Source: Patescibacteria group bacterium
GTDB lineage: Bacteria; Patescibacteriota; Minisyncoccia; UBA6257; UBA9933
DNA length: 42,292 nt
Direction of reading: 5' to 3'
Assembly: GCA_030017615.1 (NCBI GenBank)
Contig: JASEIG010000007.1
Location: 1-42,292, forward strand
The notes under the pieces are model-generated. The model searched no databases. It was not told where the DNA came from and saw nothing but the letters and a program-made list of their open reading frames with translations. Shown here one piece after another: positions 1-42,292 of the stretch. The translations under genes were made by a program, and so were the position numbers. How positions within the stretch are numbered: the first letter of the stretch is position 1; every line of letters starts with the position of its first letter.

Positions 1-57
1 CATGCATGCGCCTGTAACAAGCCCGACATATCCTGTACCTATAATTGAAATCTTCAT
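1..57 (-). CDS. UDP-glucose/GDP-mannose 6-dehydrogenase, N-terminal fragment
   Basis: Only the first 19 codons lie in the window; the gene continues off the left edge. The translation begins MKISIIGTGYVGLVTGACM, the Rossmann NAD-binding start (GxGxxG, here GTGYVG) typical of UDP-glucose and GDP-mannose dehydrogenases. These enzymes oxidise a nucleotide sugar to the uronic acid for surface polysaccharide. The start codon lies 4 bases after the obg stop codon on the same strand, so the two are probably co-transcribed. Family assignment is good from this motif; the exact substrate cannot be told. Confidence 0.8.
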   Translation of the reverse strand, partial: MKISIIGTGYVGLVTGACM

Positions 58-61
58 GTTT

Positions 62-1024
62 TTATTTCTCTTTTTTTATTTTATTTAAAATCTTTTTTAC
101 TTTTTCCAAACTATTCCAATCGTAAATGGAAATCGGAACAATCGATTTATTCAATTTTTTAAGCGCTGTTAATTTTTCTCTTAATTTTTTGAGAGTAATC
201 ATATCTGTTTTTGTTAAAAAAAGATATTCCGGTTTTTTAATCAATTCTTTATTAAATAATTCCAATTCCTTTTTAACTGTTTTGTAATCATTTGACGGAT
301 TTTCTGATTCGCTGGAAATAAAATGGAAAATTATTTTTGTTCTTTCAATATGATTTAAAAATTTTATTCCCAACCCCTTTCCTTCAAAAGCGCCTTTTAT
401 CAACCCGGGAATATCCGCTAAAATTAATTCGTAATAAGAACCCAAATTCGGTTCCAAAGTGGTAAACGGATAATTAGCCACCTTGCTTTTTGCGTTTGTC
501 AGTTCGTTAAGCAGACTGGATTTTCCGACATTGGGTAATCCGACAAATCCGATATCGGCAATTAATTTTAATTCCAGCCGCATATCAAACTCTTCTCCAA
601 GCGTTCCTTCTTTAAATTGTTTCGGACTGGTGTTAGTGGGGGATCGGAATTTATAATTTCCTTTTCCGCCACGCCCGCCCTTCGCCGCTAAAATTTTTTC
701 TCCAATTTTCGTGATTTCAAAAATTTGATTTGTGTTTAGATTATAAACCACCGTGCCGATTGGAATTTTTAAAATAAGATTTCCCACGTCTGCTCCGTCA
801 TTAAACTGCGGTTTTCCATCGCCTCCTTTCTGGGCTTTGATTTCTTTTTTATATCTAAATTGGCTTAAAGCGTTCAAATCGGAAACTCCTTCAAAATAAA
901 TACTCCCGCCGCTTCCGCCGCTTCCGCCGGACGGTCCCAAACTAAGCATATTTTTGTTGAACGCCACCGCGCCCCTTCCGCCGTCTCCTGCTTTGATTTT
1001 TATTTTAACATCGTCAATAAGCAT
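62..1024 (-). CDS. obg: Obg/CgtA family ribosome-associated GTPase
   Basis: GTPase involved in late assembly of the large ribosomal subunit. Residues 1-158 form the glycine-rich Obg fold (runs such as GPSGGSGGSGGS and KGGRGGKGN). The G domain follows: G1 GLPNVGKSS at 162-170, FTT switch at 187-189, G3 DIPG at 204-207 and G4 TKTD at 271-274. G4 is usually NKxD or NKID, so Thr in the first position is a mild variant. At 320 residues it lacks the C-terminal OCT extension of some homologues. There is no clear Shine-Dalgarno site before the ATG. The downstream sugar dehydrogenase is almost contiguous. Identification is firm. Confidence 0.96.
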   Translation of the reverse strand: MLIDDVKIKIKAGDGGRGAVAFNKNMLSLGPSGGSGGSGGSIYFEGVSDLNALSQFRYKKEIKAQKGGDGKPQFNDGADVGNLILKIPIGTVVYNLNTNQIFEITKIGEKILAAKGGRGGKGNYKFRSPTNTSPKQFKEGTLGEEFDMRLELKLIADIGFVGLPNVGKSSLLNELTNAKSKVANYPFTTLEPNLGSYYELILADIPGLIKGAFEGKGLGIKFLNHIERTKIIFHFISSESENPSNDYKTVKKELELFNKELIKKPEYLFLTKTDMITLKKLREKLTALKKLNKSIVPISIYDWNSLEKVKKILNKIKKEK

Positions 1025-1104
1025 ATTTTAAAACAATATTTTGGATAATTCTTTCATTCCCATAATTGTACTCTAAAATTTTTTTTTAACAGATATGAAA
1101 ATAG

Positions 1105-1133
1105 AAAAGGGCCTTTTAAAGATAAGCCCTTTT
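1105..1133. terminator. A/T-flanked inverted repeat, possible bidirectional terminator
   Basis: AAAAGGGC (1105-1112) pairs exactly with GCCCTTTT (1126-1133) across a 13-nt loop. The A-run on one side and T-run on the other resemble a weak bidirectional terminator. It lies between divergently transcribed obg and the pseudouridine synthase, so it more likely marks a short transcript or a leader than the end of either gene. Confidence 0.4.
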
Positions 1134-1148
1134 ATAGGAGGATTGGTC

Positions 1149-1207
1149 GGTTTGTGAAAACGAGTAAATTTAAATAGATTGTAATATGAGGCTCGTTCCC
1201 ACAAACC
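1149..1207. other. Long imperfect hairpin between obg and rluB-like gene
   Basis: GGTTTGTG (1149-1156) pairs with CACAAACC (1200-1207). After a 2x2 internal loop, AACGAG (1159-1164) pairs with CTCGTT (1192-1197). This gives 14 base pairs around a 27-nt AU-rich loop. An AGGAGG stretch (1136-1141) lies just upstream, and GTG at 1154 would open a 7-codon ORF (to 1177) inside the 5' arm. It could be a small RNA or a leader of the rluB-like gene. No known family was recognised. Confidence 0.45.
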
Positions 1208-1336
1208 GTATAAATTAAATTTTTAAGATACTAATTACATCTTAACGGAATTAAATGATTTGTCAATAGCCTGTAAATTTAAGGCCGTCCGGTCAATTTG
1301 CTTCATTTTTGCGGCTATTTCATTTAGTATTGAATA

Positions 1337-2032
1337 ATGCGCATACAAAAATACCTTTCGCAAAAAAGAATATTATCCCGCAGAGAAACAGAGGATTGCA
1401 TTCGCAAAGGGCTTATTGCCGTAAACGGGAAAATCGTGCGAGAACTCGGCGTTCAAATTGACCCCGCGAAAGACAGAGTAGAAATTTTATCAGCCGGCAG
1501 ATCCGAATCAAATAAAAAAATAACTATTGCCATAAACAAGCCAAAAGGGATTGTCTCGTCAAAAAATAAATCGGAAGGGATTACTGTATTTGAATTTTTC
1601 CCGCAATTCAAAAATTTGAACGCTGTCGGCAGACTGGATAAAGACAGTGAAGGATTATTATTGCTTTCAAATGACGGAGTGGTAACGTCCGCCGTTACCG
1701 GAACCGGTCATAAAATTGAAAAAGAATATGTGGTTTCCGTTCGCGGAAAAATCAGTCCGGGAAAAATTAAAAAAATGGAAAATGGAATTAAACTGGAAGA
1801 AGGAATAACTTTACCCGCCAAAGTCAGGCTGTTAAACCCCCGTACGTTTATAATTATTTTAAGAGAGGGGAGAAAACATCAAATCAGAAGAATGGCGAAC
1901 GCGCTTTATCTTACAATTACGAAATTGAAGCGCATAAGAATCGGCAATATTCATTTGGGCGATATTGCGGTTGGCGAATTCCGCCCGCTTACTAAAATTG
2001 AAACGGAAAAACTTAAAAAAATGGCCGAATAA
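1337..2032 (+). CDS. RsuA/RluB-family rRNA pseudouridine synthase
   Basis: Converts a specific uridine of ribosomal RNA to pseudouridine. Residues 1-50 are an S4 RNA-binding domain (RIQKYLSQKRILSRRE, then GLIAVNG). The catalytic domain carries the family signature GRLDKDSEGLLLLSNDG at 98-114, with Asp101 as the catalytic aspartate, and the later EGRKHQIRRM motif. Length, 231 residues, is normal. RsuA (16S), RluB, RluE and RluF (23S) share these motifs, so the exact rRNA target is undecided; the S4 domain favours RsuA/RluB/RluF over RluE. It starts at ATG with no obvious Shine-Dalgarno site. Confidence 0.92.
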   Translation: MRIQKYLSQKRILSRRETEDCIRKGLIAVNGKIVRELGVQIDPAKDRVEILSAGRSESNKKITIAINKPKGIVSSKNKSEGITVFEFFPQFKNLNAVGRLDKDSEGLLLLSNDGVVTSAVTGTGHKIEKEYVVSVRGKISPGKIKKMENGIKLEEGITLPAKVRLLNPRTFIIILREGRKHQIRRMANALYLTITKLKRIRIGNIHLGDIAVGEFRPLTKIETEKLKKMAE

Positions 2033-2141
2033 TATGCGGTAAAAACTTAAATTTTAAGTTGAATTAAGCGAGTTTTTACTGTAAATTTTTAAATGACAGA
2101 TTTAGATTTTTATTGTTAATTATAAATTGCGAATTTTATAA

Positions 2142-2215
2142 TGCGGGATCATCTAATGGTAGGATGCGACTCTCTGAAAGTCGTCATCTAGGTTCGAATC
2201 CTAGTCCCGCAGCCA
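2142..2215 (+). tRNA. tRNA-Gln (anticodon CTG)
   Basis: Complete cloverleaf: acceptor TGCGGGA pairs with TCCCGCA, anticodon stem CGACT/AGTCG encloses CTCTGAA (anticodon CTG, reading CAG), and T-arm CTAGG-TTCGAAT-CCTAG. Discriminator is G and CCA is genome-encoded (2213-2215). The D stem is short (ATC/GAT). Confidence 0.93.
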
Positions 2216-2305
2216 GTTTGTAAAGTTTGCGTTTTCCGCCTCGCTCGGACGGGCAAAAATTCCTTCATATAGAAATTAAAATTCTCAATAAAAATCATTT
2301 TATTT

Positions 2306-3172
2306 TTAATTTAATATTACCGGATTTTTCCCCTCAATTTGAATTTTTTTAAGTTTTAATTTTCTTTCGGCGTTAAGCGTTGCTTCCAAAATTTTTATTC
2401 TTTTTCCTCCACCAAACCGCGATTTTTCAGTCCAAACCCCCGGCTCCGGATTAAGAGCTTTTATTTTTTGATAAATTGATTTTGCCAAATCTCCTCCATC
2501 GTTTTGCGCATTTTCCAAATCGGCGGGGTCTATAAAACCGTCGTGTGTCATAAATTTTTTCGTAAAAGTCGCGTCCGATTCTATTTGAATTCGGGGTTTA
2601 ATTTCCTGCTTTATTAATTTCTGAAAATTTTCGGCTAAAAGATTTCCTCCCAACCCGGCTAATTTTTTTTGAAGTTCGGAATAATTCATATCGTTTATTT
2701 CCAAATTTTTTTGGGCGATTATCGGTCCGTGGTCAACTTTTGAATCCACAAAATAAAGCGTTACTCCCGTTTCCTTCTCGTCGTCCAGTATTGCGGTCTG
2801 GATAGGGGAAGAACCGCGGTATTTTGGAAGTAACGACGGATGCACTCCGATTATCCCGAATTTTGGAATATCAATCACGTCTTGCGTTATTATTTTGGCG
2901 TAAGCTGCGATTACAAAAAAATCCGGCTCCAATTCTTTTATCTTATTTTTAAAATCCTCGTCCAATTTTTCCGGTTGCATAATTTTTATCCGTCCGGCGT
3001 TTTCCGCGTTGCTTTGTATTAAAATTTTAGTCGGCGGGGGAATAATTATTTTTTTTCTTCCAGTCGGACGGTCGGGATTGCATACCAAAACCGACGGGAC
3101 ATATCCGTTTTCTAACAGTTTTTCCAAAACAATTTTAGCGAACTCGGGAGTTCCAAAAAACACAAATTTCAT
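2306..3172 (-). CDS. fmt: Methionyl-tRNA formyltransferase
   Basis: Formylates initiator Met-tRNA using 10-formyltetrahydrofolate. N-terminal Rossmann-like start FVFFGTPEFA (3-12), conserved CNPDRPTGRK (31-40) and substrate loop HPSLLPKYRG (111-120). Catalytic His111 and Asp147 (KVDHGP) are present. The catalytic Asn two residues before the His in E. coli Fmt (NVH) is Gly109 here (GVH). At 288 residues it is shorter than the roughly 315 of E. coli, with a reduced C-terminal domain. def, the matching deformylase, lies about 0.5 kb away on the same strand with a convergent gene between. Identification is firm; activity with the Gly substitution is unproven. Confidence 0.94.
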   Translation of the reverse strand: MKFVFFGTPEFAKIVLEKLLENGYVPSVLVCNPDRPTGRKKIIIPPPTKILIQSNAENAGRIKIMQPEKLDEDFKNKIKELEPDFFVIAAYAKIITQDVIDIPKFGIIGVHPSLLPKYRGSSPIQTAILDDEKETGVTLYFVDSKVDHGPIIAQKNLEINDMNYSELQKKLAGLGGNLLAENFQKLIKQEIKPRIQIESDATFTKKFMTHDGFIDPADLENAQNDGGDLAKSIYQKIKALNPEPGVWTEKSRFGGGKRIKILEATLNAERKLKLKKIQIEGKNPVILN

Positions 3173-3205
3173 AGTTGTAAATCAAGTTTCAATTATTGAC
3201 GATTA

Positions 3206-3214
3206 TTATCCACA
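3206..3214 (+). promoter_or_regulatory. Consensus DnaA box TTATCCACA
   Basis: Exact match to the 9-mer DnaA box in the gap between divergent fmt and the deoxyribosyltransferase-like gene, just upstream of the promoter of the latter. Two further exact copies are at 22798 and 26578. Confidence 0.4.
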
Positions 3215-3221
3215 TTCGTAT

Positions 3222-3250
3222 TTGCTTTAAAAATATACAATTTATATAAT
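3222..3250 (+). promoter_or_regulatory. Sigma70-like promoter of the 3258 gene, probably leaderless
   Basis: TTGCTT (3222-3227), 17-bp spacer, TATAAT (3245-3250). The ATG of the gene begins 8 bases after the -10 box, about where transcription should start, so the mRNA would be leaderless. No Shine-Dalgarno site fits in between. Confidence 0.6.
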
Positions 3251-3257
3251 TATACCA

Positions 3258-3683
3258 ATGAAATTTTTTATTGCATCCAGGTGGAAAAATAAAGAAGAAG
3301 TTGAACGGCTCAGCGAAGAACTGAAAGGGAGAGGGCATCAAGTCTATTCTTTTCTTGAAAGCGGAGCAAACCTTTTAACGGGTATGCCCATTGAAGCGGA
3401 AATGAAAGTTTTCAGCGAAGCGCTGGCTAATTGGAGAAACGACCCAAGAATTTCTCAGATTTTTGATTTTGAAATCAAAGGGTTAAAAGAATGCGACGCG
3501 CTTATCCTGCTTTTGCCCGCGGGAGATTCTTCGCATGTTGAAGCGGGTGCCGCTTACGGAATGGGGAAAAAAATAATCGCTATCGGACCCGTTGCCAAAC
3601 CGGAGGTGATTTATTTAATGTTCAACCATCTTTATTTGGACGTTTCTTCTTTTTTGGCGGATTTACACAATATTGTCGGTTAA
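3258..3683 (+). CDS. Nucleoside 2-deoxyribosyltransferase-like protein
   Basis: A 141-residue protein with the compact alpha/beta fold of the nucleoside 2-deoxyribosyltransferase family. It starts MKFFIASRW and has a central hydrophobic strand ECDALILLLPAG (79-89), followed by SSHVEAGAAYGMGKK (91-105). The Glu (E95) plus the GxAxGxGK pattern matches the family's active-site helix. Such enzymes move deoxyribose between bases or act as nucleotide hydrolases. Its 3' end overlaps the end of convergent def by 4 bases. The fold is fairly certain; the substrate is not, and related folds are also used for signalling nucleotides. Confidence 0.72.
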   Translation: MKFFIASRWKNKEEVERLSEELKGRGHQVYSFLESGANLLTGMPIEAEMKVFSEALANWRNDPRISQIFDFEIKGLKECDALILLLPAGDSSHVEAGAAYGMGKKIIAIGPVAKPEVIYLMFNHLYLDVSSFLADLHNIVG

Positions 3684-4198
3684 ATAGTTTCTTGAGATTT
3701 TAAATCCGACAACTTGGTGATTTTACGTAAATTTACGGCTTTATCTATAAACAATATGCCGTTCAGATGGTCAATTTCATGTTGAAAAACGCGCGCAGTC
3801 AGTCCCTGCGCTTTTATTTTGATTTTTCTGCCGTTTTTATCATAACCCTCAAGAGTGATTTTATTTAGCCTTTTAACTTCTCCGTAAAATCCCGGCGCGC
3901 TTAAACACCCTTCTTCCAAAACAGAAGTTTCTTTTGAAGTTTTAATTATATTCGGATTAAACACGGAAAAAAATTTAAAAGTTTTATCGTGTTGCGGAAT
4001 TTCTGCCACAAATAATCGCATATCCAAACCGATTTGATTTGCGCTCAATCCAATTCCAATTTCTTTTTTCATAATTTCACGCATTTTTTTGATTAGGTCG
4101 GCAATTTCTTTTTTTGAAACATTGGAAAAATCAAAATCCGCCGTCTTTTTGCGGAGAAATTTTTCCTCTCTTTTATTGTTTATGGTAAAAATATTCAC
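3680..4198 (-). CDS. def: Peptide deformylase
   Basis: Removes the N-formyl group from nascent proteins. All three metal-site motifs are present: GIGLSANQ (48-55), EEGCLS (95-100, metal ligand Cys98) and HEIDH (140-144, two His ligands and catalytic Glu141). Length, 172 residues, is typical. It pairs functionally with fmt at 2306-3172. The first motif has Ser where many bacteria have Ala (GLAAxQ), a common variant. The stop codon overlaps the 3' end of the convergent upstream gene. Identification is firm. Confidence 0.95.
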   Translation of the reverse strand: MNIFTINNKREEKFLRKKTADFDFSNVSKKEIADLIKKMREIMKKEIGIGLSANQIGLDMRLFVAEIPQHDKTFKFFSVFNPNIIKTSKETSVLEEGCLSAPGFYGEVKRLNKITLEGYDKNGRKIKIKAQGLTARVFQHEIDHLNGILFIDKAVNLRKITKLSDLKSQETI

Positions 4199-4247
4199 AT
4201 TGACAAAACTACGATAATAAATTTAATTTATGATAATTATAACAAAC

Positions 4248-4556
4248 TTATTTTTTACTCTTGTTTTTACTTTTAAATTTTTTTAACACAATTCTCTTTT
4301 TTAAAATCGCCTTGCTTTGCAGAACTTTCATAAAATACCCGCCTTTATTTTTAATATTTTTTCTGTCTGAAACATCGCGGGCGATGCCCATTAAAGTTCC
4401 CTCGTCGTATTTCTTGGCGAGCCCCATATAAAGAGCCTTATGTTTTTCATCATTCAATAAATGGGCGATTTCCAAACCAATCAGCTGGAAACGCCTATAA
4501 ATATGCGACTTTTTGCCCCGCTCTTTTAATTCTTTAATGTAATCTTTATTAATCAT
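4248..4556 (-). CDS. Conserved hypothetical basic protein
   Basis: A 102-residue protein of unknown function. It has a helical N-terminal half (INKDYIKELKERGKKSHIYRRFQLIGLEIAHLLND) and a very lysine-rich C-terminus (KKRIVLKKFKSKNKSKK), with no membrane segment or signal. The basic tail suggests nucleic-acid or ribosome binding, which is only an inference. It lies 49 bases upstream of def on the same strand and downstream of the RNA block at 4730-5047, so all may share a transcript. The sequence resembles small proteins common in CPR genomes, but no named family is recognised. Confidence 0.7.
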   Translation of the reverse strand: MINKDYIKELKERGKKSHIYRRFQLIGLEIAHLLNDEKHKALYMGLAKKYDEGTLMGIARDVSDRKNIKNKGGYFMKVLQSKAILKKRIVLKKFKSKNKSKK

Positions 4557-4616
4557 ATTTAATTTATCTTATATTGATTTTTACCGATTATAAAGCCTTG
4601 TTTTTTGATTATTGTT

Positions 4617-4699
4617 GCAGATTTTTTATTCTTCAGCAGATGTATTTTAAAAAAATAACCTCCGAAAGATTCGTAAAGGATAAATCCCAAAAAATCTGC
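4617..4699. repeat. Inverted repeat GCAGATTTTT / AAAAATCTGC
   Basis: Perfect 10-bp arms at 4617-4626 and 4690-4699 enclose 63 bases of AT-rich sequence. It sits between the structured RNA block and the small hypothetical gene and could close a large stem-loop in their shared transcript. Confidence 0.4.
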
Positions 4700-4729
4700 C
4701 GAAGGCGATTAAAAAAAATTGACTAAAAA

Positions 4730-4806
4730 ATATGGTGGGGACGATAGGATATAATCCTATGACTAAGATTTTTTATAGTTTTAAAAAATCCCGCTTTTAC
4801 GTCCCC
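4730..4806 (-). ncRNA. tRNA-like three-stem element with encoded ACCA end
   Basis: Read on the minus strand, GGGGACG pairs with CGTCCCC as a 7-bp acceptor-like stem, followed directly by ACCA. Inside are a 5-bp stem ATAGG/CCTAT with a 7-nt loop in the T-arm position, and an 8-bp stem GATTTTTT/AAAAAATC in the anticodon-arm position. There is no convincing D-arm and the T-loop (ATTATAT) lacks the TTCRANY consensus. It may be a decayed tRNA, a tRNA mimic or a processed structural RNA. It is not a tmRNA: it is far too short and has no tag-coding segment. Confidence 0.45.
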
Positions 4807-4828
4807 TTTGAAAATTAAAGAGAAATGA

Positions 4829-4901
4829 TCGGACCGAGAGGATTTGAACCTCCGACCTCCAGCTGGTATGCTGGCGCGCTGCCGGACTGCGCCACAGTCC
4901 G
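4829..4901 (-). tRNA. tRNA-Pro-like gene with a 6-nt anticodon loop
   Basis: The body is a good tRNA: acceptor CGGACTG/CGGTCCG (C1-G72 and A73, as in bacterial tRNA-Pro), D-arm GCGC-AGTCCGGCA-GCGC, and T-arm GGAGG-TTCAAAT-CCTCT. The anticodon stem CCAGC/GCTGG, however, encloses only ATACCA, six bases instead of seven, so no standard Pro anticodon (NGG) is present. If the T is U33 the triplet would be ACC. CCA is not encoded (ATCA follows the stem). It is either a one-base-deleted pseudo-tRNA, a specialised tRNA-like RNA, or carries a sequencing error. Confidence 0.6.
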
Positions 4902-4922
4902 AATACCATTTCGTATTTTGGT

Positions 4923-5047
4923 AGACTCGGAAAGGAACTTTTGCGAATGTGAACTCGCATGTTTTCCTAACCGAGTCTTGGTGGTAGCAGGGCGGGAACT
5001 TAATCCCTCGGCTTAACGGCTTCTTAGTTTCAAAGCCTTTTCCCTGC
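4923..5047 (-). ncRNA. Structured RNA upstream of the tRNA-Pro-like gene
   Basis: On the minus strand two stem-loop modules precede the tRNA. Module A (5047-4987) is closed by GCAGGG/CCCTGC and contains GGCTT/AAGCC and GGGA/TCCC hairpins. Module B (4978-4923) is an 18-bp interrupted hairpin: AGACTCGG/CCGAGTCT, AGGAA/TTCCT and TGCGA/TCGCA around an 8-nt loop. Both are followed by ACCA (TACCACCA after A, ACCA after B), like the neighbouring tRNA-like units. No Rfam family is recognised; RNase P, SRP, tmRNA, T-box and group I intron motifs were looked for and not found. The open reading frames across it are spurious. Confidence 0.5.
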
Positions 5048-5251
5048 AAAAGCGTATTTATACTCTATTTGAGCCATAAACACGTAAATTTGTTAATTTT
5101 TAAAAGTTCTAAAATATAAGCTAAAGCGTATTAAAATACTGTTCAATTGTCAATATTTGCCGGGCAGTCTAATTAATTAAACCGCGATATTGAAAATATT
5201 TTAAAAGATACGCAAAAATAAAAAAAATCGGTTCACTTTTATTAAAAATAA

Positions 5252-5286
5252 AAAAGAGCAGGAACAATTTTAATTTCTGCTCTTTT
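5252..5286 (-). terminator. Rho-independent terminator of the 29-residue peptide gene
   Basis: AAAAGAGCAG (5252-5261) pairs with CTGCTCTTTT (5277-5286) across a 15-nt loop. Read on the minus strand the hairpin ends in a T-run. The stop codon of the small peptide (5285-5287) overlaps its upstream arm. Confidence 0.75.
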
Positions 5287-5374
5287 ACCAATTTTCGGCT
5301 AAAACATTGTTGTTTAAAATACAAATACCAAAAGCCGCAATAATAACCAATACAGCCAATAATTTTCCTGTCAT
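5285..5374 (-). CDS. 29-residue membrane or secreted peptide
   Basis: Short ORF translating to a lysine near the start, a hydrophobic stretch LLAVLVIIAAFGICIL (5-20) and a short polar tail NNNVLAENW. It looks like a signal peptide or a single membrane span. Support for it being real: a promoter TTGACA-16-TATAAA about 40-67 bases upstream, a GGGG-rich ribosome site (AAAGGGG) 7 bases before the ATG, and a terminator at its stop codon, giving a roughly 125-nt monocistronic transcript. The same promoter-to-terminator design is seen for the next gene. Function is unknown; a toxin-like or regulatory peptide is possible. Confidence 0.55.
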   Translation of the reverse strand: MTGKLLAVLVIIAAFGICILNNNVLAENW

Positions 5375-5413
5375 CTTTATTCCCCTTTAATAATTAATTA
5401 ACTGCTGCTAACA

Positions 5414-5441
5414 TTTATACAATTCAGTATTGAACTGTCAA
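5414..5441 (-). promoter_or_regulatory. Sigma70-like promoter of the 29-residue peptide gene
   Basis: Minus strand: TTGACA (5441-5436), 16-bp spacer, TATAAA (5419-5414). The -35 box is perfect and the predicted 5' UTR is about 33 nt. Confidence 0.7.
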
Positions 5442-5454
5442 GTTAAAAAATGAA

Positions 5455-5489
5455 AAGAGCAGGGGAGCGAAATTCTTTCCACTGCTCTT
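5455..5489 (-). terminator. Rho-independent terminator of the 126-residue protein gene
   Basis: AAGAGCAG (5455-5462) pairs with CTGCTCTT (5482-5489). On the minus strand it is followed by TTCATTTTTT. The arm sequence is nearly the same as that of the terminator at 5252-5286. A second hairpin, TGGCGCA/TGCGCCA (5510-5529), sits directly after the stop codon. Confidence 0.7.
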
Positions 5490-5529
5490 ATAGTTTGTTG
5501 TTATATTTTTGGCGCAATGCAATGCGCCA

Positions 5530-5910
5530 CTATCGGGTAACCCAAGCGATCATTTGATGCGCTTTATCACCGGTATTGAAAACAAATTCAAATCTTGGAG
5601 ATTCTTTACCGGTAAGATAAGCGCGCTCATCGGCTCCAAGCCTCTGACTTTTTCTTTCTCCTCTGGCGTCGTAATAATATATGGCGCCGCGGAATTTAGG
5701 CGACCAAATTTCGCACTTTTCCGAGGCTCTTACATAAAGTTCCGAAGGTAATACTGAAAATTCCATCGGCTCCTTATCTCCGGAACACCACTGCATTAAT
5801 GCAGGCCGGTGTTCATAATTCCATATGTTAATTTTTCCCAAAACCAAAACCGCCGAAAAAGCTAAAACTACAACAATTACCGCTAACAAAACTGCATTCT
5901 TTGTATTCAT
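5530..5910 (-). CDS. Membrane-anchored or secreted hypothetical protein
   Basis: 126 residues. Residues 6-25 (AVLLAVIVVVLAFSAVLVLG) form one hydrophobic segment, either a signal peptide or N-terminal anchor, followed by a small soluble domain with two cysteines (C42, C67) that could form a disulfide outside the membrane. There are many aromatic and charged residues and no known motif. The gene stands alone: promoter at 5979-6006, a GGAGGG ribosome site before the ATG, and a hairpin plus terminator after the stop. Strong Shine-Dalgarno sites are rare among the housekeeping genes here. Function is unknown. Confidence 0.65.
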   Translation of the reverse strand: MNTKNAVLLAVIVVVLAFSAVLVLGKINIWNYEHRPALMQWCSGDKEPMEFSVLPSELYVRASEKCEIWSPKFRGAIYYYDARGERKSQRLGADERAYLTGKESPRFEFVFNTGDKAHQMIAWVTR

Positions 5911-5978
5911 TCTTCTTCCCTCCTATTGATTTATAAAACAAAAACTTAAAACTAATTAAGCTTTTTAATGCTTTTTTA

Positions 5979-6006
5979 AGCATACAACTAAAAAAAGAAA
6001 TGTCAA
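5979..6006 (-). promoter_or_regulatory. Sigma70-like promoter of the 126-residue protein gene
   Basis: Minus strand: TTGACA (6006-6001), 16-bp spacer, TATGCT (5984-5979). It lies about 70 bases upstream of the ATG. Confidence 0.6.
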
Positions 6007-6061
6007 TATCGGCAAGAATCACCCAAAAACCCAGTTATTATCTGAAAAAATCACTGCTAAA

Positions 6062-6094
6062 GCCTGCGCCAATAAGGCAAAATTACCCGCAGGC
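6062..6094 (-). terminator. Hairpin downstream of the glycosyltransferase
   Basis: GCCTGCG (6062-6068) pairs with CGCAGGC (6088-6094). On the minus strand it is followed by TTTAGCAGTGATTTTTT. A 15-codon ORF (6110-6157, MKLKFFNLIVLAAPL, with GAGG 8 bases upstream) lies between the glycosyltransferase stop and this hairpin; it is too short to call a gene. Confidence 0.45.
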
Positions 6095-6195
6095 GTCGTT
6101 CAAAATCATTTAAAGCGGCGCCGCCAAAACAATTAAATTAAAAAACTTCAATTTCATATTCCAAACCTCATATTCTATAATGTATTTTTCTTATT

Positions 6196-7824
6196 TTATC
6201 TCATCTCTATTACATAAGCTCCGGGGATAATTTCATTTGCTTTATCGGGCAAAACATAAAAAATATTTTTTTCTTTCTGTTTTTCCGGCGTAAACGTATC
6301 AGTTATAAACATTATTGTTTGAGACGGCATTGGAATCCCGCGCACATCCGTTCCATTGGCGTTTACTATCACATATTTAGGGAGTTCTCGCGGGAGGGCA
6401 TTAAACGTGTTGCCCATATCCGCGTAATTTTGCGCGAAAGCTCCTTGCGTATTCGGGTTTTGTCCCCATTTTATAAAATATGTGTCGTACGCTTCGTAAG
6501 TCATCATCGAGAGAATTAAAATCAAAACGAAATTGATTATTATTTTTTGAAATTTATTGTAACGATTTATTTTATTTTTTATCAATTCATAAAGCCAAAT
6601 TCCGCCAAAACCGGCTAAAATAAAAATCGGCGGAATTAAAAGTATGGCTCTCAACGCGTGCGGCAACCCCTCATTTGATATGACTATCGGGAGAGCCGCG
6701 ACCGCCATCCATGAAAATAAAATTAAAAACGGGAAATTTTGCTCGTTTATAATTTTATGCTTTTCATTTTGTTGACGAGAAAAAATTTTTATTCTTTTAA
6801 ATAACGAATAAAATCCTAAAAATATTCCGATTAGAAAAATAATTCCGACCGGCCAAAAAAGTTCCGGTCTGCTATCATAATTGTGTCTCCAATTTTTATC
6901 TCCGATAAAATTAAACATTCCCGCGGTTTTTAAAATATTCAGCGATAAATCTTTTAGGGGGGTAGGCGAGGAAAAAACGGAAATTTGGCTTGTTCTCCCG
7001 AAAAAGTCCTGCGGATGTTTCGTAAAATACCATCCCAGCGGAGCGACAGTGATTATTGCCGCGACGGAAAAAGAAACAAACATTATCGCCAATTTTTTCA
7101 TATCCAAAAACCCTTTGTTTTTAACCGCATAAAAAACCAAAATCAAGAAAAATATCGCCGGAGCCGCCCGATACGCGATATATGAATGGAATCCCAACCC
7201 AAAAAACAATCCGCCTATTGTCGCGTTAAAAATATATTTATTTTTGCTTAAAGAAAAATTCCGCCTGAATTTATAAAAATCATAATACCTAAATTCGTTC
7301 AGCGATTTCAAAAAGAAATATAAAGACCATGTCAAAAAAAACGGAGCCATTATGGCGCGAAATCCTATGCGTGAAAAATTAATATGCCAAAAAGACGTGG
7401 CGAGTAAAAATGATGAAAACAACGCAATTTTTTCATAATTTTCAATTTGATTACTGGATAATTGAGAATTATTTGATATTTGATAATCGGGAATTGAATA
7501 ATTTTTAAACAGTTCTTTCGCTAAAAAATAAGCTCCTAAGACAGTTAATACTCCGAATATCGCGCTCACTCCCCGCAATGCCCATGGCTGATTCCCGAAT
7601 AATATCACTGACAATGATTGAATGTTTATAAATAATCCCTCTCGTCCGTTATTTTCGGGATAAAACATTTTCCAATTTCCGGTGGCAATTGCCTCAAGCG
7701 CGTTATTTCCGTTCATCGCTTCGTCCGGATAAAGTCCCGGCGGCAATTTGTTTAGATTGTATAAGCGGAAAAACCCCGCTATAATTAAAATAACAAACAA
7801 AAGCAGTAAAGTTTTTTTATTCAT
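6196..7824 (-). CDS. Multispanning GT-C membrane glycosyltransferase (PMT/ArnT-like)
   Basis: 542 residues with about ten hydrophobic segments. The first periplasmic loop has the acidic pair of GT-C enzymes (YPDEAMNGNNA, 32-42), which use a lipid-phosphate sugar donor and transfer sugar to protein or lipid outside the membrane. A later motif, FWHINFSRIGFRAIMAPFF, is typical of this family. Residues 108-132 (7429-7503) are a low-complexity polar stretch (IPDYQISNNSQLSS and so on) whose DNA matches the intergenic AT-rich repeats, so it looks like a repeat inserted into a loop. Acceptor and sugar are unknown. The gene is monocistronic. Confidence 0.82.
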   Translation of the reverse strand: MNKKTLLLLFVILIIAGFFRLYNLNKLPPGLYPDEAMNGNNALEAIATGNWKMFYPENNGREGLFINIQSLSVILFGNQPWALRGVSAIFGVLTVLGAYFLAKELFKNYSIPDYQISNNSQLSSNQIENYEKIALFSSFLLATSFWHINFSRIGFRAIMAPFFLTWSLYFFLKSLNEFRYYDFYKFRRNFSLSKNKYIFNATIGGLFFGLGFHSYIAYRAAPAIFFLILVFYAVKNKGFLDMKKLAIMFVSFSVAAIITVAPLGWYFTKHPQDFFGRTSQISVFSSPTPLKDLSLNILKTAGMFNFIGDKNWRHNYDSRPELFWPVGIIFLIGIFLGFYSLFKRIKIFSRQQNEKHKIINEQNFPFLILFSWMAVAALPIVISNEGLPHALRAILLIPPIFILAGFGGIWLYELIKNKINRYNKFQKIIINFVLILILSMMTYEAYDTYFIKWGQNPNTQGAFAQNYADMGNTFNALPRELPKYVIVNANGTDVRGIPMPSQTIMFITDTFTPEKQKEKNIFYVLPDKANEIIPGAYVIEMR

Positions 7825-7843
7825 ACAACGGGATTAGTGAATT

Positions 7844-7900
7844 GCTGATTGGAAATTAAAATTTTTCAATTTTACAATCTTTCAATCTTGCAATTTTTCT
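7844..7900. repeat. AT-rich CTTTCAAT/TTGCAA repeat tract
   Basis: Degenerate near-tandem units (ATTTTTCAATTTTACAATCT, CTTTCAATCTTGCAATTTTT) fill the gap between the glycosyltransferase and the next gene. It is the first of a family that recurs at every pilus gene junction. Confidence 0.6.
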
Positions 7901-7901
7901 T

Positions 7902-8300
7902 ATGTACAATAATAACATATTGGAAAAAGATATTGAACGGCTTGCGCATGAAGTCAGGGAATTAAGCGCGGAATCAAATGAAACGCCGTCCAAAAAAATA
8001 GTAAAACAGGCGCTTGCGCCCATAATTAAAAATATTCCTTCGGTTCCGCAAACGGACGACGACAATAAAAAAATATCAGACAAAACAGAAAGCAAAATTC
8101 TGCCCGATTATATGAAGGATTCATCGCCGGAAATGAAACTAAAAGTGGAAAAACTTCTTGATATGGTTTTTCATAAAGGGATAGAAAAAGCCGTCGCTGA
8201 AGCCCGCGATGAAGAACCATTTTTTTTGGACGCTTTTCATGACGCGCTCGCCGATAAATTATACGAGGAATTAAAAAAGAGAAACATTATTAAAACATAA
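7902..8300 (+). CDS. Conserved hypothetical partner of the VirD4-like ATPase
   Basis: 132 residues, soluble, mostly helical. The N-terminal third is charged and coil-like (DIERLAHEVRELSAE), followed by a disordered linker and a C-terminal helical domain (residues 67-130: LPDYMKDSSPEMKLKVEKLLDM, then EEPFFLDAFHDALADKLYEELKKR). Its stop codon is 2 bases before the ATG of the ATPase gene, which implies translational coupling and a shared process. I recognise this gene pair as common in CPR genomes but know no function. An adaptor or regulatory role for the ATPase is an inference. Confidence 0.7.
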   Translation: MYNNNILEKDIERLAHEVRELSAESNETPSKKIVKQALAPIIKNIPSVPQTDDDNKKISDKTESKILPDYMKDSSPEMKLKVEKLLDMVFHKGIEKAVAEARDEEPFFLDAFHDALADKLYEELKKRNIIKT

Positions 8301-8302
8301 AA

Positions 8303-10666
8303 ATGTTATTTCAACCTGTTTTTATAGCGATAATTTTTGTTTTGGCGGCAACAACCTTATTTTTTGTCTTTAAAAAAGCCAAAACAATCCGTCTTTTAAA
8401 ATCTCTGGATTTAAGGTTGCTTTCAATTCGTTTGTCTCAAAAATCAAAAAAAGATTCTAATCAAACCGCGGATTGGAAAGATGAAATAAACGCCACTGCC
8501 CAGCTGGCAAGTATTTTATCCGGACTAAACACTCCTTTTTCGCTTGAGGCGGCGGTTCATCACATTGGCGAAGAAATTCATTTTTACGTGGGCGTGCCGA
8601 AAAATTCACTGGAAACTGTCAGCCGTCAAATTGAGGGATTATTTAAAAACGCGCAAATAGAGCCGGTTGACGATTATAATATTTTCAGTTCGTCGGGCGA
8701 AAACACGGGAGTTTTTTTAAAACAAAAATATTCTTACGCTTTGCCTGTTAGAACGTACATGGAAGCGAATATTGACACATTCGCGCCCATTCTTTCCGCT
8801 TTTTCAAAAATAAACGAAATTGGCGAGGGCGGCGCAATCCAGATTTTAGCCAAGCTCGCGCCCAAAAGCGCTAAAAAATCCTTAACACATATAATTTCAC
8901 GGCTAAAACAAGGAGCGAAAGCCGAAGAAGTTTTACAGGGTCCAAAAATCACTTTTCAAGATATTAAAAAAGCCGCGCTGGGGACAAGCGAAAAAAACAA
9001 AGAAGAAAAAACAATCATTAATGAAGAAGCGGTAAAGTCCGTAGAAGCTAAAATATCCAAACCTCTTTTGCTTGTCAATATCCGCGCGCTCGCGTCGGCT
9101 CCCAGCCCGTATCAAGCCAACGCCATTTTAGAGGGAATCACTCACGGGTTTTCCCAGTTTACCGCTCCCTTGAGACAGGAATTTAAAATTATCAAACCGC
9201 GCGACCTTAAAAAGTTTTTTTATCAGTATTCATTCAGATATTTTAACGAAAGCGACGCCGTTATTTTAAATACCGAAGAACTCGCCAGTATTTTTCATTT
9301 ACCGACATCATCCACGGACATTCCCAATATCAAATGGGTTCACGCAAAAGAAGCGATTCCTCCGAACAATCTTTTACGTGAAGGAACTTTAATAGGGGAA
9401 AGCGCTTTTAGGAGAGAAAGAAAACAAATTTACATCGGAGACGAAGACAGAAAACGCCATATTTACATAATCGGGCAAACCGGGACGGGAAAATCAACTT
9501 TAATGGTTAATATGGCGGCTGACGATATCAAAAAGGGAAAAGGCATTGCCATAATAGACCCGCACGGAGAACTGATTGAATCCGTTTTGAATTTTATTCC
9601 TCAACACAGAGCCGACGATGTTATTATTTTTGACCCGGGCGATTTAATAAAGCCGCTTGGAATGAATATATTTGAATACGATTTTAACAAACCGGAGCAA
9701 AAAACTTTTATTGTCAACGAGATGTTCAGTATTTTGGACAAACTTTACGATATGAAGGTCGCCGGCGGTCCGATGTTTGAGCAATACACCAAAAACGCAA
9801 TTCTGCTTTTAATGGAAGATATGGCGAACGAACCTGCCACTTTAATGGAAATTCCGCGCATATTTACGGACTCTGAATTCAGAAACAGAAAACTTGCGCG
9901 CATTGCCAATCCGACTGTGATTGATTTTTGGGAAAAAGAAGCGGTTAAAGCCAGCGGGGAACATTCTCTCGCCAATATGTCCGCTTATATCACTTCCAAA
10001 TTTAACAATTTTATTTCAAACGATTATCTGCGCCCGATTATTGGCCAGCCGAAATCCGCTTTTAATTTTCGCCAAATAATGGATGGCGGGAAAATTTTAC
10101 TGGTTAACTTGTCCAAGGGGAAAATCGGCGATATTAACGCGAACCTTCTCGGCATGATTGTTGTCGGAAAGATTTTAATGGCCGCCTTGTCGCGTGTTGA
10201 CACCGAACAAAAAAACAGACGCGACTTTAATTTATTTATTGATGAATTTCAAAATTTTTCCACCGATTCTATCTCCGCCATTCTTTCCGAAGCCAGAAAA
10301 TACGGCTTAAATATCACTGTGGCGCACCAATTTATCGCCCAACTCACGGAAAAAATCAGGGATGCTATTTTTGGAAATGTCGGTTCAAAAATTGTTTTCA
10401 GGGTCGGTGTGCAGGACGCGGAATTTTTAGTGAAGGAATTTGAGCCGGTTTTTGACCAAAATGATTTGATTAATATCGCCAATTTTAACGCTTATATAAA
10501 AATGTTGGTAAACGGCCAGACAACCAATCCGTTTAATATTAAAACTATTCCTTTCGGTCCCGGCAACGAAGGCAATATTGAAAAATTAAAAGAATTATCC
10601 CGATTAAAATACGGTCGCGAACGCCGTGAAGTGGAAGAAGAAATTTTGAAAAGATTAAGGGGATAG
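8303..10666 (+). CDS. VirD4/TraG-like type IV secretion ATPase
   Basis: 787 residues. An N-terminal membrane segment (about 4-24) and a roughly 350-residue N-terminal region precede an FtsK/HerA-type ATPase: Walker A GQTGTGKS at 391-398, then AIIDPHGE, a Walker B-like NLFIDEFQNF, and the sensor region ARKYGLNITVAHQF, all typical of TraM-recognition/VirD4 coupling proteins. Such proteins pump DNA or protein through a membrane channel. No relaxase or mating-pair genes are nearby. The neighbours are the coupled small gene upstream, and comF and pilus genes downstream, so a role in DNA handling or uptake is plausible but unproven. Confidence 0.85.
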   Translation: MLFQPVFIAIIFVLAATTLFFVFKKAKTIRLLKSLDLRLLSIRLSQKSKKDSNQTADWKDEINATAQLASILSGLNTPFSLEAAVHHIGEEIHFYVGVPKNSLETVSRQIEGLFKNAQIEPVDDYNIFSSSGENTGVFLKQKYSYALPVRTYMEANIDTFAPILSAFSKINEIGEGGAIQILAKLAPKSAKKSLTHIISRLKQGAKAEEVLQGPKITFQDIKKAALGTSEKNKEEKTIINEEAVKSVEAKISKPLLLVNIRALASAPSPYQANAILEGITHGFSQFTAPLRQEFKIIKPRDLKKFFYQYSFRYFNESDAVILNTEELASIFHLPTSSTDIPNIKWVHAKEAIPPNNLLREGTLIGESAFRRERKQIYIGDEDRKRHIYIIGQTGTGKSTLMVNMAADDIKKGKGIAIIDPHGELIESVLNFIPQHRADDVIIFDPGDLIKPLGMNIFEYDFNKPEQKTFIVNEMFSILDKLYDMKVAGGPMFEQYTKNAILLLMEDMANEPATLMEIPRIFTDSEFRNRKLARIANPTVIDFWEKEAVKASGEHSLANMSAYITSKFNNFISNDYLRPIIGQPKSAFNFRQIMDGGKILLVNLSKGKIGDINANLLGMIVVGKILMAALSRVDTEQKNRRDFNLFIDEFQNFSTDSISAILSEARKYGLNITVAHQFIAQLTEKIRDAIFGNVGSKIVFRVGVQDAEFLVKEFEPVFDQNDLINIANFNAYIKMLVNGQTTNPFNIKTIPFGPGNEGNIEKLKELSRLKYGRERREVEEEILKRLRG

Positions 10667-10667
10667 G

Positions 10668-10712
10668 CAATCAAGTAATTGAGTAATTAGGTAATTAAGA
10701 AATTATAATAAC
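10668..10712. repeat. GTAATTGAGTAATTAG-type repeat
   Basis: Short direct units (AAGTAATTGA, GTAATTAG, GTAATTAAG) fill the gap between the VirD4-like ATPase and the small membrane protein gene. It is a relative of the TTACCAA style seen inside pilD. Confidence 0.5.
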
Positions 10713-10726
10713 TAACCTCTTACTTT

Positions 10727-11068
10727 ATGATTTCTAAAATTAAAAACGATAAAAATCTCAAAATAATTTTTGCGGCGAGCTTTATTATTTTTTTGGCAGC
10801 TGCCGGTGTTATTTTCGCCGATTTTGGGAATAAAAACGAACCCGTAATAATTCATTTTGACGCGTATAAAGGGATTGACCATATCGGAAACAAGATTGAG
10901 ATGTTCGGAATTTTATTTTTAGAAATGACAATTCTTTTGGTAAATTTATTTTTATCCGATTTTATTTACAGTCGGGAAAGATTTTTTTCCTATGTTTTAG
11001 GTTTTGTAAATCTCGTAATCAGCGCATTAGTCTTTATCGCGGCCATCGCCATTAATTCAATAAACTGA
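10727..11068 (+). CDS. Small integral membrane protein, function unknown
   Basis: 113 residues with three hydrophobic segments (about 12-31, 57-78 and 88-108) and an extracytoplasmic loop FGNKNEPVIIHFDAYKGIDH between the first two. This two-part layout resembles small CPR membrane proteins with a conserved first loop, but no named domain is recognised. It follows the VirD4-like gene by 60 bases, a gap holding a short GTAATT-type repeat. It may be in the same operon. There is no Shine-Dalgarno site. Confidence 0.6.
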   Translation: MISKIKNDKNLKIIFAASFIIFLAAAGVIFADFGNKNEPVIIHFDAYKGIDHIGNKIEMFGILFLEMTILLVNLFLSDFIYSRERFFSYVLGFVNLVISALVFIAAIAINSIN

Positions 11069-11138
11069 TTATCTATGTAGATTTATGCGAATGCCGGTAG
11101 TTCAAAATAATATTTAATCTTAATACTAACTGCCGTTT

Positions 11139-11861
11139 CTACGCTTTTGCCAAAACCAAGGCGATAATATTTTTTGCGCCGCCCTCTTTTAAAGTTCTGG
11201 CGGCTTCGCTTATAGTGGCGCCTGAAGTGTACACGTCGTCAATTAAAATAATATTTTTATCCGCGGCGGATTTAAAATCCGATATTTTAAACGCGCCGGC
11301 CGTGTTTTTCTTCCTGTTTTCATATTTTTTTTCTTGCGCTTGCGGACAAGTTTTTTTAATTCTTTTTAAAACAGGATTGACTTCCAAATTAAATTCTTTG
11401 CCGACAAATTCAGCCAATAATTCCGACTGATTATACCCGCGAAAACGTTCCCGTGATTTATGCAGGGGAATTGGTATTATTATGAAATCATTAAGTTTTA
11501 AATTCATCGTTTTCAAATAAGAAACCATTATGTTTCCCAGCGCCGGCGCAAGCCATTTAAGATGCTGATATTTAAAATTATAAATCAAATTTTGCAGTGT
11601 CTCGTTGTTAAAATCGGAAACCGCTCCAAGCAAATAAGGAAACTCTTTAAATTTTTCATTTTTATGGCCGCATATTCGCTTGTTTTCGGGCAATCTCGCT
11701 TGGCATATGGGGCAAAATAACGTATTATTAATTTGAATTAAAGCCAAGCAGTCATCGCAAACAAATTTATTGTTTTTTTCAGCAATGATACGCTTGCGAC
11801 AATTGGCGCAAATAGGAGGAAAAAGAATATTTAAAACAAACTCTTTAAGTTGAAAAACCAT
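11139..11861 (-). CDS. comF: ComF family phosphoribosyltransferase-like protein
   Basis: 240 residues. Two N-terminal zinc-ribbon-like cysteine clusters (C18, C21, C35, C38 and C50, C53, C64) precede a phosphoribosyltransferase domain with the PRPP signature IILIDDVYTSGAT (204-216). ComF acts in natural transformation in several bacteria, probably with the ComFA translocase on the cytoplasmic side. Standing beside the pilus locus and on the opposite strand from pilM, it supports a DNA-uptake role for this region. Family assignment is firm; the reaction is not established in general. Confidence 0.9.
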   Translation of the reverse strand: MVFQLKEFVLNILFPPICANCRKRIIAEKNNKFVCDDCLALIQINNTLFCPICQARLPENKRICGHKNEKFKEFPYLLGAVSDFNNETLQNLIYNFKYQHLKWLAPALGNIMVSYLKTMNLKLNDFIIIPIPLHKSRERFRGYNQSELLAEFVGKEFNLEVNPVLKRIKKTCPQAQEKKYENRKKNTAGAFKISDFKSAADKNIILIDDVYTSGATISEAARTLKEGGAKNIIALVLAKA

Positions 11862-11930
11862 TTTGATTAGATAAAAAATAAAAATTGCGTTTTAAACTTC
11901 GCAATTCAACAGATTTAATTTTTATTGGAT

Positions 11931-13007
11931 ATGCTTAATTTTATTAAAAATTTATTTAGTTCTCAATCTTATTTAGGCGTTGATATCGGGACTACCGCCA
12001 TAAAAATAGCTGAAATTGCCAAAGGGAAGTATAACCCCGAACTTAAAAACTACGGCATTTTGGAAAGTTACGGCCATTTGGAAAGAATAAACAACGCCAT
12101 CCAAACAAGCTCTCTTAAATTAATGGAGAATGACACGGTGGAACTTTTAAAAACCATTTTATCCCAATCTAAATTCAAGGCTAAAGAAGTAGTTGCTTCT
12201 ATTCCGCCCTTTTCGGTTTTTACCACTCTTCTTGAAATTCCTCAAATGAAAAATGAGGATATTGCTAAAACTATGCAATATCAGGTAAAACAATATATTC
12301 CTTTGCCGGTTTCGGAAGTTACTCTGGATTGGTTTATGGTGGGCGAAAGACAGGACGATCAGGGGTTTATTAAACAGCAAATTCTCCTTGTTTCCGTCCC
12401 CAATGAAGTGATTGAAAAGTATAAAAAAATTTTTAAACTTGCCGGCCTTGTTCTTAAATCGGTTGAAATTGAAAGTCTTAGTATTATAAGAGCGCTTGCT
12501 TATCAGGAACCTAAACCAACTCTAATTGTTGATGTCGGCGCCAGGTCCACAAATATCGCCGCGATTGACAATGGAGCGCTGAAATATAATTACCAATCTG
12601 ATTTTGCCGGCGCGTCTTTAACGCAAACTTTAGCAAGCGGTTTGGGAATAAATATCAGACGCGCTGAAAAATTAAAAAAAGAACAGGGAATAGTCGCAAG
12701 AGGCGGAGAATATGAATTATCCACATTGATGTTGCCCCTGCTGGATGCTATAATATCGGAAGCGAAAAGAGCGAAAAATAATTACGAAAAAAGTTTCAGC
12801 CGGAATATTGAACAGATAATTTTAGCCGGAGGCGGAGCGAAACTTCTGGGAATTACTGATTATTTTACAGAACAAATCGGACTGCCTGTTTATGTCGGAA
12901 ATCCATTTTTAAAGGTTTCTTATCCCGCGGCTATTGAACCGATTATTAAGGATTTAGGGCCAAGTTTTTCCGTCGCAATCGGACTGGGAATTCGGGAATT
13001 CATTTAA
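11931..13007 (+). CDS. pilM: Type IV pilus assembly protein PilM
   Basis: Actin-like ATPase of the pilus inner-membrane platform. It begins with a short helix (LNFIKNLF), then SYLGVDIGTTAIKIAEI (phosphate-1 motif), TLIVDVGARSTNIA (phosphate-2) and an adenosine-type motif IILAGGGAKLLGI near the end. The N-terminal peptide of PilM normally binds PilN. The ATG at 11931 is preferred over TTG at 11925. It is the first gene of the plus-strand pilus locus, followed by pilN-, pilO- and pilP-like genes as in other bacteria. Length, 358 residues, is normal. Confidence 0.93.
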   Translation: MLNFIKNLFSSQSYLGVDIGTTAIKIAEIAKGKYNPELKNYGILESYGHLERINNAIQTSSLKLMENDTVELLKTILSQSKFKAKEVVASIPPFSVFTTLLEIPQMKNEDIAKTMQYQVKQYIPLPVSEVTLDWFMVGERQDDQGFIKQQILLVSVPNEVIEKYKKIFKLAGLVLKSVEIESLSIIRALAYQEPKPTLIVDVGARSTNIAAIDNGALKYNYQSDFAGASLTQTLASGLGINIRRAEKLKKEQGIVARGGEYELSTLMLPLLDAIISEAKRAKNNYEKSFSRNIEQIILAGGGAKLLGITDYFTEQIGLPVYVGNPFLKVSYPAAIEPIIKDLGPSFSVAIGLGIREFI

Positions 13008-13009
13008 AA

Positions 13010-13111
13010 AATTTCAAGATTGAAAGTTGAAAAATTAAATGAGAAACTATGAAATTAAAAAATATTAAATCTTTCAATCAGCAATCTAGCAATCAGTAAT
13101 TAGCAATTATT
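13010..13111. repeat. AT-rich repeat tract between pilM and pilN
   Basis: Contains inverted and direct units of the CTTTCAATC / TTGAAAGATT / AGCAATC family (for example ATTGAAAGTTGAAAAATT and AATCTTTCAATCAGCAATCT), so parts of the tract can pair with each other. Confidence 0.6.
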
Positions 13112-13114
13112 ATT

Positions 13115-13663
13115 GTGCCTTACACTCAATCTTTTCTTGAAGAACAATTAAAAAAAGGCGGGAATATATCAATCGGATGGCCGTGGAAGTTATTTACTTT
13201 CAGCGCGATTGCTTTTACAACTATGATCGCGGTATTTTTGGGAATAAAGCTTGGTTATCAATCGTATGTTAAAACGCAACTGGAAAAAGTTGACCAAAAC
13301 ATAACCCAGCTCAACGCTTCTTTTTCTGAAGAACAGGAAAAAAATTTTATGGTCTTTTATTCCCAGCTTAACAATATTCAAAGTCTGATTCAGGATCGCC
13401 GGTTAGCGTCCGCATTTTTTGATTTTCTTGAAAAAAATACCATTAAAAGCGTTTATTACAGAAATACCAATTTTGATTTTAAAAATTCGGAAGTTAAACT
13501 AGATGGTATAGCTCCAAATTATGAAATAATTTCTCAACAAATGGAAATATTCGGAAAATCTTCTCAAATTGTCAGAGTTGTTTTAAATAGCTCTAAAATG
13601 TCGGATATAAAAGGAGAAGGAATTATTTTTTCAATTAGGATGAATTTTAACTTATTAAAGTAA
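13115..13663 (+). CDS. PilN-like pilus platform protein
   Basis: 182 residues. A short cytoplasmic N-terminus is followed by one membrane span (about 24-50, WKLFTFSAIAFTTMIAVFLGI), a coiled-coil (QLEKVDQNITQLNASFSEEQE) and a small ferredoxin-like domain. This is the architecture of PilN, which couples PilM in the cytoplasm to PilO outside the membrane. It starts at GTG; no ATG lies nearby. Sequence identity to named PilN proteins is low, so the assignment leans on position after pilM and on topology. Confidence 0.75.
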   Translation: MPYTQSFLEEQLKKGGNISIGWPWKLFTFSAIAFTTMIAVFLGIKLGYQSYVKTQLEKVDQNITQLNASFSEEQEKNFMVFYSQLNNIQSLIQDRRLASAFFDFLEKNTIKSVYYRNTNFDFKNSEVKLDGIAPNYEIISQQMEIFGKSSQIVRVVLNSSKMSDIKGEGIIFSIRMNFNLLK

Positions 13664-13673
13664 TATTACTGGG

Positions 13674-14243
13674 ATGAAGAATTCTTTTAAAAGAGTTTTA
13701 AGTATTTTAATTTCCGTCGTTTTATTAATCGGTTCTGTTTTGATTTATTCTAATCTTATTAAGACGGCATACGAAGAAGCCAAGGCGCAAAAAAGCGAAT
13801 TAATTTCCAAAGAAAAGCAATATGACGATATGCAAAATATTGTCAATCAAACACAAAATCTATTTTCATTTTATCAGGATTCCGCTCAGGCTCAAAATAG
13901 CATTTCCGCTATTTTGCCGGTTAACTCCGCCGTTCCCCAAGCCGTTTATCAGATTAGCGGGATTGCCGCTAAAAATGGATTGCGGCTTCAAACCATCGGT
14001 TCCAAAGAATTGGCGATAACACCTTCATTAATCCCTTCTTTAATTAAGGGCGTTGGAACATTAAGATTTTCAGGGCAACTTGCCGGCAGTTATGAATCTT
14101 TTAAGAGTTTTATGTTAGACATGGAATCCAACGCGCGGCTCTTTAATTTTAGTAGTTTAAAATTAGAAAAATACGGAGGTTCGACCGGCGCAAATTCACT
14201 TAATTATAATTTTGAAATAGACGCCTATTATCAAACACAATAA
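13674..14243 (+). CDS. PilO-like pilus platform protein
   Basis: 189 residues: one N-terminal membrane span (about 9-27, LSILISVVLLIGSVLIYSN), a coiled coil (AYEEAKAQKSELISKEKQYDDMQNIV) and a periplasmic-type alpha/beta domain. This matches PilO, the dimer partner of PilN. It begins 11 bases after the pilN-like stop. The C-terminal domain includes a run about comparing states on a single fold (GLRLQTIG, LRFSGQLAGSYESFKSFMLDME), typical of PilO. Assignment rests on architecture and gene order. Confidence 0.78.
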   Translation: MKNSFKRVLSILISVVLLIGSVLIYSNLIKTAYEEAKAQKSELISKEKQYDDMQNIVNQTQNLFSFYQDSAQAQNSISAILPVNSAVPQAVYQISGIAAKNGLRLQTIGSKELAITPSLIPSLIKGVGTLRFSGQLAGSYESFKSFMLDMESNARLFNFSSLKLEKYGGSTGANSLNYNFEIDAYYQTQ

Positions 14244-14344
14244 AAATTGCAAAATTGAAAGATTGAAAATTGAAAAATTGATAAAAATACAAAATAAAAA
14301 ATCTTAAATCTTTCAATCAGCAATCTGGCAATTAGCAATATTAT
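14244..14344. repeat. AT-rich repeat tract between pilO and the pilP-like gene
   Basis: Units such as AAATTGCAAAATTGAAAGAT, then AATCTTTCAATCAGCAATCT. The second part is nearly the same as the tract at 13010-13111. Confidence 0.6.
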
Positions 14345-14347
14345 TTC

Positions 14348-14641
14348 ATGGCTATAACATTTGAAGAAGAAAAAAAGAAAATAAATTGGTCTGCGGTTGT
14401 TGTAATCGGTTTTATTGTGGCGGCTATTGGAACGGCAGTTTACTATTTGTTTTTTATAACCCCGCCGCTGGTAGAAACGATTATTTCTCCGAAATTAAAA
14501 ACTATTTCCGAAATCAGCAAATTAAATTTTGATTTTCAGGGAGCGTTGAATAATTTATCTTCAAAAAACTTAAAAAACATTGTTGAATTTAATCCCGCTC
14601 CTCAGGAATCCATAGGGAAAAACAATCCATTTTTCCCATAA
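14348..14641 (+). CDS. Small PilP-position pilus membrane protein
   Basis: 97 residues with a cytoplasmic charged start (FEEEKKKINW), one membrane span (about 16-38) and a short external tail ending NNPFFP. The Asn-Pro-Phe-x-Pro end and the position after pilO recall PilP, which links the platform to the outer-membrane secretin. PilP has a beta domain, absent here, and no secretin gene is present, as expected for a monoderm-like envelope. Its role could be a simplified platform subunit; that is inference. Confidence 0.6.
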   Translation: MAITFEEEKKKINWSAVVVIGFIVAAIGTAVYYLFFITPPLVETIISPKLKTISEISKLNFDFQGALNNLSSKNLKNIVEFNPAPQESIGKNNPFFP

Positions 14642-14706
14642 ATTGCTAATTGAAAAATTAGAAAATTAAATCTTGTAATCTTACAATCTGCAATTTTGTA
14701 ATTATA
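14642..14706. repeat. AT-rich repeat tract before pilB
   Basis: TTGCTAATTG-type and CTTGTAATCTTACAATCTGC units fill the 67-base gap. Confidence 0.55.
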
Positions 14707-14708
14707 TT

Positions 14709-16439
14709 ATGGACAACAAGACTCTTATTGACGCCCTCGTCAAAAATAATTTAATTGAATCCGAAGCCGGAAGAATGATTCTACAGGAAGCGGCGTTAAC
14801 GCGCCGGCCTGTTGAAGATCTTGTTGCCGAGAGACGTTTAGTGGAAGAAGAAAAATTAGCTGAAACAAAAAGCCGGATTTTAGGCGTTCCTTATAAAAAA
14901 ATTGACCCTCTTCAAATAAGCGATGATTTGCTTAAAATTTTTCCCGAAGAAACCGCGCGCAATTATAAATTGATTCCCGTTAGCATAAAAGACAATCTTT
15001 TGATTGTGGGGATGATTAACCCGGACAATTCGGCGGCGCAAGAAGCGATAAAATTTATCGCCAAACAAAAAAAAATCAATTTGGGAGTTTATCTCATTGT
15101 CCCCTCCGCATGGGAAGGAGTTTTAAGAAGATATTCTCCATATAGAAGTTTAATTGACGAGGCGGTGCAAAATTTAAATATACAACAGGGAAAAGATTCT
15201 CGCCAAACAATTCAGCTTGAAGAAAAAATCAGCGGTTCGGATGAAACTCCGATAATAAAAATTGTTTCCTCCACTTTAAAAGAAGCGGTTTGGGGAAAAG
15301 CTTCTGATGTTCACATGGAGCCTCAGCGCAATAGAATGAGAATAAGATTTAGAATTGACGGCGAACTGCAGGAAGTCGCTTCATTGCCCTTAGAACTGCA
15401 CTCGCTTATTGTTTCTCGGGTTAAAATTTTAGCGAGTTTAAAAATAGATGAAAACAGAATTCCGCAGGACGGCCGTTTTAGAACGTTGCTTTTTGGCCGA
15501 GATATTGATTATCGCGTTGCCACATTCCCGACTCCTGTGGGAGAAAAAGTCGTTATTCGCGTTCTTGATCCGACTGTGGGATTAAAAGGATTGGAAGATT
15601 TGGGTCTTGTCGGAAGAAACTTGGCTACAGTCAAGGATGCCATAAAAAAGCCGTACGGGATGATTTTGCTTACCGGCCCCACCGGTTCGGGCAAAACAAC
15701 CACGCTTTACGCGGTTATGCAATTGTTAAATAAAGGCAATGTCAACATTGTTAGTTTGGAAGACCCGGTTGAATATTTTATGGACGGATTAAATCAGTCG
15801 CAGGTAAGACCGGAAATCGGATATGATTTCGCTTCCGGACTAAGACAGATATTAAGGCAAGACCCCGATGTCATTATGGTTGGTGAAATTCGCGATGAGG
15901 AAACCGCCGGATTAGCCGTACACGCGGCGCTTACCGGACATATTGTTTTGTCCACTTTACACACTAACAATTCTATCGGAGTTATACCGCGGCTTATTGA
16001 TATGAAAGTTCAAGCATTTTTACTTCCCGCGTCCCTGAATTTAATGGTTGCCCAAAGACTTGTTCTGCGGCTTTGCAGTGCGTGTAAAAAAGGAGAAACA
16101 GCTTCTCCGGAAATACAAGAAATTATAAAAAGAAATTTAAATAAATTGGCGTTGGAAATAAAAAACAGCATCATTGTTAAAGAACCGTATCAAATTTTTC
16201 ATTCAACCGGTTGTGAAGTTTGTAAAAATAAAGGTGTGGTCGGACGAGTGGCTTTGTTTGAAATTCTGAAAATGACTCCCGAATTGGAAAAAATTATTAA
16301 TAGCGGTCCGACCGAAGGAAAAATTTTAGAAGAAGCCACAAGACAGCAGATTATAACCCTGCGTCAGGACGGAATTATAAAAGCTATTGAAGGTCAAGTT
16401 TCCATAGAGGAAGTATTGAGGGAAACTACGGAAATATAG
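14709..16439 (+). CDS. pilB: Type IV pilus extension ATPase PilB
   Basis: GspE/PilB secretion ATPase that powers pilus extension. An N-terminal MshEN-type domain (to about residue 150) is followed by the motor: Walker A GPTGSGKT at 323-330, Walker B region DPDVIMVGEIRDEE from 385, and the His-box TGHIVLSTLHTN. A tetracysteine zinc site (C456, C459, C502, C505) is present, as in PilB/GspE and unlike PilT. Length, 576 residues, is typical. It acts on the cytoplasmic face with the PilC platform. Identification is firm. Confidence 0.96.
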   Translation: MDNKTLIDALVKNNLIESEAGRMILQEAALTRRPVEDLVAERRLVEEEKLAETKSRILGVPYKKIDPLQISDDLLKIFPEETARNYKLIPVSIKDNLLIVGMINPDNSAAQEAIKFIAKQKKINLGVYLIVPSAWEGVLRRYSPYRSLIDEAVQNLNIQQGKDSRQTIQLEEKISGSDETPIIKIVSSTLKEAVWGKASDVHMEPQRNRMRIRFRIDGELQEVASLPLELHSLIVSRVKILASLKIDENRIPQDGRFRTLLFGRDIDYRVATFPTPVGEKVVIRVLDPTVGLKGLEDLGLVGRNLATVKDAIKKPYGMILLTGPTGSGKTTTLYAVMQLLNKGNVNIVSLEDPVEYFMDGLNQSQVRPEIGYDFASGLRQILRQDPDVIMVGEIRDEETAGLAVHAALTGHIVLSTLHTNNSIGVIPRLIDMKVQAFLLPASLNLMVAQRLVLRLCSACKKGETASPEIQEIIKRNLNKLALEIKNSIIVKEPYQIFHSTGCEVCKNKGVVGRVALFEILKMTPELEKIINSGPTEGKILEEATRQQIITLRQDGIIKAIEGQVSIEEVLRETTEI

Positions 16440-16440
16440 T

Positions 16441-16512
16441 ATACTATTAATAATTACAAGATTAGAAAATTAAAATCTTTAAATCTTTTAATTAGCAATT
16501 TTTTAATTTTAA
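16441..16512. repeat. AT-rich repeat tract between pilB and pilT
   Basis: Units such as ATTACAAGATTAGAAAATTA and AATCTTTAAATCTTTTAATT belong to the same family as the other pilus-locus gaps. Confidence 0.5.
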
Positions 16513-16514
16513 AT

Positions 16515-17585
16515 ATGGACTACAAACAAAAACTCAACGAATTATTATTAACAGCCGCCAAACAAAACGCTTCGGATTTACATATAGGCATTGGACGATA
16601 TCCGACCATGAGAATTGACGATATTTTAATTCCTCTCCAACGCGAATCAATTATTACGCCCGAAATAGCCGAAGGGCTGATTTATGAATTATTTACTCCT
16701 GAGCAAAAAGCGATTTTTTTGAAAAATAAAGAAATAGATTTCTCGTATAATTTTGAAGATAAAGTGCGTTTCAGAATTAATGTATTTAATCAAAGAGGAT
16801 ATTTGGCCGCCGCTTTGCGTCTTATCACTAACCAAATCAGAAACATTGAAGAGTTGAACCTGCCGCCTATCCTCCATGACTTTACAAAACCATCTCAAGG
16901 ATTTGTTTTGGTTGTCGGTCCCGCGGGACATGGAAAATCAACCACTTTAGCCGCGCTTGTTGATGAAATAAATCATCGGGAAACAGACCATATTATTACC
17001 ATTGAAGACCCTATTGAATATGTTTATACGCAAGACAAGTCCATTGTTTCGCAAAGGGAAGTCGGGATAGACGCTTTGGATTTTAATTTTGCTTTAAAAT
17101 CTCTTCTTAGGCAGGACCCGGATGTGGTTTTAATAGGTGAAATGCGTGACAAAGAATCTATTGCCACCGCTATGACTGCGGCTGAAACAGGACATTTGGT
17201 TTTTTCAACGCTTCATACCAATTCCGCTTCCCAGACTATTGACCGCATAATTGACAGTTTTCCGGCTGAACAGCAAGGGCAGGTTGCTTCCCAGCTTGCC
17301 GCCACTCTTTTAGGAATAGTTTCGCAGAGACTTATCCCAAGAATTGAAGGCGGACGTATTCCCGCTTGTGAAATTATGATCACCAATTCGGCTATCCGCA
17401 ATTTGATTCGCGAAAGAAAAACCTACCAGATTGATTTGGTTATTGAAACTTCAATGCAGGAAGGAATGATTACTTTAAATCGCTCGCTTGCTAATTTAGT
17501 GCGTGCGAAAGAAATTTCACTGGATAACGCCGAAATGTATTCATTAAATACAAGCGAACTGAGAATACTTTTGGAAAGAGGATAA
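16515..17585 (+). CDS. pilT: Type IV pilus retraction ATPase PilT
   Basis: Hexameric retraction motor. Walker A is GPAGHGKST starting at residue 135; the usual PilT sequence is GPTGSGKST, so Ala and His replace Thr and Ser, leaving the core GxxGxGKS intact. The Walker B region LLRQDPDVVLIGEMRD and the family motif AAETGHLVFSTLHTNSA follow, and a C-terminal helix region (EISLDNAEMYS) resembles the PilT AIRNLIRE area seen earlier. Length, 356 residues, is typical. It lacks the PilB zinc cysteines. Its presence implies retractile pili. Confidence 0.95.
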   Translation: MDYKQKLNELLLTAAKQNASDLHIGIGRYPTMRIDDILIPLQRESIITPEIAEGLIYELFTPEQKAIFLKNKEIDFSYNFEDKVRFRINVFNQRGYLAAALRLITNQIRNIEELNLPPILHDFTKPSQGFVLVVGPAGHGKSTTLAALVDEINHRETDHIITIEDPIEYVYTQDKSIVSQREVGIDALDFNFALKSLLRQDPDVVLIGEMRDKESIATAMTAAETGHLVFSTLHTNSASQTIDRIIDSFPAEQQGQVASQLAATLLGIVSQRLIPRIEGGRIPACEIMITNSAIRNLIRERKTYQIDLVIETSMQEGMITLNRSLANLVRAKEISLDNAEMYSLNTSELRILLERG

Positions 17586-17688
17586 AATAATTGCTAATTG
17601 CTAATTGCTAATTGCTAATTGCTAATTGCAAGATTGCAAAATTGAAAAATTAATCTTTCAATAATCAATCTTTCAATCTTTCAATTTT
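17586..17688. repeat. Tandem TTGCTAA heptamer array and CTTTCAAT tract
   Basis: Five exact copies of TTGCTAA run from 17591 to 17625, followed by TTGCA, TTGCAAAATTGAAAAATTAA and then CTTTCAAT-type units up to the pilC start. It is the cleanest tandem array of the family. Confidence 0.8.
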
Positions 17689-17689
17689 C

Positions 17690-18904
17690 TTGAAATTTAA
17701 ATACACCGCCAGAAATAAAGATGGAGAATTACAGGCCGGTTATGTTGAATCCTTTAGTAAAGAAGGCGCAATTAATATCCTTGCCGGACACGAGCTTTTT
17801 ATTTTAAGCATTGAAAGCGCTGAAACGACGCATTGGTACGATTTTATTTCCCGCATTATTAAAAGGGTTACATCAAAAGACCTGATGATTTTTACGCGCC
17901 AATTCTCAATTTTATTGGAATCAAAAGTTCCTCTTCTTGATTCAATTAAAAATCTTCAACAGCAAACCGGCAATCAAATGCTCCAGGAGGTTATTTATGA
18001 AATAACATCCGATATTGAAAGCGGCTTATCTCTTTCGCAAGCTTTGGAAAAACAAGGAAAAATATTTTCGGAATTTTATGTAAGTATAATAAAATCGGCC
18101 GAAATTACGGGCCACTTGGAAGAAGCGTTAATATATCTCGCCGATTATTTGGAAAAAGAAAGAATGTGGCGCCAGAAAATCCAAAACGCTTTAATTTATC
18201 CGGCATTTCTTTTATTTGGATTTTTTGCTGTTGTAGTGCTTATGGTTACGGTCGTTTTCCCAAAAATAAAACCGGTTTTTGAAGACTCAACCATTCAACT
18301 TCCATGGTTCACTAAATTTGTTCTCGGGATGGGAGATTTTCTGATTAATTGGTGGTGGATAATTCTTGCGATTTTCATTCCTATTTTCTTTCTTATTTTG
18401 GATTATTTTAAAACCGACGAAGGAAAAATTGTTTTTGACGAATTTTTAATGAGAATACCCGTATTGGGAATGCTTTTTAAAAAAATGTATATTGCCAGAT
18501 TTGCCGAATCTCTTAATGTTTTAATCACCGGCGGAATTCCGATTGCGCAGGCTTTGGAAATCTCCGGCCACTCCATCGGCAGTTTTGTTTTTAGAGATAT
18601 TCTTCACATCACTTCCGAGAAAGTCAGGGGCGGGCAACTTCTCTCGGCATCCTTGAAGGAAAATGAAACTTATTTTTTCCCGCTAGTCAGTCAAATGATC
18701 GCAATCGGGGAGTCTACCGGAAGACTTGAGGAAATTTTGTCCAGAATTTCAAAACTTTACACTCGCGATGTGGATGATTTAATAGGCAGATTCTCGGAAC
18801 TTATCCAGCCGATTCTTATAATTTTCATCGGAATTTTCATTGGGGTATTATTTGCTTCAATCTTAATTCCGATATATAATTTAATACAGAATTTCAAATC
18901 GTAA
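17690..18904 (+). CDS. pilC: Type IV pilus inner-membrane platform protein PilC
   Basis: GspF/PilC family polytopic protein on which PilB and PilT act. Two repeats of a cytoplasmic helical domain (DLMIFTRQFSILLESKVPLLDSI, then ARFAESLNVLITGGIPIAQALEI) are each followed by membrane segments (about 165-195, 220-245 and 370-400). Length, 404 residues, is standard. The start is TTG at 17690, directly after a repeat tract with no Shine-Dalgarno site; the translated start MKFKYTARNKDGEL is the usual GspF beginning, supporting it. Identification is firm. Confidence 0.94.
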   Translation: MKFKYTARNKDGELQAGYVESFSKEGAINILAGHELFILSIESAETTHWYDFISRIIKRVTSKDLMIFTRQFSILLESKVPLLDSIKNLQQQTGNQMLQEVIYEITSDIESGLSLSQALEKQGKIFSEFYVSIIKSAEITGHLEEALIYLADYLEKERMWRQKIQNALIYPAFLLFGFFAVVVLMVTVVFPKIKPVFEDSTIQLPWFTKFVLGMGDFLINWWWIILAIFIPIFFLILDYFKTDEGKIVFDEFLMRIPVLGMLFKKMYIARFAESLNVLITGGIPIAQALEISGHSIGSFVFRDILHITSEKVRGGQLLSASLKENETYFFPLVSQMIAIGESTGRLEEILSRISKLYTRDVDDLIGRFSELIQPILIIFIGIFIGVLFASILIPIYNLIQNFKS

Positions 18905-18906
18905 GC

Positions 18907-19478
18907 ATAAAACCTAAAACATGCTTTTGGGCATTAAGGTCGAAAACAAATTAAAATAAAAATTTTTATGTTTAAAGTTTCACAATTCATATTTCAAAGA
19001 AGGAAAGGATTTACTCTCATTGAGATGCTCATAGTTATAGCAATAATTGCCATTTTGGCGTCGGTGTTTTTGGTCGGATTAAGAGGATTTCGCGGAAGCG
19101 CTTATGACTCCAGAAGAATCGCCGATTTACAAAAAGTACAGAGCTATCTTGAAACTATTTATACTCAAACTCGCGCGTACCCGGCGGCAACTTCCTGGAG
19201 CGATTTACAGACTCAAATCGTAAATGCCAACCTGGGTATTTCCAATGTTCCCAACGATCCCTTAAGTGAAAGCAGTGGGCAGAATTACATTTATTGTTAC
19301 GAAACTGCCGGAAAGCAAGGCTATATTTTAGGGGCTGTTTTATCAACCTCCGGACATTCAGCTTTAAAGGAATCTTACCACGGCTCGATTACTGGATATA
19401 ATTGCACCCAATCTTTGGATTGTTCTGTCGGTTCTCAGAATCTTTGCGTTAATTTCTAATTATAAAACCTAAAACATG
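18907..19478. repeat. 17-bp direct repeats flanking pilA
   Basis: ATAAAACCTAAAACATG occurs exactly at 18907-18923 and again at 19462-19478, on either side of the major pilin gene. This belongs to a second repeat style (AAAACCTAAAACATG), also echoed near 37519-37580. Confidence 0.7.
18968..19459 (+). CDS. pilA: Type IV major pilin-like protein (PilA)
   Basis: 163 residues with a class III prepilin leader: MFKVSQFIFQRRKG, then FTLIEMLIVIAIIAILASVFLVGL. Cleavage is expected after Gly14, with Glu5 of the mature protein present. The hydrophobic helix is followed by a small globular domain with four cysteines near the C-terminus (YNCTQSLDCSVGSQNLCVNF) and one earlier, which may form disulfides. 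Unlike the minor pilins its leader is not made of repeat sequence. Its position directly after pilC and its complete leader make it the best candidate for the main pilus subunit. Confidence 0.9.
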   Translation: MFKVSQFIFQRRKGFTLIEMLIVIAIIAILASVFLVGLRGFRGSAYDSRRIADLQKVQSYLETIYTQTRAYPAATSWSDLQTQIVNANLGISNVPNDPLSESSGQNYIYCYETAGKQGYILGAVLSTSGHSALKESYHGSITGYNCTQSLDCSVGSQNLCVNF

Positions 19479-19512
19479 AAGCATACAACATAGAAATCTT
19501 ATGTTATATGCT
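19479..19512. terminator. Hairpin between pilA and pilD
   Basis: AAGCATACAACATAG pairs imperfectly with TTATGTTATATGCTT around a short loop (about 14 pairs). It may stabilise the pilA message or reduce read-through into pilD; no long T-run follows. Confidence 0.4.
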
Positions 19513-19526
19513 TTACGTTGGATTTA

Positions 19527-20489
19527 ATGTATTTATTTCTTTTTATTATTGGTTTGGCTGTTGGAAGTTTTTTAAATGTCGTTTCTCTTCGATATAAAGA
19601 AGGGAAACGACTTTTAGATTTAGGAATTATAAACGGCCGTTCGCATTGCATGAATTGCCGCAAAACCCTTGTTTGGTATGAACTCATTCCTTTATGCAGT
19701 TTTTTATGGCAAAAAGGAAAGTGCCGCAACTGCCGCCATAAAATTTCTTGGCAATATCCGATTGTTGAATTTTTATCGGGAATTATTTTCGTTTTAGTCC
19801 CGACAAGAATTACCAATTACCAATTACCAATTTTCAATTTTCAATCAATTACCCAATTACCTAATTACTTAATTACTAATTATTATTTACTATTTACCAT
19901 TATTATTTGGCTGATAATTTTTTCTTTGCTTTTATTATTATCTATAATCGATTTCCGCCTTTATATCATTCCCGATTCGATAAATATTCTTTTAGGGTCT
20001 TTAGGGATTTTTTTGATAATCTTTCAATCTTTTAATCTTTCAATCTTTCAATCTTTTCTCGGCCACTATTCCTTAATGTTTAACCTTTTTTCTGATTCTG
20101 CGATTTGCTATTTCCCCAATCTTTCAATCTTTCAATTCTTCAATCTTCCAATCTCTTGTAACCTTGCAATTTCTCATTTGTCCGCCGCTCTTTTAGGCGC
20201 AGTCTTCTTCGGCTTGATTATTATTTTAAGCAAGGGTTGTGCTATGGGCTGGGGAGATTTTAAATTGGCGATTGCGTTGGGATTGATTTTCGGTTGGCCG
20301 GATTTTCTTATGGCGCTGTTTTTATCTTTTACGATTGGCGCGATTGTCTCTTTATTTCTTATAATAAGAAAAAAAAAGAAAATAAAAGATGCCGTGCCTC
20401 TTGGTCCGTTTCTGGCTCTTGGAGCGTTAACCACATTTCTGTTTGGTTATCAGATTGTGGACGGTTATTTTAAATTATTCGGCCTATGA
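19527..20489 (+). CDS. pilD: Prepilin peptidase PilD with repeat-derived insertions
   Basis: Aspartic membrane protease that cleaves prepilin leaders. The N-terminal part has the zinc ribbon (HCMNCRK and KCRNCRHK) and AVGSFLNVV. The two catalytic Asp motifs are present: IDFRLYIIPD and GWGDFKLAIALG. Two segments are low-complexity and match the intergenic repeat DNA: RITNYQLPIFNFQSITQLPN (19803-19905) and one rich in FNLSIFQSF / NLSIFQFFNLPIS (about 20020-20175). They fall in loops between membrane helices and make the protein about 320 residues, longer than usual. ATG at 19527 is chosen over TTG at 19518. Confidence 0.88.
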   Translation: MYLFLFIIGLAVGSFLNVVSLRYKEGKRLLDLGIINGRSHCMNCRKTLVWYELIPLCSFLWQKGKCRNCRHKISWQYPIVEFLSGIIFVLVPTRITNYQLPIFNFQSITQLPNYLITNYYLLFTIIIWLIIFSLLLLLSIIDFRLYIIPDSINILLGSLGIFLIIFQSFNLSIFQSFLGHYSLMFNLFSDSAICYFPNLSIFQFFNLPISCNLAISHLSAALLGAVFFGLIIILSKGCAMGWGDFKLAIALGLIFGWPDFLMALFLSFTIGAIVSLFLIIRKKKKIKDAVPLGPFLALGALTTFLFGYQIVDGYFKLFGL

Positions 20490-20520
20490 TAAAAAAATAT
20501 TTCAAATTGCAAATTTCAAT

Positions 20521-21099
20521 ATGAAATCTTTCAATCTTTCAATTTTCAAATTTTGCAATAGTCGCGAGGGCTTCACCCTTCTCGAACTTTTAGTTGTTTT
20601 CGGAATTATAACATTGCTTTCAACAGGGCTTCTTTTTTATAACAGAACCACTGAAAGCCAGCTTATTTTATACAAAGACCAGTCAAAAATAATCGGCGCT
20701 TTGGAAAAAGCGAAAGCTATGAGCATAGAATCATTCAGTGAAACAACCGCCGCTTGCGGATACGGGGTCAGTTTTTCCGCCCCCAATAATATTGTTATTT
20801 TCAAAGATTTATCTCCTTCCAATGATCCAAATTGTTTGGATATTAACTTTGCTTATAACGGCGATCCGGCGGGGGATTGTCAAAACTACGCGGAGTGCGC
20901 CGAGAAAATAAGTTTGGACAAAAACATCAGTTTTAGCCAGCTTGACCTGAATAATATCGTTTTCATTCCTCCCGACCCCGCTGTTGTGATTGATAATAAT
21001 CCTTCAAAATCAGAAGGCGTAATTAAGATAAAATATTCAAATAATAATTCTGAAAAAAGCGTAAAAGTAAGCGCGAGCGGACAGATCACCGCCCAATAA
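20521..21099 (+). CDS. Minor pilin 1 (GspH/FimT-like)
   Basis: 192 residues. Leader MKSFNLSIFKFCNSREG, then FTLLELLVVFGIITLLSTGLLFY, with cleavage after Gly and Glu5 present. The leader is encoded by ATGAAATCTTTCAATCTTTC and following bases, the same unit as the intergenic repeats. An upstream in-frame start at 20443 overlaps pilD and would put extra sequence before the leader, so ATG at 20521 is used. The globular part (YKDQSKIIGALEKAKAMSIES) is typical of GspH-type pseudopilins. Minor pilins prime assembly or form the tip. Confidence 0.85.
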   Translation: MKSFNLSIFKFCNSREGFTLLELLVVFGIITLLSTGLLFYNRTTESQLILYKDQSKIIGALEKAKAMSIESFSETTAACGYGVSFSAPNNIVIFKDLSPSNDPNCLDINFAYNGDPAGDCQNYAECAEKISLDKNISFSQLDLNNIVFIPPDPAVVIDNNPSKSEGVIKIKYSNNNSEKSVKVSASGQITAQ

Positions 21100-21135
21100 A
21101 AATTGCTAATTGCACGATTGCAAGATTTGAAAATT
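21100..21135. repeat. AT-rich repeat before the four-helix-bundle gene
   Basis: TTGCTAATTGCACGATTGCA-type sequence directly precedes the inserted gene; a matching tract follows it at 21528-21573. Confidence 0.5.
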
Positions 21136-21525
21136 ATGACATTCAAAAAATTTGAAGATTTGCCAATTTGGCAAGAAAGAAGATTATTAGCCAAAATTAT
21201 ATATACGACATCGTCAAAATCAAATTTTAAAGATTTTTCGCTTCGTGATCAAATGAGACGCTGTGTTGTTTCGTTTTCATCAAATATAGCCGAAGGATTT
21301 GAAAGAGGATCTAATAAAGAACTTATTCAATTTTTATATATTGCCAAATGGTCTTTAAGAGAACTACGTTCTCAATCTTATTTAGCGCTTGACAGCAGTT
21401 TAATTAATAATGCTGATTTTGATACTATTATAAGTAAGTGTTCAAATTTATCTGCAAAGACAAATAATTTTATTAAATATCTTATGAACTCTGAATTAAC
21501 CAAACTTAGACATAAATCCAGATAG
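21136..21525 (+). CDS. Four-helix bundle protein (S23/IVP family)
   Basis: 129 residues starting MTFKKFEDLPIWQERR, with the family signature RDQMRRCVVSFSSNIAEGFERGSNKELIQFLYIAKWSLRELRSQ (conserved S-IAEG-R and the SLxEL-like helix). Members were first noted in intervening sequences of 23S rRNA genes and are widespread as isolated inserts in bacterial and CPR genomes; their function is unknown. Here it lies between two minor pilins on the same strand, flanked by repeat tracts, so it looks like an insertion into the pilus operon. ATG at 21136 is chosen because the upstream extension is repeat sequence. Confidence 0.9.
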   Translation: MTFKKFEDLPIWQERRLLAKIIYTTSSKSNFKDFSLRDQMRRCVVSFSSNIAEGFERGSNKELIQFLYIAKWSLRELRSQSYLALDSSLINNADFDTIISKCSNLSAKTNNFIKYLMNSELTKLRHKSR

Positions 21526-21527
21526 AA

Positions 21528-21573
21528 CTTAATCTCCCAATTTTTCAATTTTGCAATTAACAATTTTTATTTT
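21528..21573. repeat. AT-rich repeat tract after the four-helix-bundle gene
   Basis: Units CCCAATTTTTCAATTTTGCA and ACAATTTTTATTTT lead directly into the next repeat-built pilin leader. Confidence 0.5.
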
Positions 21574-22110
21574 ATGAAATCTTTCAATCTTTCAATCTTT
21601 CAATTTAGCAATCAAAAAGGTTACCTTTTGGTTGAAATGATGCTTGCCTTAAGCCTGCTTACAATCGGGTTTTTGGGATTTTTGGGGTTAATATCCCGTT
21701 CAACCAGCATGAATCGGGTTGTTAGCGACCAGTTTACCGCCAATTATCTGTCATCGGAAGGAATTGAAGTGATAAAAAATCTGATAGATTCAAATATCAT
21801 TCAAAGCCGTCCGTGGAACGAAAGATTTGGCAGTGAAAGATGTTTTGAGGTTGATTATAAAACTATGAACGTTTCCGGGCTGTCTAGCATTGATTGCCAG
21901 GGCGGCAGTTCTAACCCGATTAAATTTGATTCCTCAACGGGTGTCTTTTCTTACACCGTTGGACAAAACTCCGCTTTTTACAGAACTATTCATATCGTTC
22001 CCGTAAATAGTGATGAAATAAAAGTCAATTCAACGGTAAAATGGACCGGAAGAGGCGGAATTAAAAATGAAATTAATCTTGAGAACCATTTCTTTAATTG
22101 GAGACCCTAA
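21574..22110 (+). CDS. Minor pilin 2 (PilV-like)
   Basis: 178 residues. Leader MKSFNLSIFQFSNQKG, then YLLVEMMLALSLLTIGFLGFLGL. The residue after the cleavage Gly is Tyr rather than the usual Phe; Glu5 is kept. Three period-8 CTTTCAAT units encode the leader. The mature part has two cysteines (RCFEVDYK, SIDCQGG) and a beta-rich C-terminus ending NHFFNWRP. Topology and position fit a PilV/GspI-type minor pilin. The repeat-built leader is almost identical to those of the genes at 20521 and 22189. Confidence 0.85.
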   Translation: MKSFNLSIFQFSNQKGYLLVEMMLALSLLTIGFLGFLGLISRSTSMNRVVSDQFTANYLSSEGIEVIKNLIDSNIIQSRPWNERFGSERCFEVDYKTMNVSGLSSIDCQGGSSNPIKFDSSTGVFSYTVGQNSAFYRTIHIVPVNSDEIKVNSTVKWTGRGGIKNEINLENHFFNWRP

Positions 22111-22188
22111 AAAATTGTTAATTGCAAGATTGCAAAATTAAAAGATTAATTTTCAATTTTTTAAGTAACAATCTTGTAATTTTATCAT
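22111..22188. repeat. AT-rich repeat tract between minor pilins 2 and 3
   Basis: TTGTTAATTGCAAGATTGCA, then AAGATTAATTTTCAATTTTT; same family as the other gaps. Confidence 0.55.
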
Positions 22189-22791
22189 ATGAAATCTTTC
22201 AATCTTTCAATCTTTCAATTTGGCAATAAGAATAAAGGTTTTACCCTTATTGAACTTTTGGTCGCGATGTCGTTATTTGTGGTGCTGATTGCCGTTGCCG
22301 TAACAGGGTTTATCCAGTTGATGAGAGGGCAACGCGTTATCGTGTCTCTTATGGCGGCAAATGACAATATGAGTTTGGCTTTGGAACAGATGACAAGAGA
22401 AATCAGAACCGGCTATAATTTCTCAAAAGTATCGGAAACCGAATTTCAATTTGTTAATGCCAATAATTTTGACATTCGTTACAGATTAAACAACGGCGCC
22501 ATTGAAAAAGGAACCGGGTTTCTCGCGTGGGACCCGAACAACCCTAATCCTAATTTATGCGCGGGAGGAGAACCCGATTACATAAACGGATTTTGTTACA
22601 AAAAAATCACCGCCGATAATGTGAAAATAGACAAATTTAATTTTGATTTATTCGGCAATAACCAAGGAGACGGTTATCCGCCCAGAATCACCATCAGGCT
22701 TTCAGTGTCCAGCGCCGAACCCGATGTTCAAAGAATGAATATATCTATTCCCATCCAAACCACTATCAGCGCCAGAACGATAGATTCCTAA
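22189..22791 (+). CDS. Minor pilin 3 (PilW/GspJ-like)
   Basis: 200 residues. Leader MKSFNLSIFQFGNKNKG, then FTLIELLVAMSLFVVLIAVAVTGF, with the expected Gly cleavage site and Glu5. The mature domain has NMSLALEQMTREIRTGYNFS, the GspJ/PilW-type region after the helix, and two cysteines (NLCAGGEP, NGFCYKK). The leader coding DNA again carries three CTTTCAAT units. With the other two it completes the usual H-, I- and J-type set of minor pilins that starts pilus assembly. Confidence 0.87.
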   Translation: MKSFNLSIFQFGNKNKGFTLIELLVAMSLFVVLIAVAVTGFIQLMRGQRVIVSLMAANDNMSLALEQMTREIRTGYNFSKVSETEFQFVNANNFDIRYRLNNGAIEKGTGFLAWDPNNPNPNLCAGGEPDYINGFCYKKITADNVKIDKFNFDLFGNNQGDGYPPRITIRLSVSSAEPDVQRMNISIPIQTTISARTIDS

Positions 22792-22797
22792 AATGGA

Positions 22798-22806
22798 TTA
22801 TCCACA
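22798..22806 (+). promoter_or_regulatory. Consensus DnaA box TTATCCACA
   Basis: Exact 9-mer in the 89-base gap before the gene at 22881. The flanking sequence (TTATCCACAATAA, later TTTAATTAATAAA) is similar to that at 26578. Confidence 0.4.
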
Positions 22807-22880
22807 ATAATTTGTTTTATTGTTTTATTTGTCGGTTAAATTTGATAAAATTCATTTAATTAATAAAACAACGCACAAAT

Positions 22881-23330
22881 ATGAAAAAAACAATTCTTTT
22901 AATTGCGGGAGGAATAATAATTTTATTGGTCGGAATTGCCGCGGGCGTATTGGGAGCAAGTTGGATGATTTCCAACAACAAGGAGAAAATCTGCGCTTCA
23001 AAGATAAAAACCGAGATTTCTCAAAATCAGCTGGAAGATTTGGTTTCTTTAAAGCCCGGAAAAATTATTTACGGCAAAGTTGTTTCCAAAGACAATAGTG
23101 TTATTAATATCCTTTCTTCTTTTATAAATCCGCTTAATCCTCAGGAGAAAAAAGACATAGCTGTCAAAGTGAATATCGGCCAAAAAGATGAATTTATCCG
23201 CCTTAAAAAGGTTGCTCCCGGTTCCGACAACGGCATGATAAAATCGTCCATTAACGACGTGAAAGTCGGAGATTATCTGACGGTAAAAGTTCTCAATGAC
23301 AGGAAAATAATTTACCTTCCCGCGATATGA
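22881..23330 (+). CDS. Membrane-anchored hypothetical protein in the pilus locus
   Basis: 149 residues. One N-terminal hydrophobic segment (TILLIAGGIIILLVGIAAGVLGASW, 4-28) acts as anchor or signal, followed by a soluble domain whose second half looks like a small beta barrel (KIIYGKVVSKDNSVINIL ... VGDYLTVKVL). There is one Cys. The last bases overlap the start of the next gene (ATGA), implying translational coupling to the secreted Ig-like protein. It may help that protein's export or anchoring; no family is recognised. Confidence 0.65.
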   Translation: MKKTILLIAGGIIILLVGIAAGVLGASWMISNNKEKICASKIKTEISQNQLEDLVSLKPGKIIYGKVVSKDNSVINILSSFINPLNPQEKKDIAVKVNIGQKDEFIRLKKVAPGSDNGMIKSSINDVKVGDYLTVKVLNDRKIIYLPAI

Positions 23331-24943
23331 CGAAAAAAATTGTCGCTATAATTCTGCTTTTTCTTTTATCCGCCGAATTACTGCCACATAAAACGTTTGC
23401 TGAAGAAATACCGCAATTGCCGTTAGGCGGTTTAAACGTTATGGATTATAGAACCGGTTATTTTGTTTCTCCTCCAAACGCGCCGTCTGATTCTTCTCCC
23501 GATACAAGTTCAATTTTTGAAAAATCGGTTACGAATCAAATTACCGACTATCGCGGAAGTTATCTGCCCGAATACGCGCAAGGCGAATATTTTTGGTTTT
23601 CCGGAGATTATATCGGCGCCTATGTCGCGCAAGTTAGGGTTGCCACGAATCAAACCCCTCTTTTGACTGAAAACCAATTAACCGCCCAGGTAAAATATAA
23701 AAATAAAAATCAGGTTGACGTTATCGTAAATCCGAAACTTGTTCAGGACAGTTACAGTTTTTTGCTTATAAGCGACGGGTATATAACAAGAATTGAAAAC
23801 GGGGATCAAACGTCAAAAATTAAAGCGAAATGCGCTGATGAAAATTTTTACAACAGCGGATATATTTTTTACGAGCAATGGCTTGGGGTTTGCATAGACC
23901 AAAATGGGAACGCCACCGACGCCGTTTATAAAGACGGCAGAACTTATTTTTTAAGAGTGGGCGGCGGATGGAGATGGGTAACTCAAAATGATATGTTTAT
24001 TCCCACAGTAACCGGTCATTACGAAGAGGCCGGTTCTGTTGGCTCCGTTACCAGACCGCTTAACAGCGATATTGTGTACATATCAAAACCAAAATGCATT
24101 TTTGATGAATCAGACGGCTGGTTTAAAACCACCGCCACCGTTGATTGCGATACTTACGGTTTATCCGCTGACGGCAGAGTCGGTCACGCTCGTTATCGCG
24201 ACAGTAAATCGGGGTTTGGAGGGATTTTGGGACCAACGTTAATTGGAATAGTGAACATTTTTATTCCTATACCGGGAGCAGGGTTTATTGCACAATCTTT
24301 AGGACTTAAAATACCCGATTTAATATTATCTACTGCTTCAATGCCTGGTGGTCTTGGTACGGTGGAAAATTCCAATAATTTGGGATTGGGCAATTGGGAA
24401 TGGTGGGGCGGATTCAAAGTTCCTCCGACGATTGAATTAAGAGTCCCGAGTATTATTGAATATCCTGACCCGATACTGATCGCGTGGAGTTCCGAAAAAG
24501 CGGATTCCTGTTCCGCTTCGGGAGATTGGTCCGGTTCAAAACCGCTGTCGGGTTCGGAATTATCTTACAAATCTCGTGGAACTTATTATTACACCATAAC
24601 TTGCTCAAACAGATACGGCTCCACTTCCGAAACGGGGCAAGTAAAAGTTATTCGTGTTCCCAGATGTTCATTTTCCGCCAACCCGTCCGCCATAATTCTT
24701 CCTCAAAATTCCGAAGTTTTATGGAATTGTTTGTATGACAATGTCGCGGGCTCATCCGCGGATTATTGCTCCATAGACAACGATGTGGGAACCGTAAGCA
24801 ATAAATCGGGAACTCAAAAAGTTCGTCCGTCCAAATCCACAATCTACACTTTATCTTGCAGCGCGGAAGACGGTTTCAGAACTTTTCAAACTTCCGTCAA
24901 TATCGGGTTCACTCCATATATAAAAGAAATAATTCCAAGATAA
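23327..24943 (+). CDS. Secreted Ig-like surface protein, candidate pilus tip or adhesin
   Basis: 538 residues. A signal peptide (residues 1-25, KKIVAIILLFLLSAELLPHKTFA, cleavage near AEE) leads a roughly 330-residue N-terminal region rich in aromatic and Gly residues. This has a short hydrophobic stretch around 308-330 (GILGPTLIGIVNIFIPIPGAG). Two Ig-like repeats follow from about 367, each with paired cysteines (ADSCSASGDWSG ... YTITCSNRYGS and ADYCSIDNDVG ... YTLSCSAEDG). Such repeats are common in CPR surface proteins. Position at the end of the pilus locus and coupling to the anchored protein suggest a pilus-associated adhesin; this is inferred. Confidence 0.65.
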   Translation: MTKKIVAIILLFLLSAELLPHKTFAEEIPQLPLGGLNVMDYRTGYFVSPPNAPSDSSPDTSSIFEKSVTNQITDYRGSYLPEYAQGEYFWFSGDYIGAYVAQVRVATNQTPLLTENQLTAQVKYKNKNQVDVIVNPKLVQDSYSFLLISDGYITRIENGDQTSKIKAKCADENFYNSGYIFYEQWLGVCIDQNGNATDAVYKDGRTYFLRVGGGWRWVTQNDMFIPTVTGHYEEAGSVGSVTRPLNSDIVYISKPKCIFDESDGWFKTTATVDCDTYGLSADGRVGHARYRDSKSGFGGILGPTLIGIVNIFIPIPGAGFIAQSLGLKIPDLILSTASMPGGLGTVENSNNLGLGNWEWWGGFKVPPTIELRVPSIIEYPDPILIAWSSEKADSCSASGDWSGSKPLSGSELSYKSRGTYYYTITCSNRYGSTSETGQVKVIRVPRCSFSANPSAIILPQNSEVLWNCLYDNVAGSSADYCSIDNDVGTVSNKSGTQKVRPSKSTIYTLSCSAEDGFRTFQTSVNIGFTPYIKEIIPR

Positions 24944-24982
24944 AATTTTTTAGAAAGTCTTTATATTTTTTAATAAGTAAAA

Positions 24983-25008
24983 AAGACGGGATTTTTTAAT
25001 CCCGTCTT
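24983..25008. terminator. Bidirectional terminator ending the pilus locus
   Basis: AAGACGGGAT (24983-24992) pairs with ATCCCGTCTT (24999-25008) around TTTTTA, with an A-run upstream and TTAAGTTTT downstream. It serves both the plus-strand surface-protein gene and the convergent lipoprotein gene. Confidence 0.85.
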
Positions 25009-25018
25009 AAGTTTTATA

Positions 25019-25648
25019 CTAGGGCGCGGCGTCGTATATCATATATGACGGCCGTTCTTCTAATTCTCTTCTGGCAATTCTTTCTTCCTGAATTTTCTGC
25101 CAGATTTCATCGGAATTTTTTCCCGTGAGAATTGACATTATTACAGCCGCCATTTCGTCAATCGCTAAAGCGGTGTTTCCTAACGCCGCGGATTTTAAAC
25201 CCGCCAATGAAGCAAAAGGACTTGATTCGGCAGCTTTGGCATCAATGTGATATTTCTCCGTTTTTTTATCAATTTTCAATTCTACATCCGCGGAAATGGA
25301 AGCTCTGCCGGCAAGAATGCCGACTAAAAACCTCGCAAATCCTCCCACTCTTTTAACTTCAAAAATTTTAACGGATATTTTTGCGTCTCCATTGGTTGTG
25401 TTGTTCCACTTCGGGAAAAAACTCTTAATTTGTTCTTCAAGAACAGTCTTTAAAGTATTTGCCTCCTCTGTCCATTCCTTATCCGTTATTACATCAATTG
25501 ACACGGTTTTCACATCTTTATAATCGGAACTAATAATTTCTTGACTGCCAATCTCTTTTTTTACTGTTATACTATGGAGTGTTTTTGCGCACCCCGCAAA
25601 GAACAACCCCATAAATACCACTAATAACACTGTTAACATCCTTTTCAT
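25019..25648 (-). CDS. Predicted lipoprotein, DUF4410-like
   Basis: 209 residues. A lipoprotein signal peptide (KRMLTVLLVVFMGLFFAGC) puts the lipidated Cys at position 20; the -3 residue is Phe, a little unusual. The soluble domain has alternating beta strands (KTVSIDVITDKEW, AKISVKIFEVKRVGGFARFLVG) and a glycine/alanine-rich helix, resembling DUF4410-type lipoproteins. It has a strong Shine-Dalgarno site (GGAGGTG) and a near-perfect promoter (25719-25748), unlike most genes here. It is transcribed divergently from a secreted esterase. Function is unknown. Confidence 0.7.
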   Translation of the reverse strand: MKRMLTVLLVVFMGLFFAGCAKTLHSITVKKEIGSQEIISSDYKDVKTVSIDVITDKEWTEEANTLKTVLEEQIKSFFPKWNNTTNGDAKISVKIFEVKRVGGFARFLVGILAGRASISADVELKIDKKTEKYHIDAKAAESSPFASLAGLKSAALGNTALAIDEMAAVIMSILTGKNSDEIWQKIQEERIARRELEERPSYMIYDAAP

Positions 25649-25672
25649 CCCACACCTCCAAATATTCTTATA

Positions 25673-25691
25673 AATCTCGCCAAGCGAGATT
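25673..25691 (-). promoter_or_regulatory. Tight hairpin in the lipoprotein 5' UTR
   Basis: AATCTCGC (25673-25680) pairs with GCGAGATT (25684-25691) around a 3-nt loop, 20-40 bases after the predicted start of transcription and upstream of the GGAGGTG site. It may affect stability or translation. Confidence 0.5.
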
Positions 25692-25718
25692 ATTTTTTAA
25701 AGTCTCAGTTGTTTCCAA

Positions 25719-25748
25719 ATTATACCACCACACTCCCTATTTTGTCAA
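25719..25748 (-). promoter_or_regulatory. Consensus sigma70 promoter of the lipoprotein gene
   Basis: Minus strand TTGACA (25748-25743), 18-bp spacer, TATAAT (25724-25719). Both hexamers are perfect. Confidence 0.8.
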
Positions 25749-25761
25749 TAGTTTGACAAAA
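25740..25761. promoter_or_regulatory. Inverted repeat spanning back-to-back -35 boxes
   Basis: TTTTGTCAA (25740-25748) and TTGACAAAA (25753-25761) form a perfect 9-bp inverted repeat with a 4-bp centre. It contains the -35 hexamers of both divergent promoters, so a dimeric regulator bound here would control the lipoprotein and the esterase together. Confidence 0.6.
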
Positions 25762-25780
25762 AGAAGAAATGATATACAAT
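25753..25780 (+). promoter_or_regulatory. Sigma70 promoter of the secreted esterase gene
   Basis: TTGACA (25753-25758), 16-bp spacer, TACAAT (25775-25780). A small hairpin AACTGC/GCAGTT (about 25804-25819) lies in the 5' UTR, followed by a GAGGTG ribosome site before the ATG. Confidence 0.7.
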
Positions 25781-25849
25781 ATAAAAAGTAACTCAGTTTA
25801 AAAACAACTGCTTTGCAGTTTATATATTAAAAGCATTAGAGGTGAATGT

Positions 25850-26437
25850 ATGAAAGTTTTAGTTATTATCGCGTTTATGTTGTTAATTTCCTGCGAAGTA
25901 TTTGCCTCTGATGTTATTATTATCGGGGGTTGGGGAACAACAGAAAAGCAAATGGAGCTTTTAAACAAAAATATTGAAAACTCCACTTTGATTATTCCGC
26001 AAACACATATCCCTCTTGGTAAATCGGCGGAAGAGATATTTGAAAAATTGGAGAACAAAGGAATGACAAAAGGTAAATTCGTTTTAATCGGCTACTCTTG
26101 GGGAGGGCTGGTTGCGCGACAATTTACCGAAGATCATCCGGAAATGGTTAAGAAAATAATCTGCATCGGAACTCCGAATAATGGATACCCCTTAACGCCC
26201 AATTTATTTTTTAACATAAATAACGCTGTCGGAAAAAACATTCCGACATTTGCTATTGCCGGATCAAGTAGTAAAAAAAGATGGTTTTTTAAAAATCTTA
26301 ATGACGGAGTAGTGGAGATTGATTCGGCTCTTAATCTGCCTCGTCTTGATGATTTTAAAATTTTCCCGCTATCCCATCTGGAACTTATAAACTCGCGGGA
26401 AGTAATTAAACAAATATTTGAATGGACGAAAGATTAA
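25850..26437 (+). CDS. Secreted alpha/beta hydrolase (esterase/lipase-like)
   Basis: 195 residues. A signal peptide (KVLVIIAFMLLISCEVFA, cleavage near residue 19) precedes a compact alpha/beta hydrolase: nucleophile elbow GYSWGG with Ser83, a probable acid Asp152 (LNDGVVEID) and His176 (FPLSHLEL), giving a complete Ser-Asp-His triad in the right order. It resembles small lipases or PGAP1-like esterases; the substrate is unknown. It has its own promoter, a GAGGTG ribosome site and a strong terminator, and shares a regulatory inverted repeat with the divergent lipoprotein gene. Secreted and possibly acting on host or environmental lipids, which is speculation. Confidence 0.8.
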   Translation: MKVLVIIAFMLLISCEVFASDVIIIGGWGTTEKQMELLNKNIENSTLIIPQTHIPLGKSAEEIFEKLENKGMTKGKFVLIGYSWGGLVARQFTEDHPEMVKKIICIGTPNNGYPLTPNLFFNINNAVGKNIPTFAIAGSSSKKRWFFKNLNDGVVEIDSALNLPRLDDFKIFPLSHLELINSREVIKQIFEWTKD

Positions 26438-26461
26438 TGCCCGACGCGCGCGTCGGGCATT
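26436..26461 (+). terminator. Perfect 26-bp palindromic terminator
   Basis: AATGCCCGACGCG and CGCGTCGGGCATT are contiguous perfect arms (13+13), followed by TCTTATTTTT. The GC-rich stem is unusual for this AT-rich window and starts within the stop codon of the esterase gene. Confidence 0.85.
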
Positions 26462-26781
26462 CTTATTTTTAATATTTCAAATTATCCCAAGCGATGATAA
26501 AGATAAATCTCAACCTTAATCCAATAAAATAAATCGCGATATTAACGCTTAATTTCTGCATAAACGGCTCTTTTTGGTTATCCACAATAAATAATTTGCG
26601 GATTATGGTATAATTTAATTAATAAATGAAATTAAATTATTTCATTGTTCTTTTGACAACCGTGATAATACTAACGGCTTTTTACGCAGTTTGAACTGCT
26701 TTTGTCTAAATCTTGTAATTTAGGCGTTGAATAAATAATTATTCAAAGGTCGATTAATCTCAATTTTAAAAATAAATAATT
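26462..26781. other. 320-base gap with DnaA box and promoter-like sites
   Basis: Contains TTATCCACA (26578-26586), a TATAAT (26609-26614) just before a 22-codon hydrophobic ORF (26626-26694, MKLNYFIVLLTTVIILTAFYAV), and no other recognisable gene. The ORF could be a small leaderless membrane peptide; support is weak. Confidence 0.4.
26578..26586 (+). promoter_or_regulatory. Consensus DnaA box TTATCCACA
   Basis: Third exact copy in the window, 23 bases upstream of a TATAAT. Followed by AATAAATAATTT and TTTAATTAATAAA, similar to the sequence after the copy at 22798. Confidence 0.4.
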
Positions 26782-26991
26782 ATGATTAAAAATTTAAGCG
26801 CGATAGATTGGATAGCGATAATTCTTATGATTGTCGGAGGATTAAATTGGGGATTGGTGGGACTTTTGAATTTTGACTTGGTCGCCACGATTTTCGGCGT
26901 AATGTCCACTATATCAAGAATAATCTATGTTCTTGTCGGATTAAGCGCGATTTATATGCTGTTTACATCGTCAAATTTAGCAAGAAAATAA
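26782..26991 (+). CDS. DUF378 family membrane protein
   Basis: 69 residues, two membrane spans. The signature ...SAIDWIAIILMIVGGLNWGLVGLLNFDLVATIFG... (residues 6-39, conserved GGLNWGLVG) followed by a second span IIYVLVGLSAIYML is the DUF378 pattern. Its function is unknown in all bacteria. It is monocistronic, with a strong terminator directly downstream at 27013-27044. Confidence 0.9.
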   Translation: MIKNLSAIDWIAIILMIVGGLNWGLVGLLNFDLVATIFGVMSTISRIIYVLVGLSAIYMLFTSSNLARK

Positions 26992-27012
26992 CAAAAAATC
27001 GCATTAGCAAAT

Positions 27013-27044
27013 AAAAAACACGAGGTATTTTTCTCGTGTTTTTT
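27013..27044 (+). terminator. Rho-independent terminator after DUF378 gene
   Basis: AAAAAACACGAG (27013-27024) pairs with CTCGTGTTTTTT (27033-27044), a 12-bp stem with an 8-nt loop and a T-run. Confidence 0.9.
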
Positions 27045-27153
27045 AGTAATCCCGAATTTTATGAATTTATTGCTTATTTTTTTAAAAAAATATAAATTTA
27101 ATAAACACAAATGATTTTAGCGAATTGAAACCGCTATTGATTATTTGATTTGA

Positions 27154-27225
27154 GCCCCTATAGCTCAATGGATAGAGCATCCCCGTCCTAAGGGGAAAAT
27201 GTGGGTTCGATTCCTGCTGGGGGCG
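27154..27225 (+). tRNA. tRNA-Arg (anticodon CCT)
   Basis: Acceptor GCCCCTA/TGGGGGC, D-arm GCTC/GAGC, anticodon stem TCCCC/GGGGA around GTCCTAA (anticodon CCT, reading AGG), T-loop TTCGATT. Discriminator G; CCA is not encoded. Confidence 0.93.
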
Positions 27226-27269
27226 CTGGCGGACGGAGACTAAAATAATTAAATATGATTTTTAAAAAT

Positions 27270-27361
27270 GGTGGGGTGGCTGAGTCCGGTTGAAGGCGCC
27301 ACACTCGAAATGTGGTATGCTCGCAAGGGCATCGTGAGTTCAAATCTCACCCCCACCGCCA
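27270..27361 (+). tRNA. tRNA-Ser (anticodon CGA)
   Basis: Class II tRNA: acceptor GGTGGGG/CCCCACC, anticodon stem CCACA/TGTGG around CTCGAAA (anticodon CGA, reading UCG), a long variable arm (TATGCTCGCAAGGGCATC), T-arm GTGAG-TTCAAAT-CTCAC. G73 and CCA are encoded. Confidence 0.94.
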
Positions 27362-27397
27362 GTTGGTAAAATCAAGCGCAAGAAGTATAATTTTTAT

Positions 27398-27922
27398 ATG
27401 GCAAGACCTAAAAAAACAACACATAGGGCAAATAATGAAAGCCGGGAAATTAAAAAACACAAAGAAGATGTTATTAGATGGCAAGCTCCGGAGTTTCAAT
27501 ATTATCCGAAAGACGTTTCTTGGTATTGGATGAGTTTGGTTGCGGCGATAATTTTAGTGGCAATCGGCTTGTGGCAAAAAAATTTTCTTTTTTCTATTTT
27601 TGTGATTATAGCGGAACTGTTGTTTTTATATTTCTCCAACAGTTATCCGAAAATTTGGGATTTTAAACTGGATGAAAAAAGTTTGATGATTGGAAGAAAA
27701 GTTTATCATTATTCGGAAATGGAATTTTTTGACATTCATCCGATCAACGATGAATTTAAAGAGTTGGTATTTAAAATGAAATCAAAAGCAAATCCGTATT
27801 TGAAAATTTTTACGCATTACGACGATGAAGAAAAAATTTCCGAATTTCTTTCCGATTATCTGGAACGTCAGGAAATTTCGCTGTCTATTATTGAATCTTT
27901 TGGCAAGCTGATTAGATTTTAA
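27398..27922 (+). CDS. Membrane protein of unknown function with C-terminal PH-like domain
   Basis: 174 residues. A basic N-terminus (MARPKKTTHRANNESREIKKHKED) is followed by two close membrane spans (about 45-85, WMSLVAAIILVAIGLW and FSIFVIIAELLFLYF). A cytoplasmic C-terminal domain of beta strands follows (FKLDEKSLMIGRKVYHYSEMEFFDI ... ELVFKMKSK), similar to small PH-like domains of bacterial membrane proteins. It lies between tRNA-Ser and tRNA-Arg on the same strand. No name can be given; the PH-like comparison is tentative. Confidence 0.65.
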   Translation: MARPKKTTHRANNESREIKKHKEDVIRWQAPEFQYYPKDVSWYWMSLVAAIILVAIGLWQKNFLFSIFVIIAELLFLYFSNSYPKIWDFKLDEKSLMIGRKVYHYSEMEFFDIHPINDEFKELVFKMKSKANPYLKIFTHYDDEEKISEFLSDYLERQEISLSIIESFGKLIRF

Positions 27923-27966
27923 GGAGTAATCGTCAGCGATATTCAAATTCAAACTAATAAGCGAAT

Positions 27967-28038
27967 GTCCCTATAGCTCAACGGATAGAGCGCAGGTTTG
28001 CGGAACCTGAGATCGAGGTTCGATTCCTCGTGGGGACA
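27967..28038 (+). tRNA. tRNA-Arg (anticodon GCG)
   Basis: Acceptor GTCCCTA/TGGGGAC, D-arm GCTC/GAGC, anticodon stem CAGGT/ACCTG around TTGCGGA (anticodon GCG, reading CGC and CGU), T-loop TTCGATT. Discriminator A; CCA is not encoded. Bacteria normally use ACG with A-to-I editing for this box. Confidence 0.93.
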
Positions 28039-28085
28039 CACAACTCGGCAATCAGAAGTTAGTGTTTGTTATAAATTTATAAAAT

Positions 28086-28114
28086 AAAAAGCCGATTAAA
28101 ACAATCGGCTTTTT
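28086..28114 (+). terminator. Rho-independent terminator between tRNA-Arg and recG
   Basis: AAAAAGCCGATT (28086-28097) pairs with AATCGGCTTTTT (28103-28114) around AAAAC, a 12-bp stem ending in a T-run. Confidence 0.88.
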
Positions 28115-28145
28115 ATTTTTGTCCGCAACACTTATAATCAATTTA

Positions 28146-30272
28146 ATGATTTCATTAAACGCTCCGCTTTTAGGCATAAAAGGCATCGGACCTAAATTTT
28201 TAGTAAAGCTTAAAAAATTTAATATTGAAACCGTAAAAGATTTATTATGGCATTTCCCTTTCAGATATGATGATTTTTCACAAGTTTCCAGAATTGCGGA
28301 TTTAAAGCTAAATCAGCAAGCAACTATACAGGGAGTTATTGAAGATATAAAAGTGCGAAAAACTTGGAGGAGAAAACTGCTTCTTATGGAAGCTCTCGTG
28401 AGCGATGACTCGGGAAGTATTAAAGCCGTCTGGTTTAATCAAAAATTTCTTCTGACTGTTTTAAAAAGGGGACGGCTTATTAATTTGGCAGGAAAAGTTG
28501 CCGAAGGCCACAGGGGCGGGCTGATTCTTTCCAACCCCGCGCACGAATTAATCACCGCCATTTCAAAAATTGAAACAAAACACACGGGAAGATTGGTTCC
28601 TATTTATCCGGAAACGAGAGGGATGACTTCAAAAGCTTTCAGATATTTAATAAAGCCGATTTTAAATCAATTGGAAAAAATTAAAGACTCGATTCCCGAT
28701 GAAATTTTAAAAACAGGCGGAATTTTGGAAATCAACGAAGCTTTAAATAAAATTCATTTCCCGAAGAAAATTAATGATGTTGAACTTGCCAAAAAAAGAT
28801 TTGCTTTTGAAGATATTTTTTATCTTCAATTAATAAACATAAAAGAAAAACTTAAATTATCCCGCCAAAAAGCGCATTCCGTTAAAATGGACGCGGAAGA
28901 AATAAAAAAATATTTATCCAGACTTCCTTTTGAACTGACTGTCTCGCAGAAAAAAACGCTTTTTGAAATATTGCGGGATTTAGAAAAAAATCACCCGATG
29001 AACCGCCTTTTGCAGGGCGATGTCGGTTCGGGAAAAACCATTGTGGCGGTATTGGCGGCTTTAATGATTGCCAAAAACGGAAAACAAACGGCCTTTATGG
29101 CGCCTACGGAAGTGCTTGCCGTTCAGCATTATCAGACGTTTAAAAAATTTTTCGGAGATTTTGAAAAAGGCGTGGGTTTAATAACATCGTCCGTTGTAAA
29201 AGTTTTTTTCGGGGACGAACTTGAAAATACGATTAAAAAAAACGAGCTGTCGGCGCAAATTCTTTCCGGCGAAGTCAAAATAATTTTTGGCACTCATTCT
29301 CTTATACAAAAAAACATAAAATTTAAAGAACTGGCCTTAGTGGTGATAGACGAACAACATCGTTTTGGAGTTCGCCAGCGAGCGGAACTTATCGGTCGCG
29401 AATCTGTGTTTATTCCCCACTTTCTTTCAATGTCGGCGACTCCCATTCCCAGAACATTGTTTTTAACCGTATTCGGAGATTTAAATTTATCCGTCATTGA
29501 TGAGCTTCCTAAAGGAAGAAAAGAAATAATAACGAAAATAGTGGCGCCCGAAAACAGAGATAAGGCCTACGCATTTATAAGGGGGCAGGTGAAAAAAGGA
29601 AGGCAGGTTTTTGTGATTTGTCCGCGTATTGAACCGACAGAAGACGACCAAAAATTGATGATAAGTTTATATAAAATGGCATGGGAAACGAAAACAGTAA
29701 AAGAGGAATATGAAAAATTATCCAAGAAAGTTTTTCCCGATTTAAAAATAGGAATGCTTCACGGAAAATTAAAAGCCAAAGAAAAAAACGAAATAATGCA
29801 AAAATTAAAAAACAAGGAAATTGATATTTTAATTTCAACTTCGGTAATTGAGGTGGGTGTGGATATCCCCAACACGACTATAATGATGATAGAAAGTTCT
29901 GAAAGATTTGGGTTGGCTCAACTTTACCAATTTAGGGGAAGAGTCGGGCGGGGAGAACATCAATCGTTTTGTTTTTTATTTACGGAATTAAAATCAAGAA
30001 CTGTTTTTGCGCGGCTCAAAGCTTTAATTGAAGCAAAAAACGGTTTTGAATTGGCGGAAATGGATCTGAAATTAAGAGGACCGGGAGAATTCTTGGGCGC
30101 GTCTCAAACCGGATTGCCGGATTTGGCGATGCGATCGTTGCAGGACCCGGGACTTGTAAAAACCGCGAGAGATTCGGCGGAAATAATCATTAAAAAAGAT
30201 TCGGAGCTTGCAAATTACATTCCGCTTCAAAAACGATTGGAAAATTTCCAAAAGCAAGTGCATTTGGAATAA
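28146..30272 (+). CDS. recG: ATP-dependent DNA helicase RecG
   Basis: Branch-migration helicase that remodels stalled replication forks. The N-terminal wedge/OB part (PLLGIKGIGPKFLVKLKKFNIETVKDLLWHFPFRYDD) is followed by the motor: Walker A GDVGSGKT (291-298), DEQH box (VVIDEQHRFG), SMSATPIPRTL, and motif VI-type FRGRVGRGEHQSF. ATG at 28146 is preferred over TTG at 28119. A TATAAT at 28133-28138 ends 7 bases before that ATG, so the mRNA is probably leaderless. Length, 708 residues, is normal. Identification is firm. Confidence 0.96.
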   Translation: MISLNAPLLGIKGIGPKFLVKLKKFNIETVKDLLWHFPFRYDDFSQVSRIADLKLNQQATIQGVIEDIKVRKTWRRKLLLMEALVSDDSGSIKAVWFNQKFLLTVLKRGRLINLAGKVAEGHRGGLILSNPAHELITAISKIETKHTGRLVPIYPETRGMTSKAFRYLIKPILNQLEKIKDSIPDEILKTGGILEINEALNKIHFPKKINDVELAKKRFAFEDIFYLQLINIKEKLKLSRQKAHSVKMDAEEIKKYLSRLPFELTVSQKKTLFEILRDLEKNHPMNRLLQGDVGSGKTIVAVLAALMIAKNGKQTAFMAPTEVLAVQHYQTFKKFFGDFEKGVGLITSSVVKVFFGDELENTIKKNELSAQILSGEVKIIFGTHSLIQKNIKFKELALVVIDEQHRFGVRQRAELIGRESVFIPHFLSMSATPIPRTLFLTVFGDLNLSVIDELPKGRKEIITKIVAPENRDKAYAFIRGQVKKGRQVFVICPRIEPTEDDQKLMISLYKMAWETKTVKEEYEKLSKKVFPDLKIGMLHGKLKAKEKNEIMQKLKNKEIDILISTSVIEVGVDIPNTTIMMIESSERFGLAQLYQFRGRVGRGEHQSFCFLFTELKSRTVFARLKALIEAKNGFELAEMDLKLRGPGEFLGASQTGLPDLAMRSLQDPGLVKTARDSAEIIIKKDSELANYIPLQKRLENFQKQVHLE

Positions 30273-30285
30273 TTTTGTTGAAAAT

Positions 30286-30328
30286 CACTTTATATACATT
30301 TTAACGATCGTTATAAAGTGTATATAAA
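30286..30328. repeat. Nested palindromes after recG
   Basis: CACTTTATA (30286-30294) pairs with TATAAAGTG (30312-30320). TTTATATACA (30289-30298) pairs with TGTATATAAA (30319-30328). AACGATCGTT (30303-30312) is itself a 10-bp palindrome. The first two pairings exclude each other, so two hairpins compete. Confidence 0.6.
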
Positions 30329-30366
30329 AATGCGTATAAACTATATTATATTGAAAAATAATTTAT

Positions 30367-30392
30367 AAAAAGAGCTTTTTACAGCTCTTTTT
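30367..30392. terminator. Bidirectional terminator between recG and the 30391 gene
   Basis: AAAAAGAGCT (30367-30376) pairs with AGCTCTTTTT (30383-30392). The stop codon of the convergent membrane protein gene lies at its 3' edge. Confidence 0.85.
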
Positions 30393-30750
30393 ATAATGAA
30401 ACGAATACAAACAAAGGAAATAAAATAAGAATATAATTCATAATAATACTGATACTTGTTCCTATCAGGCAGAATTTTGCCAGTGAATTTCTTTTTTGTT
30501 TTTTCTGTAATTCCAAAAAAATAACAGGGGGAATAGTTGTAAGTAATTTGTAAATTACAATCGCCACTGCTCCGCCATTGCTGAAAATATAAAGCAGAAA
30601 ACGGCTCTTATCGGTTATCCAGTCCAAAAACAAAATCGTTATTGCGATATCCGCGATACAAATAAAGATAAGCAACCATCCGTCTTTACTCATCTGAGTT
30701 AAAAAATCAGAACTGAAAAATTCCAGCAAATCGCTCTTTTTCGGGAACAT
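30391..30750 (-). CDS. Small integral membrane protein, function unknown
   Basis: 119 residues with three hydrophobic segments (about 25-45, 52-78 and 93-118) joined by short charged loops (ELQKKQKRNSLAK). No conserved motif or family is recognised. It has a strong AAAGGAGG ribosome site 5 bases before the ATG, like the other accessory genes of the window, and a terminator at its stop codon. No partner gene is near; it may be a late acquisition, but base composition does not decide this. Confidence 0.6.
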   Translation of the reverse strand: MFPKKSDLLEFFSSDFLTQMSKDGWLLIFICIADIAITILFLDWITDKSRFLLYIFSNGGAVAIVIYKLLTTIPPVIFLELQKKQKRNSLAKFCLIGTSISIIMNYILILFPLFVFVSL

Positions 30751-31350
30751 TATTCCTCCTTTCTTTATTTAGTATTTTTTTAATTTTAAATACAGCTCGT
30801 TTTTATGAACTTTTAGAATAATAGAAAAAAACCGCAAGTTAGTCAACTATTTCGAATTGTGCATAAGTTCAGAAACGTATAAGACTTAATGAAAGAAGGG
30901 TTTTGGCAGTCTTTTTGAGAATGTCTAATAAGTCCTTGATTTTATTACCGTAAGAAGATAATTCCTATTAACCAAATAAAGGAGCGGATCACCATTAATG
31001 GGTTCTTTGAATTGATTTATTATATTAAATTGACCTGCATACATAACCCGTCTGTAGTTTTAATGAAAGAAAGTCTCGGTTGGGAATTTCTGTATTTTTT
31101 TATAAAGGGTTGGGGTTAAATATTTTTCTACGAGTTGGTTAAATTTATTCAACAACTCTTGCACAATATTGAAAGCTAAAAAATTTTGCAATATAGGTTC
31201 CAGCTTTCAATAACAAAATTAAATACTTATGAAATTTTTCACAAATAATCTTTTTCTTTCTCTTTAATTACATTGTCGGTTTTCAATTTATATTTTTTAC
31301 CAATATAATCAAAAAACATAAAATGAAACACTATTTTAAAGTTTTTTAAA
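30751..31350. other. 600-base gap without a recognisable gene
   Basis: No convincing ORF on either strand. A minus-strand frame around 30916-31050 reads through about 45 codons (including EPINGDPLLYLVNRNYLL) between stops but has no known similarity. A perfect 10-bp inverted repeat ATTGAAAGCT / AGCTTTCAAT lies at 31168-31177 and 31202-31211. TTAATGAAAGAA is repeated at about 30887 and 31060. The region may hold decayed sequence. Confidence 0.5.
31168..31211. repeat. Perfect 10-bp inverted repeat
   Basis: ATTGAAAGCT (31168-31177) and AGCTTTCAAT (31202-31211) enclose 24 bases in an otherwise featureless gap. No T-run follows on either side, so it is not a clear terminator. Confidence 0.5.
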
Positions 31351-31773
31351 TTATTCAATACAAACCAAAGTGTCTTTAGAAACTGTTTTTAAAATTTCTA
31401 ATAAATCTGACATTGATAATGCAATGCATCCAGCCGTTGGAGAATAATTTGGTCTGGCAATATGCATAAAAATAACACTACCATTTTCTGGTATTACTGG
31501 ATTATCATTATATCCTAATATTACGATAATATCGTATAAATTATCTTCTCGCCATAAATATTCAGTACTTGCTGAATATGGAAGTTTTACAAATTTGTTG
31601 TAATTTAAATCATTGGGTTCATCACACCAGCCATCATCTTTATTTAATATTTCAGCGGGGATATCCGTTTCCATATTTTGAATGCGGTCTGCGCGATAAT
31701 ATATTTTTCTAATCGGAAAACATCCTATGGGAGTGGCTCCATCTCCTTCTTTTTTATTTTCTAAATATGACAC
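31351..31773 (-). CDS. L,D-transpeptidase (YkuD-type) domain protein, N-terminally truncated
   Basis: 140 residues matching the C-terminal part of the roughly 170-residue YkuD-family proteins common in Proteobacteria: EGDGATPIGCFPIRKIYYRADR (9-30), DDGWCDEPNDLNYNKFVKLPYSA, LYDIIVILGYNDNP, and catalytic HIARPNYSPTAGCIALS (His and Cys). Such enzymes cross-link peptidoglycan. The GTG start falls just before EGDGATP, so the first strands of the domain are missing. In the same frame upstream, KCHTG (31777-31791) precedes an in-frame TGA and aligns with the usual CALG start, so the 5' part appears decayed. It lies next to a tRNA gene. Confidence 0.75.
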   Translation of the reverse strand: MSYLENKKEGDGATPIGCFPIRKIYYRADRIQNMETDIPAEILNKDDGWCDEPNDLNYNKFVKLPYSASTEYLWREDNLYDIIVILGYNDNPVIPENGSVIFMHIARPNYSPTAGCIALSMSDLLEILKTVSKDTLVCIE

Positions 31774-31849
31774 TCAGCCGGTATGACATTTATGGTGTGG
31801 AATTCATGGCAATTTTGACGTATTTCGTGCGAGATAACCCATCACGACT

Positions 31850-31923
31850 TGGCTGCGGGGCTAGGAATCGGACCTAGATTTGGAGATTCAAAGTCTCCCG
31901 TGTTACCATTGCACTACCCCGCA
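31850..31923 (-). tRNA. tRNA-Gln (anticodon TTG)
   Basis: Acceptor TGCGGGG/CCCCGCA, anticodon stem GGAGA/TCTCC around CTTTGAA (anticodon TTG, reading CAA), T-arm CTAGG-TCCGATT-CCTAG. G73 and CCA are encoded. The D stem is short, and T-loop position 55 is C instead of the near-universal T. Confidence 0.92.
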
Positions 31924-32035
31924 ATTTTCTAAAATACCTTCTATCCATCCGGAAATTTTTCTGTTCATATTGGTGTTTCGCCTGTTCGAAAATCAATTGT
32001 TATATTTGTTATATTCGTGTAAATCCGTGTCGTAA

Positions 32036-33151
32036 TCAGAGTTTATCCGTATTTTTAAGATTTTCAATTATCGTCACTTCCAACGGAACAGTGACGAACG
32101 GAGAATATCGCATTTCAGTATAGGCGCGGATAAGTGATTTGACAAGATTTATTGTTTTTTGCGCATCCATTTCTTTGCTGTGTTTTTTAACTGCCGCAAG
32201 CTCGGTTTCAGTAAGTATTTGGCTGAAATCTTTTTCCAAAACGGGGCTGAATTTAAGAGTTAAAACTTTCCTGAAATAATGTATCAATTCTTTATTGAGT
32301 TGAAGTATATTATATCCCTCCTCGTTTATTTTATTGATATATTCCAAAGTGTTTTCCAAATCTTTTTTAATAATTAAATCGGCCAATTTGGAAACACGAG
32401 ACGAGCTGACCCGCCCCAAAATTTTTTCCACATTTTCAACTTCAATTTTTCCTTCTAAATTTGCAATTTGGTCCAGAAGAGATTCGGCGTCGCGGAAACT
32501 GCCGTCGGCGGACGCGGCAATAAGTTCCAGCGCGTCAGATGCGTATTTTATTTTTTCAATTTCGCAGATTTTTTTTAATTTATCTGCGATTTCTTTAAGC
32601 GGAATTTTTTTGAAATGGAATTTTTGCGCGCGTGAAGCGATGGTTGCCGGAACTTTTTCATATTCGGTTGTCGCTAAAATCAAGATGGCGTGCCGAGGCG
32701 GCTCTTCCAGAGTTTTTAACAGCGCGTTAAAAGCTTCTTTAGTCAGCTGATGCACTTCGTCAATAATGAAAATTTTATATTTATATGAAGAAGGAGAAAG
32801 TTTGATTCCTTCTTTCAAGTCGCGGATTTCGTCTATGCCGCGGTTGGAGGCGGCATCAATTTCAATAACATCCAAAGCTTGGTTATTATCAATCTCTTGG
32901 CAGGTTTGGCATTTATTGCAGGGCTCGCCTTGTTTTTGGAATTCCGAGTCAGTTTGGCGAGTCTGGCAATTGGCGATTTTAGCTATCAGGCGGGCAGTTG
33001 TGGTTTTGCCGGCGCCGCGAGAACCGTAAAACAAATAAGCGTGCGCCAAATTATCGGCTTTTGCCTGATTTTTAATAATGGCGGTTATAGATTCCTGCCC
33101 AAGAACATCTTCTAATAATTTAGGCCTATATTTTCGGTAAATTGCAATCAT
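32036..33151 (-). CDS. dnaX: DNA polymerase III gamma/tau clamp-loader subunit
   Basis: AAA+ subunit of the clamp loader. Starts MIAIYRKYRPKLLEDVLGQE; Walker A GSRGAGKT (43-50); zinc cysteines C62, C78, C81 and C84; Walker B DEVH (131-134), followed by LTKEAFNALLKTLEEPP; SRAQKF sensor. At 371 residues it ends after domain III, so it is a gamma-like form with no tau C-terminus for binding polymerase and helicase. Its last codons run into a CGTGTAAATCCGTGTCG-type repeat (32013-32035), which supplies the TGA stop. Identification is firm. Confidence 0.95.
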   Translation of the reverse strand: MIAIYRKYRPKLLEDVLGQESITAIIKNQAKADNLAHAYLFYGSRGAGKTTTARLIAKIANCQTRQTDSEFQKQGEPCNKCQTCQEIDNNQALDVIEIDAASNRGIDEIRDLKEGIKLSPSSYKYKIFIIDEVHQLTKEAFNALLKTLEEPPRHAILILATTEYEKVPATIASRAQKFHFKKIPLKEIADKLKKICEIEKIKYASDALELIAASADGSFRDAESLLDQIANLEGKIEVENVEKILGRVSSSRVSKLADLIIKKDLENTLEYINKINEEGYNILQLNKELIHYFRKVLTLKFSPVLEKDFSQILTETELAAVKKHSKEMDAQKTINLVKSLIRAYTEMRYSPFVTVPLEVTIIENLKNTDKL

Positions 33152-33313
33152 TAGAATAGTATATAGTGGTTAATAGTTAATATTTAGTATAAGTATATAG
33201 GATAAAAAAGATGAGTAAAGATTAGACAAATGAGTTTAAATTGGGTATAAAGTTTTTAGCGTATAAATACTTACTATAAGTTTTATTTTAAAAATTAACA
33301 TTAAGGAGGTGTT

Positions 33314-33568
33314 ATGGTTGAAACAAAAATCCCTGAAATAAAAGTGGTAAAAGTAGGCGGTTGGGTAAAAGTCAGAGGTTTTGATTTAAGCCCTGGGAAG
33401 ATAAGATTGATTATGCCGCCTTATTTTAAAGCCGATTTTATAACGGAAGATGGAGGAATATCACATTGGAATGAACCGATTTTTTTGTCGGACATTGAAG
33501 AAATCATAAAAAATCCGAAAGAAATTTCGGAACTGGAAAAAGAATGCGGCGAACGCGCGGAGCCATAA
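33314..33568 (+). CDS. Small hypothetical protein, tandem paralogue 1
   Basis: 84 residues, beta-rich start (IKVVKVGGWVKVRGFDLSPGKIRLIMPP) and a helical C-terminus (LSDIEEIIKNPKEISELEKE). The pattern VGxxVxxxGxxxxPGK is like a small KOW/SH3-type barrel, a comparison only. It is similar along its length to the next gene, notably the C-terminal LS-x-I-x-x-II-x-x-P-x-x-IS-x-L-x-K. Strong AAGGAGGTG site before the ATG. Function is unknown. Confidence 0.65.
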   Translation: MVETKIPEIKVVKVGGWVKVRGFDLSPGKIRLIMPPYFKADFITEDGGISHWNEPIFLSDIEEIIKNPKEISELEKECGERAEP

Positions 33569-33584
33569 CCAAAAGGAGGTTAAA

Positions 33585-33833
33585 ATGGTGATAGAAAAAA
33601 TGATTGGCAAATTGGGAATGCTGAAGGTTGGGAATTGCATAATGGCCAAAGGCAGGAAATATCCGGGAAAAGTTCTTGGAGTTGACAGAGCGGATGGCGG
33701 GATTAGAGTAAGAATGCTGATAAAAGACGGTTACCATTACAGTTTTGAAACGTTGCTGTCCGAATCAATCGTGAAAATTATCAACAAACCGGAAAAAATA
33801 TCCAAGTTGGTGAAAAAATATCCGGCGTTATAA
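33585..33833 (+). CDS. Small hypothetical protein, tandem paralogue 2
   Basis: 82 residues, paralogous to the previous gene: GMLKVGNCIMAKGRKYPGKVLGVDRADGG, then FETLLSESIVKIINKPEKISKLVKK. It starts 16 bases after its neighbour's stop, with its own AAAAGGAGG site, so the two are made together. The conserved frame (small beta barrel plus a helix ending K-rich) suggests a binding role for RNA or a protein partner, which is inference. A terminator follows at 33860-33886. Confidence 0.65.
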   Translation: MVIEKMIGKLGMLKVGNCIMAKGRKYPGKVLGVDRADGGIRVRMLIKDGYHYSFETLLSESIVKIINKPEKISKLVKKYPAL

Positions 33834-33859
33834 AAAAAGATTTATTAAACAACAATCAG

Positions 33860-33886
33860 GGCGGTGAGAATTAATTTCTCTCCGCC
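33860..33886 (+). terminator. Terminator after the paralogue pair
   Basis: GGCGG-T-GAGAA (33860-33870) pairs with TTCTC-T-CCGCC (33876-33886) with one T-T mismatch, followed by TTTATTTTTT. Confidence 0.8.
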
Positions 33887-33943
33887 TTTATTTTTTGCCA
33901 AAATTGGATTAAAATAACCTCATAATTCACAATTCTATTTAGT

Positions 33944-35209
33944 ATGCTTGATATTAAATTTATAAAAGAAAATAAGGAAGCAGTTAAAGAAAATTGCGCA
34001 AACCGCAATATCAAATGCGATATTGGCAGTCTTTTGGAATTAGATGAAAAAAGAAGGGAATTAATAAAAAAAACTGATGATTTGAAAGCGGAAAAAAATA
34101 AACTGAACGACGAAATGAAATCCGGCGGGGCGCGCGAAGAAATTATTAAAAAAGGCAAAGAAATAAAAGAAGAGCTTGAACGACTGGAACCGGAACTGGA
34201 GTCGGCGAAAAACGAATTCAAAAAATTACTGCTTCAAGTTCCAAATATGACACATCCGGATTCTCCGATTGGAAAAAACGACAGCGAAAATAAGGAAATT
34301 GAAAGATACGGCAAGCCGCCAAAATTTTCTTTTACTCCGAAAAATCACGAAGAAATTATGAAAAATTTGAATTTGATTGATTTTGAAAGAGCGGCGAAAG
34401 TGTCGGGCGCGAAATTTTATTATTTAAAAAATGAAGGAGTTTTATTGGAAATGGCTTTAATCCAGTTCGCTTTTGACAAATTAACAAAAAAAGGATTTAT
34501 TCCTTTTACCACTCCCGATTTGGCAAAAGACAAAGTTTTGGAAGGAATAGGATTTAATCCTCGCGGTCCGGAAACGCAAGTTTATTCAGTGGAAAAAACA
34601 GATTTAAGTTTGATTGGAACGGCGGAAATCACGATGGGTGGCTACCATATGGATGAAATAATCCCGGAAGACAATTTGCCGCTGAAATACGCCGCGCTTT
34701 CTCATTGTTTTAGAACGGAAGCCGGGTCCTACGGCAGACACAGCGCGGGATTATACAGAGTGCATCAATTTACCAAAGTTGAAATGTTTGCCTATACTTT
34801 ACCGGAAAATTCAGAAAAAACACATGCGGAGTTGAAAGATATTGAAACGGATATATTTAAGGATTTGGGAGTGCCTTTTAGAGTTGTTGATATTTGCGCC
34901 GGAGATTTGGGAGGTCCGGCTTACAGAAAATACGATTTGGAGGTGTGGATGACTTCCAAAAATGATTGGGGTGAGGTAACGTCCGCTTCGGACACGACTA
35001 CATACCAATCAAGACGGCTTAATATTAAAGTTGAAAGAAAAAACGGCGAGAAAGAATTTTTGCATATGCTTAATGGAACCGCTATCGCCGTTTCGCGAGC
35101 TTTAATCGCGATTATTGAAAATTATCAGCAGACGGACGGAAGCGTAGTAATTCCGGATGTTTTGAGATCTTATATGCCGGGAAATATTGAAGTAATCGGA
35201 AGAAAATAA
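33944..35209 (+). CDS. serS: Seryl-tRNA synthetase
   Basis: Class II aminoacyl-tRNA synthetase charging tRNA-Ser. The N-terminal part is the long antiparallel coiled coil that reads the tRNA variable arm (LDIKFIKENKEAVKENCANRN ... ELERLEPELESAKNEFKKLL). The catalytic domain has GTAEITMGGYH, motif 2 FRTEAGSYGRHSAGLYRVHQFTKVEMF and motif 3 LNGTAIAVSRALIAIIENYQ. Length, 421 residues, is typical. tRNA-Ser(CGA) is in this window at 27270-27361. Identification is firm. Confidence 0.96.
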   Translation: MLDIKFIKENKEAVKENCANRNIKCDIGSLLELDEKRRELIKKTDDLKAEKNKLNDEMKSGGAREEIIKKGKEIKEELERLEPELESAKNEFKKLLLQVPNMTHPDSPIGKNDSENKEIERYGKPPKFSFTPKNHEEIMKNLNLIDFERAAKVSGAKFYYLKNEGVLLEMALIQFAFDKLTKKGFIPFTTPDLAKDKVLEGIGFNPRGPETQVYSVEKTDLSLIGTAEITMGGYHMDEIIPEDNLPLKYAALSHCFRTEAGSYGRHSAGLYRVHQFTKVEMFAYTLPENSEKTHAELKDIETDIFKDLGVPFRVVDICAGDLGGPAYRKYDLEVWMTSKNDWGEVTSASDTTTYQSRRLNIKVERKNGEKEFLHMLNGTAIAVSRALIAIIENYQQTDGSVVIPDVLRSYMPGNIEVIGRK

Positions 35210-35310
35210 TAAAACAATAAAATACATTGTCAAATCAATATCTTTTTTTAAATCAATTATATCTCTAATAGCAGAGTGGAGCTCGCTACGGAGCAGACAA
35301 TTGGTAAAAA

Positions 35311-35381
35311 GCCTCCTTAGTTCAGTGGCAGAACAGTGGTATCGTAAACCACATACGTCGGTTCGATTCCGGCAGGAGGCT
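35311..35381 (+). tRNA. tRNA-Thr (anticodon CGT)
   Basis: Acceptor GCCTCCT/AGGAGGC, D-arm GTTC/GAAC, anticodon stem GTGGT/ACCAC around ATCGTAA (anticodon CGT, reading ACG), T-arm GTCGG-TTCGATT-CCGGC. Discriminator T; CCA is not encoded. Confidence 0.93.
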
Positions 35382-35486
35382 CAAAATATACAATAAATAA
35401 ATATCTCGAGTTTATCTCGTACTAAAGCGAATCTTTAGCACGGAATTCACTTTCGGAAGTGTCTTATGACTTTTTTAAAAACCTCC

Positions 35487-35602
35487 TTTTATAAAAAGTG
35501 AGATATAATCTCCCAAGTTTTTTATAAAGAGGTAAAATATAATTCCTCCAACCATCGTGGTATAATGCAATGCACCGAACTTTTATAAAGAGGAACTATA
35601 AT
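35487..35602 (+). promoter_or_regulatory. Array of TATAAT-containing repeats upstream of prfB
   Basis: A unit TTTTATAAA(A)RG...GAG...TATAAT occurs three times: 35487-35509, 35520-35543 and 35581-35602. A fourth TATAAT is at 35561. Around the first two, GAGA/TCTC and GAGG/CCTC form short palindromes over the TATAAT. Four exact -10 boxes within 100 bases of the prfB start suggest stacked promoters or a regulatory array. No matching -35 boxes are obvious. Confidence 0.55.
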
Positions 35603-35640
35603 TTTCTTAACTTGTTATAAATATAAAAAAGAACAAAATT

Positions 35641-36708
35641 ATGGACGACATTAAATTAAAAATTGAAGAATTTGAAACGGAACTGGCGGGATTAAGCCGG
35701 ACTTTTGAAATTGATGAAAAAAGGAACAGAGTTAAAGAGTTGGAGGTTGAATTCAGCGACCCGGATTTTTGGAAAAACAGAAAAACGGCGGATGAGAAGA
35801 TAAAAGAGATTGGAGAATTAAATGATTTAATTAAAAAAATCGGGGATATTGAAAGTGATTTGAAAAAATTGAAAAATAGTCCGAATGAAGAGCTAATCAG
35901 ACAGTTTCAAAATAAAATCAGACAATTGGAAACGGAAAATTTATTTTCCGGAAAATACGACAAACAGTCCGCGCTAATCACAATTTTTTCGGGAGCGGGC
36001 GGGCAGGATTCGGAAGATTGGGCGGGAATGCTTTTTGAAATGTATGTAAAATATGCTGAGAGCCGCGGTTGGAAGATAAATATTATTGATGAAACGGAAG
36101 GGGAATTGGCAAAAACCGCCGGCAAAGCGTTTAAGAACGTTACTTTTGAAGTGAAGGGAACTTACGCTTACGGCTATTTAAAGAAGGAAATAGGCGTGCA
36201 TAGACTTGTCCGCGTCTCGCCTTATTCACCGGAAGATAAAAGACACACATCATTTGCTTTAGTTGAAGTTTTGCCCGATTTGCCGAAAACAGACGAGCAG
36301 AATTTGGATATCCCGGCCGGTGATTTGAAAATAGAATTTTCCCGCGCGGGCGGACCGGGCGGCCAAAATGTGAATAAAGTGGAAACAGCTGTAAGAATCG
36401 TTCATATTCCAACCGGGATAGCGGCTTCTTCAAGAGTGGAAAGATCGCAGGAAAGAAATAGAGAAAGAGCGATGGTATTGCTAAAATCACGCTTGATAAA
36501 AATAATGGAAGAACAAAAAACAAAAGAAATCGGGCAGTTAAAATTAAACATCAAACCGGAATGGGGAAATCAAATAAGATCTTATGTTTTAAACCCGTAT
36601 AAAATGGTGAAAGACCACAGAACGAACGCGGAAACAACACAGGTTGATAATGTGCTCAATGGAGACCTTGATAAATTTATTGAAGCGGAGATTAAACAAA
36701 TGAAATAG
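35641..36708 (+). CDS. prfB: Peptide chain release factor 2
   Basis: Class I release factor reading UAA and UGA. The recognition tripeptide at 193-195 is SPY ([17 protein letters not shown]), whereas the classic RF2 sequence is SPF. The catalytic loop GGPGGQ (237-242) is intact. The ORF is continuous, with no internal TGA or programmed frameshift near codon 25, so the usual autoregulation is absent. A UGA-reading factor argues that UGA is a true stop here, unlike in Gracilibacteria and Absconditabacteria. Length, 355 residues, is normal. ftsE follows after 112 bases. Confidence 0.94.
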
Positions 36709-36820
36709 CTAATCTTGATATATGCGCATAAACAGGAGTATAATAAAAGAATAAATAATTAAATCCTTAAAGAATTTTTATATTGCGTTGCAAACCACAC
36801 ATCTCAAACTGTAAGATTTT

Positions 36821-37519
36821 ATGATTATTTTTCAAAACGTTACAAAACTTTATAACGGCAACGGGCATGGGCATGAAACAGTCGCTTTGGACGACATAAA
36901 TTTTCACATTCATCCAAAAGAATTTATTTCTTTAGTGGGAAAATCGGGAGCCGGGAAATCAACAATTTTAAAACTTTTAATCGGTGAGGAACCGCCCTCA
37001 AAAGGAAAGGTGGTGGTTGGCTCTTATAATGTGAATAAATTAAAGCCGAAAGAAATGCCTCAATTAAGGAGAAAAATCGGAAATATTTTTCAGGACTTCA
37101 GACTTCTTCCCAATAAAACGGCGTTTGAAAACGTAGCTTTTGCGCTGGAGGTTGCCGGGAGAACACAAAAAGAAATTGCCGAATTTACCCCGCAAGCTCT
37201 GGAAATGGTGGGATTAAAAGACAAAATAAAAAATTTCCCACGCGAACTTTCAGGCGGAGAAAAACAAAGAGTGGCAATCGCGCGCGCAATGATAAACCAT
37301 CCAGACGTTCTGATTGCCGATGAACCGACCGGAAATTTAGACCCGATGAATACGTGGGATATTATCAAACTTCTTCTGAAAATAAACGAATTGGGAACTA
37401 CCGTTATTTTAGCCACTCATAATAAAGATATTGTGAATAGTTTGGGCAGGAGAGTAATAAGTTTAGAGGGCGGAAAAATAATCAGAGATGAAGAAGAAGG
37501 GAAATACATACTTGTGTAA
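36821..37519 (+). CDS. ftsE: Cell division ATP-binding protein FtsE
   Basis: ABC ATPase that works with FtsX to activate peptidoglycan hydrolases during division. Walker [10 protein letters not shown] (40-48), Q-loop Gln91, signature LSGGE (143-147), Walker [14 protein letters not shown] (163-175) and H-loop ATHN. Starts [12 protein letters not shown], the usual FtsE beginning. Length, 232 residues, is normal. ftsX follows after 69 bases. Identification is firm. Confidence 0.95.
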
Positions 37520-37588
37520 CATGAAACATGAAACGTGAAATAAAAAAATTAAATATTTCAAGTTTTATGTTTTAAGTTTTAGGAAAAA

Positions 37589-38497
37589 GTGATTACAACT
37601 TTATCAAGAATAATTAAATATGGACTGGACGGTTTTATCAGAAACGGTTGGCTGTCTATGGCGACAATTGCCATAGTTTTTCTGGTTTTAATCGGATTTG
37701 GCGGACTGATAATTTTTAATTCAATTGCAAATGTTATTTTAAACGATATTCAGGATAAAATAGATATTAGCGTTTATTTTAAATTAGACTCTCCGGAAGA
37801 TGAGATATTAAAAATTCAAAGGTCTTTGGAAAGTTTGGTGGAAGTAAAAACTGTGGAATACATTTCCAGAGATAAAGCGTTGGATATGTTTAAAACGCAA
37901 CATCAGGGCGACAATACGATTTCGCAGGCTATAAACGAGCTTGATACCAATCCTTTATCGGCTTCTTTAAATATTAAAGCGAGAGATTTGAAAAATTATG
38001 CGGTTATCGCGGCGTATCTGGAAAAAGAACAAATCAAACCGTATATTGATAAAGTTTCATACACGCAAAATGCGTTTGTAATTGACCGACTGAAAAAAAT
38101 TAAAAATACTGTTGAACAAGGAGGTTTGATCTTGATTATTTTTATCAGTTTAGTCGCCGCTCTGATTATTTTTAACACTATTAAATTGGCGATTTATTCC
38201 AATAGGGATGAACTTGGTATTATGAGGCTGGTTGGCGCGTCTAACTCCTACATAAGAAATCCCTATTTATTTCAAGGTGTTTTATATGGATTATTCGGCG
38301 GCATTTTAAGCTCTATTTTACTTACCGCCATCATTTATTATATCGCGCCTTATTTTAAAGCTTTTGTGCCGAATATCAATGGATGGAATTATTATTTTTC
38401 GTATTTGTTCAAATTTGCGTTATTGCAAATATTTTTTGGAATCGGATTGGGAGTAATTTCAAGCTATATCGCGGTGAGAAGATATCTTAGAATATAA
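37589..38497 (+). CDS. ftsX: Cell division permease-like protein FtsX
   Basis: Partner of FtsE. Four membrane spans: one near residues 23-45, then three in the C-terminal half (about 175-198, 228-252 and 270-292), with the extracellular loop between the first two as in FtsX. The loop has DISVYFKLDSPEDEI and DELGIMRLVGASNSYIRNPYLFQG, typical family sequence. The start is GTG at 37589. The 69-base gap from ftsE contains an ACATGAAACATGAAACGTGA-type repeat. Identification is firm. Confidence 0.94.
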   Translation: MITTLSRIIKYGLDGFIRNGWLSMATIAIVFLVLIGFGGLIIFNSIANVILNDIQDKIDISVYFKLDSPEDEILKIQRSLESLVEVKTVEYISRDKALDMFKTQHQGDNTISQAINELDTNPLSASLNIKARDLKNYAVIAAYLEKEQIKPYIDKVSYTQNAFVIDRLKKIKNTVEQGGLILIIFISLVAALIIFNTIKLAIYSNRDELGIMRLVGASNSYIRNPYLFQGVLYGLFGGILSSILLTAIIYYIAPYFKAFVPNINGWNYYFSYLFKFALLQIFFGIGLGVISSYIAVRRYLRI

Positions 38498-38530
38498 CTC
38501 TAATTTATAAAGTTAAAAGTTATAAAATAA

Positions 38531-38566
38531 AAAATGAGGGTATGATATTCCCTGTTTTTTATTTTT
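38531..38566. terminator. Weak terminator between ftsX and the glycosyltransferase
   Basis: AAAAAATGAGGG and CCCTGTTTTTT flank a TATGATATT loop, giving a short stem ending in T-rich sequence. It serves convergent genes on both sides. Confidence 0.5.
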
Positions 38567-38596
38567 TGCGTTTTTTATTTTCCAGCTTTATAAATT

Positions 38597-40519
38597 TTAT
38601 AATTTATACACGAATATTGAAGTTCCTACGCGATAATCCGGCTTGTCTATATTTTTGATTTTTTTCAGCCATTGATATTCATCTTTCGGATTTCTTAATT
38701 GTCCTTGATAAAGTTTTTGAGTGGCGCTCTGTATTGTATTGATTGAAATCGCAATCCAATTTATTCCGCCGCCGTATATTGGATTTTCTTTTGACGACGA
38801 CCATATCGCGGCTTTATCGTTGAGATAATATTTAGGATTGGCGCCGCCGAAATAATCAACCGCGATTTTGTCTATTTTCTTTTTGTTGACAAATAAAGAC
38901 AGTCTTTTCATATCCTGTCCCCAATCATAATTGGAATCGGTTACATATTTATATCCGTTCCAAACACCGCCGCCCATTTCATTAAAATAAGAAATAAAAT
39001 ACGGAGCGGACATTAATGTTTCCACCAGATACCAAACGACTAAAATTATCACAAGAGAAGTTTTTAGCGATGTTTTAAAAAAGTTGAGCAGATTTTTAAT
39101 CAGTGTTTTTAAAAATCCTCCGACAACAATTTTTTCTTTCACTATCCAATTTTTTATCGCTTGAGCGGAAAGAATATAAATAAGAGGAATAGTAGGAAGT
39201 ATGTGACGAACCCCGATATTCAACGGACTTTTAATGCTGTATAGCCAATAAAAAACAACAAATGACAACATTGAAAACTCCGCAAAATTCAGTTCTATGT
39301 AATTGAATAATCTTTGTTTTATGCCGGAATATCTGAAGTTTTTAATGAATTTGAATGTTGCGAGCAAAATCGCCAAGGCGATTAAAATCAGAGAAGGCAA
39401 CGGCTCTTTAAGCAGAAAAACCGCGGGGAAATAATACCACCAGCCGCTTGCCGATACTTCTCCGAGGAAATAAGACGTATTTCCGCCTGATGATCTTTGC
39501 ATAACCATCAAAACTCCGAGCATATATTCTCCAATGGGCCTAAAAACCTTGTTTCCCGCCATCCAAATATTCACATTTGCCAAACATCGCGCTCTTCTTG
39601 AAAGAGAAATATCAGAATTTGGTTTACATGTTGACCAGCTCGGGTCTGGACCGTCGGCAAACGAAGTTAAAATAAAACTGGTGTCTGAAACTTGTTTTTT
39701 TATCGGATAATTTACCGTAAAAACAAAATAAACCGCGTAAACCAGCGCGAATGCGACTGTAAAAATTCCGATAAACAACCCGATATGCGCCAAAGATTGT
39801 TTAATAAATTCCAACAGTTTTCCAAAAAATGATTCATATCCTTTGAATGATTTGGCAAACGAATAAGCTAAAAATAAAAATACGAAAAGCGGGAGTAGAA
39901 GAACGGCAGAAAATTTCATAAGCTGCGCAATTCCCAAAAAAACTCCGCTTATTAAAAAATTTTTTCCGGATTTGTTTTCTAAGAATTTTACAAAATAATA
40001 AATGGAAATAAACACTCCTAAAACGGCGCCTATGTCCGTCGTAACATAATGTCCATGAGCGAGAACAGCGGGAGAAAATGAAGTTAAAATTGTCGGCAAA
40101 AACGCCCACCATTTTCCCACTAGCTCTTTTGACCAAATATAAATGAATATAATAAGAATTAACGTTATAATCATCGGACCGAGACGCGCCCAATTAATTA
40201 TTTTATCCGCATCGTTCCCGGAACCGTAAATAAACAAATCGCCGACTGCCCATTGCCCGTTTATTTCTTTTTGCCAATAATCGCTTTGAGTCGGGAAATT
40301 TATCTTTTGAAACAATAAAGGCAAGGCCGCGATTGCTTTTACCAAAGGAGGATGCTCGGGATTTAAACGGTAATCAAAATATCTCACGTATCCGTAGCCG
40401 GCGGGGATGTGCGCCAATTCATCCATAACCGCCGATTCGCCAAGCGATGAATATAACATTAAGCCGAAAGAAGAAACTATAATTAATATGAGTAAAACCC
40501 AATGGACATACTTTGACAC
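38597..40519 (-). CDS. GT-C membrane glycosyltransferase (PMT family)
   Basis: 640 residues with about ten or more membrane spans. The first external loop has the acidic DE pair (VMDELAHIPAGYGYV, 32-46), followed by LNPEHPPLVKAI, the PMT-family consensus after the DE. Later motifs LAHGHYVTTDIGAVLGVF and the C-terminal soluble YVTDSNYDWGQDMKRL are typical of phospholipid-carrier-dependent glycosyltransferases. It transfers sugar from a lipid carrier to protein or lipid on the outer side. Different in sequence from the enzyme at 6196-7824. Sugar and acceptor are unknown. It is monocistronic and has no repeat insertions. Confidence 0.87.
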   Translation of the reverse strand: MSKYVHWVLLILIIVSSFGLMLYSSLGESAVMDELAHIPAGYGYVRYFDYRLNPEHPPLVKAIAALPLLFQKINFPTQSDYWQKEINGQWAVGDLFIYGSGNDADKIINWARLGPMIITLILIIFIYIWSKELVGKWWAFLPTILTSFSPAVLAHGHYVTTDIGAVLGVFISIYYFVKFLENKSGKNFLISGVFLGIAQLMKFSAVLLLPLFVFLFLAYSFAKSFKGYESFFGKLLEFIKQSLAHIGLFIGIFTVAFALVYAVYFVFTVNYPIKKQVSDTSFILTSFADGPDPSWSTCKPNSDISLSRRARCLANVNIWMAGNKVFRPIGEYMLGVLMVMQRSSGGNTSYFLGEVSASGWWYYFPAVFLLKEPLPSLILIALAILLATFKFIKNFRYSGIKQRLFNYIELNFAEFSMLSFVVFYWLYSIKSPLNIGVRHILPTIPLIYILSAQAIKNWIVKEKIVVGGFLKTLIKNLLNFFKTSLKTSLVIILVVWYLVETLMSAPYFISYFNEMGGGVWNGYKYVTDSNYDWGQDMKRLSLFVNKKKIDKIAVDYFGGANPKYYLNDKAAIWSSSKENPIYGGGINWIAISINTIQSATQKLYQGQLRNPKDEYQWLKKIKNIDKPDYRVGTSIFVYKL

Positions 40520-40638
40520 CTATTTTGAATTGTTGAATTATTAAATTGCTAAATTACCAACAATTTAACAACGTAACAATTTTAACAATATTTAGCTGTT
40601 ATTACTTATAATTTTATATTAAAATCATAATAATTGAA

Positions 40639-40986
40639 ATGCTTAAAATTCCAAAAGCGAAAACATTATTGTGGACCAATCACTCCAGGGCGAAAATGAA
40701 TTTTTATCGGTTGTCTGAACAAAGAATAAAGCGTATTTTGAACGCGCCCAAAAGAGTGGAAAAAGGTATCGCGCCGAAAACAATTGCGGCTATGCAACCG
40801 TTGAGTGTGATAAAAAACAACGGAAAGGAATTATGGAAACAAGAAATTTGGGTTATGGTGGAGGACACAAAAACGCAAAAAAAAATTATTTCAGCGTGGC
40901 GTTATCCCGGTATGACAAAACCAAACAGTGAAAGCGCGTTCAATTTTTTGCGCAGTGAATATGACGAATTCCAATCCTCAAATTAA
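40639..40986 (+). CDS. Small basic hypothetical protein (RelE-fold-like pattern)
   Basis: 115 residues, basic and soluble. WTNHSRAKMNFYRLSEQRIKRILNAPKRVEKG (12-43) followed by a strand-rich part and KIISAWRYPG (88-97) resembles the DUF4258/BrnT-like single-domain proteins with a RelE-type fold; the His and Arg-rich motif fits. If so it could act on RNA or be a toxin-type protein, but no antitoxin gene is adjacent, so a free-standing role is more likely. The comparison is tentative. Confidence 0.55.
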   Translation: MLKIPKAKTLLWTNHSRAKMNFYRLSEQRIKRILNAPKRVEKGIAPKTIAAMQPLSVIKNNGKELWKQEIWVMVEDTKTQKKIISAWRYPGMTKPNSESAFNFLRSEYDEFQSSN

Positions 40987-40994
40987 TGTTTTGA

Positions 40995-41022
40995 TTGACA
41001 TTTATAACCGTTTTGTTATCAT
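40995..41022 (+). promoter_or_regulatory. Promoter of the rplJ-rplL operon
   Basis: TTGACA (40995-41000), 16-bp spacer, TATCAT (41017-41022). The predicted start of transcription falls at the beginning of the L10 leader. Confidence 0.7.
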
Positions 41023-41026
41023 GTTT

Positions 41027-41122
41027 TTATTCCGCAGACAGCTCCGACGTAAAAGTCGGAGAGCCGACCGAAGCGTCAGCTTAGGCATCCAATTATAAAA
41101 ATGGAATAAGACCTGCCGAGGA
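41027..41122 (+). promoter_or_regulatory. Ribosomal protein L10 leader
   Basis: RNA that binds L10 or the L10-L12 complex for autoregulation. Closing stem TTATTCC (41027-41033) with GGAATAA (41103-41109), the conserved CCGCAGACAGC (41032-41042), hairpin CTCCGAC/GTCGGAG (41042-41061) and the conserved end CCTGCCGAGG (41112-41121). Its position upstream of rplJ agrees. Confidence 0.85.
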
Positions 41123-41157
41123 AATACCAAAAGCTTGAAGCTTCCAGTATTTTAATT

Positions 41158-41184
41158 TTGCGGCAATTGCCGCAATTTTTATTT
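41158..41184 (+). terminator. Attenuator terminator downstream of the L10 leader
   Basis: A perfect palindrome TTGCGGCAATTGCCGCAA (41158-41175) followed by TTTTTATTT, about 110 bases before rplJ. It probably ends transcription early when the leader binds L10/L12. Confidence 0.8.
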
Positions 41185-41291
41185 GGCGGGATAAAAAAGG
41201 TCGTTAGTAATCGCAAACATACAAATTTAATTAATATACAAATAATTATAATTCGTATATTTATGCTCAATTCGTATATTGGCGAATACTT

Positions 41292-41792
41292 ATGAAAACA
41301 AAAATACAGAAGAAACAATCCATAGACGAAACCCAAGAATTATTAAAATTAAATAACAGCGTTACTTTTATTGATTTTACGGGAATTTCCGCTGAAGATA
41401 TAAAATCTTTAAGAAAAAGTTTGAGAGAAATAGGAGCAAAAATGATGGTTGTAAAAAAGAAACTTCTTAGAATCGCTTTGGAAAAAAATAAAATAGAATT
41501 TGACCCGGAACAATTTAATTCTCAAGTCGCGACCATTTTTTCCTCTCAAGATATTTCGGAATTATTCGGTCTTGTGCATAAGTTTTACAAAGACAAAGAG
41601 AAAAAAGGTTTTAATATTTTGGGGTCGTATAATTTGTCGGATAAAAATTTTCTTGACGCCGATACGGTAAAGAAAATCGGACAATTGCCTTCAAAAGATA
41701 TTTTGATCGCGCAATTAGTCGGAATGCTGAGCGCTCCGATAAAAATGTTTCTTTATATTATCAGCGAAAAGAGCAAGATGGTCGAAAAATAA
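41292..41792 (+). CDS. rplJ: 50S ribosomal protein L10
   Basis: Stalk base protein that anchors L7/L12 dimers on the large subunit. 166 residues: N-terminal rRNA-binding domain with SVTFIDFTGISAEDIKSLRKSLREIGAKMMVVKKKLLRIALE, followed by PSKDILIAQLVGMLSAPIKMFLYII, the usual L10 region before the L12-binding helix. Preceded by its leader and attenuator, followed by rplL. Identification is firm. Confidence 0.95.
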   Translation: MKTKIQKKQSIDETQELLKLNNSVTFIDFTGISAEDIKSLRKSLREIGAKMMVVKKKLLRIALEKNKIEFDPEQFNSQVATIFSSQDISELFGLVHKFYKDKEKKGFNILGSYNLSDKNFLDADTVKKIGQLPSKDILIAQLVGMLSAPIKMFLYIISEKSKMVEK

Positions 41793-41804
41793 ATAATAAA
41801 TAGT

Positions 41805-41880
41805 GACACTAATATATGAATACACTTGAATTACCCGAATAAAATAATTTGAAAATTCGTGTCAATTCGTAATTAGTGTC
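41805..41880. repeat. Inverted repeat and CGTGTCAATTCGT repeat between rplJ and rplL
   Basis: GACACTAAT (41805-41813) pairs with ATTAGTGTC (41872-41880). The inner ATTCGTGTCAATTCGTAATT is a third intergenic repeat style, also seen at 32013-32035 at the end of dnaX. Confidence 0.6.
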
Positions 41881-41890
41881 GGTTATAAAT

Positions 41891-42256
41891 ATGGAAAAAT
41901 TTAATGACATCATAGAAAAAATAGAAAAAATGACGGTTATTGAGTTAGCGGAACTTGTTAAAGTTCTGGAGGAAAAATTTGGAGTTTCCGCCGCTATGCC
42001 GATATCGGCGGGAGCCGCTCCGGCCGCCGGAGGCGGGGATGAAAAAACATCTTTTAATGTTGTGCTGAAATCGGCGGGAGAACAAAAAATCAATGTTATA
42101 AAAATCGTGAAAGAAATTACCGGACTGGGATTGAAAGAAGCTAAAGATTTGGTTGACGGAGCCCCGAAACCCGTTAAGGAAGGACTGAAAAAAGAAGAAG
42201 CCGAAGAATTGAAAAAGAAATTGGAAGAAGTAGGCGCGGTTGTGGAATTACAATAA
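41891..42256 (+). CDS. rplL: 50S ribosomal protein L7/L12
   Basis: 121 residues. N-terminal dimerisation domain ([31 protein letters not shown]), an Ala/Gly-rich hinge ([16 protein letters not shown]) and the factor-binding C-terminal domain ([44 protein letters not shown]). ATG at 41891 is used; the upstream in-frame GTG-type extension is repeat sequence. It recruits translation factors on the stalk. Identification is firm. Confidence 0.96.
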
Positions 42257-42292
42257 TAACCAACTCCGCTTCTTTCAGGACAGGCAACTAAC

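Follow-up and report, generated by a model that had tools for sequence, protein, structure and literature searches.

On the minus strand of the 42,292-nucleotide stretch of DNA analysed here (the window), four consecutive units running from 5047 to 4733 are each closed by a stem and followed by an ACCA-like end. A preliminary description of this block offered two explanations, a polycistronic precursor of small tRNA-like RNAs that is processed at each CCA, or a decayed tRNA cluster. What kind of RNA, then, does the block specify? The reading we favour, with moderate confidence, is that it is one structured non-coding RNA, in which a tRNA-like domain that does not decode is embedded. The comparisons below use the window's own genome (G000; Wolfebacteria) and its relatives, in particular Ca. 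Wolfebacteria bacterium GW2011_GWE2_44_13 (G001) of the sister genus.

Layout and folding of the block

All four closing stems are present where they were first described (Table 1). ACCA lies 0 to 2 bases from the 3' end of the stem in three of the four, and none of 20,000 dinucleotide shuffles gave three, although this test somewhat favours the observation because it used stem ends read off the observed fold. As the preliminary description supposed, the block as a whole matches no known family in an Rfam search. (A 108-aa reading frame covers the block at 4723-5049, but it is probably spurious; a Pfam search with it gave no match, and the possibility of a protein gene was rejected on this basis.)

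Table 1. Features of the block and its flanks, in window coordinates
Feature	Position	Strand	Description	Evidence
Upstream box	5060..5068	minus	ATAGAGTAT, 12 bases before module A; possible promoter element	copy counts in G000 and G001
Module A	4987..5047	minus	three-way-junction-like, followed by TACCACCA (4979-4986)	fold z -1.4
Module A closing stem	5047-5042/4992-4987	minus	GCAGGG/CCCTGC
Module B	4919..4978	minus	long imperfect hairpin, followed by ACCA	fold z -7.4
Module B closing stem	4978-4971/4930-4923	minus	AGACTCGG/CCGAGTCT
Outer helix, 5' strand	4907..4912	minus	GAAAUG; extends the tRNA-like acceptor stem	extension scoring; fold
tRNA-like domain	4829..4901	minus	embedded; tRNA-Pro-type body, A discriminator	Rfam tRNA 52.4 bits; ARAGORN, without anticodon; 17/17 pairs kept across six units
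tRNA-like closing stem	4901-4895/4836-4830	minus	CGGACTG/CGGTCCG	sequence; fold
Anticodon loop	4864..4869	minus	six bases, AUACCA	sequence; ARAGORN
Outer helix, 3' strand	4822..4827	minus	CAUUUC; at the place of a mature tRNA's CCA	extension scoring; fold
3' unit	4733..4806	minus	D-armless tRNA-like module with abutting T-arm-like hairpin, followed by ACCA	Rfam tRNA 25.7 bits; fold z -4.4
3' unit closing stem	4806-4800/4743-4737	minus	GGGGACG/CGTCCCC
T-run	4724..4732	minus	ATATTTTTT, after the 3' unit; possible terminator tail	sequence

The whole block is far more stable than its shuffles (z -6.8). Tested alone, module B is significantly more stable than its shuffles, as is the 3' unit; the tRNA-like domain is moderately so (z -2.1), and module A is not. 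The minimum-energy fold of the block disrupts the tRNA-like cloverleaf; a structure that retains both the cloverleaf and the outer helix costs 1.1 kcal/mol more than this minimum, and the tRNA-like acceptor pairs have an ensemble probability of only 0.03 under an energy model that ignores tertiary contacts. Module B forms a long, simple hairpin and is not tRNA-like. The 3' unit, at E 0.001 for the genome, is the sole sub-threshold tRNA match genome-wide at E up to 10. Searches of 60 relatives found no sequence relatives of module A, module B, or the 3' unit. Transcription as a single minus-strand RNA of about 320 bases would start near 5050 and end around 4725 at the T-run, which a terminator scan did not call.

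A tRNA fold with no readable anticodon

The central unit has the 7-bp acceptor, D arm and T arm of a canonical tRNA, but its anticodon loop has six bases in place of seven, and ARAGORN reports the unit as tRNA-???, with no assignable anticodon. The unit is thus a genuine tRNA fold without being a tRNA gene, and its characterization as a normal tRNA body does not hold. Similar loops are UUACCA in L249 c9603-9685 and CACCA in L073 10903-10977 (G001). The end of the unit is ATCA, overlaps the outer helix and does not encode CCA. Ordinary bacterial tRNA-Pro shares with the unit its body, C1-G72 and A73 (one from a Paracoccus plasmid shows a likeness of about 78%), and differs from it in the proline anticodon, the CCA and the acceptor, which in the window unit is extended. 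The normal tRNA-Pro genes of the host genome (UGG, GGG) sit elsewhere and have a different body.

The extension consists of pairing between leader and trailer next to the acceptor stem. It was scored after an initial measure, spacer pairing in 40-base flanks on each side, had overlapped with ordinary tRNAs and given no clean separation. The median extension is -8.4 kcal/mol for 12 aberrant units vs -2.3 for 117 other tRNAs (p 1.2e-7, a value to be taken as a guide, because adjacent units at a single locus each entered the count and the genomes share ancestry). The extension predicted for the window unit, which surrounds an internal loop, is -8.5 kcal/mol; a stronger one is seen in only 3 of the 117 other tRNAs, each of them helix-embedded and one nested in another tRNA. 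Given this predicted pairing, the unit would not have the free acceptor end, with unpaired leader and trailer, of a canonical tRNA. The units of the sister genus likewise have acceptor stems extended by outer pairing, with the bases around the CCA in or beside the extension helix.

Other pairings are available in this region. The AUACCA loop is fully complementary to UGGUAU (4903-4908, minus strand), which lies just upstream of the tRNA-like domain and overlaps the outer helix, a possible alternative pairing. In addition, the 5' acceptor strand CGGACUG could pair perfectly with CAGUCCG in the D loop (both within 4883-4901, minus strand), giving a competing hairpin.

Covariation in the tRNA-like domain was examined with an alignment (A2) of six units: that of the window, those of four sister genomes, and one found within the 23S rRNA gene of another genome (G012). 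Every unit has standard pairs at all 17 places examined, which make up the D and T stems and the acceptor stem together with one pair of its extension (102/102 cells paired), although pairing is in part expected, since the units were picked for being tRNA-like. Seven of the 17 pairs have compensatory changes on both sides; none of 500 shuffles scores as high for covariation, and the signal collapses in slid controls. What the covariation demonstrates is that the tRNA fold is maintained; it does not bear on the larger RNA or on the other modules, which lie outside the alignment, and its support is for this one domain.

Relatives of the block and comparison with known RNAs

Among 244 genomes of the order, a tRNA-Pro-like unit with an ACCAG loop was detected by a loop-pattern scan only in G000 and G001; the same scan of one genome per species returned only G001, and a viral scan with the pattern gave no match. 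The G001 unit lies in the spacer between topA and ligA, together with further tRNA-likes that bear extended or odd anticodon arms. Each of the four sister-genus genomes sampled has a string of aberrant tRNA-likes in the topA-ligA spacer, and nearly all of these units encode CCA. When G020 is compared with G021, the insert in the anticodon arm of the first unit agrees in 26 of 55 columns vs 89% identity for the rest of the locus. (In G001, palindromic repeats of about 60 bases, which recur several times in the genome, flank the topA-ligA spacer at L073 10165-10229 and 12344-12404.)

The window block shares with these loci an aberrant, helix-embedded tRNA-like domain and a similar upstream box. 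The 9-mer ATAGAGTAT, which was noticed before it was counted, has four copies (both strands) in each of G000 and G001, one of them just upstream of each cluster, a suggestive link between the two; at the corresponding place G020 and G021 have TAGAGTA and G017 has TGGAGTA. None of 34 tRNA hits in G000 has TAGAGTA in the 60 bases that precede it. The chromosomal place is not shared, in that no tRNA-like lies upstream of ligA in G000 (L261), and the other modules of the block have no match that would give alignable 5' and 3' domains. Taken together, homology of the window block to the sister loci is probable, and the block is probably the counterpart of their tRNA-studded RNA. An undescribed structured RNA is favoured over ordinary or dead tRNA genes because related genomes keep comparable loci.

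Absence from close relatives had been named beforehand as an observation that would count against the block. In part it is seen: no homologue of the whole block was found in 60 relatives, a comparison set that includes no second genome of the window's own genus, but the tRNA-like domain and the overall plan do recur. Phage and plasmid matches to the block were of tRNA size only and were discarded as ordinary tRNAs. A shared gene neighbourhood was also rejected, because the gene at 4248-4556 has no adjoining tRNA in 29 relative loci, except for an ordinary tRNA-Gln more than 1 kb away in one. A survey of six genomes of other genera with the tRNA model, which is blind to clusters of non-tRNA-like modules, and a reading of 20 odd spots yielded one 23S insertion, several nested tRNAs and no further cluster.

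Several known systems combine tRNA units with a longer RNA. GOLLD RNA is a large structured RNA of bacteria and phages, of unknown function, which sometimes has tRNAs in a linker region (PMC12286853). The block resembles it as a structured RNA with tRNA units, but it shows no sign of a phage setting, its tRNA-likes are non-decoding and helix-embedded, and the Rfam models of GOLLD and ROOL do not match it. The bacterial Y RNA YrlA is likewise a longer non-coding RNA that contains a tRNA-like domain (PMC7790460). However, identity with Y RNA was rejected because a search of six genomes found a Ro60/TROVE gene in none of them; the Y RNA model gives a sub-threshold match in L002 only and none in the window. 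With tmRNA, the window unit shares a tRNA-like end without an anticodon, but no gene that joins a tag reading frame to a tRNA-like domain is called in the window, and normal tmRNA genes are present elsewhere in G000 (L246) and G001 (L199). The idea that the block is a missing housekeeping RNA in disguise was rejected, since tmRNA and RNase P RNA both sit elsewhere in the genome. A literature search, whose coverage was mostly of papers outside subscription, found no account of such loci.

Competing explanations and the wider setting

The view of the block as a multi-module tRNA-like RNA locus holds up, but the release of small RNAs from it is not supported. In such a precursor, RNase P and 3' processing would free several tRNA-like RNAs, each ending in CCA. 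The excess over chance of ACCA after three stems, the RNase P RNA of the genome and the CCA encoded by nearly all sister units agree with this; nevertheless, we consider it unlikely, because CCA is missing from the window tRNA-like, whose 5' leader is predicted to pair with its 3' trailer, extending the acceptor. Moreover, the surroundings of the CCA in the sister units lie within or next to the extension helix, and module B is a hairpin rather than a tRNA-like. The decayed cluster, remnants of a tRNA array that was perhaps acquired elsewhere and now drifts without function, would account for the irregular anticodon loops, for a body unlike that of the host's own tRNA-Pro and for the partial tRNA copies that adjoin normal tRNAs in this family. 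It is a poor fit, and quite unlikely, because the tRNA fold is maintained, with all 17 pairs kept in six units through compensatory changes; the clusters at the same place in all four sister-genus genomes, the shared upstream box and the strong fold of the block also argue against decay.

A tRNA-like of the same make as these lies inside a full-length 23S rRNA gene of G012 (L283 1535-1614, G012:C14; Rfam LSU 193-3404), where it has an odd anticodon loop and sits in a short bracketing helix. Judging from the E. coli sequence, we take its site to be, probably, helix 45. Helix 45 is a common site of 23S rRNA intervening sequences (PMC4990558), which share with these units the character of helix-closed inserts in structured RNA. 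This raises the possibility that a tRNA-like module enters the helices of structured RNAs, to be excised or tolerated there, consistent with the helices that bracket these units, with canonical tRNAs that are also helix-embedded (some nested in other tRNAs), and with the description of 23S intervening sequences as selfish elements (PMC4990558). We regard this as very improbable for the block; the window locus is outside rRNA, and neither it nor the topA-ligA loci lie within a known RNA gene.

In the favoured reading of a single structured RNA, the tRNA fold, the lack of an anticodon and the capacity for an extended acceptor are established. The RNA would be made up of successive stem-closed modules, among them the non-decoding tRNA-like domain; the acceptor stem of this domain would stack on the outer helix and thereby fix the tRNA fold within the larger RNA. 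Its most likely role would be that of a scaffold or decoy, offering tRNA features such as the elbow and acceptor helix to tRNA-binding proteins with an altered anticodon arm, a role that we suggest with considerable doubt. Somewhat less doubtful, though still tentative, is a class of structured RNAs in Wolfebacteria built from tRNA folds that are fixed in place on helices while their anticodon arms evolve freely; such RNAs would occur as a dedicated RNA gene and even within 23S rRNA, and the block in the window would be a compact member. Although the genomes of Patescibacteria are very small, the lineages compared here keep what appear to be dedicated non-decoding tRNA-like RNAs, one apparently in ribosomal RNA; if these are real, bacterial tRNA mimicry has a new setting. 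They would also call for caution in annotation, as a standard tool labels several of the units tRNA-Gly(ACC), tRNA-Asn, tRNA-Ile or tRNA-SeC.

Other unusual tRNA arrangements were seen in these genomes. In G000, a tRNA-Thr-like body contains a normal tRNA-Thr(UGU) within its anticodon arm (L233 c19440-19609, G000:C24), and a long stem between the two bodies overlaps the inner acceptor. Two tRNA-Val(UAC) bodies are nested, one of them in the split anticodon loop of the other (L293 c798-1027, G009:C4), with a flanking helix that resembles the one around tRNA-Ser in G013 (L290 2422-2509). In G001, the anticodon regions of tRNA-Phe and tRNA-Asn (L171 7060-7368 and L182 c18618-18915) are interrupted by inserts of 213 and 225 bases, which are probably introns. 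Finally, the window itself encodes, at 21103-21525 among pilin-like genes, a four-helix-bundle protein (TIGR02436) of a family known from 23S intervening sequences.

Follow-up and report, generated by a model that had tools for sequence, protein, structure and literature searches.

How three prepilin genes of one small-genome bacterium came to open with the same DNA, and what kind of DNA this is, are the questions raised by a type IV pilus locus of a Patescibacteria group bacterium. The locus lies in the window, by which we mean the whole stretch of 42,292 nucleotides that was analysed; it is contig 23 of a genome assembled in 25 contigs (566,234 bases, 97.9% complete). Domain models identify in it a PilO-like protein, two T2SSE ATPases, PilC, prepilins and the prepilin peptidase PilD, and the three prepilin genes at issue are adjoined by genes for T2SSE, T2SSF, PilO and the A24 peptidase (Table 1). 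The window prepilins display a cleavage motif of G followed by F/Y-x-L-x-E and then a hydrophobic stretch. PF07963 matches the genes at 18968, 20521 and 22189, as does TIGR02532, with 20521 just below its cut-off; the gene at 21574 lacks a Pfam match and has the cleavage motif GYLLVE together with a weak resemblance to models of PilV and ComG. The first prepilin after pilC is likely the major pilin.

Table 1. Coordinates of the features discussed. Positions are those of the window, except in the last row, which gives sites in related genomes.
Feature	Position	Strand	Remarks
Minor prepilin gene (GspH/ComGD-like, weak matches)	20521..21099	+	leader 20521-20571 MKSFNLSIFKFCNSREG, then FTLLE
Minor prepilin gene (PilV-like, weak)	21574..22110	+	leader 21574-21621 MKSFNLSIFQFSNQKG, then YLLVE
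Minor prepilin gene (ComGE/GspJ-like, weak matches)	22189..22791	+	leader 22189-22239 MKSFNLSIFQFGNKNKG, then FTLIE
First prepilin gene after pilC	18968..19459	+	leader MFKVSQFIFQRRKG, without array
Prepilin peptidase PilD (A24)	19518..20489	+	PF06750, PF01478; in-frame arrays in variable loops
pilC (T2SSF)	17690..18904	+	PF00482; anchor for fetching related loci
23S_rRNA_IVP gene	21136..21525	+	PF05635, 2.1e-28; sits between two of the prepilins
Non-coding gap of ATTGCTA, ATTGCAAG and CTTTCAAT units	17586..17689	+	hairpin fold, z -2.4
Non-coding gap, inverted octamer-like units	14244..14347	+	fold z -3.8
Non-coding gap with ATTGCAAGATTGC...CAATCTTGTAAT arms	22111..22188	+	abuts the start at 22189; z -2.5 for 22108-22225
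(ACTCAAA)n sites inside enzyme genes	G019:C39:4772, G019:C37:5277, G014:C4:11882, G046:C22:32597, G065:C16:4225

The initial annotation held that the three genes share a start encoding MKSFNLSIF(Q/K)F ahead of the prepilin cleavage site, and that this start is made of repeat DNA which also fills the gaps between pilus genes. The common start is real: the window contains just three exact matches to the 20-base ATGAAATCTTTCAATCTTTC, at 20521, 21574 and 22189, and seven if up to three mismatches are allowed, against 0.04 expected. The layout is the same in all three genes, namely ATGAAAT, a run of four octamer-like units (two or three of them exact copies of CTTTCAAT), a few codons and the cleavage glycine; the exact units lie at 20528-20543 (two, with degenerate units after them), 21581-21604 (three) and 22196-22219 (three). 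Starts lying elsewhere can be set aside for the genes at 21574 and 22189, where the assigned ATG is the sole ATG, GTG or TTG codon between the preceding in-frame stop and the cleavage site; the gene at 20521 has alternative TTG codons at 20443 and 20455, both within the end of pilD. The further proposal that the repeat supplies the start codon context has to be amended for the window genes, as ATGAAAT falls outside the CTTTCAAT register and the start codon is not part of the unit.

The unit is abundant in the window, with 32 copies of CTTTCAAT against 4.7 expected and a maximum of 10 in 100 shuffles. A repeat restricted to pilin starts, which the annotation had named as the mark of gene duplication rather than exaptation, is not what we find: exact copies lie in gaps near 13071, 14310 and 17655-17685, and also inside pilD at 20021-20136. 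The leaders are indeed repeat DNA whose family also occurs in non-coding gaps, but the filling of the gaps holds only in part, the gaps adjoining the three genes containing the related variants CAATTTTTCAATTTTGCAAT and CAATCTTGTAAT and not exact CTTTCAAT. The gaps listed in Table 1 fold as hairpins of complementary arms, and others do not (z -0.25 and -0.5); a strong hairpin (z -6.4) is present at 19457-19517, between the first prepilin and pilD. With one mismatch allowed, CAATCTTTCAATCTTTC has 14 copies in the genome, 11 of them on the window contig, and is present in 9 of 150 relatives; the unit is therefore nearly private to the source genome.

One way to account for the common starts is duplication of a single pilin, the repeats elsewhere being unrelated to them. 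The ATGAAAT prefix and the phase of the array are identical in the three genes and in the nearest relative, G013 (PilC 68% identical), the first pilin of which opens with the same 15 bases, and this speaks for duplication. Yet in their mature parts the window pilins reach at most 22-26% identity or are not detectably alike, bar a stretch of 16 residues at 50%, and a recent whole-gene duplication is therefore excluded. Comparable sets of pilins are also found again elsewhere in the family, where their leaders are unrelated, and the presence of CTTTCAAT arrays in gaps and pilD tells against unrelated repeats, so that we give duplication very little credence. The identity of prefix and phase, extending to G013, instead favours a single capture with subsequent copying over three captures. 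The probable history is one capture of a CTTTCAAT-type array, within this lineage or earlier, from which copies then spread among the pilin paralogs. The copying likely concerned the leader alone, and transfer of leader DNA between paralogs by, for example, recombination between arrays would fit the pattern. For the window genome the repeated exaptation put forward in the annotation thus probably gives way to one capture, the repetition being evident in the different repeats found in prepilins of different genomes.

These were examined in 100 loci anchored on PilC, comprising the window, 19 family loci and 80 of about 90 matched non-family loci of the order; L081 (a second stretch of G012) and weaker non-family matches were left out. 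Seventeen genomes of this set have at least one leader array. The units differ from genome to genome and include CCTAAAT (G011, G014), CCTAAAA (two genes of G003), ATCTCAA (G015), TTTTCAA (G006), CTCAAAA (G019, and G046 of another family), ATTGGAA with ATTTGCC (G024) and ATTCAAA (G102, G065), among others. The period is 7 in 18 of the 24 leader arrays and 8 in the other six. Another short leader, from G046, begins within the repeat itself, its start codon being part of a CATGCTC unit. Gain is visible between close species, an array being present in one and absent from another member of a genus: in two species of one genus the same gene begins with MKKNKG in G014 and with MKKNSKLKTQNSKFNKG, encoded by a (CTCAAAA)n array, in G019 (ATGAAAAAAAATAAAGGT and ATGAAAAAAAACTCAAAACTCAAAACTCAAAACTCAAAATTCAACAAGGGT, respectively, ahead of an identical mature start). 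In another genus the corresponding leaders are MKTLHYKKG in G017, MKSQLSQKGSALSLSKG in G001 and MKILQYKKGSALIRQATEKG in G021; the insert in the latter two resembles a dispersed element, with seven matches at up to two mismatches in G021 and only its own in G001. The in-frame TAA of a pure CCTAAAT array is replaced by TAT or TAC in G011 and G014, which suggests that an open frame has been maintained in these leaders.

Many of the units recur around the genes that carry them. Taking as excess a number of sites elsewhere in the locus above the largest of 20 shuffles, the three window genes show it clearly (111-149 sites against means of 7-25), as do G011, G003 (both genes), G015, G014, G102, G006, G013 and one of two genes each in G024 and G065. 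Within loci of 5-10 kb there is no such excess for G019, G046, G040 (both genes), G138, G098, G105 and the other gene of G065 and of G024, and none that is clear for G106 (both genes). The units of G019 and G046 are present elsewhere in their genomes, in searches for which the reversed patterns used as a control are near mirror images of the patterns and hence uninformative, and the copies examined lie inside genes; these two leaders may therefore have grown in place instead of deriving from intergenic DNA. Repeats of other kinds also seem to be present in prepilin leaders, namely GSALSLSKG-type sequences (G001), GAGCGAGCAAAGCGAGTCGAAGG (G142), the GGCGGATCCGCC palindrome (G104) and SPLDKGEREGV (G229), among L067, L068, L137, L150 and L271; the last three sequences we take to be dispersed repeat families.

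Is the prepilin leader special in this respect, or do arrays enter the beginning of any gene? We compared 340 prepilin-like genes with 882 others (1,222 in all), 236 of the latter coming from 20 random stretches away from pilus loci in 19 genomes, picked because most of them had array leaders. Arrays, called at a score of at least 12 and a shuffle p of at most 0.01, were detected within the opening 60 nt in 24/340 of the prepilin-like and 6/882 of the other genes (Fisher p 2.6e-9, odds ratio 11), a count made with a motif-based prepilin set, rule-assigned start codons and related, non-independent genomes, and one that was not blind, the motif having been widened to GQ-type pilins after earlier controls contained such pilins. 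The supply next to the genes is similar, as the 60 nt upstream contain an array in 14/340 and 30/882 cases (p 0.61), and codons 51-70 contain one in 0/340 and 5/882. Of the six exceptions, half are pilus-type genes with GQ.. starts, presumably PilX-like from our reading of them, and two are A-/T-rich; the sixth reflects a start set too far upstream in a PilN-like gene of G021, which has a second ATG at MSYTQSVL that matches the window start at 13115 (MPYTQSFL).

The densities of arrays scoring at least 16, with gaps read on the same strand and genes with N dropped, follow the same order. Leaders have 1.51 arrays per kb, gaps 0.68 and PilD 0.22, whereas the opening 51 nt of other genes have 0.07 and the remaining coding interiors 0.04; mature prepilin, over 149 kb, contains none at this score, and shuffled sequence yields at most one array per class. 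The search of relatives called for by the annotation recovered array leaders in several families of the order, with differing units. Outside the order, where all 29 matching loci were taken with the same thresholds and genes with N dropped, 0/81 prepilins have an array, although the in-order rate would give about 6; the other genes there have leader-region arrays in 2/325 cases, and upstream arrays stand at 0/81 for prepilins and 5/325 for others.

The leader arrays are also oriented. The sense strand is the C-rich one in 21 of the 23 that could be decided (21:2, p 6.6e-5), against 13:11 for upstream arrays. This raises the prospect that the arrays are selected, the A-/C-rich strand providing lysine-rich, unstructured 5' ends that would aid translation or targeting. 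Array leaders have a higher net charge (+4.0, compared with +3.1 where another leader has at least 12 aa), and leaders have twice the array density of gaps. The median length of array leaders is 17 aa, against 10 for others. The bias may also stem from stop codons, only 19% of the frames of upstream arrays being open in the sense direction and 27% in the antisense; stops in the G-rich strands, a coding preference or both may be reflected in it. Moreover, the array leaders of the window read FNLSIFQF and are not lysine-rich, and many prepilins of array-bearing genomes make do with short leaders such as MKKG. Adaptive extension as the general cause is in our judgement unlikely, but as leader density exceeds gap density there may be some selection for array leaders.

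A different kind of benefit would be phase variation, with gain or loss of units after the start codon switching a prepilin off and on. There is a precedent in the CTCTT repeats of the Neisseria opa genes, in which, as here, the unit is not divisible by 3 and codes for part of a leader peptide (PMC3960869, in excerpt), and all 24 leader arrays have periods of 7 or 8, not multiples of 3, and lie after the start codon. The opa arrays are phase-variable, whereas those described here are short and imperfect (mean 4.3 copies, maximum 5.3, 91% periodic), belong to leaders of the prepilin type and have shown no switching. They are no longer than the upstream arrays (mean 4.6 copies, 87% periodic), in place of the long, pure arrays that switching would lead one to look for, and periods of 7 and 8 are also found in gaps and housekeeping genes. 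Eight of the nine prepilins lacking an in-frame ATG have no array, and a switched-off copy was not seen among them; in the ninth, from G011, the array lies directly before a GTG start, with no earlier ATG in the stretch shown. Phase variation is accordingly quite improbable.

Prepilins are not the only proteins to have taken in such DNA. In window PilD, counting from an ATG at 19527, arrays occur at codons 93, 106, 163 and 196, with AATTACC-type units at about 19806-19876 and CTTTCAAT units at about 20016-20054 and 20115-20152. Alignment places array-like residues in the PilD loop that follows a conserved membrane segment in G000, G016, G009, G018, G006 and G011, the array score confirming G009, G016, G006 and G000, and further PilD loop arrays are found in G003, G012, G140, G104 and G011. 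Proteins that we read as LigA have differing units at recurrent loops, around codons 160, 555 and 600-638 (L108, L113, L118, L114, L129, L131, L155, L156), and one array-bearing loop ranges from a few to about 35 residues across 35 LigA-like proteins. The (ACTCAAA)n arrays of Table 1 stand in-frame inside apparent housekeeping enzymes of four genomes, where they encode KLKTQNSKLKT-like peptides; by eye, we take these enzymes for IleRS, SerRS, PGK and GatA. All 37 interior arrays, from genes without N, have a period of 7 (31) or 8 (6). Since PilD, LigA-like proteins and other enzymes have arrays in loops, the prepilin leader is not the sole coding site: arrays turn up in coding DNA at whatever sites a protein can bear them, and of the sites that we found, the leader is the most permissive.

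We therefore consider it fairly probable that intergenic-type arrays repeatedly become prepilin leaders and are tolerated there because the leader is expected to be cleaved off. In known prepilins, PilD cuts after the glycine, and the motifs of the genes described here predict the same. In this view, new short arrays with units of 7 or 8 nt would continually arise in genomes of the order, for the most part in intergenic DNA, and an array next to a prepilin gene would be brought into its frame by a start codon upstream of it or by growth just after the ATG. As PilD would cut the leader off before the pilin joins the pilus, its length and sequence would be almost free, given an open frame, a terminal glycine and a positive charge. 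Other genes would rarely accept arrays at their start, their N-terminus staying in the product, and would admit them only in permissive loops.

Repeat DNA that becomes coding has been described in several settings, each of which shares only some features with these leaders. Rickettsia palindromic elements likewise lie in-frame inside unrelated genes and are tolerated (PMC10969869, in excerpt), but they are palindromic families of about 150 bp, whereas the coding inserts here are mostly tandem arrays of 20-40 nt with site-specific units and a strong preference for prepilin leaders. In one gene, a predicted secretion signal is made in part of a single 168-bp intergenic repeat (PMC2759123); here there are many arrays of 7-8 nt units, in prepilins of several families. 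The heptamers GGGAATC and GGGGATT of Xanthomonas and Nostoc also form length-variable, mainly intergenic 7-nt arrays, although they are G-rich with one consensus per group (PMC4692102), while those of this order have many A/T-rich units and also enter genes. No paper on repeat-derived prepilin leaders was found in the open-access library searched; a survey of short tandem repeats (PMC12699852) does not mention Patescibacteria, heptamers or signal peptides, and the accessible part of a paper on Saccharibacteria pili (PMC12206443) contains no link to repeats that we could find.

The origin of the arrays may have a further trace in the window. The 23S_rRNA_IVP gene between two of the prepilins is flanked by complementary repeat arms at about 21097-21135 and 21526-21573 (arm score 25). 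Genes of this family, PF05635, occur in 19/22 family genomes and 44/61 genomes of the order, and sit between complementary arms of 7-8 nt units that vary from copy to copy (also in L016, L017 and L018). In a first set the mean arm score is 18.6 for 25 IVP copies against 10.0 for 74 other genes (p 3e-9; 9.0 when mispaired), and in a second set, from other families, 17.8 for 25 copies against 8.6 for 63 (p 4.5e-10; 9.3 when mispaired), with 8/25 IVP copies of the second set below 15; the copies scored are 25/32 and 25/29, namely those with a complete ORF and flanks where these were expected. At G000:C11:8881-9202, the match to PF05635 is split between two reading frames, open for 80 and 78 aa, so that this copy looks frameshifted. 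We know of no description of PF05635 genes between copy-specific complementary arrays, and no paper on IVP genes between inverted arrays was found in the open-access library searched. Proteins of the PF05635 family have been described from intervening sequences of rRNA, CPR included (PMC11270868); for heptamers, slippage tied to polymerase geometry has been suggested (PMC4692102, in excerpt). A neighbouring IVP gene as the sole source of arrays was rejected: a home-made profile, which missed a broken copy in G013 and a contig-edge copy in G003, finds seven IVP-like ORFs in the 100 loci, four of them with a prepilin start at most 250 nt downstream, and an array is present in one of these four prepilins, that of G016 being just under the array threshold. 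A process possibly linked to PF05635 proteins that keeps writing short arrays, and of which the cleaved prepilin leader, as the main coding acceptor, is the record, is thus an idea that we put forward only tentatively.

For those annotating such genomes, the findings are a warning that a long, unusual leader or an insert in a loop may derive from repeats. More generally, the order offers a natural experiment in how repeats become protein, in which the supply is similar beside all genes and the segment that is expected to be discarded retains the most. This helps account for the strong variation of prepilin leaders in these small-genome bacteria, and directs attention to a mutational process, so far unexplained, whose period is strictly 7-8 nt.
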